This document shows positions 1-64,000 of a DNA stretch of 64,000 nucleotides, piece by piece. The notes beneath the pieces were generated by a model. It was not told where the DNA came from. It saw only the letters and a list, made by a program, of their open reading frames with translations, and made no database searches. The DNA is from Bacteroidota bacterium (lineage in GTDB: Bacteria > Bacteroidota > Rhodothermia > Rhodothermales > UBA10348). The stretch spans positions 37,273 to 101,272 of the forward strand of contig JAJCYP010000110.1 of NCBI GenBank assembly GCA_029262855.1, read 5' to 3'. A program made the position numbers and the translations under genes. Every line of letters begins with the position of its first letter. The stretch's first letter is position 1.

Positions 1-397
1 TGGTATCCAGAAAGAGAATGGCCGCGGCAAAACCGAGCAGGTACACCGCGTCCGGCGCCAGACCAATCAGCAGGCCCGCTGTGTCCTGGAAGAACCAAAG
101 GGCTGCCGAGAAGAGGGAGGCGCTGCCGGCAAGCGACCAGAGCGCGGACGAAAAGACCCGGGGGCGATTGGCACCGTCTTCGGAGGCAAAGCGCAGATAC
201 GCGGATTCCATTCCGTACTGGTACAGAATGTTCAGGAAGAGGAAGGCCGCGTAGACAACCACGACCGGTCCGTACTCATCGGGACGAGAGAAGACCTGCG
301 TGTAAAATGGGAAGAGCAGGAAGTTGACTGCACGTCCAAGAATGGAGGAGATGCCGTAGATGGCCGTCTCCGAAGCCAGCTTCCGGATGCGACTCAC
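1..397 (-). CDS. Membrane protein, oligosaccharide flippase / polysaccharide export-like, N-terminal part (runs off window start)
   Basis: Minus-strand translation from GTG at 397: (M)SRIRKLASETAIYGISSILGRAVNFLLFPFYTQVFSRPDEYGPVVVVYAAFLFLNILYQYGMESAYLR, typical flippase N-terminus; not in the supplied ORF track because it is open at the edge. Confidence 0.75.
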   Translation of the reverse strand, partial: MSRIRKLASETAIYGISSILGRAVNFLLFPFYTQVFSRPDEYGPVVVVYAAFLFLNILYQYGMESAYLRFASEDGANRPRVFSSALWSLAGSASLFSAALWFFQDTAGLLIGLAPDAVYLLGFAAAILFLDT

Positions 398-825
398 GTG
401 CGGGCCGAGTCTATCAGGTAGCGTACCGCCAGGCTGTACCCTTCGAAGCCAAGCCCCGAGATGACCCCAATCGCAGCGCCACCGGTCAGCGAAGCGTGCC
501 GGAATTCCTCGCGGGCGTAGATGTTGGAGATGTGCACCTCAATCACGGGCAGGTCGATGGCCGCCACCGCGTCGCGGAGGGCCACGGAGGTGTGACTGAA
601 TCCGGCCGGATTGAAGACAACACCATCCAGAGCGTCGGTGGCGGCGTCATGCAGGTGGTTCACCAGTTCGCCTTCCAGGTTGCTCTGCGCAAATCGGAAC
701 GCAAACCCCGGATAGGACCGGCGCAGGTCCTGCTTCAGGCTCTCCAGCGTGCCCGATCCGTAAATGTCGGTCTCCCGTGTCCCCAAGAGGTTGAGATTCG
801 GGCCGTTAAGAATGAGGATTTCCAT
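394..825 (-). CDS. aroQ: 3-dehydroquinate dehydratase, type II
   Basis: MEILILNGPNLNLLGTRE...; FNPAGFSHTSVALRDA; VIEVHISNIYAREEFRHAS motifs. Confidence 0.96.
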   Translation of the reverse strand: MEILILNGPNLNLLGTRETDIYGSGTLESLKQDLRRSYPGFAFRFAQSNLEGELVNHLHDAATDALDGVVFNPAGFSHTSVALRDAVAAIDLPVIEVHISNIYAREEFRHASLTGGAAIGVISGLGFEGYSLAVRYLIDSART

Positions 826-934
826 TGATGCAGCTCGGTTGAGCGGCAAAATACGGAACGGTCCGCGCCCGCCCCCGGTTGTACGCCCATAGTTTCGGGC
901 AAGAGTCGGATCCGGATCTCACCGATCACAGACA

Positions 935-2062
935 ATGAGCAAGCACGGACGCGTTTTGGTGGCGATGAGCGGAGGAGTGGACTCCTCCGTTGCGGCAGTG
1001 ATGCTCAAGCAGCAGGGCTTTGACGTGGTGGGTATCACCATGAAGACCTGGGACTACGCCCATTCCGCGCCGGCAGCGAACGGCAAGCAGGTGGGGTGTT
1101 GCACACTGGAGTCGATGAATGATGCGCGCGCGGTCGCCGTCAAGCATGACTTCACCCACTTCATCATCGACATCCGGGAGGAGTTCGGCGATTGGGTGAT
1201 CGACAAGTTCACCGAGGAGTACCTGACCGGCCGGACGCCGAACCCGTGCGTCCTGTGCAACACGTACATCAAGTGGGCGGCCCTGATGAGGCGGGCCGAT
1301 GCGCTGGACTGCGACTCGATTGCCACCGGACACTACGCCCGAGTCCGTCACGACAAGGACCTGAAGCGCCACGTCTTGATGACGGGCGTAGACACCAATA
1401 AGGACCAGAGTTATGCGCTCTGGGGCGTGTCTCAGGAGCACTTCGCCCGCACGATTCTGCCTCTCGGAACTCATCGAAAACCCCGAATCCGGGAGATGGC
1501 AACAGAGTTTGGCCTGCTGGGCGTTGCCGACAAGCCGGACTCCTACGAGATCTGTTTTGTCCCGGACAACAACTACCGCCGATTCCTCCGGGACCGCGTC
1601 CCCGATCTGGACACACGCATCGGGCCGGGGCGGATGGTCCATGTGGATGGTAGCGAGCTCGGCCAGCACGAGGGGTACCCCTACTACACGATCGGGCAGC
1701 GCCACGGACTGGGCCTTGCTCTTGGCTACCCGGCGTATGTCACCCGGATCGATGCCGATTCCAATACCATTACGGTCGGGCCGGTCGAGGCACTCGATCG
1801 TCACGGTTTGACGGCAGATGGGCTCAACCTCATCAAGTACGATGAGCTCATCGACACCCAGCACGCCATGGCCAAGGTCCGCTACAAGGATGTAGGTGCG
1901 CCGTGTCTGATAAACCAGACGGGTCCGGACTCTGTGAAGGTGGATTTCCTGTTGCCTCGAAAGGCCATCGCGCCCGGTCAGGCCGTGGTGATGTACGAAG
2001 GCGAAGACGTCTTGGGTGGGGCCTGGATACGCACGGTGAGAGAGCCCGAGGCGGGAGCCTGA
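935..2062 (+). CDS. mnmA: tRNA-specific 2-thiouridylase
   Basis: VAMSGGVDSSVAA PP-loop, GRTPNPCVLCNTYIKW, ATGHYARV, GDKPDSYEICFVPD-like motifs. Confidence 0.97.
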   Translation: MSKHGRVLVAMSGGVDSSVAAVMLKQQGFDVVGITMKTWDYAHSAPAANGKQVGCCTLESMNDARAVAVKHDFTHFIIDIREEFGDWVIDKFTEEYLTGRTPNPCVLCNTYIKWAALMRRADALDCDSIATGHYARVRHDKDLKRHVLMTGVDTNKDQSYALWGVSQEHFARTILPLGTHRKPRIREMATEFGLLGVADKPDSYEICFVPDNNYRRFLRDRVPDLDTRIGPGRMVHVDGSELGQHEGYPYYTIGQRHGLGLALGYPAYVTRIDADSNTITVGPVEALDRHGLTADGLNLIKYDELIDTQHAMAKVRYKDVGAPCLINQTGPDSVKVDFLLPRKAIAPGQAVVMYEGEDVLGGAWIRTVREPEAGA

Positions 2063-2085
2063 CGGAGCGCCGCGCGAGGTCCGTT

Positions 2086-3411
2086 CTACTGTCTCCGGTT
2101 CCGAACTACAGAGAAGGCCATCTCGAGGGCCTGCTCGGCGTTCAGGCGCGGATCCACATGCGAGCGGTACGCCCGCTGCAGGTCCGACTCCGTAAGGCCC
2201 GCCGAGCCGCCGACACACTCGGTGACGTTCTCGCCGGTGAGTTCCAAATGGATGCCGCCAAGGACGGAATCGTAGCGATCGTGGATCTCAAAAACCTGTT
2301 CCAGTTCGTGAAGGATACCCCCGAATCGCCGGGTCTTCAAACCGTCTGCTGTCACCTCTGTGTTGCCGTGCATCGGGTCGCTGCTCCAGAGGAGAGACCG
2401 GCCCGTTGACTGAACCGCGGCAATCAGGCGGGGCAGTGAATCGGCCACGCGATCCTCGCCGAATCGCGTGATCAGCGTTATCCGCCCCGGCTCATGGTCA
2501 GGGTCGAGTGCGTTCAGCAGGCGCTTGAGGGTGGAAGGTTCTGTGTCGGGACCCACCTTGATTCCAATCGGATTCTCGATGCTCGCGGCGTAGGCCACGT
2601 GGGCTCCGCCCGGCTCGGAAGTGCGAAGCCCGATCCAGGGGAAATGAGTCGACAGATTGAAGCGCCCGCCCTTCAACACGTCACGGGTCAGGGCCTCCTC
2701 GTACGGCAGGAGGAGTGCTTCGTGGGAGGTGTAGAAATCGACTCGCTCGACGTCGCCGAGCGACGTGTTCGAAACCGTACCCATGAATTGGAGGGCGCCA
2801 ACGATTGCGTCGACGATAGCCTGGTATTCCTCCCGAAGTCCTTCGTGATGCACAAATCCCACGTCCCAATTCTCGGGGTGGTGCAAGTCAGCGAAGCCAC
2901 CGTCCACCAGGGCCCTGACGAAGTTCAGCGTCAATGCCGAATTGCCGTAGGCCTGAAGCATCCGCTGGGGATCAGGCTCTCGCGTCGCCGGGTCGGCGGC
3001 GGGCGAGTTGATGATGTCGCCCCGGTAGCTTGCCATTTCGCGACCGCCAACCACCTCGCGATCCGCCGATCGCGGCTTGGCGTATTGGCCAGCGAATCGG
3101 CCCACGCGTATGACGGGAAGCCGCAACCCATGGATCAGCACCAGACTCATTTGAAGGAGCACCTTCAGGCGATTGGTGATGATTTCGGCTCGACACTCGT
3201 CGAATCGCTCGGCGCAATCACCACCCTGAAGGAGAAAACGCCTGCCCGCGGCGGCCTCGGCCAGCAGTCCCCTGAGCCGGTCGACTTCCCAGGAGGTCAC
3301 AAGCGGTGGGCGCCCTTCCAATTCACGCACAACGGCTTCCAGGGAAGCCCGGTTCGGGTAGTCAGGTTGTTGGAGAGGGTCGGGGAGCGGTTCGGCCATC
3401 GGGGGAGTCAA
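2086..3411 (-). CDS. 3-deoxy-7-phosphoheptulonate synthase, class II (DAHP synthase)
   Basis: FLLQGGDCAERFDE, GRFAGQYAKPRS, SDPMHGNT, GGIHLELTGENVTECVGG motifs. Confidence 0.95.
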   Translation of the reverse strand: MTPPMAEPLPDPLQQPDYPNRASLEAVVRELEGRPPLVTSWEVDRLRGLLAEAAAGRRFLLQGGDCAERFDECRAEIITNRLKVLLQMSLVLIHGLRLPVIRVGRFAGQYAKPRSADREVVGGREMASYRGDIINSPAADPATREPDPQRMLQAYGNSALTLNFVRALVDGGFADLHHPENWDVGFVHHEGLREEYQAIVDAIVGALQFMGTVSNTSLGDVERVDFYTSHEALLLPYEEALTRDVLKGGRFNLSTHFPWIGLRTSEPGGAHVAYAASIENPIGIKVGPDTEPSTLKRLLNALDPDHEPGRITLITRFGEDRVADSLPRLIAAVQSTGRSLLWSSDPMHGNTEVTADGLKTRRFGGILHELEQVFEIHDRYDSVLGGIHLELTGENVTECVGGSAGLTESDLQRAYRSHVDPRLNAEQALEMAFSVVRNRRQ

Positions 3412-3488
3412 AGGTTCGCCTGCCTACGCCGAGAACTGCCCCATCGTTTCGGCGTAGGTCTGCCCGCTCCAGAAACAAGTCTTTCGCC

Positions 3489-4373
3489 ATGCGCCCCGTC
3501 CTTCCCCTGGCCGCCCTGCTCGTCCTTTCTGCCTGCGATTCCGGTACCACTGTTGAGGAAATCCCTCAGTATTTCCAGGCGCAGATCCTGTTGGACGCCA
3601 TGCCAAGTCTCGAAGATGGTGCCGCCTATGAGGCCTGGGCCCGCGTGTCCGGCAACTGGGAGTCGGTCGCCCGATTCAACTACGATGAGCAAGGTCGGTT
3701 GATCGACCAGGCGGGACGCTTGAGAGCGAACACGTTCATCAGCGATTTCGATATGCAGCCCTCCACCGAGTTCCTCGTCAGCATCGAGGGGCGTCGCGAT
3801 ACGGATCTTGAGCCGTCAGCGACCCTCATTTTGCGGGGAGCGGTTGTTGGCAGCGGGGCAACGTTGACGTTTGCGAATGCCCTCACCGACTTGTCCGGAG
3901 TGATCACGAACTACACGATTGGAACCCCAACGGACATCGATGCCGGCAACGAATCGTTCGGCTTCTGGCTCGGGACCCCTGGGAATTACGCCCCGGCCAT
4001 GACCGCACCGACGCTGGGGAACGGATGGGTGTATGAGCTTTGGGCGGAGCTGTCCATCGGCCCGGTCTCGCTGGGAAGATTCAGCAGTCCCAGTGAACGG
4101 GATTCGGCCTCTCCCTTCAGCAACCGGGCTGAGACCTTCACCGTGCCGGGCGAGGCGTTCACGATGAATGCACCGCCGGGTGTCACCTTCCCGCTGGACG
4201 TTGGCGGGCTTGGTGTCTTCATCACCGTGGAGCCTGAGCCGGAGGAGACCGGGGGAACCCCGTTTGGAATCCGGATTCAGGAGGCCACGATTCCGGCCGG
4301 TGTGACGGGCGGTGAGGCGCTGTCAATGACGGCGCTTTCCGCGTTCCCTTCGGGCACAGTCCAATTTCGATAG
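3489..4373 (+). CDS. Putative lipoprotein, hypothetical
   Basis: MRPVLPLAALLVLSACDSG lipobox; start placed at 3489 rather than the longer ORF start at 3306. Confidence 0.75.
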   Translation: MRPVLPLAALLVLSACDSGTTVEEIPQYFQAQILLDAMPSLEDGAAYEAWARVSGNWESVARFNYDEQGRLIDQAGRLRANTFISDFDMQPSTEFLVSIEGRRDTDLEPSATLILRGAVVGSGATLTFANALTDLSGVITNYTIGTPTDIDAGNESFGFWLGTPGNYAPAMTAPTLGNGWVYELWAELSIGPVSLGRFSSPSERDSASPFSNRAETFTVPGEAFTMNAPPGVTFPLDVGGLGVFITVEPEPEETGGTPFGIRIQEATIPAGVTGGEALSMTALSAFPSGTVQFR

Positions 4374-4395
4374 GCTGCTACGCCAAGCGGTCGCG

Positions 4396-5883
4396 CTAGG
4401 CCAGCCCGTAGAGTTCGCCGAACTTGGCGCGGGCGTAGTCCATCCAGGGGCCCGCATCCAGCCCCGTGCCGCAGGTTGACCCCAGGATCTGATTTGCGCT
4501 TTTTCGGCGACCGTGGCGGTGGACGTTTTGGCGAAGCCAGCCCAGAAGGGTGGCGAACTCTCCATTGGCAACCAGGTCCGCCAGGTTGCCGCAGTCCCGC
4601 TCCATGGCCGTCCAGAGTTGCGCGGATATCAGATTCCCCAAGGCATAGGTCGGGAAGTAGCCGAAGGTCCCCAGAGACCAGTGTATGTCCTGCAGACAGC
4701 CCTCCGAGTCCGTTGTGGGCGTGACGTCCAGGTAGTCATCCATGCGGGCGTTCCAGGCCTCGGGTAAATCGGCCGGCTTCACCTCGCCCGAGAGCATGGC
4801 CCGCTCCAACTCAAAGCGGACCATGATGTGGAGGTTGTAGGTCACCTCGTCCGCCTCGATCCGGATGAGGGACGGGCGAACGGCATTCACGGCGCGGTAG
4901 AAATCGCTGGAGGAAACGCCCGACAGCGCTGCGGGGAAGTAGCCCTGAACCGCCGGGAAGTAGTGGTCCCAGAAGGGGCGGCTTCGCCCCACCAGGTTTT
5001 CCCACAGGCGGGACTGCGACTCGTGAATGCCCAGCGAGGTGCCGTCCTGCAATGGAGTGCCATCGAGCTCGTGGTCGACCCCCTGCTCGTACATTGCATG
5101 TCCTGCCTCGTGAAGACTCCCGAAGAACGCCGGATTGAAATGGTGACGGTTTAGGTGGGTGGTCACTCGGGAGTCGGTGACCGAAAACGTAGTCGAGAAG
5201 GGGTGGGCCGAGCGATCCTGCCGGCCGCGGGAGAAGTCGTATCCGAGGTCAGTCATAACCCGGACGCCGAGGTCCCACTGGGCCTTTGCCGGGTAGTATC
5301 GCGTGAGGACGCCCTCATCAATCGTGGGTTTCTGTGCGATCTGGCCCACCAGCTCAACCAGGTCAGATCTCAGCGCCTCGAAGACCGTGGACACCTGGCT
5401 CGTCAGCATGCCGGGCTCGAATTCGTCGAGCAGGGCATCGTAGGGCTCGTCCGGGTATCCCAGCGCCTCGGCCTTCCGGAGGTTGCAGTCGATGACGGCC
5501 GCCAGGTGCGGTTCGAAGGCACTGAATTCGTCGTTCGCCTTCCCTTCCTTCCAGCCCTCGCGGGCCATACCCGTCACGCGGGACAGTTCGCCCACTAGAT
5601 CTGCCGGGATGCGCGTTGCGTGATGGAAATCCCTTGTGGCAACCCTCAGAAGATCCTTGTCAATCTCCGTCTCGGGCTCGGCCGTCTGCAGGAGGCGGGC
5701 TGTTTCGTCCTCGCAGTGCAGCTCGTGCGCAAACTGGCGCAACGTGGATACCTGGCGTGACCGCGCCTCGACACCGGCGGAGGGCATGTGCGTTTCCTGA
5801 TCCCACTCCAGAATGGCCGCCGCGTTTTCGAGATCGTCGATCTTGGCCAGTCGGGCGCGGAGTTGCTCCAGGGCAGAGGGCAT
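4396..5883 (-). CDS. Carboxypeptidase M32 (Taq family)
   Basis: HEAGHAMYEQG (HExxH), GIHESQSRLWEN, LEWDQETHMP motifs. Confidence 0.95.
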   Translation of the reverse strand: MPSALEQLRARLAKIDDLENAAAILEWDQETHMPSAGVEARSRQVSTLRQFAHELHCEDETARLLQTAEPETEIDKDLLRVATRDFHHATRIPADLVGELSRVTGMAREGWKEGKANDEFSAFEPHLAAVIDCNLRKAEALGYPDEPYDALLDEFEPGMLTSQVSTVFEALRSDLVELVGQIAQKPTIDEGVLTRYYPAKAQWDLGVRVMTDLGYDFSRGRQDRSAHPFSTTFSVTDSRVTTHLNRHHFNPAFFGSLHEAGHAMYEQGVDHELDGTPLQDGTSLGIHESQSRLWENLVGRSRPFWDHYFPAVQGYFPAALSGVSSSDFYRAVNAVRPSLIRIEADEVTYNLHIMVRFELERAMLSGEVKPADLPEAWNARMDDYLDVTPTTDSEGCLQDIHWSLGTFGYFPTYALGNLISAQLWTAMERDCGNLADLVANGEFATLLGWLRQNVHRHGRRKSANQILGSTCGTGLDAGPWMDYARAKFGELYGLA

Positions 5884-5885
5884 AG

Positions 5886-7364
5886 TCAGGGTGGGTCAGG
5901 TTGGATTCTCAGGCCTCGTGGCACGAGCAGGCGATCCAGGAGGCCAAACAGTCCCTGCGCAACAAGGGCAAGAAGCGCCGCAGGCACGGCCCCCTCCAGA
6001 ATCAGTTCCACATTGTTGAGCCGAATTCCGGTCAGGATGGGTTGGCCGTAGCCGCCGGCGCCAATGAGTGCGCCGAGGGTGGCGGTCCCGATGTTGATGA
6101 CGGCGGCGGTCTTGATACCCGCTAGAATCGAAGGGCTGGCCAGGGGTAGTTCGATTTTTCGGAGCCTCGTCCAGCCGCCAAGGCCGAGCGCCTCGGCCGA
6201 TTCTCTGAGCGGCGTCGGAATTCCCGTCAGTCCGGCGTGGGTGTTTCGGACGATGGGAAGGAGGCTGTAGAGGAAGAGCGCTACCATGGCGGGGACCGCG
6301 CCGATGCCCAGCAGGGGGATCATGAAGACCAGCAGGGCGAGCGAGGGGATGGTGTAGATGACACCGACAACGCCCAGGATGAGGGAGCCTGCGATGGCCC
6401 CCCGCGCAGCCAGGATGCCCAGCGGAATGGCAAGGAGAATCGCGGCGAGAAGGGAGAGGCCGACGAGGTAGAGATGCTCCAGCGTGGTCCGCTTGAGGCG
6501 CTCCATCCGGGTGGCGTCCTGTGCGATTGCCTGAATCCCCAGCGACTGGAGGAAGCGGGCAGCGACCGAGGAATCGGATTCTCCGTCGATCCGGACTCGC
6601 GCGTTCATCGCAATCATCTCGTCTTCGGAGATCCAGCCCTCCAGATCTCGGATGGCCTTTGCAAAGGCCTCCGGAGCGTCCGCCCGGTAGAGCACAATGG
6701 CCCTGTACTCAGGGAAGAGGTTCAGGTCATCCTCCAGCGTGCGGAGGTCGTAGGCTACGATCTCGGCATCGGTTGAATAGAGATCGACCACGTCAATCTG
6801 CCCTGCGTTGATGCCCTGGTAGGCGAGGTCGTGGTCGAGCCCCCGGACGCCCGTGTGCGGGAGCTGGTAGCGTGTCCGCAGGCTCGGCCATCCATCCTGG
6901 CGATCCATGAACTCGGAGGTGAAGGCCAGGCGGAGGTCGGGGTGCGCGCGGAGGTCCGAGATGCTTGTGATGCCGCGGTCACCGGCCTGGGCGGCACGCA
7001 TTCCGAGTACGTAGGTATTGTTGAATCCGAGTGGTGCCGACGCAGCAATTCCAAGCGCCTCGAGGCTGTCGAGCGCATCGGCCATTGTGGCGAATCGGCC
7101 CGACAGGACTTCCTGAAGCAGCGTGCCCGTGTATTCGACGTAGGCGTCGATCTCGCCGGCGAGGAGGGCGCTCCAGAGGACGCGGGTCCCGCCGATCTCT
7201 CGGCGGTGGGAGGTGGTGACACCTGAGGCTCGGGAGGCGAGCGTTACGACCTCCCCGAGGATGACCGCTTCGGTAAACTTCTTGGAGCCTACCTGGACAT
7301 CCTGGGCGCTGGCCGCAGTCGTGGCGGCGAGCAGGAGGATCGCTATGAGTCCTGGGCGGATCAC
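5886..7364 (-). CDS. Osmoprotectant (glycine betaine/choline) ABC transporter, substrate-binding domain fused to permease
   Basis: N-terminal ProX/OpuC-like 'VQVGSKKFTEAVILGEVVTL', C-terminal ProW-like permease 'IPSLALLVFMIPLLGIG'. Confidence 0.9.
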   Translation of the reverse strand: MIRPGLIAILLLAATTAASAQDVQVGSKKFTEAVILGEVVTLASRASGVTTSHRREIGGTRVLWSALLAGEIDAYVEYTGTLLQEVLSGRFATMADALDSLEALGIAASAPLGFNNTYVLGMRAAQAGDRGITSISDLRAHPDLRLAFTSEFMDRQDGWPSLRTRYQLPHTGVRGLDHDLAYQGINAGQIDVVDLYSTDAEIVAYDLRTLEDDLNLFPEYRAIVLYRADAPEAFAKAIRDLEGWISEDEMIAMNARVRIDGESDSSVAARFLQSLGIQAIAQDATRMERLKRTTLEHLYLVGLSLLAAILLAIPLGILAARGAIAGSLILGVVGVIYTIPSLALLVFMIPLLGIGAVPAMVALFLYSLLPIVRNTHAGLTGIPTPLRESAEALGLGGWTRLRKIELPLASPSILAGIKTAAVINIGTATLGALIGAGGYGQPILTGIRLNNVELILEGAVPAALLALVAQGLFGLLDRLLVPRGLRIQPDPP

Positions 7365-8128
7365 TCTTGTCGATCTCGAAGCGACTCCAGCGGACTCCGC
7401 TGGGCGTTGATGAACGCACGGACGAACCCGTCGACCGGTGTCCGGACGAGATCCTTGAGGGAGCCCTTCTGGACGATGCCGCCCGATTTCATCAGCAGAA
7501 TTTCTTGAGCGAAGAGCCCCGCTTCGCCGATGTCATGGGTGACGAGGATCACCGTCTTTCCAAGAGACCGAAACATTGCGACCAATTGGGACTGCAGTTC
7601 TGCGCGGATCATCGGATCCAGCGCGCCCAGGGGTTCGTCCATGAGTAGGACATCCGGGTCCGTCATCAACGCGCGGATGAGGCCGACACGTTGCCGTTGC
7701 CCTCCGGAGAGTTCGAGGGGATACCGGGCGAGGTGGGTCGTGTCGAGTTGAACGAGGCGGGCAAGCCCCTCCGCACGTGCGCGGATCCGGTCCCTCGCCC
7801 AGCCCAGCCGGCCCGGGAGAAGCGCCGCGTTTTGAAGCACGGTAAGGTGCGGGAAGAGGCCTCCGTCCTGAATCACGTAGCCCACCCGATGCCGAATGGC
7901 GTTGACGGTCTTCGGCGCAAGGATGGAATCGCCAAACAAGACCCGTCCCGTGTCCGTGTGGACCAGCCCAAGGCAAAGGCGGAGGAGCGTCGACTTGCCG
8001 CAACCGGACGGCCCGATCAGGGCCGTGGTCTGTCCCGTCGTGAAGGTGTGCGAGAGTCTGGCGACCGCCGTGGTCTCGCCGTACCGCTTCGAAACGTGCT
8101 CCAGTGTGAACATCCGGAAAGGTAGCAA
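7361..8128 (-). CDS. Osmoprotectant ABC transporter ATP-binding protein
   Basis: Walker A GPSGCGKST, LSGGQRQRVGLIRAL signature, LLMDEPLGALDP Walker B; 4-nt overlap with the downstream permease fusion. Confidence 0.93.
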   Translation of the reverse strand: MLPFRMFTLEHVSKRYGETTAVARLSHTFTTGQTTALIGPSGCGKSTLLRLCLGLVHTDTGRVLFGDSILAPKTVNAIRHRVGYVIQDGGLFPHLTVLQNAALLPGRLGWARDRIRARAEGLARLVQLDTTHLARYPLELSGGQRQRVGLIRALMTDPDVLLMDEPLGALDPMIRAELQSQLVAMFRSLGKTVILVTHDIGEAGLFAQEILLMKSGGIVQKGSLKDLVRTPVDGFVRAFINAQRSPLESLRDRQE

Positions 8129-8233
8129 GGCCGAGGTTTAGCCCACGCGCCGGAAGGGCGATACTTTGAAATAACCGTGCACCGGATCCCGTCGTGCGGG
8201 GAATTGTTCGGACGGTGCTATTTTCGTCATCTT

Positions 8234-8309
8234 GCCAATGTAGCTCAGCTGGTAGAGCAGCTCACTCGTAATGAGCAGGTCAGCGGTTCGAGTCCGCTCA
8301 TTGGCTCCA
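8234..8309 (+). tRNA. tRNA-Thr (anticodon CGT), encoded CCA
   Basis: Cloverleaf read by eye: GCCAATG-TA-GCTC-AGCTGGTA-GAGC-A-GCTCA-CTCGTAA-TGAGC-AGGTC-AGCGG-TTCGAGT-CCGCT-CATTGGC-T-CCA. Confidence 0.96.
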
Positions 8310-8321
8310 CTCTGGAGGACC

Positions 8322-8360
8322 AGTAAAACGCCGTTTCCGATGCCGGGAGCGGCGTTATTG
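8322..8360 (+). terminator. Hairpin downstream of tRNA-Thr
   Basis: aaAACGCCG...CGGCGTTatt inverted repeat. Confidence 0.5.
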
Positions 8361-8410
8361 CGTTTGGGTGGAGCGGTAGTGATGGAGTGTTGCTCCCGGG
8401 TGGACCGATC

Positions 8411-9052
8411 TCAATAGCTGCGGCCCCGACGCCAGTATCCGAAGAACACCTCGCGCAGATCGTGAACCAAGCTCGGATCGCTGAAGAAGGTGGCCACTTC
8501 AGAGGAGCGGTCGGCGGACGCCTGCGTGAAGTTGGCGCTACCGTTCATGGCCGTCGTGTCGGTGACGAGGAACTTCGCGTGCAGGTCGGAGAGGGTGCGG
8601 AAGTCGACCCCTGAGCGTTGCGAGGCCTTCACGATGCCCCCGGTCAGGTTGTCGCTCCGGAACAGCAGCCGCACCTCGACGCCGCGGCTGGCGGCGGCGA
8701 GAAGCTGACCGAAGACCGGCGGCGGAGAGGCGGACACGAAGGCCACCGCGGCTAGTATCTCGTAGCGCGCTGCTTGCAGCATTCGCGCCATGTGGCGGTA
8801 AATCTCGCGGTCAACGAAGTGGCGGGGTCCTGATCCACCCGGCGAAGTCGCCCTAAACCTCTGCAGCCGGGAGTAAACATTGGACAGGCTGCAGCCGAGG
8901 CCCGCTGCCACCTGCTTCTTGTCCTCGGATCGCAGGGTCGACCAGAGCCGGTTGGGCGTCCATGAAATGCGCTTGTTCCTTGCTGCCCGGGGCAAATTCC
9001 TGGGGCGGTCGCTCTTGTGGGTCTTGTCCGTCGAAATGGGATTGAGAGTCAT
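8411..9052 (-). CDS. Phospholipase D-fold protein with putative N-terminal DNA-binding region
   Basis: HAKFLVTDTTAMNGSANFTQAS (single HxK...GSxN PLD motif); N-terminal 'SEDKKQVAAGLGCSLSNVYSRLQRF' resembles an HTH. Confidence 0.75.
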   Translation of the reverse strand: MTLNPISTDKTHKSDRPRNLPRAARNKRISWTPNRLWSTLRSEDKKQVAAGLGCSLSNVYSRLQRFRATSPGGSGPRHFVDREIYRHMARMLQAARYEILAAVAFVSASPPPVFGQLLAAASRGVEVRLLFRSDNLTGGIVKASQRSGVDFRTLSDLHAKFLVTDTTAMNGSANFTQASADRSSEVATFFSDPSLVHDLREVFFGYWRRGRSY

Positions 9053-9466
9053 ATTCCACCTAATTGATAAGAATCGTCCCGTCCGGGTGGAATCGTGGGC
9101 CAGATTCCACTTCCGCCGCCATCAACGCAGGCCCTGAAGTGGAATACGAGGCGGCTTTTCCACTTGAGGATGTTGCTCGCGAGACCTAGCCGTGAGAACG
9201 GGAAAAGGTGAGTCGATACCTGCGCCGCTACCTTTGGAGGAGCAAACCTTACCGTTGGTAACGCCGCCGCGCCCGTCGGACTTACGAAGCTTTGGTTATC
9301 CTAAGGCGCTTCTCGTAAGCCCTGAGGGCATCATCCTCGAAGAGAAATTCAACCTTCGAGACAGAGCCCTCGACAGCACCCTCGTGGTCCGCCCCGGCAA
9401 ATAGACAATTCGTCGACAAGTCCACGCCGTTAATGCCGTAGCATTGGACTGAGCCTCGCCAGACGC

Positions 9467-10690
9467 ATGCCCATTCGCTCGATCATATTGCTGCTCGCGA
9501 CCGTCGTAATTCCAGGGCTGGCGCTGGCTGCGGTTGGTGCTGTGCTGGTGCGACAACACGGTGAACTTGGCGAGCGTCGGATGGAAGACCAGGCCCGTCT
9601 CGCAGCGCGTGAGGCGGCAGACTCACTCCAAGCGCTTCTCGCGTCTCGGGCCCATGCAGTAGATCCAGAATCAAGCCAGCGGTACCCCGCTTCAAATGGC
9701 GTCTTAAACCTCGGGAGGATTGCTGATGGCGAATACCGCCTCCCCTTCCCACCGATTTCCTCCACCTTCAGGGAGCAGGCATTCCAAAGAACGCTGAACA
9801 GGCTTCGAGAGGGCGGCACGGCAAGAGAGTATCGGGAGGCTTCCGGACGCGCCCGGCACCCTGACCAAAAGGCCTTTCTGGAGATTGGCGAGGCGGCCGA
9901 GCGGGGAGAAGCCACGGAGGCAGCGCTTGCACAGGTGTCGTCCGGCACCAGATTCGTGGACGAATACGGGATCCCTCTGTCGCTCTGGGCTATGGAGGCA
10001 ACGGACCGGCGCGATACCACGTTTTCCTCGGAGGAGTGGCTGACCTTCAGCGCGATCGCCTACGCGCGGGATCTGGGTGTCGATGGCTTCGCCGCCGGCG
10101 AGCACGAACTGCTCGCGCACGTTCGCAATCGCTTCGAGGGCATTGAGGCTTGGCGCCTCAGCCCGGACTCAACCTGGATGATCCGCCGCATTGATGACGC
10201 CTTCGTTGGAATTCGCATCGATTCGGCGCGCGCCATCGCATCGAGCATCCGGGGTATCGATTCGGTTGCCATAACGTCGGGCGCCCAGACGTACACGCTG
10301 GCACCAACCTTCCCCTACCTGCACGCCTCCATTGCAACAGACGCAGCCGCGACATCATCGCTCCTCTGGATGATTGCCCTCGGGCTCGTAGCGCTTGTCA
10401 TGGCGTTCGGCGCCCTCAATCTGTTTCGAGACGCGCGCCGCGAACGACGTCTCGCCCAACTCCGCGCGGGGTTCGTTTCATCCGTCAGCCACGAGGTGCG
10501 AACCCCGCTCGCGGGCATTCGACTCCTGACAGACAGCATGCTGGCCTATGGTCCGGGGTCCGACATGGAATGGCGAACGGACCTGGAAACAATCTCCTAC
10601 GAAACGGATCGGCTCACCAGGATGCTGGATAATGTTCTGCGTGCATCCAGGATCGAACGCGGAGCGGATCGCTCATGGGCATCCACATGA
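9467..10690 (+). pseudogene. Sensor histidine kinase, truncated after the HisKA (H-box) region; no ATPase domain
   Basis: Signal/TM segments, then GFVSSVSHEVRTPLAGIRLLTDSML...RLTRMLDNVLRASRIERG; ends without N/G boxes. Confidence 0.75.
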
Positions 10691-11190
10691 AGACTGGGGT
10701 TGCTGACTCCGTCTGGTGTGTCGAAGATTCGCCGGGCCCCCGCTACTTCTCGCATACCCTTTCTCCGGACCAATCTCAGATACTGATCGAGCGCGGACAC
10801 AACTGGGGCGGTAATGATGTGACGAACGTGAGACTGGAGCTTCTGGAAATTGCCGACGGAACCGTTCGCATCATTCTCGATCAGCAGACACCGGGAGCAA
10901 ACGGCGGGTACTTAGGCTGGGCAAGCTGGATCGGCAATGACGCGCTCCTGGTAGCAGAACGCTCCAGGTCAAACATCAACGACACCATCAGTCTAAGCGT
11001 CCTGGATCTGGCGTCAGGAGAGCGCCGCCCCGTTCTTGAGCGTTTCGTGGATATGTTCACCCCAAGGGAGGTCTCGGTCAGTGACGACCGACGTTACCTA
11101 CTAGCGGTTGGCGCACCCCGCAAGATCGGGGAGGACACGCGCCTGGCAACCATCATTCATCGGGCGGTCGAAGCGCGCGCCGACCAGTAG
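10675..11190 (+). pseudogene. C-terminal fragment of a beta-propeller/WD40-like protein
   Basis: Repeat-like 'HTLSPDQSQILIERG...SVSDDRRYLLAVGAP'; no plausible N-terminal domain. Confidence 0.45.
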
Positions 11191-11408
11191 CGGCTGGACG
11201 GGGACCAGGCTACTCTCGGCTGTCCGCGGCGGCATGAGTTGGCGTTCGAGAGGACGCTTACAGTCCAGCGATGGGGCTCACAGCTAGGGATCCGTTCCCG
11301 AAGGGGTTCCCGAAATACCGTCTAAACCTACCCTGATCTACCCCGATCTGCACACCCTAATCGGCCAATACGGCTATTCTGGACCGTTTTCGCCCCCATC
11401 ACCATTTT

Positions 11409-11453
11409 CTCGTAATGAGCAGGTCAGCGGTTCGAGTCCGCTCATTGACTCCA
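11409..11453 (+). repeat. Duplicated 3' end of tRNA-Thr (att-like direct repeat)
   Basis: 44/45 identical to 8265-8309 (single difference at 11448), both ending in CCA. Confidence 0.93.
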
Positions 11454-11455
11454 GG

Positions 11456-11490
11456 CGCCCCAACGACCTATATGGTTGTTAGGGCGTTTC
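11456..11490 (+). terminator. Rho-independent-like terminator after the tRNA fragment
   Basis: CGCCCcAAC...GTTaGGGCG stem followed by TTTC. Confidence 0.6.
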
Positions 11491-11562
11491 GTGTTGGGTT
11501 TGCACAGCGTCGCCCCACTACGCCCCCCGCCAGGAGAAAGATGCCCAGCGGAACCCGCCTGT

Positions 11563-11793
11563 ATGGGATCCGGTTTCTTACCCGTGTCCAATGCTCACAA
11601 GTCTCCGTCCCCGCCCAATCGCTCCATTGAGCGTGTTGTGAACAAAGCCGAGAGCTTCGAGGCGGCCGACAGGTGGGATCGTGAACAGCACCTTTCGCTA
11701 TCGCCTCAAGAGCGGATGAGCGCGGCTCGAATCCTGAAAATGAGAGCCTTCCCCGCGGATGCTCCGGATGTTCGGAAATGCCACGGCAGATAG
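11563..11793 (+). CDS. Small partner protein of nucleotidyltransferase (antitoxin-like)
   Basis: ESFEAADRWDREQHLSLSPQERMSAARILKM resembles the small ORF at 17963-18178; overlaps the NTase start by 16 nt; exact start uncertain. Confidence 0.55.
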   Translation: MGSGFLPVSNAHKSPSPPNRSIERVVNKAESFEAADRWDREQHLSLSPQERMSAARILKMRAFPADAPDVRKCHGR

Positions 11794-12266
11794 CGGCCTC
11801 GCACTTCTCGCCGGATACGGCGGACTTCATACGCCTGCTCCAGAAGCACAGCGTGCGTTATCTCATCGTCGGAGGAGAGGCAGTTATCTATTACGGCTAC
11901 GTCCGCCTGACCGGAGATGTTGACTTCTTCTACGATCTGGCGCCGGAAAACACGGAGGGTCTCTTTGTTGCCCTGGCTGAGTTCTGGGGTGGAGACATTC
12001 CGGGCGTCAGGACGGCAAGTGACCTCAGCCGTCATGATCAGGTCTTGCAATTCGGTCGTCCACCGAATCGGATCGATCTGCTGACCAGGATATCCGGCAT
12101 CTCCTTCGCTGATGCTTGGAGCGGTCGAGAGCGTGTCGAACTGGTTCTGGAAGGTGATGAGCGAGTCCCGATGCAGTATATCGGGCTCCCGCAACTCCTG
12201 GTGAACAAGCGGGCGAGCGGAAGGCCGAAAGACCTCGATGACCTGAGCTTCCTCAGCGGGTCGTGA
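11778..12266 (+). CDS. Nucleotidyltransferase-fold protein (toxin-like, DUF6036/AbiEii-type fold)
   Basis: YLIVGGEAVIYYGYVRLTGDVDFFYD NTase motif. Confidence 0.8.
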   Translation: MPRQIAASHFSPDTADFIRLLQKHSVRYLIVGGEAVIYYGYVRLTGDVDFFYDLAPENTEGLFVALAEFWGGDIPGVRTASDLSRHDQVLQFGRPPNRIDLLTRISGISFADAWSGRERVELVLEGDERVPMQYIGLPQLLVNKRASGRPKDLDDLSFLSGS

Positions 12267-12315
12267 GGCGTGGCGTGAGTACGGAGCGGGCGGCTTGATC
12301 GTGCAGAGGTGACCC

Positions 12316-12555
12316 TTATTTCGTCCACTGCCTGCCACACGAGCCCGGAAACGGTAGTCTCCCGGTCAGCATCTCACACAGCACCGCGCCCAGGCTCCAT
12401 AGGTCCGTCCTGTGGTCCACCTCTTCGCCGCGTGCCTGCTCCGGGCTCATGTACGCAATGGTGCCAACCGTGGACCCCATCTGCGTCAGTTTCGTGGAGG
12501 CGTCCTTCTTGGCGAGCCCGAAGTCGAGCACCGGGGCGGCTCGAGGCCCGTTGCC
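12316..12555 (-). pseudogene. Serine/threonine protein kinase fragment (DFG to subdomain IX)
   Basis: [61 protein letters not shown]; lacks the N-lobe and catalytic loop. Confidence 0.8.
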
Positions 12556-13749
12556 TCAGTTCGGCTCTGATAGCCGCTCTGCCACGAAGTAGAACAACTC
12601 GGTCCAGTCGGCGTCGCCCCAGTCCCCGCGGTCGGGACCATCCCGGACGAAGACCACGTCGTGTTGCGGCGATACGCAGATGAATTGGCCGAACCGGCCG
12701 ATTCCACAATAGTCGGGTCGCCCAGTAGGGCGGGGTATGACCCACCAACCGTTTCGATACCACCAGCGTTGTCCATCGAACGACTCTACCTCCATGGTGT
12801 CTCTGAGAACGGTTGAATCCCAAACCCAAGCTTCCTCGAGAATCTGCCGGGTCCCGTTTGGTGCCCGCCCATCGTTCAGGTAAAGCATCCCAAATCTGGC
12901 CAGGTCTCGGGCCGTCGCGTGGAAGCCGCTTTCCATCCGCTCAAAGCCCAGATCGTCGGTCGACCAGCCTGCCGCGGAAGCGGCTCCCATCGGTTTCCAG
13001 AGCTCCCGCTCGAGGAGTGCGGAAGGCGTGAGCCCGGTAGCTCGCCGGAGAATCAGTCCGAGGAGTGGAGGGTTGTAGTGGTTGTACTCAAACGTGCCTG
13101 GCGCCATCTCAATCTCTGAGCGTTCCAGGAGGAGCGACTCGAGGTCCGGGAAGTAGTATGCCAAGGGGTCGTCGGCCGTCACGAACGGGAACTGTACGCC
13201 CGACTCGTACCGGACACCAGAACGCATGTCCAAGAGGTGCTCCACGGTGATGTCTGCGAAGCGCTCATCGCGCGCCTCGAGTTCCGGGAGAAAGCGTGTG
13301 ATTGGGTCTTCCGGCGCGAGCACACCGTCGCGAACGGCCAGGCCGACAAGGGCTGAGGTTATCGCCTTCGATACCGAGAACGAGTTCTGAAGCGACTCCC
13401 GGGTGTCTCCTTCCCCATACCGCTCGACAACAAGACTGCCCGCATGGACGACCAGAAATGCCGTCGTACGGGTTTCGCGGATCAACGTATCCAGACTACT
13501 TACGTCCGGGTGCTGCTCGATGACGCCCACCGCTCTCGGATCGGCTGTCGACGGCAGGGGTCCGGGCTCCTCGGCGGGGGCGATGCGGCTGGCTGGGAAT
13601 CGGTGAATGTCGTCGTAGTCGGCATCCTGAAAAGCGAGTACCCGATAGATATACGTGAGCGGGTAGTTCCGATTGAGCCAAAGCAGCCCCAGGAGCAGGA
13701 GCGGCAAGGTCACAACCAAGACTTTCCACCGGGCGGAGAGGTCACTCAT
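12556..13749 (-). CDS. Serine hydrolase, beta-lactamase/class C family
   Basis: NSFSVSKAITSALVG (SxxK), EYNHYNPPLLG, N-terminal TM. Confidence 0.88.
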   Translation of the reverse strand: MSDLSARWKVLVVTLPLLLLGLLWLNRNYPLTYIYRVLAFQDADYDDIHRFPASRIAPAEEPGPLPSTADPRAVGVIEQHPDVSSLDTLIRETRTTAFLVVHAGSLVVERYGEGDTRESLQNSFSVSKAITSALVGLAVRDGVLAPEDPITRFLPELEARDERFADITVEHLLDMRSGVRYESGVQFPFVTADDPLAYYFPDLESLLLERSEIEMAPGTFEYNHYNPPLLGLILRRATGLTPSALLERELWKPMGAASAAGWSTDDLGFERMESGFHATARDLARFGMLYLNDGRAPNGTRQILEEAWVWDSTVLRDTMEVESFDGQRWWYRNGWWVIPRPTGRPDYCGIGRFGQFICVSPQHDVVFVRDGPDRGDWGDADWTELFYFVAERLSEPN

Positions 13750-14501
13750 CGTCGCGTCCCGAGGCGAAGATCTGCGTCTCCGACCATGACGGAGACCTTG
13801 ATTCGATCACGACCGCTACCACGTATCGAAACGCGGCTGCCAGGACCCGGAGGGTTGGGGTAATCGATTCGGCTTCCGTCCAACCAAAGGTCGGTGTCGC
13901 CCACCCTTGAACGAAGATCGACCTCGCCGTGCGAGTCGGTGCGTGTGTTGACCTCGACATTGCCGACGGTAACGTCTGCGTCTATGGCTCCCCGGGGAAC
14001 GTCGACCTTCAGGTCACCTGTCCCGAGTTTCACGCCGACTCCGCCCGCCACGCCAACGATGGCGATGCGTGCCGCGGCCATCCGCACCTCTACGGCCAGG
14101 CGGGCAGGTACAACAACGGTCCAGGTCTCGGTGACCTCCTCACGCCCTCGTCCTCCCGAGAGCTCAACCTGAAGCCGCCCGCCGCGCATGGAGGTCTCCA
14201 GTCGTGCATCCTCCACGTAAGCATCGCCGCGGGACGAACTGCGCATGAGGCCCTTCCTCTTGGACTTGATGTGCACCCGGATGCGAATGTGTTCTGTGTC
14301 ACCGACTTCGATGGCCACTTCGCCGTCGTGCCCGATCAGTCGAACGATTTCGACACCCGCGGCTGGTACATCGGCTGACAGTTCGCGATCCAGCGATGCT
14401 CGGCCGGTATTGGAGGCAGCCGCCAACGCGGGTGGTGGGGTGAAGGCCAGGACAAGCGCCGCGATCGTGGCAACTAGCATGGCGTGGGGTGAAGAGCGCA
14501 T
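13746..14501 (-). CDS. DUF4097-like secreted protein
   Basis: Signal peptide; repetitive beta-solenoid-like 'GDLKVDVPRGAIDADVTVGNVEVNTRTDSHGEVDLRSRVGDTDL'; 4-nt overlap with the downstream hydrolase. Confidence 0.6.
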   Translation of the reverse strand: MRSSPHAMLVATIAALVLAFTPPPALAAASNTGRASLDRELSADVPAAGVEIVRLIGHDGEVAIEVGDTEHIRIRVHIKSKRKGLMRSSSRGDAYVEDARLETSMRGGRLQVELSGGRGREEVTETWTVVVPARLAVEVRMAAARIAIVGVAGGVGVKLGTGDLKVDVPRGAIDADVTVGNVEVNTRTDSHGEVDLRSRVGDTDLWLDGSRIDYPNPPGPGSRVSIRGSGRDRIKVSVMVGDADLRLGTRR

Positions 14502-14610
14502 TATTCCCTCGGGAGTCTTGTTCGACGGCGATGTTAGGGCGTCCTGATGCCCAGATCGGCCGGATTGATAAATCCGTCAGTCGACTCTATCCAGTCGGTA
14601 GTCGCTACTC

Positions 14611-15750
14611 TCAGGAGTTGGAGGGGGCGGAACGGGAGCGCTGCTGGTATTGCGAGGGCGTGATGCCGGTCACGGCCTTGAATGCGGTATTGAAGGACGA
14701 CAGGGAGTTGAAGCCAACCTCCTGCGCGATCGCCGCGATGGTGAAGTGCTCCAAGGCCGGGTCTTCCAGCTGTTGCATCGCGTCCTCTACCCGGTATCCG
14801 TTGACGAACCGGGAGAAGTTCTTTCCGAGGTGTCCGTTTAGCAGCTGTGAAAGGAGGTGGGGTGACACGCCGATAGATCGGGCCAGGACCGGAAGGGTCA
14901 GGCTACCGTCCCGATATGGTTTGTCCTCGGCCATTACGGACTTGAGGCGCCGGACGTGTGCCTCGGCGTTCCCCGGATCTAAAGTCGAGCTGGCATACTT
15001 GGGTAATGCCAGCTCTTCCCCCGACAGAACATTTGGATGCCTTACCACCACGTAGCCCGCCGCAAGGAGGAACAGACTAATCGCCGCAAACTGCACGACG
15101 TCAGAGACGGATATGACCTCGAATGCAAAAATGAGATCATAGACCTCGAACACCCACAAGACCGCAAAGCCACTGGTCAGGCCAAGCATCAGTCGTTGCC
15201 TTCGGAGTCCAGCGGCCGTCGAGGCTCCCCCAACTCTGGCTAGTGTATGCCGATTGGCCTGCAGGACGCCTGATAAGATGATCAGGTACGCCAGATAATG
15301 CACCGCGACCAAGCTCCCGATCACATACGACTCGGTCGAAGCCCCAAGGAAGAGCCCAATCAAGGCGTCCATCTTGATGTCGGCCGCTTGTGCCAGTTGA
15401 GGGACGAAATAAACCTGGCAAATCGCGTAGGGAAGGAGGTGCAGGAGGTCCAGTTTTCCGACTCGGAAGCCCGGTCGAGTCAGCGCCCTGAAATAGAAGA
15501 GGAGGAGGGGACCATACAGGAATGGGATGGCCGCCGTCACCTGGAAGAGGTGGGGCAAGACCAGGATGTACCGAGAGTGGAACAGCACGCCATAGGCCAT
15601 CTCGAGTGAGACCACCAGGAGGAAGATGCCAAAAACCCGATTGGCTGTCGGGTTGCCTCGCTTGAGCGAGAGCAAGGCTAGAGACAGCAGCAGGGCCTGG
15701 GTCAGCCCCACAGAGATCAGGACGACCAGAAAGTCAATGTTGGTTTCCAT
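14611..15750 (-). CDS. AraC-family regulator with N-terminal multi-TM domain
   Basis: C-terminal AraC HTH 'HFTIAAIAQEVGFNSLSSFNTAFKAVTGITPSQYQQR'; hydrophobic N-terminus. Confidence 0.9.
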   Translation of the reverse strand: METNIDFLVVLISVGLTQALLLSLALLSLKRGNPTANRVFGIFLLVVSLEMAYGVLFHSRYILVLPHLFQVTAAIPFLYGPLLLFYFRALTRPGFRVGKLDLLHLLPYAICQVYFVPQLAQAADIKMDALIGLFLGASTESYVIGSLVAVHYLAYLIILSGVLQANRHTLARVGGASTAAGLRRQRLMLGLTSGFAVLWVFEVYDLIFAFEVISVSDVVQFAAISLFLLAAGYVVVRHPNVLSGEELALPKYASSTLDPGNAEAHVRRLKSVMAEDKPYRDGSLTLPVLARSIGVSPHLLSQLLNGHLGKNFSRFVNGYRVEDAMQQLEDPALEHFTIAAIAQEVGFNSLSSFNTAFKAVTGITPSQYQQRSRSAPSNS

Positions 15751-15813
15751 CGGGCGCGATCAGAGTGCGGCCTGTGACTCCAAGATAGTATGCACGCAAG
15801 CTGCGGTCTGGCG

Positions 15814-16011
15814 CTATTGCGCCGCAACCAGGTGCGCAAGTTCTTCCAGAGGGATCGCTTGTACGTCGTCCGAAATCGGGTAGGTCTCCGAGCCCGGGTA
15901 GACGACGAAAGAGCGGTCCGGTTGTACGTCCTCCCGGGCGTGGTGGAACCCGCGCCTGGGCCTTGGTGATAGGCTGGGTTTGATCTCTACCGCCCAGGTG
16001 GACCCACCCGT
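15814..16011 (-). pseudogene. C-terminal remnant of an AAA ATPase (DUF4143-type)
   Basis: Minus-strand read STWAVEIKPSLSPRPRRGFHHAREDVQPDRSFVVYPGSETYPISDDVQAIPLEELAHLVAAQ*, with an in-frame stop just upstream and no start. Confidence 0.65.
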
Positions 16012-16053
16012 TTAGCGAGGCTCTCGAGTCCGGTCGCGCAGGAGGCCTCCTCC

Positions 16054-16093
16054 AAACGCCCCAACGACACTATCGGGCGTTGGGGCGTTTCTT
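16054..16093 (+). terminator. Strong terminator hairpin
   Basis: Perfect 13-bp stem AAACGCCCCAACG/CGTTGGGGCGTTT followed by CTT. Confidence 0.75.
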
Positions 16094-16174
16094 GGCTTAA
16101 GGGACTAACCACCCGGCGCAACGTGCGCGACAGGGATTCCGTTACGCCCGGCCTCGCGTGCTGTCTATATTTAG

Positions 16175-16324
16175 ATGGTGGACCCGAAAGAACAGTGGGC
16201 GATGAAGCTCCGGGGCTACGAACTCGCGGAGGAGTATCGGGTCAGGGACCTGCGCAACCTAGGCCGCGAGGACTGGCTGGGTCAGATGCACCGCGTGCAC
16301 GGAGTCCGGGAGCCGAATGTCTGA
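16175..16324 (+). CDS. Small partner protein (49 aa) of nucleotidyltransferase
   Basis: MVDPKEQWAMKLRGYELAEEYRVRDLRNLGREDWLGQMHRVHGVREPNV*; below the ORF-track length cutoff; 21 nt upstream of the NTase. Confidence 0.5.
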   Translation: MVDPKEQWAMKLRGYELAEEYRVRDLRNLGREDWLGQMHRVHGVREPNV

Positions 16325-16345
16325 CTGTTTCAGTCCGCTCTGAGC

Positions 16346-16877
16346 GTGCAGCGAGCCCTGAAGAAAGGAGGGCTCGAGTTCTGCTTCATAGGCGGATTGG
16401 CTCTGCAGCGCTGGGGTGAGGTAAGGCACACCGACGACATCGATCTGGCTGTCTGGTGTCCTCTGGGGCAGGAGCGGCGGGTGGTTGAGGTCCTGGGTCG
16501 GACGATCACCTCGCTCGAGGAAGACGCCTGGGGTATGGCCAAGGTCGCCCGCATGTACCTGGGCCGATCCGAGGCAGGGCAAGGGGTGGACGCTTCACTC
16601 GCGTTCCTGCCGAACGAGCGTCGGATGCTGGACCGCGCCGTCGATGTCGACGTCGGCCTCGAGATGCCCCTGCACTGCTGCTCGGCCGAAGACGACTATC
16701 CTCAAGACCGTCGCCGGCCGTGGGCAGGACTGGGTGGATCTCAAGCGCATCACCCAGCGAAGTGGACGCGCGATGGACTGGGAACTGGTCTTGCGCGAAC
16801 TGGAGCCACTACTCGAAATGACCGGGCAACCGGAGTCCATGGATCGGCTGCGAGGAATCGTCGAGATCGAGCGGTAG
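16346..16877 (+). pseudogene. Nucleotidyltransferase-fold protein disrupted by a frameshift near 16690-16700
   Basis: Frame 2: FCFIGGLALQRWGEVRHTDDIDLAVW...HCCSAEDD; continues in frame 3: TILKTVAGRGQDWVDLKRITQRSGRAMDWELVLRELEPLLE*. Confidence 0.8.
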
Positions 16878-16901
16878 CCGTCCAGCCCGTCGACGTCCAG
16901 A

Positions 16902-17118
16902 ACATCGTGCCTTCCCGGTGGAAGTTGCCTTCCCAGAGAACGAAGAGCATCGCACCTTTGACCACGAACCGGTCGCGGTGCGGCGATCGACTGAGTCGGT
17001 AGAGGAAGCGCTCCAGCACGTAGCGCGTGAGAAGGGTCTGGAAGTCCTCTCCTTCTGCTCGCGCTCTGTTGAGGAGTCGCTGGTGCACTGATGCCGCCTT
17101 ATTGGACAACGAACTCAC
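16902..17118 (-). pseudogene. AbiEii-type nucleotidyltransferase toxin, N-terminal remnant
   Basis: NKAASVHQRLLNRARAEGEDFQTLLTRYVLERFLYRLSRSPHRDRFVVKGAMLFVLWEG is the AbiEii N-terminal pattern; the expected DLDLLG motif and the rest are missing. Confidence 0.8.
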
Positions 17119-17591
17119 GCGACAGCTTCAAGGTATGGGCGCATTACGTTGGAGACCCGGCAGAGCTTCGCGCTGCGCCAGAGGAGGTCAGTGTCGAAGC
17201 GGCTGCTTTGCCGAGAGTCGCGAAGCGCCTCGATGGCTATGTCGAGGCCGACCCGGCTCCGGTACTTGAAGCAGTCGGCCACTGTCTTCGCTGGGCCGAA
17301 TACCTTCACAGGGACCCCTTCGACTTCATGCGTCTCGACGCCCTCCGTGAATGCCGCGCCTGACATGTAGACGATGCGGAGCGAGAGTGTCTCCGACTCG
17401 GGTCGTCGCGCCTTCTGCTCGATAGCGAGCCAGAAGTCAACAGGATCCTGCGTTGTGAGGTCGTGGAAGCGGAGGGCTGAAAGAAGGCAAACGACTCCGT
17501 GAGGGACGCGGCGGGCAACCTCAGCCAGCGTGCGGTGCTCGGTCACTTCCGCGTCTTCAGCTTGGCGGCTGCGGTTTGGGCAAATGCTCAA
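17115..17591 (-). pseudogene. AbiEi-type antitoxin, C-terminal domain; N-terminal HTH missing
   Basis: TEHRTLAEVARRVPHGVVCLLSALRFHDLTTQDPVDFWLAIEQKARRPE...GPAKTVADCFKYRSRVGLDIAIEALRDS...CRVSNVMRPYLEA; 4-nt overlap with the AbiEii remnant. Confidence 0.85.
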
Positions 17592-18024
17592 GGTCGTTCA
17601 GGTCCTTGAGACGTCCGGTGCTGGCCTTGTTCGTCCGTAAACAGGCCAAGCCGATTATTTCTGCTTGTACGCCGGCAAAATCAGCGCCCACCCGATCACG
17701 ATAACAATCCGCGAACGTGACGCCAGGGATACGCGTCATGAACTCAACCCTCATGGGCGGATAGCCCAGACGCACGACTCGGTCAGGGTGCGCGAAGTCG
17801 GAGGGTTTGAGGGTCTCCATATCAAACCCGAATTCGGCGACGGCCGCATGGACCCGATCGGGGTTGGCGCCCTCGGTGTCTATCCAGATGTCGATGTCGC
17901 CGGTGGCCCGAGGAAACCCATGGTAGGCCACCGCAAACCCACCGATCACTAGATACCGCGCCTCATGAGCGTTCAATAATTTCAAGATGTCGCTGAACGC
18001 TTGCGGTAGCTGGATCGTGTCCAT
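17557..18024 (-). CDS. Nucleotidyltransferase-fold protein (DUF6036-like, toxin-like)
   Basis: YLVIGGFAVAYHGFPRATGDIDIWID. Confidence 0.85.
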   Translation of the reverse strand: MDTIQLPQAFSDILKLLNAHEARYLVIGGFAVAYHGFPRATGDIDIWIDTEGANPDRVHAAVAEFGFDMETLKPSDFAHPDRVVRLGYPPMRVEFMTRIPGVTFADCYRDRVGADFAGVQAEIIGLACLRTNKASTGRLKDLNDLEHLPKPQPPS

Positions 18025-18178
18025 AGTTCATCCGCCGAAGGAATTCGAGGCTTAGGAGACGTTCGGAAGGACTCTTGGAAAACCAATAGCGACGATCTTC
18101 TGCCTCTGCTTCTTTGAACGTCGTGACAGAAATCGAGCTTTTGTCCATCTCCTCTGGGGCTGACTGCTGTGTGTGCAA
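17963..18178 (-). CDS. Small partner protein of nucleotidyltransferase
   Basis: TFKEAEAEDRRYWFSKSPSERLLSLEFLRRMNYG; overlaps the NTase start by 62 nt, co-directional. Confidence 0.7.
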   Translation of the reverse strand: MHTQQSAPEEMDKSSISVTTFKEAEAEDRRYWFSKSPSERLLSLEFLRRMNYGHDPATASVQRHLEIIERS

Positions 18179-18211
18179 CGACTCAATGGGCGATGCGGTC
18201 CTGATGGACAG

Positions 18212-19645
18212 CTACCGGTCGCGCACCCCGTCCGATAGCCGGCCCAGCATCCCGTCCTCGCGCATCACGGCCTCAATCGCACCCGGCTCCACCGGAAGGA
18301 AGTCTGTGAAGTTCTCAAACCCGTCCTCGGTGATCACCACCACGTCTTCGGTCCGCACATAGAGACTCTCGGGACGCACCCACATCATGGGGTCGACGGC
18401 AAACACCTCTCCCACACGCAGCGGTGTCGACTTGTAGTTGCCAACATCGTGCACGGCGAGGCCGACCGGATGCTGCATGTGCCCGCGGAATGCGACTGCG
18501 TTCTGCGCGGCCTCGCGGTAAACCTCGCGCGACCATTTGTGCTCGTCCACGTACCGTTGCATGACGGCTGCCGAGCGATTGATGACCTGCTCCACCGTGA
18601 CGCCGGAGTGAAGCTCTGCAAAGAGCGCCTCGCGATAGGCCACGATGAACAGGTAGAGTTCCAGTTGTTCGCTGGAGAAAGTGCCATCGACCGGCCAGAC
18701 ACGGGTAACGTCGCTGGTATAGTAGCGGTACTCCGGAGCGAAATCCATCAGCACCAGATCGCCGTCTGCGAGCGGGGCATCGTTGTCGTGGTAATGGCCC
18801 ATGAACGCATGAGTCCCACCGGCCACGATGGCCGTGTAGGCATCACGGCGCGCGCCACCAGCCTGATGGACGAATCGCGCACAGGACTCGATCTGGTACT
18901 CCATGACACCGGACTGCGTGCACCGCATCGCTTCCATGAGGCCCTCGCCCGCCAGTTCCGACGCCCGCCGTATGAGGGCGATCTCTGCCGGACTCTTGAC
19001 CACACGCATCGCGTCCAGCGTCGGTGAGAGGTCGCGGACCTCGAACTGCGGATACCGCTCATGGATCAGTCCGATGAAGGCGCCTTCCCTCGACGGGCGT
19101 CCGTCCCAGGGGTCGTTGGTCACATTCGCCCGATACCGGAGTAGCTCGTCGCGACTGTCCGTACCGGTTTCAGCCGGACTGAACGGCGTATACAGCGCCG
19201 GGTGTGGAGAGCGGACCAGATACCGGTATACCCAGTCTCGCCCCATCTGCTCAATCGGAAGCACTTCATCGACCCCGGAAATGGAGATAACCGCGTCGAC
19301 GTCATCGGCGCTGAGCGTCTCTCCTTCGCTTCGCTCTCGTCCTGGGTCATGGTGCGGCAGGTACAGACTGGACCGACCCGAGCGCCCGTCCAGCACGAGG
19401 TAGCTGTGCCAGGTTTCGATTCCCGTCAGATAGTAGAGGCTGCTGGACTGCCGGAAGTACTTGAATCCGTCCACATCGGCGGCGCCCTGAATCACGGCGA
19501 TGGCGTTCGGTCCGATAGCCTCGACTACCTGCGCGCGCCTGGAAGTGAACTCATCCGCGGTGAAGTCCTGGTGCTGTGCGAGAGTCTTGGGCGGCGAGAT
19601 CAGGAGGAAAAGGAGTAGTCCAAGGAGAAGGGGCATGAAACGCAT
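18212..19645 (-). CDS. Xaa-Pro aminopeptidase (M24B)
   Basis: Secreted; GHYHDNDAPLADGDLVLMDFAPEYRYYTSDVTRVWPVDG, HPVGLAVHDVG, MMWVRPESLYVRTEDVVVITEDG. Confidence 0.92.
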   Translation of the reverse strand: MRFMPLLLGLLLFLLISPPKTLAQHQDFTADEFTSRRAQVVEAIGPNAIAVIQGAADVDGFKYFRQSSSLYYLTGIETWHSYLVLDGRSGRSSLYLPHHDPGRERSEGETLSADDVDAVISISGVDEVLPIEQMGRDWVYRYLVRSPHPALYTPFSPAETGTDSRDELLRYRANVTNDPWDGRPSREGAFIGLIHERYPQFEVRDLSPTLDAMRVVKSPAEIALIRRASELAGEGLMEAMRCTQSGVMEYQIESCARFVHQAGGARRDAYTAIVAGGTHAFMGHYHDNDAPLADGDLVLMDFAPEYRYYTSDVTRVWPVDGTFSSEQLELYLFIVAYREALFAELHSGVTVEQVINRSAAVMQRYVDEHKWSREVYREAAQNAVAFRGHMQHPVGLAVHDVGNYKSTPLRVGEVFAVDPMMWVRPESLYVRTEDVVVITEDGFENFTDFLPVEPGAIEAVMREDGMLGRLSDGVRDR

Positions 19646-20176
19646 GGCGAGGTCCAGGCTGGTGACATCCCCAATCTAGTTTCAGGGAGGCTACCGAGGT
19701 AGCCTGGCCGCAGGATGGCGACGATGTATGGGATGCCGTAATCACTTTTTCGGGGGAACTCGCGGAGCAGCAACTCGACCTGAGGTCCGAGCCGCCGATG
19801 TATCAAGGGAGTGCTCAGTAACCAGGCAAAATCAGGATACTATCCTGCGATTGCAGGGTTATAGTTCTGAGGTGGGTGGTGCAGAGCGGCCTCGGCCCGC
19901 GGCCAACATTTTCATTCAGCCGAGGGTCGTTCTTTCGATCATCCGAACGCGTGTTTTCACATGACCGCTCAACCCTGGACGTCCTACGAGCCGCGGCCGA
20001 AGCCGACCTTGTGGGGTTTGATGTTAGCTCAATCGGAAAGAGGACCGGGCACTCGCCGGGAATGCTTCACGCAACGAAGCACCAAAACCCTACACCAACC
20101 GTGTGGGCGGAGCCCTAAGAGAGGATTGGAACCATAGAACCCCGACACGAGAGGAGGTGAGAGCACGAAGCACTTC

Positions 20177-21214
20177 TTGACCCTATTGCTGCTTACGGGT
20201 CTTTCGGATTGTGACCTGGCTCTGATTGATCCGGCGCGGGAGACGGCCATCTCCTATGAAATCGTGGTTCAAGGGGTAGTGGTTGAAGCACGTACCGGGT
20301 TGCCGGTGCCCTTGGCCGCGGTTGACGTCTCCCTCCGGTACGACAGGGAGGAGAACATCGAATTGGAGACTGACGAAGAGGGGCGCTTCCAATTCGAAGA
20401 CGGCATCAGCTACACCGACAGCTGTAACTCGTTCGGGTGCGAGGTCGGTTGCTACGTGAAGATCGATGTGATCGCCGAGGTACACCACGAGTCCAGCGCC
20501 ACTTTGAGTTGCGCGGGCTTGACTCGGGACTCCCCCCCGGTGTACATGAACGTCCTGCCCGTAAACAACCCTCCGCCGGTGCCTACGATGATTGCGCCGG
20601 GAGCGGTGTTTTCGATGGTCATCCAAGGGGATCCGGCCACACCGTTTGGGGTCACTTGGACAGCGGTTAGCGACATTGAAGGAGACCCTGTTTCGTATTC
20701 CTGGCACCTTGCATCCGATGCCAACTTTGCCGACACGCTATTCTTCATCGGCTCAATAGACACCACGGGCGTTAGGACCACGTATGGACAATTGGCGGCG
20801 CTCCTGAGTGCGACGGGTGCCGGCCAGAATGAGGTCAAAGCACTCTACCACCGGGTCTCAGCCTCGGACCCGGACACAACAGCCCACGGCACAACGCAGA
20901 CCATCCTCTTGACAAGAGGGGCCCTCACGGGTCTCGGTGGGGAACAGGTGCCAGGTTCATTCGAGGTGAACGGAGCGTTTCCGAACCCATGCGCCAGCAC
21001 GGTCTCTATCGAAGTAGCATTACCAATACCCGAGAACGTCGAGATCACTATGCACGATATCATTGGGCGGGAGGTCCTTCGAAGCGATCTCCGCCTGGAG
21101 GCCGGCCGCTCCGTCGTCCCGATTGACGTGTCCGGGTTCTCGCCGGGAGTCTATCAATACTCCGTGCGCGCCGGCGACTGGCAGAAGGCAGGCGCGGTGG
21201 TGGTGGCGCGGTAG
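20177..21214 (+). CDS. Putative lipoprotein with T9SS type A sorting domain
   Basis: Short N-terminus LLLTGLSDC; C-terminal 'NPCASTVSIEVALPIPENVEITMHDIIGREV...FSPGVYQYSVRAG'; TTG start uncertain. Confidence 0.7.
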   Translation: MTLLLLTGLSDCDLALIDPARETAISYEIVVQGVVVEARTGLPVPLAAVDVSLRYDREENIELETDEEGRFQFEDGISYTDSCNSFGCEVGCYVKIDVIAEVHHESSATLSCAGLTRDSPPVYMNVLPVNNPPPVPTMIAPGAVFSMVIQGDPATPFGVTWTAVSDIEGDPVSYSWHLASDANFADTLFFIGSIDTTGVRTTYGQLAALLSATGAGQNEVKALYHRVSASDPDTTAHGTTQTILLTRGALTGLGGEQVPGSFEVNGAFPNPCASTVSIEVALPIPENVEITMHDIIGREVLRSDLRLEAGRSVVPIDVSGFSPGVYQYSVRAGDWQKAGAVVVAR

Positions 21215-21493
21215 CACATGGGCAGCCCTCGAAAGGGCATTGATCAGCGACGCTGCGACGAGGGAGTGGCTTCGTTTCCAGGATCCCCTCAGCGTTGGGG
21301 TTGCGCATTCCCCTGGAGAGGCCGAACCTGAGCGCTCCTGCCCGATCTGATTCCTGAACTTGACGCCTCCTTGGGATAGGCTCTCAGGATGGGTGGCGGT
21401 TCGTAGAGGAGGGTGGGGAACTTGGCGTCCTCGGCCTCCGGGGTGATGACGTCGCCAAAGCCCAGCCTGCACACACCCGAACCGCCACTCTAC

Positions 21494-21658
21494 CTAAAGA
21501 GCCAGGGCGGCGGCCCTGCCCGCGCAGCGCGCGGTGGCGAGACAGGCCGTCGGCAGGTCCCCGCCTGTCGGAGCCTCCCAATCGAGCATCTCACCGGCGC
21601 AGTAGGTGCCGGGAATATCCCGTAGCATCAGAGAGTCATCCAGCGCGTCGAAGGAGAT
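21494..21658 (-). repeat. Duplicated 3' end (last about 55 codons) of the flavoprotein gene at 25929
   Basis: About 91% identical by eye to 25929-26093, same orientation; encodes [31 protein letters not shown]...[10 protein letters not shown]. Confidence 0.93.
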
Positions 21659-21776
21659 ACGGTACCCCGTCGGTTTCGTGAAATGACCGCGCAATATTTT
21701 GTGCAAATGCAACGAACGGCCCGGCTCCCGTACCAGGATTGAATTACCACCCAGGAGATCAATAATCCGAACAGCC

Positions 21777-22877
21777 ATGTCCCGTACGTTGATGGGTCGG
21801 CGAATTCTGGCCAGTTTCCTTCTCTGTTGTGTGGCGCAACCCCGGTTGTCCGACATCGGCGCCCAGCCGCTACGTACAGCAGACGTTCGCCTGGATGCCA
21901 ACCAGGCACGAGGAACGCTCAACCTTCTGACACTTCGAAAGAGTGGGGAGGCCGTGAACCGTGAGCAGTGGGATCGAGTCTTCGAGACCGAGGCCTACCG
22001 GCGGCTTCTCGCGCGCGAGACAGGGATTGACAAGCTGCTCGGAATCGACCGGGGATATTCCGACGAGTCGTTTCTGGAGTGGGCTGAGTCGGATGAGGCT
22101 CTCGAAGGGCTCGAAGCACGCGAGCGCACGCTGACCTCCTGGATGTCGGTCGATGCGAACGACGTCGGACGAAAGGCCATGAAGTACCTGCCTGCGCACG
22201 TAGAGCTGAAGGCCACCGTGTATCTGATCGTCCGCAAGCAGACCAACAGCTTCGTGTGGGACCTGACAGACAATCCCGCGATCTTCTTATGGGTCGGACC
22301 AGACATCTCTGCCCGTGAGATGGCCACTACGCTCGCCCATGAGTTGCATCACGTGGGCCTCTCCGGAGCATGTCAGAGCGACGACGGTGAGACGGAAGGG
22401 CCCGTAGCAACCGCCCAAGGTTGGCTCAGCGGATTCGGCGAGGGACTCGCGGTACTGGCCGCGGCGGGCGGCCCGGATGAGCCCACACATCCTGCGGAGC
22501 AGACGGAACTCATTGTGTCTTGGAACGCCCGGCAGGACAGCCTCGAGATCGACATGCAGCGTGTCGAGACGTTCCTGACGGATGTCGCGACTGGAAAGGT
22601 CGAGGGCGACGAAGCCCAACAGCGAGGCATGGCGTTCGTGAACACGGACACCGTACCCCAGGGGGGCTTCTACACACTGGGCTGGTTCATGGGAGCGCTC
22701 ATTGAGCGGGAGCTCGGAAGGGAGGCTTTGATCGAAGCGACCTGCGATCACGGGCTTCTCCTGGCCCGGTATCAGCAGGTCGCCCGGAAGGCCAATATGC
22801 GTGGACCAGCGAAACGGCTGCCCCTGTGGTCAGAAGACGTTTTGGCGCTTCTGGGGATCGGCAGCGAAGACAGATAA
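21777..22877 (+). CDS. Putative zinc-dependent peptidase (gluzincin-like, DUF5700-like)
   Basis: [14 protein letters not shown] HExxH motif, signal sequence, [13 protein letters not shown]. Confidence 0.65.
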
Positions 22878-23468
22878 TCTTAACGGCCGCTCGAAGTCAC
22901 GACGAATTGTCCTGAATGCCGCTACCGCAGACCATCGCACCGGCAGGAATGATGACCTCGCGGGGGAGGTGCTTCGAGCCGTCAACCCGGGGGTAGACAC
23001 GACGGAGGTTAATTTGGGCTCCATCCGAGGCCTCAGCCGGAACGGAATGAGGCTCAATCTCGATAGTGCACAGGTCGTGCAGGTGGTGGATTCGCTGCAG
23101 AGCAGTCTCGGGCAGTCCGCGCCGCACCAGTCCCAAACAGAAGGCGTCATTTTTGCCTTTCGGCGAGCGTACGGTTGCCCTCTACGAAGGGCCACCGCGT
23201 TTTTGCCGTGGTCGGCAGCGGGCATGTGATTCGTCAGGAATGGAATCTAAGAGATGCCTTCGACCAGGAGCCAGCCTGGGATCAACCGGTCGGCACGACG
23301 GGCGTCAGCTAGCGGGTTCGGCCCAGTGACGGACTCGGGGCTCCCGCCTCAGGTACACTCTGCTTCAGGGCGCGTGCATGCAAATCTCTCCTGAGGGCGT
23401 CCAGGTACTCGCTCACCTGACGGAGGCGCATCCCGTATAATCTCTTCCCTTCACCCCACCTTGATTCC

Positions 23469-24542
23469 ATGCGCTGGATTGCTGTTCTCACTCTCTTCTC
23501 GTCCTGTCAGCCCGCCGCTCAGCCCGAGCCAATGGCCCCCGTAGCCGCATCGTTGACTGCCGGCTGGAACGAGATCCGCCCTGGCGGCGACACCATCTGT
23601 TCTCTGGGGACAGAGTTCGCCTACTGGGTCCGGCCCGCATCCCCCGAACGTGTGATGGTCTATTTCCAGGGAGGCGGTGCGTGCTCAACGGGAGAGAACT
23701 GCGACCTGAGGATGAAGCCCACCTATGAACCCGTCGTTGACGAAGAGGACAGTCCGCAGAAGTGGGACGGAATATTTGCGGTGGATAACCCGGAGAACCC
23801 CTTTGCGGATTGGACGATGGTGATGATCCCGTATTGCACCGGAGATGTCCATCTCGGCGCTAAGGAGACTACCTATGACGTTCCCGCGACGGACAGTAGC
23901 GATGCCCGTCAGATCACCATCCAGCACCGGGGCTCGGTGAACAGTCGGGCGGCATTGGAATGGCTCGCGTCGAATTTCCCGGATAGCGGCGAGCTGTTCG
24001 TTACCGGTGGCAGTGCGGGCTCGATACCCTCGCCCTTCTATACAGATTGGCTTGCCACCCGCTACCCGGACGCGCGGGTAGTCCAGCTCGGCGACGGATC
24101 TGGCGGGTACCGAACCGACATAGGCGGGCCTTTGACAGCGGCGTGGGGACTGGACTTGATGCTGCCAGACGAGCCTGAGTATGTCGGCCTTTCGCCAGAC
24201 AGCCTTCATTTCTTGAAGTACTACGAGATCGCGGCGATGCGTCACCCCGAGGTGCAGTTCGCTGCCTTTGACTTCGCGCACGACGAGGTCCAGGCGTTCT
24301 TCATGGGACCGGAGCCCGATGGCAGCGCCCCGGACGTCGCAGGAGGACTGCAGCGGAACTACGCCCGCATTCGCTCCGCTGACCCTGAATTCAAGGCCTA
24401 TCTGGCCTCTGGGGATGAACACACGGTGCTGGGAGATCCCGAGTTCTACACGCTGGAGACGGGTGGAGTGCGCCTGGTCGACTGGGTGCGGGCTCTGGCA
24501 AATGGCGAAGCTGTGGCCGATGTCAGGTGTTCCGACTGCTAG
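23469..24542 (+). CDS. Pectinacetylesterase-family hydrolase (lipoprotein-like)
   Basis: VMVYFQGGGACST, LFVTGGSAGSIPSPF nucleophile elbow. Confidence 0.85.
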   Translation: MRWIAVLTLFSSCQPAAQPEPMAPVAASLTAGWNEIRPGGDTICSLGTEFAYWVRPASPERVMVYFQGGGACSTGENCDLRMKPTYEPVVDEEDSPQKWDGIFAVDNPENPFADWTMVMIPYCTGDVHLGAKETTYDVPATDSSDARQITIQHRGSVNSRAALEWLASNFPDSGELFVTGGSAGSIPSPFYTDWLATRYPDARVVQLGDGSGGYRTDIGGPLTAAWGLDLMLPDEPEYVGLSPDSLHFLKYYEIAAMRHPEVQFAAFDFAHDEVQAFFMGPEPDGSAPDVAGGLQRNYARIRSADPEFKAYLASGDEHTVLGDPEFYTLETGGVRLVDWVRALANGEAVADVRCSDC

Positions 24543-24579
24543 ACTATGTTACTACTTCCCTGAATCCGTAGAAAGAAAC

Positions 24580-25881
24580 ATGAACCGCGTACTCGTCCTC
24601 GCCCTTGTTCTCAACTTCGCCTTTGTCATAGCCTCACCGGCTCAAGACACGTACATCCGGGCCGGTGGCGTGATCGATGTAGAGGTGGGCCAGCTAATTG
24701 AGAACCAAATCATCAGAATCGATGGCGAGCGCATCGTTGCGATCGGTCCGAATATCTCGATCCCGGCCGGCGCGGATGTGATAGACCTTTCGGATTCCGT
24801 AGTGATGCCCGGAATGGTCGAAGCCCACACGCACCTGGCGCTGTCGACACAGCAACCGCGTGACTTCGGGCGCTTCTTCTTTACCAACGTCATTGAAACA
24901 ACGGCCTATCGGGCGATCCAGGGAGTGACCAACGCCCGCTCCCTGTTGGAGCATGGTTTTACGTCAATCCGAGACCTCGGCAACAACGGGAACTACGCGG
25001 ACCTGGATCTAAAGCGATCCATCGCCGAGGGATGGATTCCGGGACCGGACATGCAGGGAGTCGGCCGAATTATCGCGCCGTTCGGGGGACAATTCAAGCT
25101 GCAGCCCGAACATCCAGAGCTGAGCGAACCCGAATACTTGACCGCCGACACGCATGACGAAATGCGCAAGGCGATCCACCAGAACTTGCACTACGGAACG
25201 GACCTGATCAAGATCGTGGTTGACGATTACCGGTACATCTATTCAGCGGAAGACATCGCATATGCGGTCGAGCAGACGAAGCGGGCGGGTGTCAAGCTTG
25301 CAGCGCACGTAGCGACGGCACAGGGAGCGAAGAACGCGATCGCGGCAGGCGTCAACTCACTCGAGCACGCATGGGCACTGGATGCGGACGATTTCCGCGC
25401 AATGAAGGAGAAAGGCATCTTCCTCGTCGGCACCGACTTTCCACCGGACCAGGCGGGCTATTTCGCTGGGTATGACACTGCGCTTGCAAGGATTCAGTAC
25501 GATCAGCGCATCGATCGGTTGAAACGCGGATACAACGCGGGCATCGATATCGCCTTCGGTGCCGATGTGACTGATCAAATGGATGACTTTACTCGCGGCT
25601 CTCGCACGATCTCGTTTATCGACAGCTACCTTGACGCGGGAATTTCTCCCGCCGATCTACTGCGCATACTCACAGTCAATGGCGCCAGGCTTATGGGCTG
25701 GGAGGAGGACAAGGGCACGGTCAGCACGGGAAAGCACGCAGACTTGATCGCGGTATCGGGCAATCCACTGGACGATCCGCTCGTGCTGAAGACTGTGTCG
25801 TTTGTCATGAAACGCGGAGTGGTTTACAAGCGCGACGGTGTGTTCGGATGGAGCGTGCCGTTGACGCGGACGTACGATTGA
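24580..25881 (+). CDS. Secreted amidohydrolase family protein
   Basis: VVMPGMVEAHTHLAL, LIKIVVDDYRY, KLAAHVATAQGAKNAI, SLEHAWALD, FGADVTD; start placed at 24580 (signal peptide) rather than 24268. Confidence 0.9.
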   Translation: MNRVLVLALVLNFAFVIASPAQDTYIRAGGVIDVEVGQLIENQIIRIDGERIVAIGPNISIPAGADVIDLSDSVVMPGMVEAHTHLALSTQQPRDFGRFFFTNVIETTAYRAIQGVTNARSLLEHGFTSIRDLGNNGNYADLDLKRSIAEGWIPGPDMQGVGRIIAPFGGQFKLQPEHPELSEPEYLTADTHDEMRKAIHQNLHYGTDLIKIVVDDYRYIYSAEDIAYAVEQTKRAGVKLAAHVATAQGAKNAIAAGVNSLEHAWALDADDFRAMKEKGIFLVGTDFPPDQAGYFAGYDTALARIQYDQRIDRLKRGYNAGIDIAFGADVTDQMDDFTRGSRTISFIDSYLDAGISPADLLRILTVNGARLMGWEEDKGTVSTGKHADLIAVSGNPLDDPLVLKTVSFVMKRGVVYKRDGVFGWSVPLTRTYD

Positions 25882-25928
25882 GGCGGCGCATGGCCAGCGA
25901 ACTGGCCGCTTTGGACGACGAGCTCACG

Positions 25929-27101
25929 CTAAAGCGCTTTGGCGGCGGCCCTGCCCGCCCAGCGCCCGGTGGCAAGACAGGCCGTCAGAAGGTACCCGCC
26001 TGTCGGAGCCTCCCAATCGAGCATCTCACCGGCGCACCAGGTGCCGGGAATATCCCGTAGCATCAGCGAGTCATCCAGCGCATCGAAGGAGACACCGCCT
26101 GCGGTCGAGATTGCCTCGTCAATGGGGCGAGGTCCATCGTGTTTGATCGGAAGCGCTTTGATCAGAGCAGCCAGCACAGAGGGATCGTCCGGCAGGGGGC
26201 GCCCAAATTCCTGCAACAAAGCAATGTGCACCTTTTCCAGGTGCAGCGATTTTCGCAAATGGTTGGTCAGGCTGGCCTTTCCGTGAGGACGGGCAAGCCT
26301 TGCGGAAACCCCATCGACAGTCCAATCTGGCAACAGATCAAGGGTCAGAGCCGAGCCATCCCGCAGATATCGCGAAATGGCGTAAAGACCGCCACCCTCC
26401 AAGCCGCGAGCAGAAATCATCGCCTCGCCGCGCGAAACGTGGCTACCAGCGTGCAAGGCGATTCCTTTGACCGCTTGCCCGAACAGTGGCGCCATGTGAT
26501 CGGACCACGTTATCGACAACCCGCAGTTGGCAGGCAGAAAGGGCGCCAACTGGACTCCACGTGCGGATAACTGATCTGCCCATCCCCCATCAGACCCCAG
26601 CCGCGCCCAGCTCGCGCCGCCCAGCGCCAGGACGGTGACGTTGGGGTTCAGGGAATGCGGACCGTCTGGAGTTTCAAAGAGCAGCGCGCCATCCTTCCAG
26701 CCCTGCCAGCGCCAACGAACTTGTCGCTGCACGCCGAGCCCATCCAGTCTCTCCAGCCACGCGCGCAAGAGAGGTGAAGCTTTCATCGCTGTAGGAAAAA
26801 CGCGGCCCGTCGACCCGGTGAACACCTCTTGTCCCAGCCCTTGCGCCCAGACCTGAATGGCCTTGGCACCGAAGGCTTCGAGGATCGGACGTAGACGAGG
26901 GGCGGCCTCGGAGTAGGCCGCCAATAGCGTCTCAAGAGGTTCATCCTTGGTGAGATTGAGTCCGGACCTGCCAGCCATCAGAAGTTTGCGTCCAAAAGAA
27001 CGCAGGGCGTCGCAGATCAGGACGGAATGACCCGCGCGAGCCAACTCTTCGGCGGCCATCAATCCTGCGGGACCTGCCCCGATGACGACAGCTTCGTTCA
27101 T
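25929..27101 (-). CDS. NAD(P)/FAD-dependent oxidoreductase (HI0933/TIGR03862-like flavoprotein)
   Basis: [72 protein letters not shown]. Confidence 0.92.
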   Translation of the reverse strand: MNEAVVIGAGPAGLMAAEELARAGHSVLICDALRSFGRKLLMAGRSGLNLTKDEPLETLLAAYSEAAPRLRPILEAFGAKAIQVWAQGLGQEVFTGSTGRVFPTAMKASPLLRAWLERLDGLGVQRQVRWRWQGWKDGALLFETPDGPHSLNPNVTVLALGGASWARLGSDGGWADQLSARGVQLAPFLPANCGLSITWSDHMAPLFGQAVKGIALHAGSHVSRGEAMISARGLEGGGLYAISRYLRDGSALTLDLLPDWTVDGVSARLARPHGKASLTNHLRKSLHLEKVHIALLQEFGRPLPDDPSVLAALIKALPIKHDGPRPIDEAISTAGGVSFDALDDSLMLRDIPGTWCAGEMLDWEAPTGGYLLTACLATGRWAGRAAAKAL

Positions 27102-27179
27102 GTAGAGGGGGTGCGCATTTCGCCCAACAACACATCCGGTGTGTATTTGTTGGGCCCGCCATCAAATCCGTTGGCCCGG

Positions 27180-27485
27180 CTAGAGCGCAACGACTATCTC
27201 TTGCACCTTTCCCGGCCGCCGTTCCCCGTGATCTTCGACGGCCGTCCACCAGAACACGAGTACCACCTCCTCTCCGTCCCGATGTAGATCTATCTCCTCA
27301 TACGGAAACAGACGGGTCTCGCCCTTCCCCAAGCTCTCGCTGGAATCGAGCGTCGGAACCCAATCTGTCAGGGCCGCGGCCCGCCGGCCCAATAAGAAGA
27401 AGTAGATCCGGTCGTTCGTGTCGTTCTGGAGAACGCTCAGCTCGCCACAGCGGCTGCTTCTGCTTTCGTTCAGGCATTCTCGCAC
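27180..27485 (-). CDS. Hypothetical protein
   Basis: ORF ends 8 nt after the downstream edge of the next minus-strand gene; plausible coding composition. Confidence 0.45.
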   Translation of the reverse strand: MRECLNESRSSRCGELSVLQNDTNDRIYFFLLGRRAAALTDWVPTLDSSESLGKGETRLFPYEEIDLHRDGEEVVLVFWWTAVEDHGERRPGKVQEIVVAL

Positions 27486-27492
27486 ATCGGTG

Positions 27493-28917
27493 TCAGTCCC
27501 GATGCTCCAGAAGCAAGTACAACAGATTGTCTGTAAATGCCGGATCCATTGTGATGTGGAGGTGCTCTGAGAATATGAAGTGGACCTGAGTCCACCGGAT
27601 CGGCGAGATCAGCTTGGGCTCCCAGTTGCTATCGTTCCTTTCATCCATGAGGGCACTGCTCCTTAGGACCGTTCCGTCCCCGGCAGCCTCAAGCACAGTG
27701 CGGACCTGATGCGTACTTCGGTCAAGCTCCATCTTTGCCGGTGTCGGCTCGGCATCGCCAGCCATAAGGTACATCCGAAGACCCTCCGGAGGCACCGAAG
27801 GCTTGTCCAGTGCAGCCATAAACTGCCTAGCCCTCTTCAGGCTCTTGACCTGGTGGTCCAACGCAATGCGCCTCCTGTCTTGGGCCGATTCCGCCTCCGG
27901 CAAGAGCCATTGGAGTACCTGATCCTGATCGGGTGCTGCCAGACCCCACTGCATTTCCTTCCATAGCTCTGGATCCAGAAAATCGACCGGCTCGTCCGGG
28001 TGGAGGCGATCCACCAGGGCCATGTGGCGCGGACGGGGCAGCAGCTGATAAGTCGCTGGCATGGTACCGAGCACGGCCGCGGGGTACGTAGCAATCGTCC
28101 GACCAGGGTCGCGGCCGTCAATCAGATACTCCAGACCTTCGATACCCCCGCCATTGGGAGGCGCGACAAGAACAGCGCGGTCCACATACTGGGCCCCGGC
28201 CCAGGTGATCTCGAGCTCCGAGCCATTAGCCGGGAGGTCTTCGGCACCGTACCGAAGGTAATATCGAAGCGCCAATCCCCCCATCGAATGGCTCACAATG
28301 TCAAACTTGACGTCGTAGTCCTTCAGGCCAAACTGACGCTCATACTCGCCCTGGACGTATTTCCGTTTCTCCAGTATGAACTCCTCCAGCTTGGCTGCTG
28401 TTTGCGGAATGTCAGCCCGCCAGTCGTACGGGAACTCGAAGCAGGTGAAGTGTGATGGCCCGTAGTCTATGGAGCCGATGTCTCCGCCCTCATTTCGGTA
28501 GCCCCCTATACCCAGCGCCCCCAGGATGTTAAAATAGGCCTTAACCTGAATCGGGAAACCCAACACACTCATCTTAACCCTGTCCAATATTCCGTCCGGG
28601 TAGACGTGATCGGTCAGGTTGACCAGGGCCTCCCCCTCACGCATGGGGAGGGCCACCAAGCGAGCGCCTTCGGGGGTGGACGGATCCGCGTAATCTCCGG
28701 ACAGTTTCCCCCAGACAGACCGGCCGGAATCTGCATCCTTCAATTTCGATCCCAGGATCCCCGGAATCAGGATTATTGGGTTGCGGTCCGGAGCGTGAAA
28801 CCGCGCATTACGATTGTAGAGCGTACCCAGATCGGGGGCCTTCGATGAGGCCGCGCAGCCTCCCCAAAACAACAGTGGGAAGAGACAAACAAGACCTGCT
28901 CTGACCCGCCTCGACAT
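27493..28917 (-). CDS. LCAT-like alpha/beta-hydrolase, lipoprotein
   Basis: NPIILIPGILGSKL, DIVSHSMGGLALRYYLRYG, lipobox FWGGCAASS. Confidence 0.88.
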   Translation of the reverse strand: MSRRVRAGLVCLFPLLFWGGCAASSKAPDLGTLYNRNARFHAPDRNPIILIPGILGSKLKDADSGRSVWGKLSGDYADPSTPEGARLVALPMREGEALVNLTDHVYPDGILDRVKMSVLGFPIQVKAYFNILGALGIGGYRNEGGDIGSIDYGPSHFTCFEFPYDWRADIPQTAAKLEEFILEKRKYVQGEYERQFGLKDYDVKFDIVSHSMGGLALRYYLRYGAEDLPANGSELEITWAGAQYVDRAVLVAPPNGGGIEGLEYLIDGRDPGRTIATYPAAVLGTMPATYQLLPRPRHMALVDRLHPDEPVDFLDPELWKEMQWGLAAPDQDQVLQWLLPEAESAQDRRRIALDHQVKSLKRARQFMAALDKPSVPPEGLRMYLMAGDAEPTPAKMELDRSTHQVRTVLEAAGDGTVLRSSALMDERNDSNWEPKLISPIRWTQVHFIFSEHLHITMDPAFTDNLLYLLLEHRD

Positions 28918-29119
28918 CTTCCCTTCTCCGCCTCGTCGTCAGTTAACACCACAAGTTGGGAGCCGCCGAATCCTCGCACGTTACACCAGCGGCTTGGTCG
29001 AGCCACTTCATAATGCACCACCGTGAACCTCATATCGGCTGGCTGGGCCAACGCGGGAAAAGATGCTGGCGGCGCGAGACAGCCTTCTGGATGGATTGTC
29101 AGGGCCGATTTCACCGGGG

Positions 29120-30751
29120 CTACCCTTCGCTCTGGTAGGAAGGGTCGTACATCTGAGAACGTATGTAGGGGGATAGGTCGTCGGGACGCGGCCGGCGGGC
29201 CAGTCCTTCGTCGTAGGCCTTCTCCGCGACACACTCAGCGATGTGTGCCGACACGGCCCGGATCTTCGACAGCGGCGGGTAGAGCGTCCCGGAATCCAGC
29301 TGCGACTCGGCCACGCAGGAGGCGAGCGCTCGTGCAGCCGTCAAGAACATAGACTCTGTTATCCGAGTAGCCTTACAGGCGATGGCGCCCAGCCCGATTC
29401 CGGGGAAGATATAGGCGTTGTTGCCCTGGCCGGATTGGTGGAGGCGGCCCTCTATCTCCACGGCGTCGAAGGGGCTTCCACTGGCGAAGAGCGCTCGACC
29501 GCCCGACCAGAGGTATGCCTGCGATGCTGTGCACTCGGCTCGGGACGTTGGGTTCGAGAGCGCGAAAATGACCGGTCGTTGGTTGATCTCGGCCATCTTT
29601 TCGACAATCTCGCGCGTGAAGGTCCCCGGCGCTCCCGTGGCTCCAATCAGGACGTGAGGCCGGATGGTTTCGAGCGCCTGCATGAAGCCCATTTCCGATT
29701 GATCGCGGGCGTAGGGAAGGTTGTGCTGCTGAAGATCCGACCGCGAAGAGACGAGCAACCCCTTGAGATCGACGAAAGAAAGGCGCTCGGTGGCGGCATC
29801 GCGCGACAACCCCGCATCAATCAAGGCCTCCACAGTTAGGTCGGCAATCCCGGTCGCCGCCGAGCCCGCTCCCAGGAACATGATCCGAAGATCCTCGAAG
29901 CGCAACCCGGATATGCGGGTCGATGCATACACACCGGCCAGGGCCACGGCCGCCGTGCCCTGGATATCGTCGTTGAAGCAAAAGGCGCGACTTCGGTACC
30001 GCCGCAGAAGCCCGTAGGCGTTTGGCGTCAAGAAATCCTCGAACTGAATCAAGGCCTCCGGCCACTTGTCCTGGATGGCCGATATGAGCTCGTCCACCAG
30101 ATCGAGATATGCCTCGCCACGCAGACGGCGCTTTGGCACTCCGAGATACATCGGGTCGGCGAGGAGTTCCTCATTCTCGGTTCCAACGTCCAGCATTATC
30201 GGCAGGCACTGAGCAGGCTCGATGCCGGCACACGCCGTGTACAGCGCGAGCTTTCCAATAGGGATGCCCATGCCGTTCGCCCCAAGATCTCCAAGCCCAA
30301 GAATTCGTTCTCCATCGGTCACGACGGCCACGCTAACGGTAGACTCAGGCCAGTTGTCAAGGTTTTTTCGAATTGAGCCGCGATCTGATGGAGTTACGTA
30401 GAACCCTCGCGGTCGCCTGAAAATGTGTGCGAACTCTCGGCATGCCTGTCCCACAGTCGGTGTGTAGACCAATGGCATCAGTTCGTCGATGTGATCGATG
30501 AGCGTCCGGTAGAAAAGCTGTTCATTTCGGTCCTGAAGCGCACGCAGGGCAATGTATCTCTCGATGTCAAAGGCCTTGCGACGGAGACCTTCGAGGATGC
30601 GCCTCTTCTGGCTCGCCATGGTGCTCACCCGCGCCGGAAGCAGACCCTGTAAACCGCGCTGTTGTCGCTCTTCGAGAGTGAAGGCCGTCGATTTGTTCGT
30701 CGACGGATGGATGAGAAGGTCGAATCCTCGTTCAGGCGTGTGTTCGGACAT
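29120..30751 (-). CDS. maeA: NAD-dependent malic enzyme
   Basis: LVYTPTVGQACREFAHIFRRPRGFYV, FNDDIQGTAAVALAG, FLGAGSAATGIADL, SNPTSRAECTASQAY. Confidence 0.93.
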   Translation of the reverse strand: MSEHTPERGFDLLIHPSTNKSTAFTLEERQQRGLQGLLPARVSTMASQKRRILEGLRRKAFDIERYIALRALQDRNEQLFYRTLIDHIDELMPLVYTPTVGQACREFAHIFRRPRGFYVTPSDRGSIRKNLDNWPESTVSVAVVTDGERILGLGDLGANGMGIPIGKLALYTACAGIEPAQCLPIMLDVGTENEELLADPMYLGVPKRRLRGEAYLDLVDELISAIQDKWPEALIQFEDFLTPNAYGLLRRYRSRAFCFNDDIQGTAAVALAGVYASTRISGLRFEDLRIMFLGAGSAATGIADLTVEALIDAGLSRDAATERLSFVDLKGLLVSSRSDLQQHNLPYARDQSEMGFMQALETIRPHVLIGATGAPGTFTREIVEKMAEINQRPVIFALSNPTSRAECTASQAYLWSGGRALFASGSPFDAVEIEGRLHQSGQGNNAYIFPGIGLGAIACKATRITESMFLTAARALASCVAESQLDSGTLYPPLSKIRAVSAHIAECVAEKAYDEGLARRPRPDDLSPYIRSQMYDPSYQSEG

Positions 30752-30767
30752 CGAGTAATAACCTGTG

Positions 30768-31538
30768 TTACGAGACTGAGCCCTTCGTGCTCACGAGTTC
30801 CGTCGAGACCCGAATTGCATCTGCCACAAAAAGGGCTGCCGCTGCCTTCTTGTCTCGGTGGGTATCCAACTCCGAGCGGGTCAGAACCGCCCCAATCCAA
30901 CCTTTAGTGTGCCAGTGTCCGGACGGGAGTCCAAGTAGGTCGCCCTCCTCTGGATGAGGCCACGGCGTCACGTAGAAGTACGGCTCATCATACTCAGCAT
31001 CGCCGGGCGACAATCCTGCCAGCACTTGTCGTCCCACTTCTCCACGGTAGGTAACGGTCGCTATGTCAAAGTGGTGAGTCCAGATGTGTACCTCCCCGTG
31101 GTTTTCGAGGATCTCTGCGGCGGCGCCATACCAACCGTACAATTCGCTCATGGCCCGGCCATCCGACAGCGCGAAAGCCCCGCCCTCTCCCAGCGGGTGC
31201 GCCGGCATCTCGTGCGGTAGGTCCGCCTGATCCAGGCCCTGTATTCCGACCGCGGCGCTCAACCAGTCGAGCACCTCCGACAGGGTCATCCCGCGCGGAT
31301 CCAATTCCTCGCTCTCAAGCTCAATGGTACCCCGAGTCAGGTTGATGGCAACCGCCCCATCGGCTGTGGCCATTCTCTGGAGGGTTCCATCCCATCTCAG
31401 GGCATAGTGGCTCCAGTCTTCCTCTTTGGGAAGGACAGCAAGGGCGTAAAGAGCCGCAGCCTGAGACAACCAGTGCAGTTCGGCCCGGGCCGCCCGCAAT
31501 TCCGCCTTCCCGACGCCACTCAAATTATTCCAACTCAT
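30768..31538 (-). CDS. Conserved hypothetical protein
   Basis: Co-directional, 14 nt after the Rieske-TPP gene; 'EPYFYVTPWPHPEEGDLLGLPSGHWHTKGWIGAVL'. Confidence 0.7.
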   Translation of the reverse strand: MSWNNLSGVGKAELRAARAELHWLSQAAALYALAVLPKEEDWSHYALRWDGTLQRMATADGAVAINLTRGTIELESEELDPRGMTLSEVLDWLSAAVGIQGLDQADLPHEMPAHPLGEGGAFALSDGRAMSELYGWYGAAAEILENHGEVHIWTHHFDIATVTYRGEVGRQVLAGLSPGDAEYDEPYFYVTPWPHPEEGDLLGLPSGHWHTKGWIGAVLTRSELDTHRDKKAAAALFVADAIRVSTELVSTKGSVS

Positions 31539-31552
31539 GATGGTGTCACCGC

Positions 31553-33526
31553 TCAAATCAAAAGGGCATCGGTCATGACTTCTACCAACGCTGGACCATC
31601 ATGGTCAAGCGCGGCCCGCATGCGGTCTTCAAGCTGGCCAGGATCGGTCACAATCAATCCCATGGCGCCGCACTGGTGAGCGACCTTCGCGAAGGACGGG
31701 TTGGTAAGATCGGTCTGCCAGACATCCCACGAACCCGAGCGCTGCTCCTTGGCAATCTTGCCAAGCTGGCCATTGTTCAGCACGATGTGCGTGATGTTCA
31801 TGTCATAGTGAACAGCGGTCGTGAGTTCGGTAAGATATTGGCCCAGCCCTCCGTCGCCAGAGATCGAAACCACCTGGCGCCCCGCGAAACGTTCGTCGTC
31901 TTCCTGTGTCGCCGCCCAGGCTCCCATGGCCGCGGGCAGTCCGAAACCAATCGATCCCAGATAGCCGGACATGAGAACGGCCTGGTTGGTCGCCTCGAAG
32001 TACCGACCAAACGAATACGTGTTGTCGCCCACGTCCACGGCAATGATGGCGTCCTCATCAAGGACATTCGTCAGGGCTCGGAAGACTGCAGCAGAGTTGA
32101 TGCCATTACCGCGGTCCTCGTCCAGGCGCTTCGTCTTCTCCGCCCGCCAGATGGCCCACCGCTCGGCCACCTGAGGAGTCCGATCCTCGGCGGCGATATC
32201 CTGGCCGGCAAGGGCGCCAACCATGAGCCCGCAGGTCCGCCCGATCGCGCCCAGAAGCGGATGGTCAATGGCATGGAAACGAGCCAACGCCATTGGGTCG
32301 AAATCAACCTGGATCGTTGGGATCTTCGGAGTGATGCCGGTATGGTTGCTGAAGGAGGCGCCGAAGACCAGAAGCAGGTCGGCCTCGTTCATGAAATAAC
32401 TGGCGATGGGCGTCCCGGACTTGCCCAACACACCACACCCCAGCGGGTGGTTATCCGAGATTAATCCCTTCCCCTTGAATGTCGTGAGGACCGGGCTGCC
32501 CAGCCGCTCCGCCAGCGCGGTGATTCCGTCCATATCGAACCGTGCGCCATGACCGACTATGATCACCGGGCGTTTCGCGGACCGAATTGCGGCCACCGCG
32601 GCATCGAGCGCGGCCTCGGCCGGGGCGATTCCGCGGTCAGGAATCCGGCCTTCCGGCCCTCCCACGGGCGCATCCTCTGCGGCATGCACGTTCTGAACCT
32701 CGTCAGGAAAAATCAGGTGTGACACGCCGCGATTGAGAATCGCGGATCGACACGCCAAATTTATCAGCTCTGCGTGCCAAGAAGTCGACAGGACGGTCTG
32801 GCTCCACTGGGCCACTCCCCCGTACGCTGCCCTGAGGTCAACCTCCTGGAAAGCCCCGGGGCCGAGTACCTGTGTGTCGACCTGGCCCGTGAGAGCGATC
32901 ACGGGAGCCCGGTCCACGTGGGCGTCCCACAGCCCCGTGAGAAGGTTGGTGGCGCCCGGTCCGGCGATTGCCAGGCAGGCCGCAGGACGTCCTGTCAGCT
33001 TGCCATACGCCGATGCCGCAAACGCGGCTGCCCCTTCGTGGCGGATCCCGTAGTAGCGGAGCTTTCCAGCCTCATGCTCACGACGTAATCCGTCTGCCAG
33101 CCCAAGATTGGAGTGTCCCACCATTCCCCAAACTGAGGTCACTCCCCAATTGGTCAGTGACTCAGCCATGACGTCGGAAACGGTGCGCACATGAGGCTCC
33201 GCGACCGGTAGTCCTACATAGACCCCGTCCTCCCGCTCCTCGACGGGATAGGTCTCAACCCCATCGTCAAATCCAGGGGCCTTTCCGGAAATGGGATCAT
33301 AATCCCAGCCATGCCACGGACACCTCAGTAACCCATTTTCTATCGAACCCTCGCCAAGGGGCCCGCCCTGATGTGGGCATTTGTTATCCAACGCCCCGTA
33401 CTTCCCCTTGAATCGGGTCATGCAGACCGTTACCAATCCGCAGGTTACCGATGTGACCCGCCCCTCTGGCAGCTCTTCAGGACTAAGAACCTTTTGCCAG
33501 TGCCGGTCTGCGGAAGGTGAACCCAT
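31553..33526 (-). CDS. Rieske [2Fe-2S] domain fused to a thiamine diphosphate-dependent (pyruvate oxidase/ALS-like) enzyme
   Basis: CPHQGGPLGEGSIENGLLRCPWHGWDY Rieske ligands; GIRHEGAAAFAASAYGKLTGRPAACLAIAGPGATNLLTGLWDA; GDGGLGQYLTELTTAVHYDMNITHIVLNN ThDP motif. Confidence 0.93.
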   Translation of the reverse strand: MGSPSADRHWQKVLSPEELPEGRVTSVTCGLVTVCMTRFKGKYGALDNKCPHQGGPLGEGSIENGLLRCPWHGWDYDPISGKAPGFDDGVETYPVEEREDGVYVGLPVAEPHVRTVSDVMAESLTNWGVTSVWGMVGHSNLGLADGLRREHEAGKLRYYGIRHEGAAAFAASAYGKLTGRPAACLAIAGPGATNLLTGLWDAHVDRAPVIALTGQVDTQVLGPGAFQEVDLRAAYGGVAQWSQTVLSTSWHAELINLACRSAILNRGVSHLIFPDEVQNVHAAEDAPVGGPEGRIPDRGIAPAEAALDAAVAAIRSAKRPVIIVGHGARFDMDGITALAERLGSPVLTTFKGKGLISDNHPLGCGVLGKSGTPIASYFMNEADLLLVFGASFSNHTGITPKIPTIQVDFDPMALARFHAIDHPLLGAIGRTCGLMVGALAGQDIAAEDRTPQVAERWAIWRAEKTKRLDEDRGNGINSAAVFRALTNVLDEDAIIAVDVGDNTYSFGRYFEATNQAVLMSGYLGSIGFGLPAAMGAWAATQEDDERFAGRQVVSISGDGGLGQYLTELTTAVHYDMNITHIVLNNGQLGKIAKEQRSGSWDVWQTDLTNPSFAKVAHQCGAMGLIVTDPGQLEDRMRAALDHDGPALVEVMTDALLI

Positions 33527-33620
33527 GTCGGAAGGTGTCTGTGGATGCTGCGTGAAAGGCGACCAATGCTAAAGTACGAGTGTCTCCGGGCTCGGGCGTT
33601 ACCAAACTGAGACCGCTTTC

Positions 33621-34703
33621 ATGACGGCAAGCCCAGGGGTTTCGGCCCGATCACCCGTCGGGAGCGTAGATTGGTCCGGGGCCACTCGCAACCCGGTTCC
33701 TACCCGGCCCCACGATAGGGCCATCACCTTGCTTCACAGCCGGCACCGCACATATCGCTTCTGGATCCTCATCGTCGGCTGCGCCTTGGCCGGCTGTGAG
33801 TCGACCGTCGACCTCGGGGTGGATGGCGACTACCATTTTTCGCTCTACGGCGTTCTGAATCCGGTTGCTGACACTCAGGCCGTGATGGTATTCCCGATCC
33901 ACCCGACACTTAGACCCTGGACCGACGACCCGTTTGCCCAGCTGGTGAGCGAAGATGAGTTCGGGGAGTCAGTGGTCTGGCGAGATTCTGTCGTCGCTAA
34001 GGACGATGGTCCGGTTCACGTGTTCTGGGCTCCATTCCGGCCTCGGTACGGATCGCGGCATCGATTGGAAGTGAGCTCCCTCGAAACTGAGGGCACGGCC
34101 TCCGCCAACGTGGTCGTGCCTGGGCAGGCGTCTGTCAGCCTGGGCGTCCCGTATGATGACTTTGGGGTATCTCAGGATATAAGGGTGACGCCCGGGGTAC
34201 CGAGGCTCAACGGGAGCCAGCTGGTCTACCTGATTCAGGCTCGACTTCCCGCGGCGTGGCGGGTTCTTCCAGTCCTTGTGCCCGGAGCTAGCGAGCCAGT
34301 ATCGGTCCTTCCCCCGCCGAGCGACAGTCTGGTCGTCCAGCCTTTGCGGGTGCCGATTGACCTGGCTGGCTCGGAGGTTCGCATGGGAGATGAATGGGTG
34401 TACACAGTGAACTACAGTCAGCACCTCCGGGAAATTTGGTCCCGTCTCCGTCGTAGGGGCCGCGTCGATACAGCCTTCGGAGTCAGATTCCTCGGCCTTG
34501 AGTTTCGCGCAGTTGCCGCGAGCGCAGATTGGATTCCACCAGGAGGTCAATTCGATCCCGATGTTCTCATTCAACCCGGGACCCTGTCCAACGTCGAGGG
34601 TGGGTTCGGATTCGTGGGCTCGGGGTATCAACTGGCATTGGACTACGGCCTGTCCCCGGAGCTACTCGAGCGCATTGGGTTCAGGATGCCAGACGGCGGG
34701 TGA
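33621..34703 (+). CDS. Lipoprotein, DUF4249-like
   Basis: FWILIVGCALAGCESTVDLGVDGDYHFSLYGVLNPVADTQAVMVFP; start uncertain. Confidence 0.6.
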   Translation: MTASPGVSARSPVGSVDWSGATRNPVPTRPHDRAITLLHSRHRTYRFWILIVGCALAGCESTVDLGVDGDYHFSLYGVLNPVADTQAVMVFPIHPTLRPWTDDPFAQLVSEDEFGESVVWRDSVVAKDDGPVHVFWAPFRPRYGSRHRLEVSSLETEGTASANVVVPGQASVSLGVPYDDFGVSQDIRVTPGVPRLNGSQLVYLIQARLPAAWRVLPVLVPGASEPVSVLPPPSDSLVVQPLRVPIDLAGSEVRMGDEWVYTVNYSQHLREIWSRLRRRGRVDTAFGVRFLGLEFRAVAASADWIPPGGQFDPDVLIQPGTLSNVEGGFGFVGSGYQLALDYGLSPELLERIGFRMPDGG

Positions 34704-34750
34704 AGGAAACTGGACGGTAACGAAAGGCTCCGATTCCCGACGCACTTCCG

Positions 34751-36124
34751 ATGGACATCAATCGCCCCGGCAAAATTGGAACCTGGCTCTCCCTGCTCAC
34801 CGAACCCCGGTCCGCGGAGAAGCTGCGTCTCAACGGGCTGAAGTGGGATTCGCTCTCTCCGGAACTCAGAGTGCCACAGCAGGCCGCGGGCATTGCCACA
34901 CCTTCCTGCGGAGCAACCTGGGGGGTGATGGAGAAGTGCGACTTTGCGTGCACCAGCTGCTACCTGAGCGATCTCGCCAACCACACCCGGCCGTTGCCAT
35001 TCGGGGAGGTCAAGCTCCAATTGGACGCGCTTCGGAAAGCCCTGGGCCCCGGGGGGAAGGTTCAATTGACATCGGGAGAAGTCACGCTACTTCCTGTGGC
35101 GCGGCTGGGCAGAATGGTCTCCTACGCGAGATCCATCGACCTGGACGTCATGGTGATGACCAATGGACAGCGCCTCCTCCATGACGCCGATTACCTCTCC
35201 ACCCTGGTCAGCACCTACGGCCTGGAGAAAATCGGAATCCACATCGACGGTACCCAGAAGGGCCGGAAGGGACACCGGGTGGGTTCGCTCGAAGAGGAGC
35301 TCCACCCCGTTCGGGACCAGTTTGCAGCCCTCATCAAGAGCGTCCGGGCGCAGACCGGTCGAAAACTGGATACCGCCCACATGGTAACGGTGACCGAGGG
35401 CATCCTTCCTCAGATTCCGGCCGTGATGGAATGGATGCTGGACAACCTCGACAGCTTCCGCATGGTGAGTTTTCAGCCCGTGGCCGAGGTTGGTCGAACG
35501 AAGGACGAGCGTCCGGACGGGCTGACGCTGGACGCCGTCTGGGCGCAGGTCTGCGAGGGCACAGGGAGACTCCTGAATCGACATGCGATGCACTTCGGCC
35601 ATCCTTCCTGCTCCATCGTCGCCCCGTGGGTGGTGTTCTCCTACGGGGGACTGCACCACATTGTGGAAGCATCGAGAGAGGGCAAACGATGGGACCTCCG
35701 GTTCCTTCAAAGGGCCATGGCGCATTTGGGTGGTTTCTCGACCGTGAAATCCACGCGCTCTCAAACGGTCGCCAAGCTCCTCGGCGTCCTGGCCCGAAGC
35801 CCCGGTCTATTGCTGGAGGCTCCGTTCTACGGACTGTACCGGCTCTGGGGAATTCGCTCCCTTCTGATTCCGTTTCTGGGGCGCTGGCTTATCGGCCGGC
35901 CTGTATCCGTCCGACCGCTGGTGGTGGTGGCGCACAAATTCATGGACGCTGACGAACTCAAGACATCATTGGGGCGGGCCCGATTGGACGCCTGCGTGTT
36001 CAAGCTGCCGGTGGACGGCAGGATGGTCTCCATGTGTGAGATGAACGCGACGCCCATCCGCGAGACACTCCACCGCGAGTTGGCCGCGCAGGCTCCGGCC
36101 GAAGCGCTTATTGCCCACCGCTGA
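34751..36124 (+). CDS. Radical SAM protein
   Basis: WGVMEKCDFACTSCYLSDLANHTRP (CxxxCxxC), KVQLTSGEVTLLPV. Confidence 0.9.
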   Translation: MDINRPGKIGTWLSLLTEPRSAEKLRLNGLKWDSLSPELRVPQQAAGIATPSCGATWGVMEKCDFACTSCYLSDLANHTRPLPFGEVKLQLDALRKALGPGGKVQLTSGEVTLLPVARLGRMVSYARSIDLDVMVMTNGQRLLHDADYLSTLVSTYGLEKIGIHIDGTQKGRKGHRVGSLEEELHPVRDQFAALIKSVRAQTGRKLDTAHMVTVTEGILPQIPAVMEWMLDNLDSFRMVSFQPVAEVGRTKDERPDGLTLDAVWAQVCEGTGRLLNRHAMHFGHPSCSIVAPWVVFSYGGLHHIVEASREGKRWDLRFLQRAMAHLGGFSTVKSTRSQTVAKLLGVLARSPGLLLEAPFYGLYRLWGIRSLLIPFLGRWLIGRPVSVRPLVVVAHKFMDADELKTSLGRARLDACVFKLPVDGRMVSMCEMNATPIRETLHRELAAQAPAEALIAHR

Positions 36125-36142
36125 CCAAAGATGTGAACCATC

Positions 36143-36508
36143 GTGCAACTGATATTTGTCTATAACGCAAACGGCGGGCTGCTCAATTCGCTGTTCGACG
36201 CCGGGCACAAGCTGCTCAGTCCAAGCACCTACGCATGCAATCTCTGCGCGCTGACCTTTGGGGCACTCACCGAGCGGGCAGAATGGAAGGCGTTCAGGGT
36301 GTCATCCCCCCATACCTTCAGGTTTCTCCACAAGGACGAGTTTGAGAGTGAGTTTGAGGGGGAGTTCCAGTTTCCCATTGTCCTGAAGAACGGGGGCGAG
36401 TTGGAGACGCTCGTCTCGACCCAGGAAATCGAGGCGCTGGGGAGCCTGGAGGATCTTATTGAGATGATCTCGTCGCGCGCGGACCCCGTTTCCGGGTCGT
36501 CGCGCTGA
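36143..36508 (+). CDS. Small conserved protein with CxxC
   Basis: MQLIFVYNANGGLLNSLFDAGHKLLSPSTYACNLCALTFGAL; 18 nt after the radical SAM gene. Confidence 0.75.
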   Translation: MQLIFVYNANGGLLNSLFDAGHKLLSPSTYACNLCALTFGALTERAEWKAFRVSSPHTFRFLHKDEFESEFEGEFQFPIVLKNGGELETLVSTQEIEALGSLEDLIEMISSRADPVSGSSR

Positions 36509-36544
36509 TAGCCTGTTATCGGTGCTCCTACCAGAGCCAGGGAG

Positions 36545-36562
36545 CGTCAACGATCGTTGACG
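36545..36562. promoter_or_regulatory. Perfect 18-bp palindrome, candidate operator
   Basis: CGTCAACGATCGTTGACG in the intergenic region upstream of the 36642 gene. Confidence 0.5.
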
Positions 36563-36641
36563 TTGCTGTAGCGGGACGGAAAACCCTGCACCTCTACCCG
36601 CACCTGCGCGTATGACATGAACTATCCCCTAACGCCGCCGC

Positions 36642-37457
36642 ATGAACCTAATGAAGCTCTACAACGAAGAAGAAATTGGAGCCATCCTGAAGAAGGCGAC
36701 GGAGAAGTCGGACGGGGATAAGGCAGCTTCGACGGTCGGCCTGACGATCGATGAATTACGGCAGCTCGGCGCAGACGCCGGGATCGACCCTGATCGGATT
36801 ACAGGGGCGGTGGCGGAACTCGGCGCGGGGAGCGATAGCCTTGAACGGACCTTCCTCGGCGGGCCGTTTTCGTTCAGCAAGAGCATCGTCTTGGACGGCG
36901 AAATAACGGCAGGCCAGTGGGAGGATATGCTGGCTTCCATCCGAGCGTGTTTCAAGGCGAAGGGAGACGTCAGCGTCCGAGAGTCTACCTTCGAGTGGAG
37001 TTCGCCCTGGGATAGTGCGAATTCGGGACAGGTGACCGCGACCAGGGAGCGGGGAAAGACCAAGGTCAACGTTGGATGGCATGGCCCCATGACCGCATTC
37101 TTGTTCTATCTGCCGGTTATTCCAGTAACGATTGCGTCCGTCTTTGTGGCAAGTGACATCCCGGCGTTGACGGAGCTCACCGGTCTCTCACTGGTCCTGC
37201 TGCTCAGCGCAGGGACTTTTGCTGCCGGACGCTGGGCGCTACGCAGGCACCTGGATAAGCTCTTTACGAAGTTCCGTGGGCTGATGGCGGGATTCGAGGG
37301 AGTCACTGCCGGGAACTCGGCCACAGCCGAAGCTGCCTCTCATCAGGCCGAGACGGTCCATGACAAGACGGACTCTCGAGGACCGCTACTCAACGCTGAG
37401 GAAGGCGAAGGGCAGGGCGATGGAGGGCAGGTGGCGAGGACACGCGCTCGAGAGTAG
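36642..37457 (+). CDS. Hypothetical membrane protein
   Basis: Acidic helical N-terminus plus two hydrophobic segments; single long ORF. Confidence 0.6.
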   Translation: MNLMKLYNEEEIGAILKKATEKSDGDKAASTVGLTIDELRQLGADAGIDPDRITGAVAELGAGSDSLERTFLGGPFSFSKSIVLDGEITAGQWEDMLASIRACFKAKGDVSVRESTFEWSSPWDSANSGQVTATRERGKTKVNVGWHGPMTAFLFYLPVIPVTIASVFVASDIPALTELTGLSLVLLLSAGTFAAGRWALRRHLDKLFTKFRGLMAGFEGVTAGNSATAEAASHQAETVHDKTDSRGPLLNAEEGEGQGDGGQVARTRARE

Positions 37458-37545
37458 GTCAGCCCGATCTGCGCACCGAGAGGCGGGCCTGACTTGCCAA
37501 CGCCCCGGCGACCATCTTGTGGTCTGACACAGCAAGAGGAAGACG

Positions 37546-40038
37546 ATGGACGGATGCATCAGTAGGAAACTCGCCCTGGCAATGCGGGCCCGAGCTGGTT
37601 GGCGGTTCATGCTCGCCGGCCTGCTGCCCGTCGGAATGTCCCAGGCTCAAGCGGGCCAGGTGGACACGCTTGCGGTGGCCTTCGACGGCCACTTCGGTCA
37701 GGTCGAAGTAGGCGGCTCACTCGCCGGTGCCGAGTTTCACGACAGCCGGCCCCTTCCCTCCCGCATCAGCTTCTACTACCCGGTGGCCAACAGCCTGGAT
37801 CTGAGCACCGACTACTGGAAGCGGGGTGACTCCCGGCCACTGACGGTTTCGGTCGGTGTTGACGGAAAGACAGAATCGCTGGGCACGGAACCGTGGGATT
37901 ACCAATGGACCCCGTACAGCGCGGTCTTCCACAAGACAAGCGCGGACTATGGGGCGACGCTGGAGTACCGATTTGCAGACGAACTCCCCGTAGTCGTCAT
38001 GCGCCTCACGTTGCGGAATCTAACGGGCCGCCGGGCCGCGTTTCGTGTCGATTCCGACCTGGCGATGGTCCTCAGGACGTCGCACGCGTACACCGTGCGT
38101 GAGCCAACCCGCACCGAATACAAGGACGGCGGGAATACTTTCCAGGCCTCCTTTGATGAGGCAGATACGGACTCCGTGGCACTCTTCGTTTCCAACGTGG
38201 GGGCTCTGCCGGAACCGCAGTCGGACACCGGCACGGCCCGGTTTGGCTACGCCCGGAACCTGGCGCCTGGCGATTCGCTCGTGATAACCCAACTCATCGG
38301 GACAGGCCCGCAGGGGGAGGTCGACGCCATTCGTCGGAAGGCCATGGGACAATGGGAGGAACGGGTGACGGCATACGAGGACGGGATCCGGAGCTATGTC
38401 CGCGACTCGGGCCGATTCGAACTCCCCGATCCAGGGCTGCGCCAGACGGATCAGCTGGCGCGTGCCCTTCTCCGAGCCGACCGTCACTACCTCGACGGTC
38501 AGGTGGTACCCATGCCGAGCCCGGCGGAATACAACTTCTTCTTCACGCACGACCTCCTGCTCACAGACCTGGGTGCGGTCTTCTTCGACACCGACCGCGT
38601 TCGGGAGGATCTGTGGTACCTGCACTCTCTGGTCGCCGCGGATTCGGTCCTGCCCCACGCGCGCTACTGGCGTGACAGCACGTACGTGGTTGAACCGGCC
38701 AACTCGGACAACTGGAACCACCTGTGGGTCAACGTGCTTGCCGCCTCGTATCTCAAACACAGCGGTGACACGGCCACGGTCGGGGCGCTTTACCCTGCAC
38801 TGAAAAAGAGCATGTCACTCATGCTTGCCAACGAGCGCGACGGGCTCATGTACGCCGAGCGGCCCGACTGGTGGGATATCGGGCACGTGTACGGACCCCG
38901 AGCCTATCTGACCGCATTGACCATCAGGGCCATTGAGGCCTACGCGTTCGTCTCGATACGGTTGGGCCAGGACACTGACCTGCTCGGCCCCATGCTGCAG
39001 TCGTCGCGGCAGATGCGGCGGGCTTTGATCGACGAACTCTGGGACGAGGAGGCAGGGTATCTCCTGAATGGGCTGGATTCGACCTCGCTGGACAGACATT
39101 ATTACACGGGGTCGCTGCTCGCGGCGGCCTTCGACCTTCTCGACGGGTCAAGGCGGGATACCCTGCTGGAGACCGCCAGACGGGAGCTCCTGGATGAGCA
39201 GGTGGGCATGCGCAACGCCATGCCCGCGGATTACCACCTTCTGAAGGACGTCTACCATTTCCAGGAGGGAGAAGTCGGCGCGCCGTTTCTCTACATGAAC
39301 GGTGGGGTCTGGCCCCAGGGGAACGCCTGGTACGCCATGGGGCTGATTGCGGCGGGACGAGTGGACGAGGCTCGGATGGTACTGGAGCGATACCTGAGCG
39401 TGTCGGGCGTGATGGACAGTCCCCAGGGCCAGCCGGCATTCTACGAATACCGCAATGCCGATCCGGACTCCCCGACCTACGGTTCCGTGGACAAGCCCAC
39501 CTTTCTGTGGGCCGGCGGGTGGTACCTGCACGTCCTCTATCAGCTGGCGGGTGTCCGGGAAACACCGTGGAACCTCTCGTTCAGCCCAAACCTGCCGCAC
39601 GATTTCGGCGAAGTGGCCTACGACCTTGCGGTGGAAGACCGGCAGGCGCGGGTGTCATGGTCAGGGTCCGGGTCCAGCTTCCGACGCATCCTTCTGGACG
39701 GTGTGGAGAGCGCATCGGCCGTCCTCACGGGTCCGGTCGGGCGAATTGACCTGGAGCGTGGTCCGGCAACACGGCCGTACTTGGCCGCGGCCTCGTGTAT
39801 CGTGGAGTGGGTACGGCGAGAGGATGGCGGACACGGCCTGGCAATTGGCGTCAGGGGATCGGTCGGACAGCGTGTGGCCCTGGAGGTGGTTGGTCCGGGT
39901 CCGCTTACGACGGCTCACGTGAATGGCGCTGCGCTCCCTGCCTCATCGGTAGCGAAAGACCGCGCGGACGGAGTCACAGTGACGCGCGTGGTCTGGACGC
40001 TCGATAGCGAAACCGCTCTCGTCAGGATCTCTCGGTAG
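37546..40038 (+). CDS. Secreted glycoside hydrolase with (alpha/alpha)6-barrel (amylo-glucosidase/GH94-like fold)
   Basis: RYWRDSTYVVEPANSDNWNHLWVNVLAASYLKHSGD, GGVWPQGNAWYAMGLIAAG, AGGWYLHVLYQLAGVRE. Confidence 0.78.
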   Translation: MDGCISRKLALAMRARAGWRFMLAGLLPVGMSQAQAGQVDTLAVAFDGHFGQVEVGGSLAGAEFHDSRPLPSRISFYYPVANSLDLSTDYWKRGDSRPLTVSVGVDGKTESLGTEPWDYQWTPYSAVFHKTSADYGATLEYRFADELPVVVMRLTLRNLTGRRAAFRVDSDLAMVLRTSHAYTVREPTRTEYKDGGNTFQASFDEADTDSVALFVSNVGALPEPQSDTGTARFGYARNLAPGDSLVITQLIGTGPQGEVDAIRRKAMGQWEERVTAYEDGIRSYVRDSGRFELPDPGLRQTDQLARALLRADRHYLDGQVVPMPSPAEYNFFFTHDLLLTDLGAVFFDTDRVREDLWYLHSLVAADSVLPHARYWRDSTYVVEPANSDNWNHLWVNVLAASYLKHSGDTATVGALYPALKKSMSLMLANERDGLMYAERPDWWDIGHVYGPRAYLTALTIRAIEAYAFVSIRLGQDTDLLGPMLQSSRQMRRALIDELWDEEAGYLLNGLDSTSLDRHYYTGSLLAAAFDLLDGSRRDTLLETARRELLDEQVGMRNAMPADYHLLKDVYHFQEGEVGAPFLYMNGGVWPQGNAWYAMGLIAAGRVDEARMVLERYLSVSGVMDSPQGQPAFYEYRNADPDSPTYGSVDKPTFLWAGGWYLHVLYQLAGVRETPWNLSFSPNLPHDFGEVAYDLAVEDRQARVSWSGSGSSFRRILLDGVESASAVLTGPVGRIDLERGPATRPYLAAASCIVEWVRREDGGHGLAIGVRGSVGQRVALEVVGPGPLTTAHVNGAALPASSVAKDRADGVTVTRVVWTLDSETALVRISR

Positions 40039-40092
40039 GATTCCCAAACGGGTCGCCACGACATCGAAATTGCAGGGTGAGCCCGAATGGTC

Positions 40093-40123
40093 TTGACATG
40101 TTCTCCATACGTGATTACGTTGA
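40093..40123 (+). promoter_or_regulatory. Candidate promoter upstream of the lacI-type gene
   Basis: TTGACA at 40093 and TACGTTGA (close to Bacteroidota TAnnTTTG) at about 40116. Confidence 0.4.
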
Positions 40124-40137
40124 TCGAAACGTTTCGA
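40124..40137. promoter_or_regulatory. LacI-family operator-like palindrome
   Basis: Perfect 14-bp palindrome TCGAAACGTTTCGA, centred on CG as in LacI/GalR boxes. Confidence 0.7.
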
Positions 40138-40157
40138 GAAATTCTACGACATCTCGT

Positions 40158-41204
40158 GTGAGCACTGGTTCGACAACGAAGAGGCCGACGATCAAGGATG
40201 TCGCTGCTCAGGCAGGTGTATCCATATCGACCGTCTCATTGGTGATCAATGACAAGGGCTATGTCAGCGACCAAACCCGAGAACGGGTTCAGGAGGCTGC
40301 ACGGAAGCTGAACTTCGTTCCAAGGCCGGCAGCGCGGGCATTGCCATCCAAGACCACCGGCAACGTCGGATTCGTGGTTCGTGACGATCACTTTCGTCGA
40401 ACCGAGCCGTTCTATACCGGTGTATATCTAGGGACGGAGTTCGAGGCGAACAATCGCGAGTTGTACGTACTGTTGACCACGATCCCCACGGAGTATGTGC
40501 CGGGAAAACACACGCCACGGTTTCTTCGGGAGCAGAACGTGGACGGCATCCTGGTGGCGGGCAAGGTCGCCCCGGCATTCCTGGCCGAAGCATCGACCTC
40601 GGGTGTGCCTGTCGTGCTCATCGACTTCGAGCATGACACCCTCCCGGCGGCGGTCATCGACAATCGCGGCGGAGCTCATGCAGCCACACGCCACCTGATC
40701 GACCGTGGCCACCGGCACATCGCCCTGGTCGGCGGGGACATGGACCATCCGAGCCTGCATGCCAGGCGTGAGGGATTCCAGTTGGCCTGCTTCGAGGCGG
40801 GACTTTCCCCGGATCAGGTCCAGTTCATTGTTGCCAGCGAGGGCGAGTCGGACTATGCCACCGGCACGGTACTGGCCAAACGTCTGTTTGCCAATGGGGC
40901 CGTCCCTACAGCCGCCTTCTGTATCAACGATGCGACCGCTCTGGCCGTGATCGATCAGGCCGCCGGGTTGGGACTGAAGGTGCCGGACGATATCGCCGTA
41001 GTCGGGTTCGACGATGTGCCCCAGGCCAAACATAACCAGCCCGCGCTGACCACAGTGCGGGTTCAAACCGATCACCTCGGCGAGCTCGCGATGCGGTACC
41101 TGGTCGATCTGATCGAGGAATCCCGGTCCCGGAAAGTCAGGCCGGGGCGCGACCCGCATCGCATTACACTACCCACGGAACTCGTGATACGAGACACAAC
41201 CTGA
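40158..41204 (+). CDS. LacI-family transcriptional regulator
   Basis: [57 protein letters not shown] start at 40158 preferred over ORF start 40077 because the operator would otherwise be coding. Confidence 0.9.
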
Positions 41205-41289
41205 GCCATCGGCACCCTCTGACCCGGGCGCAACGGACACATCAACACGCCAGACCGCGATCATGCGCGGCAATACACAAAGGTGACCA

Positions 41290-42855
41290 ATGACAACACT
41301 CTTACAAAAGCCGACACTCCTACAAAAGGCAGGGTGCCTCACGGGCGCGCTATTCGGTTTATTCTTGATTCTGATGCCTTCCCAGGTGCTCGCACAGAGC
41401 GCTGTGGATCGGCTGGTGTCGGCCAATTCGGCCGCTAACCTGTTATCCAACGGCGGCTTCGAGACGATGAAGCCAGCCTACTGGGCTCCGTCTGGCTCCA
41501 GTGCCGAGTGGACCACCGAGCAGACCCGGACCCCGGGTTCGAGCCTGAAGCTCTCCGGAGCCTCAAGCGCCTGGGTGATGGACGAAGCGGTCCGTGCCTG
41601 GGTCGGCGGCATTCCCGCCGGCGGCACACCAGAGATCATCATTGGCGGTTGGGTCTACACCGACGGCGTGAACACGGGGCCGACCGACGACGCGGGCAAG
41701 TTCCAGCTTGTCTTCGAGTTTCTTGATGTACCCGGCGGCACGAATGTTCTGGGTGCCCCCGTGGTACTGGATCTGCCCCAGGCCTCGGCCTCTACCCTGG
41801 ACTGGGTCGAACTGTCAAGCGAAACACTTGGCGCGATCACGCTACCCTCTGAGAAGGCGGCTACCAGTGTGAAGGTGACCTTCCGCCAGGGGGCCAACGC
41901 GACGGGTACGGCCTACCTCGAAGATCTCTTCATCCGCAATGCACCCGGTGCCGATGGGTGGGCCGGCGACTGGTTCAATGCGAACATGGATGCCGGCGAC
42001 ACGTGGTACTACTGGATGGACGGCATGGCCGCGGGCAAGCCTGATTGGGAGACCAGCCGGACCCACTTCATGCACGTTACCGATGCCGAGGCGCACTCGG
42101 GCACGCAGAGCCTGCTGATCGAGTCGAACGGGACGAATCAGCTGGAGACGGTAGCGGTAACGGACCGCGTAGCCGTGACGGCCGGAGAGCCGGTGCTGTT
42201 CAGCTTCTGGGTGAAGCGCGAGGGCAACACGAATCCGACGGAGATCGGGACGGGTCAGAACAACCTTGGGTTGACCGTCCTGTGGTACGACAACCTGGAT
42301 GGCGGCGCGGCCGGCTGGGGTGAGGTCGGTGGCACGGATGTGGTGATGGAGCAGGGGACGAACGAGCACCTGATTCCGCGCCTGATTCAGGAGGCGGCTG
42401 ACGGTTGGAAGCAGTATGCCTACGTGGCCTATCCCGCCGAGAACGCGGTGGGCGTCGAGGCACGCCTGCGCTACTGGCACGCCTTCGACGGCAAAACGTA
42501 CTGGGATGACGTGGCCATCGTGCCGCTGAGCGGTACGACACTCATCGGGACGGGCATCGAAGACACCTTCCTCGGTGGGGAACTGCCCGAAAACTTCGCG
42601 CTGTTCCAGAACTACCCCAACCCGTTCAATCCCACGACGTCGATCACGTTCGATCTCACGTCTGAGTCTCAGGTAAGCCTGGCCGTGTACAATGTGCTTG
42701 GTCAGCGGGTCGCATCCCTCCTGACCGGGACACGTTTGTCGGCCGGTAGTCACGGTGTGACGTTCGACGCCTCGGCGCTCCAGAGCGGCGTGTATCTATA
42801 CGTCATCGAAGTGAATGGCGCGCCGACTGCACGTTCGATGGTCCTGATGAAATAG
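41290..42855 (+). CDS. Secreted protein with carbohydrate-binding-like modules and T9SS type A sorting domain
   Basis: Signal peptide; 'NLLSNGGFETMKPAYW' CBM-like; C-terminal LFQNYPNPFNPTTSITFDLTSESQVSLAVYNVLGQRV. Confidence 0.85.
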   Translation: MTTLLQKPTLLQKAGCLTGALFGLFLILMPSQVLAQSAVDRLVSANSAANLLSNGGFETMKPAYWAPSGSSAEWTTEQTRTPGSSLKLSGASSAWVMDEAVRAWVGGIPAGGTPEIIIGGWVYTDGVNTGPTDDAGKFQLVFEFLDVPGGTNVLGAPVVLDLPQASASTLDWVELSSETLGAITLPSEKAATSVKVTFRQGANATGTAYLEDLFIRNAPGADGWAGDWFNANMDAGDTWYYWMDGMAAGKPDWETSRTHFMHVTDAEAHSGTQSLLIESNGTNQLETVAVTDRVAVTAGEPVLFSFWVKREGNTNPTEIGTGQNNLGLTVLWYDNLDGGAAGWGEVGGTDVVMEQGTNEHLIPRLIQEAADGWKQYAYVAYPAENAVGVEARLRYWHAFDGKTYWDDVAIVPLSGTTLIGTGIEDTFLGGELPENFALFQNYPNPFNPTTSITFDLTSESQVSLAVYNVLGQRVASLLTGTRLSAGSHGVTFDASALQSGVYLYVIEVNGAPTARSMVLMK

Positions 42856-42867
42856 TCTCTGCGCGAC

Positions 42868-42892
42868 CGCCCCGGGGGGCTCCCCCGGGGCG
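42868..42892 (+). terminator. Very stable GC hairpin without U-tract (attenuator or mRNA-processing element)
   Basis: 11-bp perfect stem CGCCCCGGGGG / CCCCCGGGGCG with 3-nt loop between two co-directional genes. Confidence 0.6.
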
Positions 42893-42923
42893 CCATCGTG
42901 CGGTCGTAAAACGGGACCGAGGC

Positions 42924-45596
42924 GTGACACAAACGTTATCGTGGGCGGCCGTCCGGGTGGCGGCAGGATTCCTCTTGGCTGCATCCGTTGTCCTCCCGAG
43001 TTCCGGGCAGACCACGGGTAAGATCGCTGGAACCGTCACGGACGCGGGCACGGGACAGACCCTCCCGGGTGTGAACGTGCTGATCGCGGGGACCACGCAG
43101 GGTACCTCGACCGATACAGACGGCTACTATTACATTCTCAATCTGAAGCCGGGTACGTACAGCATCCAGGCTTCCTTCATCGGGTTTTCCCTGGTGACCG
43201 TCCAGGAGGTCCGTGTCCAGGTCGACAAGACCACTGTACTGGATATCGCACTCAGCGAGCAGATCATCGAAGGCGAGGAAATTGTAGTCGTGGCAACCCG
43301 CGCGGCCGTGGAGCGAGACCTGACTTCGTCGATTACCTCGGTGTCTTCGGACCAGCTTGAGAGCCTTCCCGTCCAGAGCTTTTCGGATGTCGTAAACCAG
43401 CAGGCAGGCGTGGTTGACGGGCACTTCCGCGGCGGGAGAGTCGGCGAGGTTTCCTATATGGTCGACGGCATTCCGATCAATGACGTCTACGACCAGACCT
43501 TCGCGTTTGAAGTCGAGCTGAACGCGATTCAGGAGGTACAGATCATCAGCGGCACGTTCAATGCCGAGTTTGGTCAGGCCCAATCCGGCGTGGTGAACAT
43601 CGTCACGAAAGACGGATCGCAGGAGTACAAGGGCTCGGTGGGGGCTTATGTGGGTGACTACATAACCGGTCGTTCCGATCGGTTCCAGCGGCTCGACCAG
43701 CTCTCGCCGACGGACAGTTACGAAATGCAGGGGTCGCTCGGAGGACCGGTTCCGGGACTTCGAGGCCGGACCACGTTTTTTGCGTCGGGCCGCCTCCTGA
43801 GCAACGAGGGCTTCCTCTACGGACAACGAGTGGTTCAGCCGGTCAGCCCGGTTTCCGGGCAGGGCCAGACGGTCGATGTCGATGGTCGCCAGGTCTTCGT
43901 TCCCGCACTCGGAGACAGTTCGTACGCACCCATGAATTGGGGTGACCAGGCAACGGGTCAACTGAAGATCACCACGCGGCTGTTCGGCAACGATCGACTG
44001 ACAGCCAATGTGCTCGTTCAGCGGGACAAGGGGCAGGGATATGACCACCTGTTCCGATACAACCCGGATGGGCGCCCGACCACCTACGGCGACTCCTGGT
44101 CGACCACCATGACCTACACCCATGTCTTTGGCACGTCGAGTTTCATGGACGTGAAGGGCGCGTTCTTCAGGAATAGCGTGGCGTCGTACCTCTATGAGGA
44201 TCCGCTGGATACGCGGTACCCATTGGACAACGCATTGCGCCAGCTCGCGGGCAACTTCAGCTTCTACCGCGGTGGCGCCAACATGAGCCACTTCGAGCGG
44301 GAAACCGAGACCTGGGTGGGACGGGTGGATTTCACGAGCCAGATCTCTCGCCAACACCTGGTCAAGACCGGCATCGAATACAAGGCGCACCAGTTGTTTC
44401 TGGACGATTTCGAGGTCAAGAACAACGCATCGACGGGCTTCGCTCCGGCAGTGCCCCTGGCCGGGACACCGGACCATGTTCTCTACACGAAGCACCCGGT
44501 CGAGGCGAGCGCATTCCTTCAGGACAAAATGGAGTTCGACTTCATGGTCGTCAACGCGGGAATCCGGCTGGACTACTTCGACCCGAAAAGTGAGGTGCTG
44601 GAGGACTACGGGCGGCCGAAGACCTCCTCGAGAATTCCCACGCAGGTCAAGTGGCAGCTTTCCCCTCGAATCGGCCTGGCGTATCCGCTCTCGGAGCGCG
44701 GCGTGGTCCACGTGGCGTACGGCCACTTCTTCCAGATGCCACCTTTCGAGTTCCTGTTTACCAATCCGGACTACATCTACGACCCGGAGGAGGGCCTGAA
44801 CCGGGCGTTCGGGATGCCGGATCTGAAGCCTCAACGCACGGTGGCCTACGAGATCGGTCTCCAGCAGGAGGTATCCGGACTGGTACTGGAGGCGACATCC
44901 TACTTCAAGGACATCCGCAATCTGCTGGGATCCCGCATCGAGGTCATCAAGCCCGGTTTTGACGAGGCCTTTCAGCTGGAGAAGTACGGCCGCTTCATCA
45001 ACCGGGACTACGGACAGGTGAAGGGGTTCATTCTTACAGCAGAGCGTCTCATGGCCGACGGGTTCGGGTTGAAGGTGGACTACACCTTCCAGGTGGCCCA
45101 GGGCAACGCGAGTGACCCCCGCTCCGTGCTCCTGGACGAGGCAGCGGGAATCGAGTCCGAGAAGCAACTCGTGCCGCTCGATTGGGACCGCCGCCATCAG
45201 CTAAATATCACCCTCACGATCGGCGACCCGGGAAACTGGCTCGCCACCTTCACCGGTCAGGCGGGATCGGGGCTGCCTTACACACCTTCGCTTGCCGATG
45301 AGCGCATCGGGCTGGAGAATTCCGGGCGCCGGCGCGGCACGTCGAACCTGGACCTGTATGCGATGAAGAACCTCTCGCTATCCGGGTTCGACGTTTCCGT
45401 TTTCACGCGCATCTTCAACGTTCTCGACACGCAGAACGAGCAGCAGATCTATTCCGACACGGGTCGGGCATTCCCCAACTTGCGCTTCCTCTCCGGCGAA
45501 GCGCAGGGCCTGAATACCAAGGACGAGTTCCTCCGGCGGCCTGATTTCTACTCGGCCCCCCGCCAGATCACAGTTGGCATCACAACCCGCTTCTAA
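42924..45596 (+). CDS. TonB-dependent receptor with carboxypeptidase-like regulatory domain
   Basis: GKIAGTVTDAGTGQTLPGVNVLIAGTTQGTSTDTDGYYYILNLKPGTYSI; plug GGRVGEVSYMVDGIPINDVYD; C-terminal aromatic F. Confidence 0.93.
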   Translation: MTQTLSWAAVRVAAGFLLAASVVLPSSGQTTGKIAGTVTDAGTGQTLPGVNVLIAGTTQGTSTDTDGYYYILNLKPGTYSIQASFIGFSLVTVQEVRVQVDKTTVLDIALSEQIIEGEEIVVVATRAAVERDLTSSITSVSSDQLESLPVQSFSDVVNQQAGVVDGHFRGGRVGEVSYMVDGIPINDVYDQTFAFEVELNAIQEVQIISGTFNAEFGQAQSGVVNIVTKDGSQEYKGSVGAYVGDYITGRSDRFQRLDQLSPTDSYEMQGSLGGPVPGLRGRTTFFASGRLLSNEGFLYGQRVVQPVSPVSGQGQTVDVDGRQVFVPALGDSSYAPMNWGDQATGQLKITTRLFGNDRLTANVLVQRDKGQGYDHLFRYNPDGRPTTYGDSWSTTMTYTHVFGTSSFMDVKGAFFRNSVASYLYEDPLDTRYPLDNALRQLAGNFSFYRGGANMSHFERETETWVGRVDFTSQISRQHLVKTGIEYKAHQLFLDDFEVKNNASTGFAPAVPLAGTPDHVLYTKHPVEASAFLQDKMEFDFMVVNAGIRLDYFDPKSEVLEDYGRPKTSSRIPTQVKWQLSPRIGLAYPLSERGVVHVAYGHFFQMPPFEFLFTNPDYIYDPEEGLNRAFGMPDLKPQRTVAYEIGLQQEVSGLVLEATSYFKDIRNLLGSRIEVIKPGFDEAFQLEKYGRFINRDYGQVKGFILTAERLMADGFGLKVDYTFQVAQGNASDPRSVLLDEAAGIESEKQLVPLDWDRRHQLNITLTIGDPGNWLATFTGQAGSGLPYTPSLADERIGLENSGRRRGTSNLDLYAMKNLSLSGFDVSVFTRIFNVLDTQNEQQIYSDTGRAFPNLRFLSGEAQGLNTKDEFLRRPDFYSAPRQITVGITTRF

Positions 45597-45599
45597 GCC

Positions 45600-48500
45600 A
45601 TGGAAATCAAACGCATTCTCGGGGCGGGATGTATGCTGCTCCTCGCAATCGGGCCAGTCGGCCGGGCGTCGGCACAGCGTGTCCCCGATCCCAATCAGGG
45701 CAACACCAGGCTGACCCAGTGGGGCGTCCTGGACGGCAACAGGGTGCGGACGCTGTTCGCGAATCACGGCGAGATTGCCCGATGGCCGGATCAACCGTCC
45801 GGCGAGTGGCCCAAGGGGTCCGGCCATTCGTATGTGGACGGCGTGGCCTTGATCGTGTCAGCGAGGACGCGAGACGGCGCGGGCAACATCATCAGGCCGC
45901 AGAGCACCAACTACCGCGAGTTTACCGATCGCGATCCGCAGTCGAAGGAGTCCTGGGGATGGGCGCCGGTTCCCGGATACTCGAATCCCAAACAGGAGTC
46001 GCCCGCGAGGAGCGACGATCCGCGAACCTGGCCCAGCGAATGGCCCGATCGTCCAGTGGACTGGGCCGGTCAGTGGAACGGTTTCTTCGGGAAAGGTATC
46101 GAGAATGCGGATGTCGAGACCTATTTCGTCTTCGATGATGCGCCGGACCGGGAGTGGACCCAGGAGCCACATCGGTTCTTTCCGTGCCCGGGCGATGAGT
46201 CCCGCGGAGGACTCGGGCTGGAGGTCTCGGCACGCGGTTTCCAGTGGAATCACCCGCTGGCGCAGGACGTGATTTTTTGGCTGTATGAGATTACGAATGA
46301 ATGCGAGGTGGACTACGAAGATGTCTTCTTCTCGCAGTACATCGACTGGGGGGTCGGTGGCACGGATGATTCCGGCGACGACGAGGGCGCCTACAACACC
46401 AAATTGGACCTGGCCTTTTCCTGGGATTTCGATGGTCGAGGTACGCCAGGCATGTGGGGTCCCGTCGGAACGGCCGGGTATGCATTCCTGGAGTCACCGG
46501 GCAACTTCACGGACGGCGTGGACAACGACGAGGACGGCATCACCGACGAGCGGCGGGACAGCGGTCCCGGGCAGCTGCTTATTGGGAAGGAATCCATCGA
46601 TGCCTATGTCTCGGCGAACTACGATCAGGCCGCATTCGAGGCCTTCTACTTGGGGCTCGCATCGCGCCCCGCGTATGCGGAAGGCCGGTGGTGGACGGGT
46701 GATGAGGAGATGGACTGGCTCGGATTCCAGGACCTGAACGAAACCGGCCAGTGGGACGCAGGCGAGGATCTGCGCGACGACGTCGGGGCGGATGGACTGG
46801 GACCCGAGGCGGTCAACTATCCGGGTCGCGATGTCGGAGAAGGGGACGGTCGCCCGACGGCCGGCGAGCCGAACTTCGATGCCCTCGACAAGGACGAGTC
46901 CGATCAGATCGGGCTGACCGGCTTCGCCGTATTCAACGTGCACGACTACGAACTCCTGGACGATGACGAGAACTACGGCATCTTCTCACGGGCGCTTCCG
47001 CCCCTGGACGACGTGATTCTGGAGGGTGGCCGAAACCTGGGGATGTTCTTCTCTTCGGGCCCGTTTCCGCTGAAGGCGCACCAGACCGAACGATTCTCAA
47101 TGGCCCTGATGTTCGCCGAAAAGGACTTCAGCGATCCCACGGCCATGGACAATTCCTCGCTCGCGAGAAAAAAAGAGACGGTTCAGCAGATCTACAACGC
47201 GGACTACCGCTTCGCCAAGCCCCCGAACAAGGCCCTCGTGACGGTCATTCCGGGAGACGAGCAGGTCACGCTGGTCTGGGACGACGGGGCTGAGAAGTCT
47301 TTCGATCCGTTCCTTCGCGAGTTCGATTTCGAGGGATACCTGGTCTTCCGATCCACGGAGCCGAATTTCGAGGAGAACCTCCAGATCACGGATTCCTTCG
47401 GGAACCGGATCTACCAGAAGCCCATAGCCCAGTTTGATCTGGTCAATGGATTGCGGGGGCCGCATCCGGTCGCGGTAAACGGTGTCCAGTTCAACATGGG
47501 TGCGGACACGGGCCTGAAGCACAGCTTTGTGGATACCGATGTTCAAAACGGCCAGACGTACTACTACGCGATCGTGGCGTATGACCGTGGTCTGATCGCG
47601 CGGAACGCGGACGGAACGGTACAGGCCGGTGAGGATGGAGTGGTGCGCGGCCTTTCACCGAGCCTGACGACGGCGGTCATCAAGAACGATGTGGCAGGCA
47701 ACATTGCCACCGATGTCAACACGGCCGTGGCTACCCCTCGGGCACCCGCGGCCGGGTACGTCGCACCGGTCCTAGACACCCAGGTCACGCGGGCGATTGG
47801 GACGGGATCGGTGGGAATCGAGATCACCTCACCAGCGGTCATTCAGCAACCGGCCGATTACGAACTGATTTTCACCAATGCGTCGCCGTGGCAGACGGAC
47901 CCTGACGTGGGCTACCTCCTGACCAACAGGACCACGGGATCGACGGTCGAAGCGGGTACCATCACCAACGGGCGACGCGAGATTCCCCCGTTGGAGGGTT
48001 TCGTCATCGACATCCGGAACGACACCAAGGTGGCGCTCATCGACTCTACCATCCAGTGGACAGGTGAGGGTGGCACGTTCACGCCCACGGTGCGTCCCGC
48101 CTCGGCCAACCCGGCCGTCGCCAGCCGATTCATTGCGCTGCCTGCTGACTTCGAAATGGTGTTCACCGAAGCGGTGGCTGATACGTCTCTCCGCCTGGCA
48201 TTCGGGATGCTGGAGATTCCGACACGTTTTTACATCTCAAACCTCACGAGCGGCGAACGCCAGCCCTTTGTCATCCTCGAGGACGATCCCGCCACGCGGA
48301 ATGGGGCCTACGATCACGGTGAACTCATCGCGATCGTCTCCGGCGCAACCCCGGGGACCGAACCCGAACTCGCTGGCGGCAAGTGGACCTCAAACTGGTC
48401 CATAAGGCTGGTCCCGCCCGATCCCCAGTTGGAACCGGACGTGCCGGTTACTCCGCCAGGCGTCGGCGCCAGGCTGGGCTTTCGGACCACCAAACCGTTC

Positions 48501-48884
48501 CAGACCGGCGATGAGGTGACGTTTTCGCTCCAGCCGGGATCCTACTCAGCGGATAAGGCCAAGATCGATCTGGATGACATCATTGTCGTCCCGAATCCGT
48601 ACGTCGCCACCAACACCTTCGAGCCGGCCAATCCCTTTCGCGCTGGACGCGGAGAGCGCAGGATCTATTTCATGAACCTGCCCGCGCAGTGCACCATCCG
48701 GATCTATACCGTGACCGGAAGTCTCGTTCAGACCCTTGAGCACGACTCTGTCCGAGACGACGGGCAGCTCGCCTGGGATCTCGTCTCGCGGGACGGAATG
48801 AACATCGCCTTCGGCGTCTACATTTATCACGTCACGGCGCCTGGCGTCGGCGAAAAAATCGGCCGCTTCGCGGTAATCAAGTGA
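45600..48884 (+). CDS. Large secreted protein, probable T9SS-associated cargo
   Basis: Signal peptide; Fn3-like; C-terminal 'VVPNPYVATN...YFMNLPAQCTIRIYTVTGSLVQTLEHD...IAFGVYIYHVTAP'. Confidence 0.78.
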   Translation: MEIKRILGAGCMLLLAIGPVGRASAQRVPDPNQGNTRLTQWGVLDGNRVRTLFANHGEIARWPDQPSGEWPKGSGHSYVDGVALIVSARTRDGAGNIIRPQSTNYREFTDRDPQSKESWGWAPVPGYSNPKQESPARSDDPRTWPSEWPDRPVDWAGQWNGFFGKGIENADVETYFVFDDAPDREWTQEPHRFFPCPGDESRGGLGLEVSARGFQWNHPLAQDVIFWLYEITNECEVDYEDVFFSQYIDWGVGGTDDSGDDEGAYNTKLDLAFSWDFDGRGTPGMWGPVGTAGYAFLESPGNFTDGVDNDEDGITDERRDSGPGQLLIGKESIDAYVSANYDQAAFEAFYLGLASRPAYAEGRWWTGDEEMDWLGFQDLNETGQWDAGEDLRDDVGADGLGPEAVNYPGRDVGEGDGRPTAGEPNFDALDKDESDQIGLTGFAVFNVHDYELLDDDENYGIFSRALPPLDDVILEGGRNLGMFFSSGPFPLKAHQTERFSMALMFAEKDFSDPTAMDNSSLARKKETVQQIYNADYRFAKPPNKALVTVIPGDEQVTLVWDDGAEKSFDPFLREFDFEGYLVFRSTEPNFEENLQITDSFGNRIYQKPIAQFDLVNGLRGPHPVAVNGVQFNMGADTGLKHSFVDTDVQNGQTYYYAIVAYDRGLIARNADGTVQAGEDGVVRGLSPSLTTAVIKNDVAGNIATDVNTAVATPRAPAAGYVAPVLDTQVTRAIGTGSVGIEITSPAVIQQPADYELIFTNASPWQTDPDVGYLLTNRTTGSTVEAGTITNGRREIPPLEGFVIDIRNDTKVALIDSTIQWTGEGGTFTPTVRPASANPAVASRFIALPADFEMVFTEAVADTSLRLAFGMLEIPTRFYISNLTSGERQPFVILEDDPATRNGAYDHGELIAIVSGATPGTEPELAGGKWTSNWSIRLVPPDPQLEPDVPVTPPGVGARLGFRTTKPFQTGDEVTFSLQPGSYSADKAKIDLDDIIVVPNPYVATNTFEPANPFRAGRGERRIYFMNLPAQCTIRIYTVTGSLVQTLEHDSVRDDGQLAWDLVSRDGMNIAFGVYIYHVTAPGVGEKIGRFAVIK

Positions 48885-49960
48885 GGCGCGCACGCGCGGT
48901 TGACCGCGCCATGCACGGAATCCGAAGTGGCCTGAAAGCCTGCCTGGTGGTCTTGGCGGGGCTTGCGGGTCTGGCTCTGACTCCGGCCGGGGCATCCGCC
49001 CAAGGCGTGTCCAAGGTGGGCACGACCGCCGGAGAGTTCCTCCAAGTCGGCGTCGGGGCACGGGCCATGGGTCAGGGAGGGGCGTTTGTTGCGTCGGTCG
49101 ATGATGTGTCTGCGCTGTACTGGAACCCGGCAGGGCTCGCCCAACTCGAGTCCAGCGGCGTACTGGTAACGCACAGCGAGTGGCTGGCCGACATCGCATT
49201 CGATTACGTCGGCGTCGGCTTCAAGCTCGGAAGCCTGGGCACCGTGGGTGTCTCCATGACCATGCTCGGGGTCCCGGACATGGTGGTGCGCACCGTAGAT
49301 CGACAGGATGGGACGGGCGAGACGTTCGACGCCGCCGACCTGGCCATCGCGGTGGCCTTCAGCCGCGCGGTAACGGACCGGTTCTCCGTCGGAGTTACGG
49401 CCAAGTACATCAGTCAGCGCATCTGGCATTCGAGCGCCAACGGGTTCGCGGTGGACATCGGCACCCAGTTCCGGACGGACTTCTTCGGGGGTATGACGAT
49501 CGGCGCCGCGCTGTTCAATTTCGGCTCGGGTCTGCGTCTCAGTGGGCGGGATGTCCGGGCGTTTGTGGATCCCGACCCGGCTCATCTGGGTAACAACGGT
49601 CGTGTCCCCGCCAACTTTGAGCTGGACACCTTCTCCCTTCCCCTGAACTTCCAGTTTGGTGTCTCTGTCCGCCCGCTTGCCACGCGGATGCATCAGCTGA
49701 CCGTCAGCGTGGACGCCCTGCACCCGAGTTCCAACAACGAAAGCGTAAACCTCGGATTGGAATACGGATACCAGGACCGCGTCCTGTTCCGGACGGGGTA
49801 TCAGGCGCTGTTCCTGGCAGAGCGCGAGGGCGGGTTCTCGGCCGGCATCGGAATCAACCAGGCACTCTTCAATGGAAGCAAGGCCACGCTGGACTATGCG
49901 TATCGAATGGCGGGTCGCCTTGGCGGAATCCACGTGGTCGGACTAGGCTTTTCGTTTTGA
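48881..49960 (+). CDS. PorV/PorQ-family outer membrane protein
   Basis: TTAGEFLQVGVGARAMGQGGAFVASVDDVSALYWNPAGLAQLE; 4-nt overlap with upstream gene. Confidence 0.88.
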   Translation: MRRARAVDRAMHGIRSGLKACLVVLAGLAGLALTPAGASAQGVSKVGTTAGEFLQVGVGARAMGQGGAFVASVDDVSALYWNPAGLAQLESSGVLVTHSEWLADIAFDYVGVGFKLGSLGTVGVSMTMLGVPDMVVRTVDRQDGTGETFDAADLAIAVAFSRAVTDRFSVGVTAKYISQRIWHSSANGFAVDIGTQFRTDFFGGMTIGAALFNFGSGLRLSGRDVRAFVDPDPAHLGNNGRVPANFELDTFSLPLNFQFGVSVRPLATRMHQLTVSVDALHPSSNNESVNLGLEYGYQDRVLFRTGYQALFLAEREGGFSAGIGINQALFNGSKATLDYAYRMAGRLGGIHVVGLGFSF

Positions 49961-51306
49961 ACGGCGGGATCCCGGAAACCGCTGACTCCGCACGTGGAGA
50001 GGGTCCTCGGTCATTCCTGCTCGCCGTGGTGTTGATGGTTCTGCTCGCGGGTGGCTGCGGCACGGGTGGATCGCGTGACTCTGACGGCGAAGCCCGCGTC
50101 CGATTGACCTACTGGTCTTCCCAAAATCCCCAGGAGCGGGAGATCGCCCGCATTCTCGTGGACGCCTGGAACACAGATCACCCCGGCATCCAGGTCACCG
50201 TGCAGCCGTTGCCGGCTGGGCAGTCCAGCGAGGAGGTTCTTCTGGCGGCGGTTGCGGCCGGTACCACGCCGGACATCTGCTCAAATATCTGGCCCGGGAT
50301 CGTCGCCGACATCAGCCGCGCCCAGGGACTGTTGGCGCTGGACGAGTTCCCGGACTTCGATTCCCTGTATCAGAGCCGGATACCAGTGGGTCTTCAGGAT
50401 CGGTTTCGCTCGCGGGACGGGCACACCTACCAGCTCCCGTGGAAGGCGAACCCGATCATGATGCAGTACAACGTGCAGATGTTTCGGGACGCCGGGTTTG
50501 AGGTACCGCCGAGCACATACAGCGAGTTCCTGCGCGCTGCTCGCAGCATTACCGCTGATCTGGACGGAGACGGTTCCATCGACCGGTGGGTGGGCTACCG
50601 CGACATTCAGCCCATCTGGCACCAGCGCTATTTCGACTACTACGCCTTCTATGCGGGCGCCTCCGGAGGGCGTTCCCTGTTCGTCGCCGATACGCTGGCC
50701 ATCGACCCCACGGTGTCGACCCAGGTGTTTTCGTTCTTCCGGGATCTGTACGAAGGCGGGCATTTCCCGCGAACCAAATTCCAGGGCAGTCCCTTCATTT
50801 CGGCAGCCATTGCGACCGAGTTCGTCGGGCCCTGGAATATTGCCTGGCTGGAGAAGAATGCACCGGCGGGCCTTGAGTATGCGTTTGCGCCGCTCCCCGT
50901 GCCCGACGGGTACGAGGGCCCCGTCTACACTTACGGCGACTACAAGAACATCGCGGTCTTCTCCAGCACTGAGCACCCCGCGGAGGCGTGGCGCTTTGCC
51001 TCCTATCTGGTATCCAAAGAGGCCGACCTCCTCCTCATGGAGAAGGCCACACAGATGCCGATTCGGCGCGACCTCCTGGTCGATTCCACGTTTGCGGGGT
51101 TCTTTGCCGGCCGACCTGAGATGCGGGCCTTTGCCGGGCAGGTGGAGGCCACCGTCGGCATCGAGGAGGTTGGATCCTTCGCCGAGATGCTGGACGCCAT
51201 CGCCCAGCAATTCGAAGCCTCGGCCGTCTACGGAGTCCGCAGCCCAGCAGACGCCACGCGGCGGGCCATTGATCGAATGCGTGTCATCCAGGAGTGGAAC
51301 CGCTAG
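49957..51306 (+). CDS. Sugar ABC transporter extracellular solute-binding protein (family 1, lipoprotein)
   Basis: LLAGGCGTGG lipobox; RLTYWSSQNPQEREIARILVDAWNTDHPGIQVTVQP; TTG start. Confidence 0.9.
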   Translation: MNGGIPETADSARGEGPRSFLLAVVLMVLLAGGCGTGGSRDSDGEARVRLTYWSSQNPQEREIARILVDAWNTDHPGIQVTVQPLPAGQSSEEVLLAAVAAGTTPDICSNIWPGIVADISRAQGLLALDEFPDFDSLYQSRIPVGLQDRFRSRDGHTYQLPWKANPIMMQYNVQMFRDAGFEVPPSTYSEFLRAARSITADLDGDGSIDRWVGYRDIQPIWHQRYFDYYAFYAGASGGRSLFVADTLAIDPTVSTQVFSFFRDLYEGGHFPRTKFQGSPFISAAIATEFVGPWNIAWLEKNAPAGLEYAFAPLPVPDGYEGPVYTYGDYKNIAVFSSTEHPAEAWRFASYLVSKEADLLLMEKATQMPIRRDLLVDSTFAGFFAGRPEMRAFAGQVEATVGIEEVGSFAEMLDAIAQQFEASAVYGVRSPADATRRAIDRMRVIQEWNR

Positions 51307-51308
51307 GC

Positions 51309-52193
51309 ATGCACAAGACGAAGCACAGCACGCGTCTGCCCGGAGAACGATCGGGTCTGCTCATGGCCGCGCCCTATCTGATCCACCTGTCGATCTTCTT
51401 CGGCTACCCCCTGCTGTTTGCCTTCGTCCTGGTCTTCCACCGCTGGGACATCGTGACCCCGATGGAATTCATTGGACTCAGGAACTTCGCCCGCCTTTTC
51501 CAGGACGATCTCTTCTTCCGCGCGCTCGCCAACACGGGTGTGTTCCTGGTAATCCACATCCCCCTCCAGATCATCGTTGCCCTGTTCTTTGCCGAGTTGC
51601 TTAACCGCAAACTGCGGGGCCGCAGTTTCTTTCGGACCGTCTATTTCCTCCCTGTCGTGGTGTCCGGCGTGGTGGTCGCGATCCTGTTCCAGCGGCTGTT
51701 TGCTTTCGATACCGGCTACTTCAATGGTCTGATCACATCGATGGGAGGGACCCGCGTGCCGTGGCTCGTTTCTCCCAAGTGGGCGATGCCCTCCATCGCC
51801 CTCATGGCCACCTGGAAGAACGTGGGATTCTATGTCATCCTGTTTTTGGTCGGGCTGCAGAACATCCCCGCCTCCATGTACGAGGTCGCGACCATCGAGG
51901 GGGCATCCACCTGGCAGCGCTGGTGGCGGGTGACGCTCCCGCTCCTGAATCCGATGCTGGTAACGGTCGTGGTGCTCTCTACCATAGGCGGGTTCTCCCT
52001 GTTCGTCGAGCCCTATCTGATCACCGGGGGAGGGCCGATGAACAGCACGCTTTCGTCCGTTCTCTACATCTACAACCAGGCGTTTTCGTTCAATCACATG
52101 GGGTATGCCGCGGCGCTTGGGCTGTTCTTTGCCCTGGTAATACTCATGGTGGTGCTTCTGCAGCGCCGGCTGGTTGAGGAGGACATCTATTGA
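51309..52193 (+). CDS. Carbohydrate ABC transporter permease (UgpA/MalF-like)
   Basis: EVATIEGASTWQRWWRVTLPLLNPM EAA loop; multi-TM. Confidence 0.92.
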   Translation: MHKTKHSTRLPGERSGLLMAAPYLIHLSIFFGYPLLFAFVLVFHRWDIVTPMEFIGLRNFARLFQDDLFFRALANTGVFLVIHIPLQIIVALFFAELLNRKLRGRSFFRTVYFLPVVVSGVVVAILFQRLFAFDTGYFNGLITSMGGTRVPWLVSPKWAMPSIALMATWKNVGFYVILFLVGLQNIPASMYEVATIEGASTWQRWWRVTLPLLNPMLVTVVVLSTIGGFSLFVEPYLITGGGPMNSTLSSVLYIYNQAFSFNHMGYAAALGLFFALVILMVVLLQRRLVEEDIY

Positions 52194-53002
52194 TGCGGAA
52201 AGCCCTCATCTATCTGGCGCTTTCGGCCGGCGCGGTCGTATTCGCCTATCCATTCGTCTGGATGGTCCTGGCGACGTTCAAGCCGGAGGCCGAGATCGGC
52301 AACCTGTCGCTGTTGCCCTCCGTCTGGACGCTCGAGAGCTACCGGCTGGTCTTCGAGACCATCCCCATTGTGCGCGCCTTCTTGAACAGCCTTGTTGTGG
52401 CGGCCGTGGTCATTGCCTCCGTCCTGGTGTTCGGATCGGCCACCGCCTATTCGTTGGCCAAACTCAGATGGAAGGGGCGCGACACGGTATTCAACCTCAT
52501 GCTGTTCACCATGATGGTGCCGTTCATGGTCATGCTGATTCCGCTCTACACGATGATTGTGGAGTTCGGCTGGACCGATTCGCTGATAGGCCTGATTGTC
52601 CCGTTCATGATGAATGCGACCGCGGTACTCATCCTCCGCCAGAGCTTCGTCACGCTGCCGACGGACATCCTGGACGCGGCCCGAATCGACGGCTGCGGGG
52701 AATGGAGGATCCTGTTCACGATCGTCTGGCCCCTGTCTATTCCCGCGCTGGTGACGGCGGGGATCATCGTCTTCATCGGCAACTGGAACGAAGTCCTCTG
52801 GCCGCTCATGGTCATTCGAAATGAGGACTGGATGACCATGCCGCAGATGGTGGCCCTCTTTACGGTCGGTGGAGGGGCGCAGGCAAGGCTCGGCCCGCAG
52901 CTGGCCGCTGCCGTGCTGCTGGCGTTGCCCATCGCTGCCGTCTATCTCGTGTTCCAGCGCCACTTCATCGCAAGCCTCGCCTCGACCGGCGTCAAAGGGT
53001 AA
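52190..53002 (+). CDS. Carbohydrate ABC transporter permease (UgpE/MalG-like)
   Basis: DAARIDGCGEWRILFTIVWPLSIPALVT EAA loop; multi-TM. Confidence 0.92.
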   Translation: MMRKALIYLALSAGAVVFAYPFVWMVLATFKPEAEIGNLSLLPSVWTLESYRLVFETIPIVRAFLNSLVVAAVVIASVLVFGSATAYSLAKLRWKGRDTVFNLMLFTMMVPFMVMLIPLYTMIVEFGWTDSLIGLIVPFMMNATAVLILRQSFVTLPTDILDAARIDGCGEWRILFTIVWPLSIPALVTAGIIVFIGNWNEVLWPLMVIRNEDWMTMPQMVALFTVGGGAQARLGPQLAAAVLLALPIAAVYLVFQRHFIASLASTGVKG

Positions 53003-54439
53003 ATGCTTATGACACTGACAAAAATATGGATAGGCTTGGTAGGGACGTTGGTCCTGAGCATGTTTCCTCCAGGATGCGATTCGGCACCGGGCGAGGAGCC
53101 GCAGGAGGAAGTGACTCCGCGTTTCAATCTGGCTCACCTCGATTACCTGGGAGAAGACGGGACGCAAGGCGGCGAGACCTACCGGATCGTCCACATCTAC
53201 GCGGATGCGCCATCCTACGATTGGGTATCGGATTCGGACGAGGGCGCAGCGTGCGTGGATGATGCGACCAGAGCGGCCGTCGTGTATCTCCGCCACTATG
53301 AGCTGACGGGCGATGCGGCGTCTGCCGACAAGGCCGAGCGCCTGCTCCGCTTCATTATGGCGATGCAGACCCCGTCCGGCCTCTTCTACAATTTTGTCTG
53401 GAACCTCGAACTCGACATCAACACGACACACCAGAACAGCCGTGCGGACGCGTTCGAGTGGTGGTCTGCTCGGGCGGTCTGGGCACTCGGAACCGGCATT
53501 CGTGTCTTGGCGGATCGGGACCCTGAACTGGCCAACGTCATGGCGGAGAGAGTCGCGCTGACCTATCCCCATCTCAACCAGTTGCTGAGCCGATACGGTC
53601 AGTACACCAGCCGGGGAGGGCGCCAGGTGCCGCAGTGGCTGGTGGGTGAGAGCGGAGCCGATGCCACGAGTGAACTGCTCATGGGCCTCGTGGCGCTGAA
53701 TCGCGCACGGCCCACACCCGCGCTGTCCAGAATGATTGCGGAGTTCGGCGAAGGGATCGCCTCCATGCAATACGGCTCGATGAATACCTTCCCGTACGGG
53801 GCTCATGCCTCATGGATAGACACCTGGCATGGCTGGGGCAACTCCCAGACGCAGGCACTGTCCGAGGCCGGGCTGACGGCGTCCGCCGAATTTGAGGCGC
53901 AGCAGTTCTACCCGCGCCTGCTGGTGGACGGCTGGCTCCACTCCTTTTCCCTCGACGATCCCGGAAGCGTCCGCGAGTTCGAGCAGATTGCGTATGCCGT
54001 GCGGGGGGTGAGCGTGGGTCTGATCCGTCTGTTCGAGGCCACGGGTGACGTCCGGTACGCCAAGATGGCCGGGCTTGCCGCCAGTTGGTTTACAGGCAAC
54101 AACGTGGCCAGCACGGTCATGTACGAGCCCGCCACCGGTCGCGGATTTGACGGGATCAACCGAAGCGATGCGGTCAACCGAAATTCGGGGGCCGAGTCTA
54201 CGATCGAGGCGCTCTCCACCATCCTCGAGGTCGAGCACCACTCCGAGGCACTCTTCTGGCTCGATGCCAAGGGAGGCGATGCCGTGCACGTCACCCGGGC
54301 TGGCGCGGACTACGCTTACAGGGTCTTCACCAGTGCCGCAGGTTCTTCTACCCGTCGGATCGGGGTCATCATGAACCTGACAGATCAGCTTCTATCCCTT
54401 CTCGAAGGCGACGAGCTCGACCAGTTTTTGGCGGGCTAA
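53003..54439 (+). CDS. Uncharacterised lipoprotein with predicted alpha/alpha-toroid, possible glycosidase/lyase
   Basis: LSMFPPGCDSAPG lipobox; repeated paired helices (TRAAVVYLRHYELTGDAASADKAERLLRFIMAMQTPSGLFYNF...). Confidence 0.65.
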   Translation: MLMTLTKIWIGLVGTLVLSMFPPGCDSAPGEEPQEEVTPRFNLAHLDYLGEDGTQGGETYRIVHIYADAPSYDWVSDSDEGAACVDDATRAAVVYLRHYELTGDAASADKAERLLRFIMAMQTPSGLFYNFVWNLELDINTTHQNSRADAFEWWSARAVWALGTGIRVLADRDPELANVMAERVALTYPHLNQLLSRYGQYTSRGGRQVPQWLVGESGADATSELLMGLVALNRARPTPALSRMIAEFGEGIASMQYGSMNTFPYGAHASWIDTWHGWGNSQTQALSEAGLTASAEFEAQQFYPRLLVDGWLHSFSLDDPGSVREFEQIAYAVRGVSVGLIRLFEATGDVRYAKMAGLAASWFTGNNVASTVMYEPATGRGFDGINRSDAVNRNSGAESTIEALSTILEVEHHSEALFWLDAKGGDAVHVTRAGADYAYRVFTSAAGSSTRRIGVIMNLTDQLLSLLEGDELDQFLAG

Positions 54440-54460
54440 CAATCAATATTTGGACTTTAC

Positions 54461-55471
54461 ATGACTACATCCCTCTTCACGCGAACCCAGGGCCCCATAA
54501 TGGAGCCGGATGTGGACCTGCCCTGGACGGCAGGCGCCATATTCAATCCCGGGGCCTGGCAAGAGGGCGGGGTGGTGCATCTTCTTTTCCGGGCGATCCC
54601 TGGCGGCCACAAGCGCTATCGGCTGGCAACTCTCGACTCCGAGCCGGAGAGGTACGGATTTGAGCCGTACGTCTCCAGTGTTGGATACGCAACCAGCACA
54701 GACGGTGTGCACTTTGACCGGCGCCCCACGCCCCTCATTTCGCCCGACACCGCAATCGACGCATTCGGGGCGGAAGACGCGCGGGTCACTCGCATAGACG
54801 ACACTTACCTGATCACTTACACTGCGCTCTCGCGGGCGGCCTTCGATCCGGAATGCATCTGGCACATTGGTCTCGCCACGACCGATGACTTTCTGACGGT
54901 GACAAAGCACGGTGCGATAGGACCTCCCGTCCCGTCCAAGGACACGGCCATATTTCCCCGCCGCATCGGTGGCCGTATCTGCATGCTGCACCGGATCGTG
55001 CCGGACATCCAGTTGATCACCTTTGATGATATGGAGCAACTCAAGGCTCCTCCCGAATCACTATGGCGCGCCCATTTGGACACCCTGTCGCAGCACGTGG
55101 TGATGGGGCCGAAGGCCGACTGGGAGTCGCAGAAGATCGGAGCGGGTCCGACCCCGATTGAAACCGAGGAGGGGTGGCTGCTCATCTACCACGGCGTGGA
55201 CGATAACCAGGTGTACCGCGTGGGCCTAGCGCTCCTCGACCTTGACGACCCGCGGCGAGTGATCGCTCGAACCACCAAGCCAGTCATGGAGCCCGAAGAG
55301 GACTACGAGCTCATCGGGGACGTGAACAACGTGGTATTTCCTCAGGGGGCAGTCGTTCTCGACGGAACGCTCCATATGTACTATGGCGCCGCCGACCGGG
55401 TAATCGGTCATGCCACAGCCAGCGTCTCAGACCTGGTTCATCATCTTCTAAACGGAGCCGACCATCGCTGA
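54461..55471 (+). CDS. Glycoside hydrolase family 130 protein (beta-mannosyl phosphorylase-like)
   Basis: AFGAEDARVTRIDDTYLITYTAL; KIGAGPTPIETEEGWLLIYHGVDD; VVFPQGAVVLDGTLHMYYGAADRVIG. Confidence 0.9.
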   Translation: MTTSLFTRTQGPIMEPDVDLPWTAGAIFNPGAWQEGGVVHLLFRAIPGGHKRYRLATLDSEPERYGFEPYVSSVGYATSTDGVHFDRRPTPLISPDTAIDAFGAEDARVTRIDDTYLITYTALSRAAFDPECIWHIGLATTDDFLTVTKHGAIGPPVPSKDTAIFPRRIGGRICMLHRIVPDIQLITFDDMEQLKAPPESLWRAHLDTLSQHVVMGPKADWESQKIGAGPTPIETEEGWLLIYHGVDDNQVYRVGLALLDLDDPRRVIARTTKPVMEPEEDYELIGDVNNVVFPQGAVVLDGTLHMYYGAADRVIGHATASVSDLVHHLLNGADHR

Positions 55472-55487
55472 GAACCAAGGCACCGCG

Positions 55488-56588
55488 ATGCGTAGCATAG
55501 GGACTCCTTCCCCGGTAACGCCCGTGCGGATTCGAGGAGGACGCCCCGTGCTCTCGGGCCTGCCGGCGCACTCCTGGGAGAGCCGCGTGGTGCTCAACCC
55601 CGCGGCAATCCGGGTTGAAAGCGGACCGGCCCTGGACGCGCTTTTCGACATCTGGGAACTGACCGAGTCGCGCCGGGACCGACTCCGTGACGCAGGCGGT
55701 GCCTGCGTCATGCTCTACAGGGCCCAGGGCGATGTGGAGCCGGCCAAGGGAATCGCGCCGTCCTACTTGGGTTTGGCCATTCTGACCCCAAAGCTCGACC
55801 TGGTCCAGCGGTGGCCCCATCCGGTCATCGAGCCGAGCGCATCGTTCCACAATCTGGGTGTCGAGGACTCCCGCTGCACGAAGATTGGCGATAGGTACTA
55901 TCTCTACTACACCGGATACGCCTCCGCCGAGGGTAAGGAGTCAGGGCATGAGGGGGGCGTGACGCGGATCTGTCTGGCAACGACAACGGACTTCCTGAAC
56001 TGGGATCTTCGCGGGCCCGTCGATGGGGACCTGAACCAGTTCCCAAACAAGAATGCGGCTCTTTTTCCCGAGCGGGTGCACGGCAAGTGGCTTCTACTTC
56101 ATCGCCCGATGGAGGGCCCCCACGCCATGACCATCCATCTGGCCGAGGCCGATCAGCCCGGCGGTCCGTGGCGCTCGCGCGGCCGGTTCATGGAGAGCTT
56201 CCCGTATCGCGAATTTGCCCGGTCCTGGATCGGCGCCGGAGGCCCCCCGATTGCACTGGGCGATGATCGGTTTCTGATGATCTACCATCAGGGCCATTTC
56301 ACGGCTGAGGGTGCCAAGGAGTATGATCTCGCCGCCGCGATGATCGATTTCAACGCGCCAGAGCCCGTGGTAGGCCGGATCGAGCCACTCATGAGACCGA
56401 CCGGCAAGATCGAGCAGGTAGGTGATCGCGCGCTGGGGGTGGACAACGTCCTCTTTACCTGTGCGAATTATCGGGATGGTCCCAATCTGATGGTCCCGTA
56501 CGCGGGTGCCGATAGCCGAATCTTCGGCGCAACGGTCCCTCTGGACTCGCTGGTGACCGCGCTCAGCCCCGAAGCAACAACGGAGTAG
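55488..56588 (+). CDS. GH130-like five-bladed beta-propeller glycosidase (second, divergent copy)
   Basis: NLGVEDSRCTKIGDRYYLYYTGYASAEGKE; WIGAGGPPIALGDDRFLMIYHQGHF; VPYAGADSRIFGA. Confidence 0.82.
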   Translation: MRSIGTPSPVTPVRIRGGRPVLSGLPAHSWESRVVLNPAAIRVESGPALDALFDIWELTESRRDRLRDAGGACVMLYRAQGDVEPAKGIAPSYLGLAILTPKLDLVQRWPHPVIEPSASFHNLGVEDSRCTKIGDRYYLYYTGYASAEGKESGHEGGVTRICLATTTDFLNWDLRGPVDGDLNQFPNKNAALFPERVHGKWLLLHRPMEGPHAMTIHLAEADQPGGPWRSRGRFMESFPYREFARSWIGAGGPPIALGDDRFLMIYHQGHFTAEGAKEYDLAAAMIDFNAPEPVVGRIEPLMRPTGKIEQVGDRALGVDNVLFTCANYRDGPNLMVPYAGADSRIFGATVPLDSLVTALSPEATTE

Positions 56589-56590
56589 CC

Positions 56591-57700
56591 ATGGAATGCG
56601 TTCGTTTGGACGGGGTCGGAAAAACCTACGACAACGGCTTCGTCGCCGTCCGCGACGCAGATCTTAGCGTTGAGGAAGGCGAGTTTCTGGTACTCGTCGG
56701 TCCCTCAGGGTGTGGCAAGAGCACGCTGCTTCGTATGGTTGCCGGCCTTGAGTCGATTACGGAGGGGACGCTTCACATCGGCGGTCGGCTGGTGAACACG
56801 GTGGCACCCAAGGATCGGGACATCGCGATGGTCTTTCAGAACTACGCGCTGTATCCGCATCTGACGGTCTTCGATAACATGGCCTTCGGCCTGAAGCTCC
56901 GCAAACACGCCAAGGAGGACATCCGCGAGCGGGTGACTGAGGCCGCCCAGATTCTGGGCCTCGAGGATATCCTGGCTTCTCGACCCAAGGAACTCTCCGG
57001 CGGGCAGCGCCAGCGGGTTGCTGTGGGACGAGCCATCGTGCGTCAGCCGAAAGTCTTCCTGTTCGATGAACCGCTCTCAAACCTCGACGCGAAGCTTCGG
57101 GTGCAGATGCGGGCAGAGATTCGCGCCCTGCATCAGCGACTCGATGCCACCATGCTCTACGTCACCCACGATCAGGTGGAGGCGATGACCATGGGTGACC
57201 GCATAGCCGTCATGCGCGCGGGAGTGATCGAGCAACTCGACACACCGCTCAATCTGTATGACTTCCCCGTCAATCGATTTGTGGCGGGGTTCATTGGCAG
57301 TCCGGCGATGAACTTCTTCGAGGGAAGCCTGGTGGGATCTTCATTCCGCGAGGGTGAGGGAGGAGCGGTGGTGTCTCTGACGGAGGCGCAGGTGTCGAAC
57401 CTTGCGGCTGGGTCAGGCTCCGTGGTCCTTGGGGTGCGCCCCGAGGACGTGTACGAAGTCGGAGCCGGAGCGGCAGCGCCAGCGGGCGCCGTCCGGTCCG
57501 TCACCGTAGCGCCAACATTGATCGAGCAAATGGGGAGCGAGGTCATGCTGCATGCCTCCACTCCGACGGGCCCCATGGTGGCCCGCGTGGCCCGCCGGCC
57601 TGTTCTCGAGCCGGGCGAGTCGGTAGACCTGGCCTTCGACCGGGCCAAGCTTCATTTCTTCGATGGGGTGACTGGGGTCCGCATCCCGACGGGTGGATAG
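56591..57700 (+). CDS. Sugar ABC transporter ATP-binding protein (MsmK/UgpC-like)
   Basis: GPSGCGKSTLLRMVAGLE, LSGGQRQRVAVGRAIVRQPKVFLFDEPLSNLDAKLR, C-terminal TOBE-like. Confidence 0.94.
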   Translation: MECVRLDGVGKTYDNGFVAVRDADLSVEEGEFLVLVGPSGCGKSTLLRMVAGLESITEGTLHIGGRLVNTVAPKDRDIAMVFQNYALYPHLTVFDNMAFGLKLRKHAKEDIRERVTEAAQILGLEDILASRPKELSGGQRQRVAVGRAIVRQPKVFLFDEPLSNLDAKLRVQMRAEIRALHQRLDATMLYVTHDQVEAMTMGDRIAVMRAGVIEQLDTPLNLYDFPVNRFVAGFIGSPAMNFFEGSLVGSSFREGEGGAVVSLTEAQVSNLAAGSGSVVLGVRPEDVYEVGAGAAAPAGAVRSVTVAPTLIEQMGSEVMLHASTPTGPMVARVARRPVLEPGESVDLAFDRAKLHFFDGVTGVRIPTGG

Positions 57701-57784
57701 TCGAGGTGAGTGGGTTTCCGGGGTATCTTCGTTAACGATGAGCCTTCCGCCATCAACCTTCCACAACATCAGCCCCCACCTGCA

Positions 57785-58342
57785 ATGAAGCCAGCCGTCA
57801 CCAAACGAACCCTGACAACTGGAATACTGTTGTGCGTGTTTGCGTTCGCCCCCGCCACCGGAGTCTTTGCCCAGGAACACCAACACGCCGACTCAACCAT
57901 GGCCATGCGGATGGCGAACGATGACCACAGCATGGGTGACGAGTCTTCGGTCCAGGATCCGGCACTGCTGGAGACCATCCTGGAAAATGTCCGACGTGGA
58001 TGGGAGAATGGTGACGGTGCGCCGTTCTACGAGCATTTCCTCGATTGGGACGGTGCGCGTTATTTCGAAGGTGGAGGGCAGAACGAGGGACTCGCAGATC
58101 TCGTCGAGCATCACGTAGAACCCGAGGCGAAATTGGGCCTCAGACTAGGGTTTTCGGGTATCCAGACCCACTTCGAGGGAAGCTTCGCCTGGGCCGTGGT
58201 CGATACGGAGATTCAATTAACGACCTCGGACGGACGTGATATCCACAATCGTGGCCATGGAACCTACCTGTTCCGTTGGGTGGACGGAGTGTGGAAAGTC
58301 GTCCACACGCAATCGGGCAGTTCGCCGGTCAGGCGCAATTAG
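57785..58342 (+). CDS. Secreted SnoaL/DUF4440-like protein
   Basis: Signal peptide; HNRGHGTYLFRWVDGVWKVVHTQSG NTF2-like ending. Confidence 0.75.
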   Translation: MKPAVTKRTLTTGILLCVFAFAPATGVFAQEHQHADSTMAMRMANDDHSMGDESSVQDPALLETILENVRRGWENGDGAPFYEHFLDWDGARYFEGGGQNEGLADLVEHHVEPEAKLGLRLGFSGIQTHFEGSFAWAVVDTEIQLTTSDGRDIHNRGHGTYLFRWVDGVWKVVHTQSGSSPVRRN

Positions 58343-58419
58343 ATCGGGTGCCCGGCGGGCTGGGCCGTTTGCGCCGTTGACCTGACGTCCGATGCCTGCC
58401 GTCAGGGCCGGGTGAGGTC

Positions 58420-58947
58420 TCAATCACGGTCTGTGTCATCGTCCTCGTCGTCTCGAAGAACGGATCTTGGGGTGCTCGCATCCGGAGTACTCTGCGAGGT
58501 GGTGTACGCCGATGCCGCGCCGTGCTTGTACACCAATTCTCCACCTGTGTGGCCGGCAGAGGCCACCAGGACAGGGAGAACCAGTGACCCGACCAGTGCT
58601 CCCACCCGAAAGGCCTGTCCGGTCCTTCGGGGCACCATTCCCAGTACGGCCATCAGCGACACGATCAACGAGCCCCACAGGAATCGCTCGCCGGCCTCTT
58701 CATGCTCCTCAAGGGCGTCATGGGGGACGACTTCTTCCACTCTCTCCTCCCCCTCCTCGCCTGACAAGGTCGAGGCCCAGGCAGAGCCCGAAAGGGCAAG
58801 GGCCAGGATGGCTACGGGTAGCCAGCCGTGCCCGAGGGCGATGCCCTTGCGTGTGAGGATGTATCCGGCAGCTGCCGCGAAGGGCAACATGAAGGCCAGT
58901 ACGATGGGGAAATGAACGACGGCCGGGTGCAACGGATTTGGTATCAT
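58420..58947 (-). CDS. DUF2231-like membrane protein
   Basis: MIPNPLHPAVVHFPIVLAFMLPFAA, HTGGELVYKHGAA; start placed at 58947. Confidence 0.8.
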   Translation of the reverse strand: MIPNPLHPAVVHFPIVLAFMLPFAAAAGYILTRKGIALGHGWLPVAILALALSGSAWASTLSGEEGEERVEEVVPHDALEEHEEAGERFLWGSLIVSLMAVLGMVPRRTGQAFRVGALVGSLVLPVLVASAGHTGGELVYKHGAASAYTTSQSTPDASTPRSVLRDDEDDDTDRD

Positions 58948-59009
58948 GATTTTCGCTTCTTTCGTTGCCTGCGATCTTACGCGCCTTGATGACGATTCGC
59001 GTCCGACAA

Positions 59010-59552
59010 ATGACGTATGACCCCACATTCGAACGGATAAAGAGTCCGAAAGTAGACCTGGGGATAGCAGCTGCGCTGGTTCTACTGGCAGCGTTGGGGG
59101 CAACCGATCTCGTCTTGGATCGGAAGGAAGCTGGCGTGGGCGGCCACTTTTTTGTCGAACTGGCCTTGCTGATTCTCCTGCTCCTGTCGGCAGTCGTATT
59201 GATCGGGCGGTGGACCAGAACTCGGCGCGAGCGAGATCTTGTTTCCTTGGCTCTGGAGCGGAAGCAAACCGAACTGGCAGAGTGGCGGGGGACCGCGCAG
59301 GTCTTCCTCGAGGGTCTGGGAGATCAGATCGAGCGGCAGTTTGAAAGGTGGGAGTTCACCCGAGCCGAAAGTGCCGTCGCGCTCATGCTGCTAAAGGGAT
59401 ATTCCCACGCTGAAATCGCCGGTATCTTTTCCAAGAGCGAACGAACGGTCCGGCAGCAGGCCGTGGTGGTATATCGAAAATCAGATCTGGCCGGGAGGGC
59501 GCAATTGGCCGCCTACTTCCTGGAGGATCTACTTCTGCCTTCGCATCGCTAG
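59010..59552 (+). CDS. Membrane-anchored LuxR-type HTH regulator
   Basis: FTRAESAVALMLLKGYSHAEIAGIFSKSERTVRQQAVVVYRKSDLAGRAQLAAYFLEDLL; two TM segments. Confidence 0.8.
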   Translation: MTYDPTFERIKSPKVDLGIAAALVLLAALGATDLVLDRKEAGVGGHFFVELALLILLLLSAVVLIGRWTRTRRERDLVSLALERKQTELAEWRGTAQVFLEGLGDQIERQFERWEFTRAESAVALMLLKGYSHAEIAGIFSKSERTVRQQAVVVYRKSDLAGRAQLAAYFLEDLLLPSHR

Positions 59553-59660
59553 CGCGGGCCGCCATGGAGGTCCTGGGTGAGCATGCAGATCACCCGCGGG
59601 CTTTAAGCTGGTGGGCGAGTTCCCGATACTGATCGCATCAGGTTCGCCCAAACCCAGACG

Positions 59661-61985
59661 ATGCACACCCTACAGAATAGAATCCAGTTTACCGTTACGG
59701 GACTGGTAGTGGTGCTGTGCCTCTTCTTTCTCTTCTACTTTCCCGTCCGGCAGGAAAGGCAGGTGGAAACCAGTTTCGCGGAGGCCAGTCAGGCCCTTTC
59801 CGTAGCCGTTGCACTGGGGGTTGACATAGCTCTCGGAAACGGCGACTTCCGGGCCGTAGAGAGAGCAATTGGATTTGCTCGGGAGCACGAGGATATGGTC
59901 TTTGCCGTTCTGGTGGGCGATGACGGTGAAAAGATTGCGTCGTACCCGGATGGGCTCATGCTCGACGAGGAGACGATGTCCTCTCAGAATGTCACACTGG
60001 GTCGGGCCCGAGTGTCCGGTGGCGAGGTCATTGTGGGGCGCTCCAGAGGCGCGATGAGAGCCGCTCTGAGGGAGATACGATACCACGCCATGTTTTTTGG
60101 TGCATTGGTGCTCATTCTTGGATCGGTCGGGGCGTATCTGATCGCGCGGTCCGTCTCAGACCCGATATCAAAGCTCCGTCACGCTGCCGACGCCGTGGGT
60201 GCTGGCGACCTGAATCAGCGCGTCCCGATTTCGTCCATCGATGAGTTGGCCAGCCTGGGAGTGGCCTTCAACGCCATGGTGGAAGACATCGGCGCTCAAC
60301 GGCGTGCCAAGAGTGCGTTTGTGGCCTCTCTGAGCCATGAAATCAGGACCCCGATGAACGGAGTAGTCGGCATGGCCGATTTGCTATTGGAGACTGAGCT
60401 GGACGAGGAGCAGCACGACTTTGTTGAAGTGATCCGAAAGAGCGGGGACAGTCTGCTGGCTATCATTAGCGACATTCTTGACTTCTCGAAAATGGAAGCC
60501 GGCCGATTGGAACTTGAGTTGGTTTCGGTTGAGCTCAGGACCTGCGTCGAAGAGGCCATGGACCTGATCGCTCAGACGGCCTCTTCCAACGGTGTGGAGC
60601 TAATCCAGCACGTGTGCAGTGGTGTGCCGGACTTCGTCGTCGCCGATCCCACCAGGCTGCGCCAAGTACTCGTCAATCTGCTGTCAAACGCCGCGAAATT
60701 CACACATGAGGGTGAGATTCTGGTTCAACTCGACGCCAAGCCAACTCGCCCGGGGCGTGTGAGGCTGGATGTGACCGTAAGGGACTCCGGAGTTGGGATC
60801 CCGGCGGACAAGCTTGAATCACTGTTCGAGCCCTATGTCCAGGCGGACAGTTCAACTACTCGCCGGTTCGGCGGAACCGGGCTGGGCCTGACTATTTGCA
60901 GGAGCCTGTGCCAAATCATGGGTGGTGGCATTTGGGCGGAAAGCGAGGTTGGGAACGGTTCCGCGTTCCATTTTTGGATCGACGTCGAGGTCGCTTCCAT
61001 GGAGTCAGTTGCTCCCTCCAGCGAGTCACACGCATCGCTCGATGGTAAGCGCGTCCTGATCGTAGACGACAGTGACACCAACAGGATGATGTTGTCTGCA
61101 CTCCTGGAAACCTGGGGGATGGTCACAGCCCATTCTACTGCGTCTCCGCGGGAAGCGTTGAAGCTGTGTCAGAGCGGGATGCCGTTCGATCTTGTGCTGT
61201 TGGATCAGGTCATGCCGGAGAGGGAAGGGTGCTTGTTGGCCAAGGATATAGCCGCGCTGGATAAGGATATGCCCATGCTCCTGATGACATCCATCGGGAT
61301 ACCGGTAGACGATTGCCCTCTCTCTCGGACCGAGCGGATACTGAAGCCGGTAAAGAGGAGCCGACTCCAAGAGGCACTGATCGGCATATTTGCGGACGGG
61401 AGTCAGGTCACCGAGGCCTTGAGGCCGACCGCTCCCACGACCAGAGTCTCGATGGGGACGTTGACCCCGCTTCGGATTCTATTGGCCGAGGACAACCCGA
61501 TCAATCAGAAGGTGGCTGTCGCGCTCCTCAAGGGATTGGGCTACAGCGCGGATGTTGCGTCCAACGGTTTGGAAGTGCTGGAAATGGCGGCAAGGGCCGA
61601 ATATGACGTGATCCTGATGGACGTTCAGATGCCTGAAATGGGCGGCCTGGAAGCCGCCCGAAAGCTCCGGGAAGACGGCGCAAGCCCGGGCCGTCCTTTT
61701 ATTATCGCCATGACGGCGAATGTCGGCAAAAAGGACAGAGATGATACCGTAGCCGCGGGTATGGATGACTTCGTTGATAAGCCCGTACGTCGGCGAGTCC
61801 TGGCCGCTGTTCTGGAATCGGCGGCAGAAGAACTGGCCAAGAGGCCCCAGCCTCGCCTTCCAAGATTGCAGGCCCAAGGCCCGGCTGCCTTGGCCGAATC
61901 GAGAACGCCGAAGGAGGGCCGGCGTCTGCCCCAGGCAGGCACCGACAGGGTCTCCAACCAGCGTCAAGAGCGGACCCTATATTGA
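59661..61985 (+). CDS. Hybrid sensor histidine kinase (HAMP, HisKA, HATPase, two REC domains)
   Basis: [49 protein letters not shown]2 [23 protein letters not shown]...[16 protein letters not shown]. Confidence 0.95.
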
Positions 61986-62029
61986 GGCCGATCAGGATCA
62001 CTGCAAACCAGACTCTGGCCTTTTATAGC

Positions 62030-62458
62030 ATGAGATTTGTGAGTCTCCTTGCAGTGCTTCTTCTGTCTGCACCTTCCGGAGTGCTCCTTGCCCAGGATCA
62101 GTACGTGCTGATTGTGGAGGTAAGCGAGCCGGTAGATTCCCTGACACAGGAGCAGCTGAGAGAGATCTTCTTGGGCACCACGCAGCTCTGGCACCAGGTG
62201 AAAGCGCACCCGGCCTACGTCAAGCCGGAAAGCAAATCTGAGAGGGAACGATTCCAGAGACTACTCGGGATAACCTATCGGCAATTTCAGAGGTACTGGC
62301 TCCAGAAGACTTTCGCCGGAACGGGTTCTGCCCCCGCGGGATTCGGTAGCCCTCAGGCCGTCATAGAGTTCGTGTGTACAACACGGGGATCTGTCGGCAT
62401 TATTCCAGCGTCCTTTGCGAAGGGGTTGGAGCGCTGTAAAATCTTGCCATTGGTATAG
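62030..62458 (+). CDS. PstS-like periplasmic protein
   Basis: Signal peptide; LTQEQLREIFLGTTQLW...SPQAVIEFVCTTRGSVGIIPAS. Confidence 0.75.
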   Translation: MRFVSLLAVLLLSAPSGVLLAQDQYVLIVEVSEPVDSLTQEQLREIFLGTTQLWHQVKAHPAYVKPESKSERERFQRLLGITYRQFQRYWLQKTFAGTGSAPAGFGSPQAVIEFVCTTRGSVGIIPASFAKGLERCKILPLV

Positions 62459-62460
62459 AT

Positions 62461-63489
62461 ATGTCCAAGCGTCGATCTTTTCGTTCGTCCGGCCTCGTCC
62501 TGCTATTGACGACAATCGTTGCCATTCCGCTCCAGGCCCAGGACGTGCGGATCCGCGGATTCTCGGATATAATCTTTGTCGCGTCTGATGACCCGGAGGT
62601 GAACTCCGCGTTCTCGCTGGGTGAGTTGGATCTGTATATGACCTCAGATTTGAGCGACCGGATTAGCTTCACGGGCGAACTGGTTTTTGAATACGCTGAC
62701 GCGGTGGTCGCCGACGTCGAGCGCGTGGGCCTGAGGTTCTTGGTAAGCAACCGGTTGAACCTGGTGTTTGGAAAACACCATACTCCGATTGGTGCCTGGA
62801 ATACCTCCTTTCACCACGGGTCCTTGTTGCAGCCCACGATATCCCGTCCGCTGATATTTCTTTTTGAGGACCAGGGTGGGGTGCTGCCCGTTCACACTAC
62901 AGGCTTATGGGCGTGGGGTAATCTTCCGCGTCAGTTCACGTATGACATAATGCTTGGCAACGGGATTGGCTCGGATCTCGTCTCCGACAACGACATGCAA
63001 AAATCGTTGACGTTGAGCATCAATCGTGGCGTGACAAGTCGTCTCCGGGTCGGAGTAACCGGTTACCTGGATCATATTTCCGCGGGGACATTGTCTCATC
63101 GGAGCACCGACGCCCTGCCCGTCTTGGTTCAGGATGACGTAGCGCACAGAATGTTGGCGGGCAACGTAGTCTTGCGAGATCGTAATCTCGAAATGATGGC
63201 AGAGTTCTTGGTCCTGAACAACCGGACAGACAGAGCGACGACCAGGTCGACCGGGATGTACGCCTACGGCGGATACCAGGTGGGTGTACTGACACCGTAC
63301 GTACGCTATGATCGACTGTCTTTTGGGGCGGGCGATCCCTATCTCCCGTCTGAAGACGTCGAGCAATTCCTGATGGGACTCAGGCACGATCTCGATCCCA
63401 TGGTATCGGCCCGACTTGAGCTGCGGAATCAGCGTAAAGGCGGGGAGAATGTCCGGAGTCTGGTCTTTCAGGTGGCGTTCGCCTTCTGA
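62461..63489 (+). CDS. Outer-membrane beta-barrel porin-like protein
   Basis: Signal peptide; FSLGELDLYMTSDLSDRISFTGELVFEY...NLVFGKHHTPIGAWN; terminal FQVAFAF. Confidence 0.82.
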   Translation: MSKRRSFRSSGLVLLLTTIVAIPLQAQDVRIRGFSDIIFVASDDPEVNSAFSLGELDLYMTSDLSDRISFTGELVFEYADAVVADVERVGLRFLVSNRLNLVFGKHHTPIGAWNTSFHHGSLLQPTISRPLIFLFEDQGGVLPVHTTGLWAWGNLPRQFTYDIMLGNGIGSDLVSDNDMQKSLTLSINRGVTSRLRVGVTGYLDHISAGTLSHRSTDALPVLVQDDVAHRMLAGNVVLRDRNLEMMAEFLVLNNRTDRATTRSTGMYAYGGYQVGVLTPYVRYDRLSFGAGDPYLPSEDVEQFLMGLRHDLDPMVSARLELRNQRKGGENVRSLVFQVAFAF

Positions 63490-63549
63490 GACTGGAGGAG
63501 GCCATCCGGCAACGGCCCCGGCCAGAACTACTACGGACCAATCGGCCCG

Positions 63550-64000
63550 CTACCGCAGCACAGCCGCCAGGTTATCCCTGAAAGCCCTCGTGGACGTCAC
63601 CTTCTGCCCCCCGCGAAGGCGAATCAGATAGGACGCCTTGCCGCGCGCTTGAAGACTGACCACGCATCCCAGGTTGATCACCACGGATCGGCTTATCTGG
63701 CAGAAGCAGTCCTGGGGTAGGTGCCCGGCCAGGCGGCTGATTGGCTCACGATGGAAGTACGTGCTGTTGCCCACGGTGAGACGAACATAATTTCCCTCGC
63801 TCTGAATGAGTTCAATGTCCCGCATGCGCACGAAGAAGATCCGGCCGCCGTCCCGAACAATCAGTCGTTCCTGGGCCACTCGACGCAGGGACGCCGCCGC
63901 CACTGCCTCGGCAATGCGTCCGGCCGCCTCCTCAGGCGGCACCACGGTCCGGTCCACGCGCCGGTACGACGCGGCCAGCCGCTCGGGATCGACGGGTTTG
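63550..64000 (-). CDS. LytTR-family response regulator, partial at window end
   Basis: LytTR domain RDIELIQSEGNYVRLTVGNSTYFHREPISRLAGHLPQDCFCQISRSVVINL; frame stays open past the ORF-track start (KPVDPERLAASYRRVDRT = REC terminus). Confidence 0.9.
   Translation of the reverse strand, partial: KPVDPERLAASYRRVDRTVVPPEEAAGRIAEAVAAASLRRVAQERLIVRDGGRIFFVRMRDIELIQSEGNYVRLTVGNSTYFHREPISRLAGHLPQDCFCQISRSVVINLGCVVSLQARGKASYLIRLRGGQKVTSTRAFRDNLAAVLR

Follow-up and report, generated by a model that had tools for sequence, protein, structure and literature searches.

The 64-kb window analyzed here, part of contig C110 of genome G000 (4.7 Mb, 146 contigs), holds an intact tRNA-Thr(CGT) gene and, downstream of it, a second copy of that gene's 3' half. 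The locus raises the question of how the copy came to lie there, and of what kind of element, if any, the intervening DNA represents. The first-pass annotation had reported that the 3' end of the tRNA gene, encoded CCA included, is duplicated 3144 bp downstream at 44 of 45 positions, and had read the two copies as the attL and attR of a tyrosine-recombinase island. A repeat search agrees with the duplication, returning the copies as a 45-nt direct repeat (98% identity, same orientation, spacing 3144) that begins with the first anticodon-loop base and extends through the encoded CCA (Table 1). Because the runner-up direct repeat within the 5.2-kb stretch is only 21 nt long at 81% identity, chance is not a reasonable source of the 45-nt repeat. 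The downstream copy is also not part of a second genuine tRNA gene, a possibility that the annotation had raised against itself, since both ARAGORN and Rfam give tRNA-Thr(CGT) as the sole tRNA in the 64-kb window. The arrangement is that of a tRNA-associated island, with a 3' fragment displaced downstream of an intact tRNA gene and pointing the same way.

Table 1. Features of the tRNA-Thr(CGT) locus (window positions; functional names of element parts are predictions)
Feature	Position	Strand	Basis or remark
tRNA-Thr(CGT), intact; 3' part read as attL core	8234..8309	+	ARAGORN; Rfam RF00005, 71 bits
45-nt core as attL copy, spanning the anticodon loop through CCA	8265..8309	+	Direct repeat
Probable left-end remnant, terminator-like hairpin	8310..8371	+	Similarity to left ends of relatives
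PLD-superfamily protein with N-terminal HTH-like region (PLD-HTH), 213 aa, one HKD motif (HAKFLVTD...GSAN)	8411..9052	-	PF13091, E=9e-16
Three palindromes about 52 nt apart	9035..9163		9035-9058 (degenerate, overlaps PLD start codon); 9087-9110; 9139-9163
Truncated sensor histidine kinase, HisKA without ATPase domain match; cargo or debris	9467..10690	+	PF00512, E=5e-14, only passing match
DPPIV N-terminal beta-propeller-like fragment, probable debris	10675..11190	+	PF00930, E=0.01, below cut-off
Conserved element right end	11294..11408	+	83-86% identity to relatives, core included
attP-form integrase tail ENGDGGENGPE-stop, read out of the core	11374..11408	-	Length, stop and residue pattern shared by five right ends
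45-nt core as attR copy, differing by a single G-to-A change close to the 3' end	11409..11453	+	Direct repeat
Terminator-like hairpin after attR, probable original downstream flank of the tRNA	11454..11495	+	Sequence; such hairpins follow the tRNA or its copy in most relatives

The sequence just inside the second copy is conserved. When positions 9053-16500 were searched against Rhodothermales relatives, the 160 nt at 11294-11453 proved 83-86% identical to sequences in G004 (E=2.5e-46), G007 (E=7e-42) and G015 (E=5.6e-41), with a shorter match of 100 nt in G013, and all four matches sit exactly at a second copy of tRNA-Thr. Alignment of these right ends gives GTTCCCGAAGGGGTTCCCGAA, then the TACCCTGATCTACCC block, then the core; in the window, GTTCCCGAA repeats occupy 11294-11302 and 11306-11314 and accompany the conserved TACCCTGATCTACCC..ACCC block. 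A GTTCCCGAA pair lies at both element ends in G007 and G015, and these pairs are putative integrase arm sites. Judged by this alignment, the 115 bp inside the second copy are the conserved right end of an integrative element, which we term type I, and the window carries it directly next to the core. Rearrangement does occur in this genome, as contig C53 has a decayed 3' half together with scrambled pieces of the neighborhood, and a chance segmental duplication or rearrangement might likewise have copied part of the tRNA gene with no recombinase involved. However, the copy in the window begins exactly at the anticodon loop, stops at the CCA and directly adjoins a right end that is conserved between genera, which makes such an origin extremely improbable.

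Relatives carry comparable duplications. A second 3' half of the same tRNA lies downstream in the same orientation at 22.8 kb in G007, 21.4 kb in G011, 15.0 kb in G015 and 11.3 kb in G004; in G003, G008 and G013 it is located on a separate contig. The annotation had proposed this search of related genomes for the repeat and the tRNA-Thr locus. These comparisons were made mostly on draft genomes, in which contig breaks hide some island ends. Gene order on the 5' side of the tRNA is kept in five genomes (G001, G008, G012, G016 and G033) and the 3' side is variable; the conserved order indicates that the tRNA side is old chromosome. The upstream neighbors are presumably genes for an M32-like carboxypeptidase and a glycine-betaine-type ABC transporter, names based for the most part on inspection of the sequences. 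Among the relatives, no clean empty site turned up. The same-genus genomes G001 and G002 carry degenerate left-end-like sequence at the tRNA, and downstream order varies, which precludes a direct comparison of filled and empty sites. The arrangement that had been named as evidence against an island, relatives with the same gene order and no empty site, was not encountered, as no relative has the downstream order without the repeat.

By these comparisons, tRNA-Thr(CGT) is an integration hotspot. An intact-looking 15-kb type-I element occupies G015:C2:619864-634900 (L064) and encodes an outer-membrane efflux protein, a CusB/HlyD-type adaptor and an RND pump. A second element family uses the same tRNA-Thr in G003:C18, G008:C143 and C59, and probably G004:C20; its end repeats are of the TGCAAGATATATGCAAG type and its integrase differs. 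Taken jointly with the reading of the window given below, it is very probable that type-I integrative elements use tRNA-Thr(CGT) as attB in this Rhodothermales family. Contig C53 of G000 (L019:2916-3585) combines its decayed tRNA-Thr(CGT) 3' half with scrambled pieces of window 11.3-18.2 kb and of the type-I right end. In G001:C7 (L024:8588-17000), tRNA-Pro(GGG) is followed by partial copies at 12820-12869 (50 nt, identical) and 16912-16943 (decayed); the region also has a 368-aa integrase and a truncated one, probably reflecting tandem elements, and a PLD-HTH gene lies just 5' of this tRNA-Pro(GGG).

The cognate integrase is found in the relatives. In G015, a 439-aa tyrosine integrase is encoded directly after the tRNA, in antisense, and ends inside the tRNA gene (PF00589, E=6.5e-23); G013 has an integrase 85% identical to it in the same place, and G007 and G011 have integrase fragments. 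Antisense reading that leaves the core through the right end yields, in all five type-I cases (window, G004, G007, G013 and G015), a tail of equal length, xxGD[DG]G[DE][NS]xxE-stop, and the nucleotide differences among them include many synonymous third-base changes. Read antisense into the host tRNA, the core instead leads to SCST[SN]-stop. Because the two readings differ, the integrase would carry the conserved tail while the element is circular and a tRNA-encoded tail once it is integrated, and we infer that the tail would switch with integration state. The element right end in the window encodes this type-I tail. The left end there lacks the other mark of type I, a left arm with the cognate integrase, which is present in G013 and G015; the left arm repeat (GGTTCCCGAAGGGGTTCCCGAAG) is absent at 8310-8410.

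What lies between the copies resembles neither an intact element nor one that could move itself. The annotation's description of a PLD protein and truncated genes with no recognizable integrase was borne out, in the form of a PLDc_2 match, a histidine kinase without an ATPase domain match and a weak DPPIV_N match. Domain searches found no integrase gene inside or overlapping the segment, which is therefore classed as a decayed remnant rather than an active island. The annotation had also suggested looking for integrase remnants in 8310-11408. A tblastn search with nine integrases as queries recovered no catalytic region there; the right end still encodes the tail at 11374-11408. A cognate integrase elsewhere in G000 can be discounted, because, compared with the G015 integrase, none of its 15 PF00589 matches rises above 37.5% identity, and those aligning over the greatest length reach only 24-27%. 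Of the left end, only a candidate remnant is left, followed at 8411 by the 3' end of the PLD gene. Similar sequence stands directly after the tRNA in G001, G002, G011, G013 and G015, and after the second copy in G007; in G013 and G015 the counterpart is the 3' end of the integrase gene. The remnant is mostly a terminator hairpin, related hairpins occur at unoccupied-looking sites, and native terminators of tRNA-Thr(CGT) look alike, making a native origin of 8310-8371 possible. A second histidine kinase with the layout of the one in the window was seen on contig C65 of G000 (L028), where the open frame likewise stops soon after HisKA.

An element without an integrase need not have lost one. A naturally integrase-less satellite, moved in trans by the type-I integrase of another element, would account for the retention of both cores and a complete right end, and the 11.3-kb island of G004, which has a type-I right end, likewise shows no integrase. 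Yet the missing conserved left arm, the lack of a close type-I integrase among the PF00589 matches of G000, the failure to see a second copy of the 3.1-kb unit in that genome and the debris-like contents of the segment all point away from a satellite, which we regard as very unlikely. The copy at 11409 could instead be the internal junction of a former tandem array whose right-hand element was lost or is contained in the fragments at 11454-20000. The next several kb past 11453 are rich in gene fragments, some of them common to G001 and to C53 of G000, which suits this account, and in G007 a type-I left end and an integrase fragment come after the second copy; G004 probably holds an array too, as its left end resembles the second family and its right end is type I. 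In the window, however, 11453 is not followed by a type-I left end, and the first 30 kb yielded no third copy of the core; we consider a former array improbable.

Together, the evidence supports with high confidence the interpretation of 8310-11453 as the decayed remnant of a type-I integrative element with tRNA-Thr(CGT) as its attB. In its intact form, the element would have had a tyrosine integrase gene at its left end, antisense toward the tRNA, with its 3' end within the attP core. This integrase would terminate in the right-end tail when the element is a circle, and in codons of the host tRNA antisense strand when it is integrated. The integrase would recombine the tRNA gene with the core (anticodon loop through 3' end); the incoming element would make the tRNA whole again at attL, and the 3' half that it displaced would come to mark attR at the far end. 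That the type-I integrase acted on these particular sites is inferred from conservation. The left arm and integrase body would then have been lost, presumably by deletion after integration although the breakpoint is not mappable in the window, leaving a 3.1-kb immobile island of both cores, the right end, the PLD-HTH gene and gene fragments. The island reading of the first-pass annotation is thus strengthened by the conserved right end, by the cognate integrase in G015 and G013 and by the encoded tail. Where it had offered a decayed, satellite or trans-mobilized element, the first is best supported, because neither the left arm nor the integrase body survives, G001 and G002 retain only degenerate left ends, and G000 has no close integrase; no positive evidence was found for the satellite or trans-mobilized alternatives.

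The PLD-HTH gene within the island is rare, occurring in three of 396 genomes of the phylum (G000; G001, two copies; G010, three copies) and on one Gemmatimonadetes MAG contig (L088, SLCC01000141.1; genome G060). The L088 gene is 75% identical to that of the window and has degenerate palindromes upstream, and either transfer between phyla or a mis-binned contig could explain it. The copies are 65-78% identical, and pairwise dN/dS values of 0.15-0.34 among seven of them indicate that the gene is or was under selection. No relatives were found in viral contigs, and an AlphaFold model of the protein (mean pLDDT 45.6) was unusable. A role as a tRNA-targeting integration enzyme was considered and rejected: only two of six intact copies are near a tRNA, one of them on the wrong side, 5' of tRNA-Pro, and the window copy alone sits between tRNA repeats. 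A PLD fragment on contig C42 lies near tRNA-Ser without a tRNA repeat.

Palindrome arrays accompany several of these genes. They are clear beside about half of eight PLD copies and weak or degenerate beside the rest; in the window and in G001:C7 they overlap the start codon of the PLD gene. Arrays that have these arms and a period of 51/52 nt lie dispersed across the genomes of G010 and G001, where the pattern GTGGAAN{10,13}TTCCAC has 46 matches (reversed control, 0) and 37 matches (control, 2), respectively. In G000 there are 5 matches (control, 3), at least three of them at the PLD gene or the C42 fragment, and 57 PLD-less genomes have 0-4 each; the Gemmatimonadetes genome G060, with one PLD gene, has one match to a related palindrome pattern (control, 0). 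In G010, arrays also form part of composite repeats, ~230-320 bp long, that are found at several loci. Dispersed arrays in G001 and G010 account for loci L092-L114, L117 and L143-L162, and tens of exact copies occur only in those two genomes. We take these counts as an apparent association between PLD gene and arrays in the two strongly positive genomes and draw from them no inference about protein action on the arrays. It is nevertheless tempting to speculate, as an idea we hold to be rather doubtful, that PLD-HTH recognizes and may spread GTGGAAT-N~11-ATTCCAC arrays of 51/52-nt period in a REP/RAYT-like fashion, with a PLD nuclease instead of an HUH transposase. The same data also suit a milder reading, in which PLD-HTH would bind DNA as a regulator with many operators. 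No literature linking PLD proteins to REP-like repeats was found.

The island remnant is ordinary in kind. The comparison around it defines an integrative-element family in a group that has received little study, maps the family's target, right end and cognate integrase, and shows that integrase-less tRNA repeats can be assigned by conserved element ends. An integrase tail that depends on integration state is, in addition, a testable idea of control.

Set beside known systems, the locus shares with the tRNA-integrated tyrosine-recombinase islands defined by Islander (PMC4383910) an intact tRNA gene, a 3' fragment that has been displaced but keeps its orientation, an island in between and the anticodon-loop crossover class. 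Unlike them, the window segment has no integrase gene, which only its relatives carry, and the integrase filter of Islander would reject it. Integrases that reach across attP are on record, those of Mx8 and SSV among them (PMC4383910); the type-I integrase gene similarly ends inside the tRNA core, so that integration alters its C-terminus, but the host group is another and the function of the type-I tail is putative. The closest NCBIfam resemblances of PLD-HTH are to DISARM DrmC (51.1 bits against a cut-off of 133) and Dpd DpdK (31.7 against 100), both of which are also among its PADLOC matches, but with scores this far below the curated cut-offs membership in either family was rejected. Finally, like REP/RAYT systems (PMC2817692), the PLD locus pairs a gene with adjacent short palindromes; these are dispersed in G001 and G010, whereas the signal is weak in G000 and in G060, which also have the gene. 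It differs in that the protein is a PLD-superfamily HKD protein (PLDc_2) rather than an HUH/Y1 transposase, and in that the palindromes lack a GTAG-type head and form 51/52-nt arrays whose mobility is only putative. If the link between PLD gene and palindromes were true, it would add a second, unrelated kind of partner protein for dispersed bacterial palindromes.
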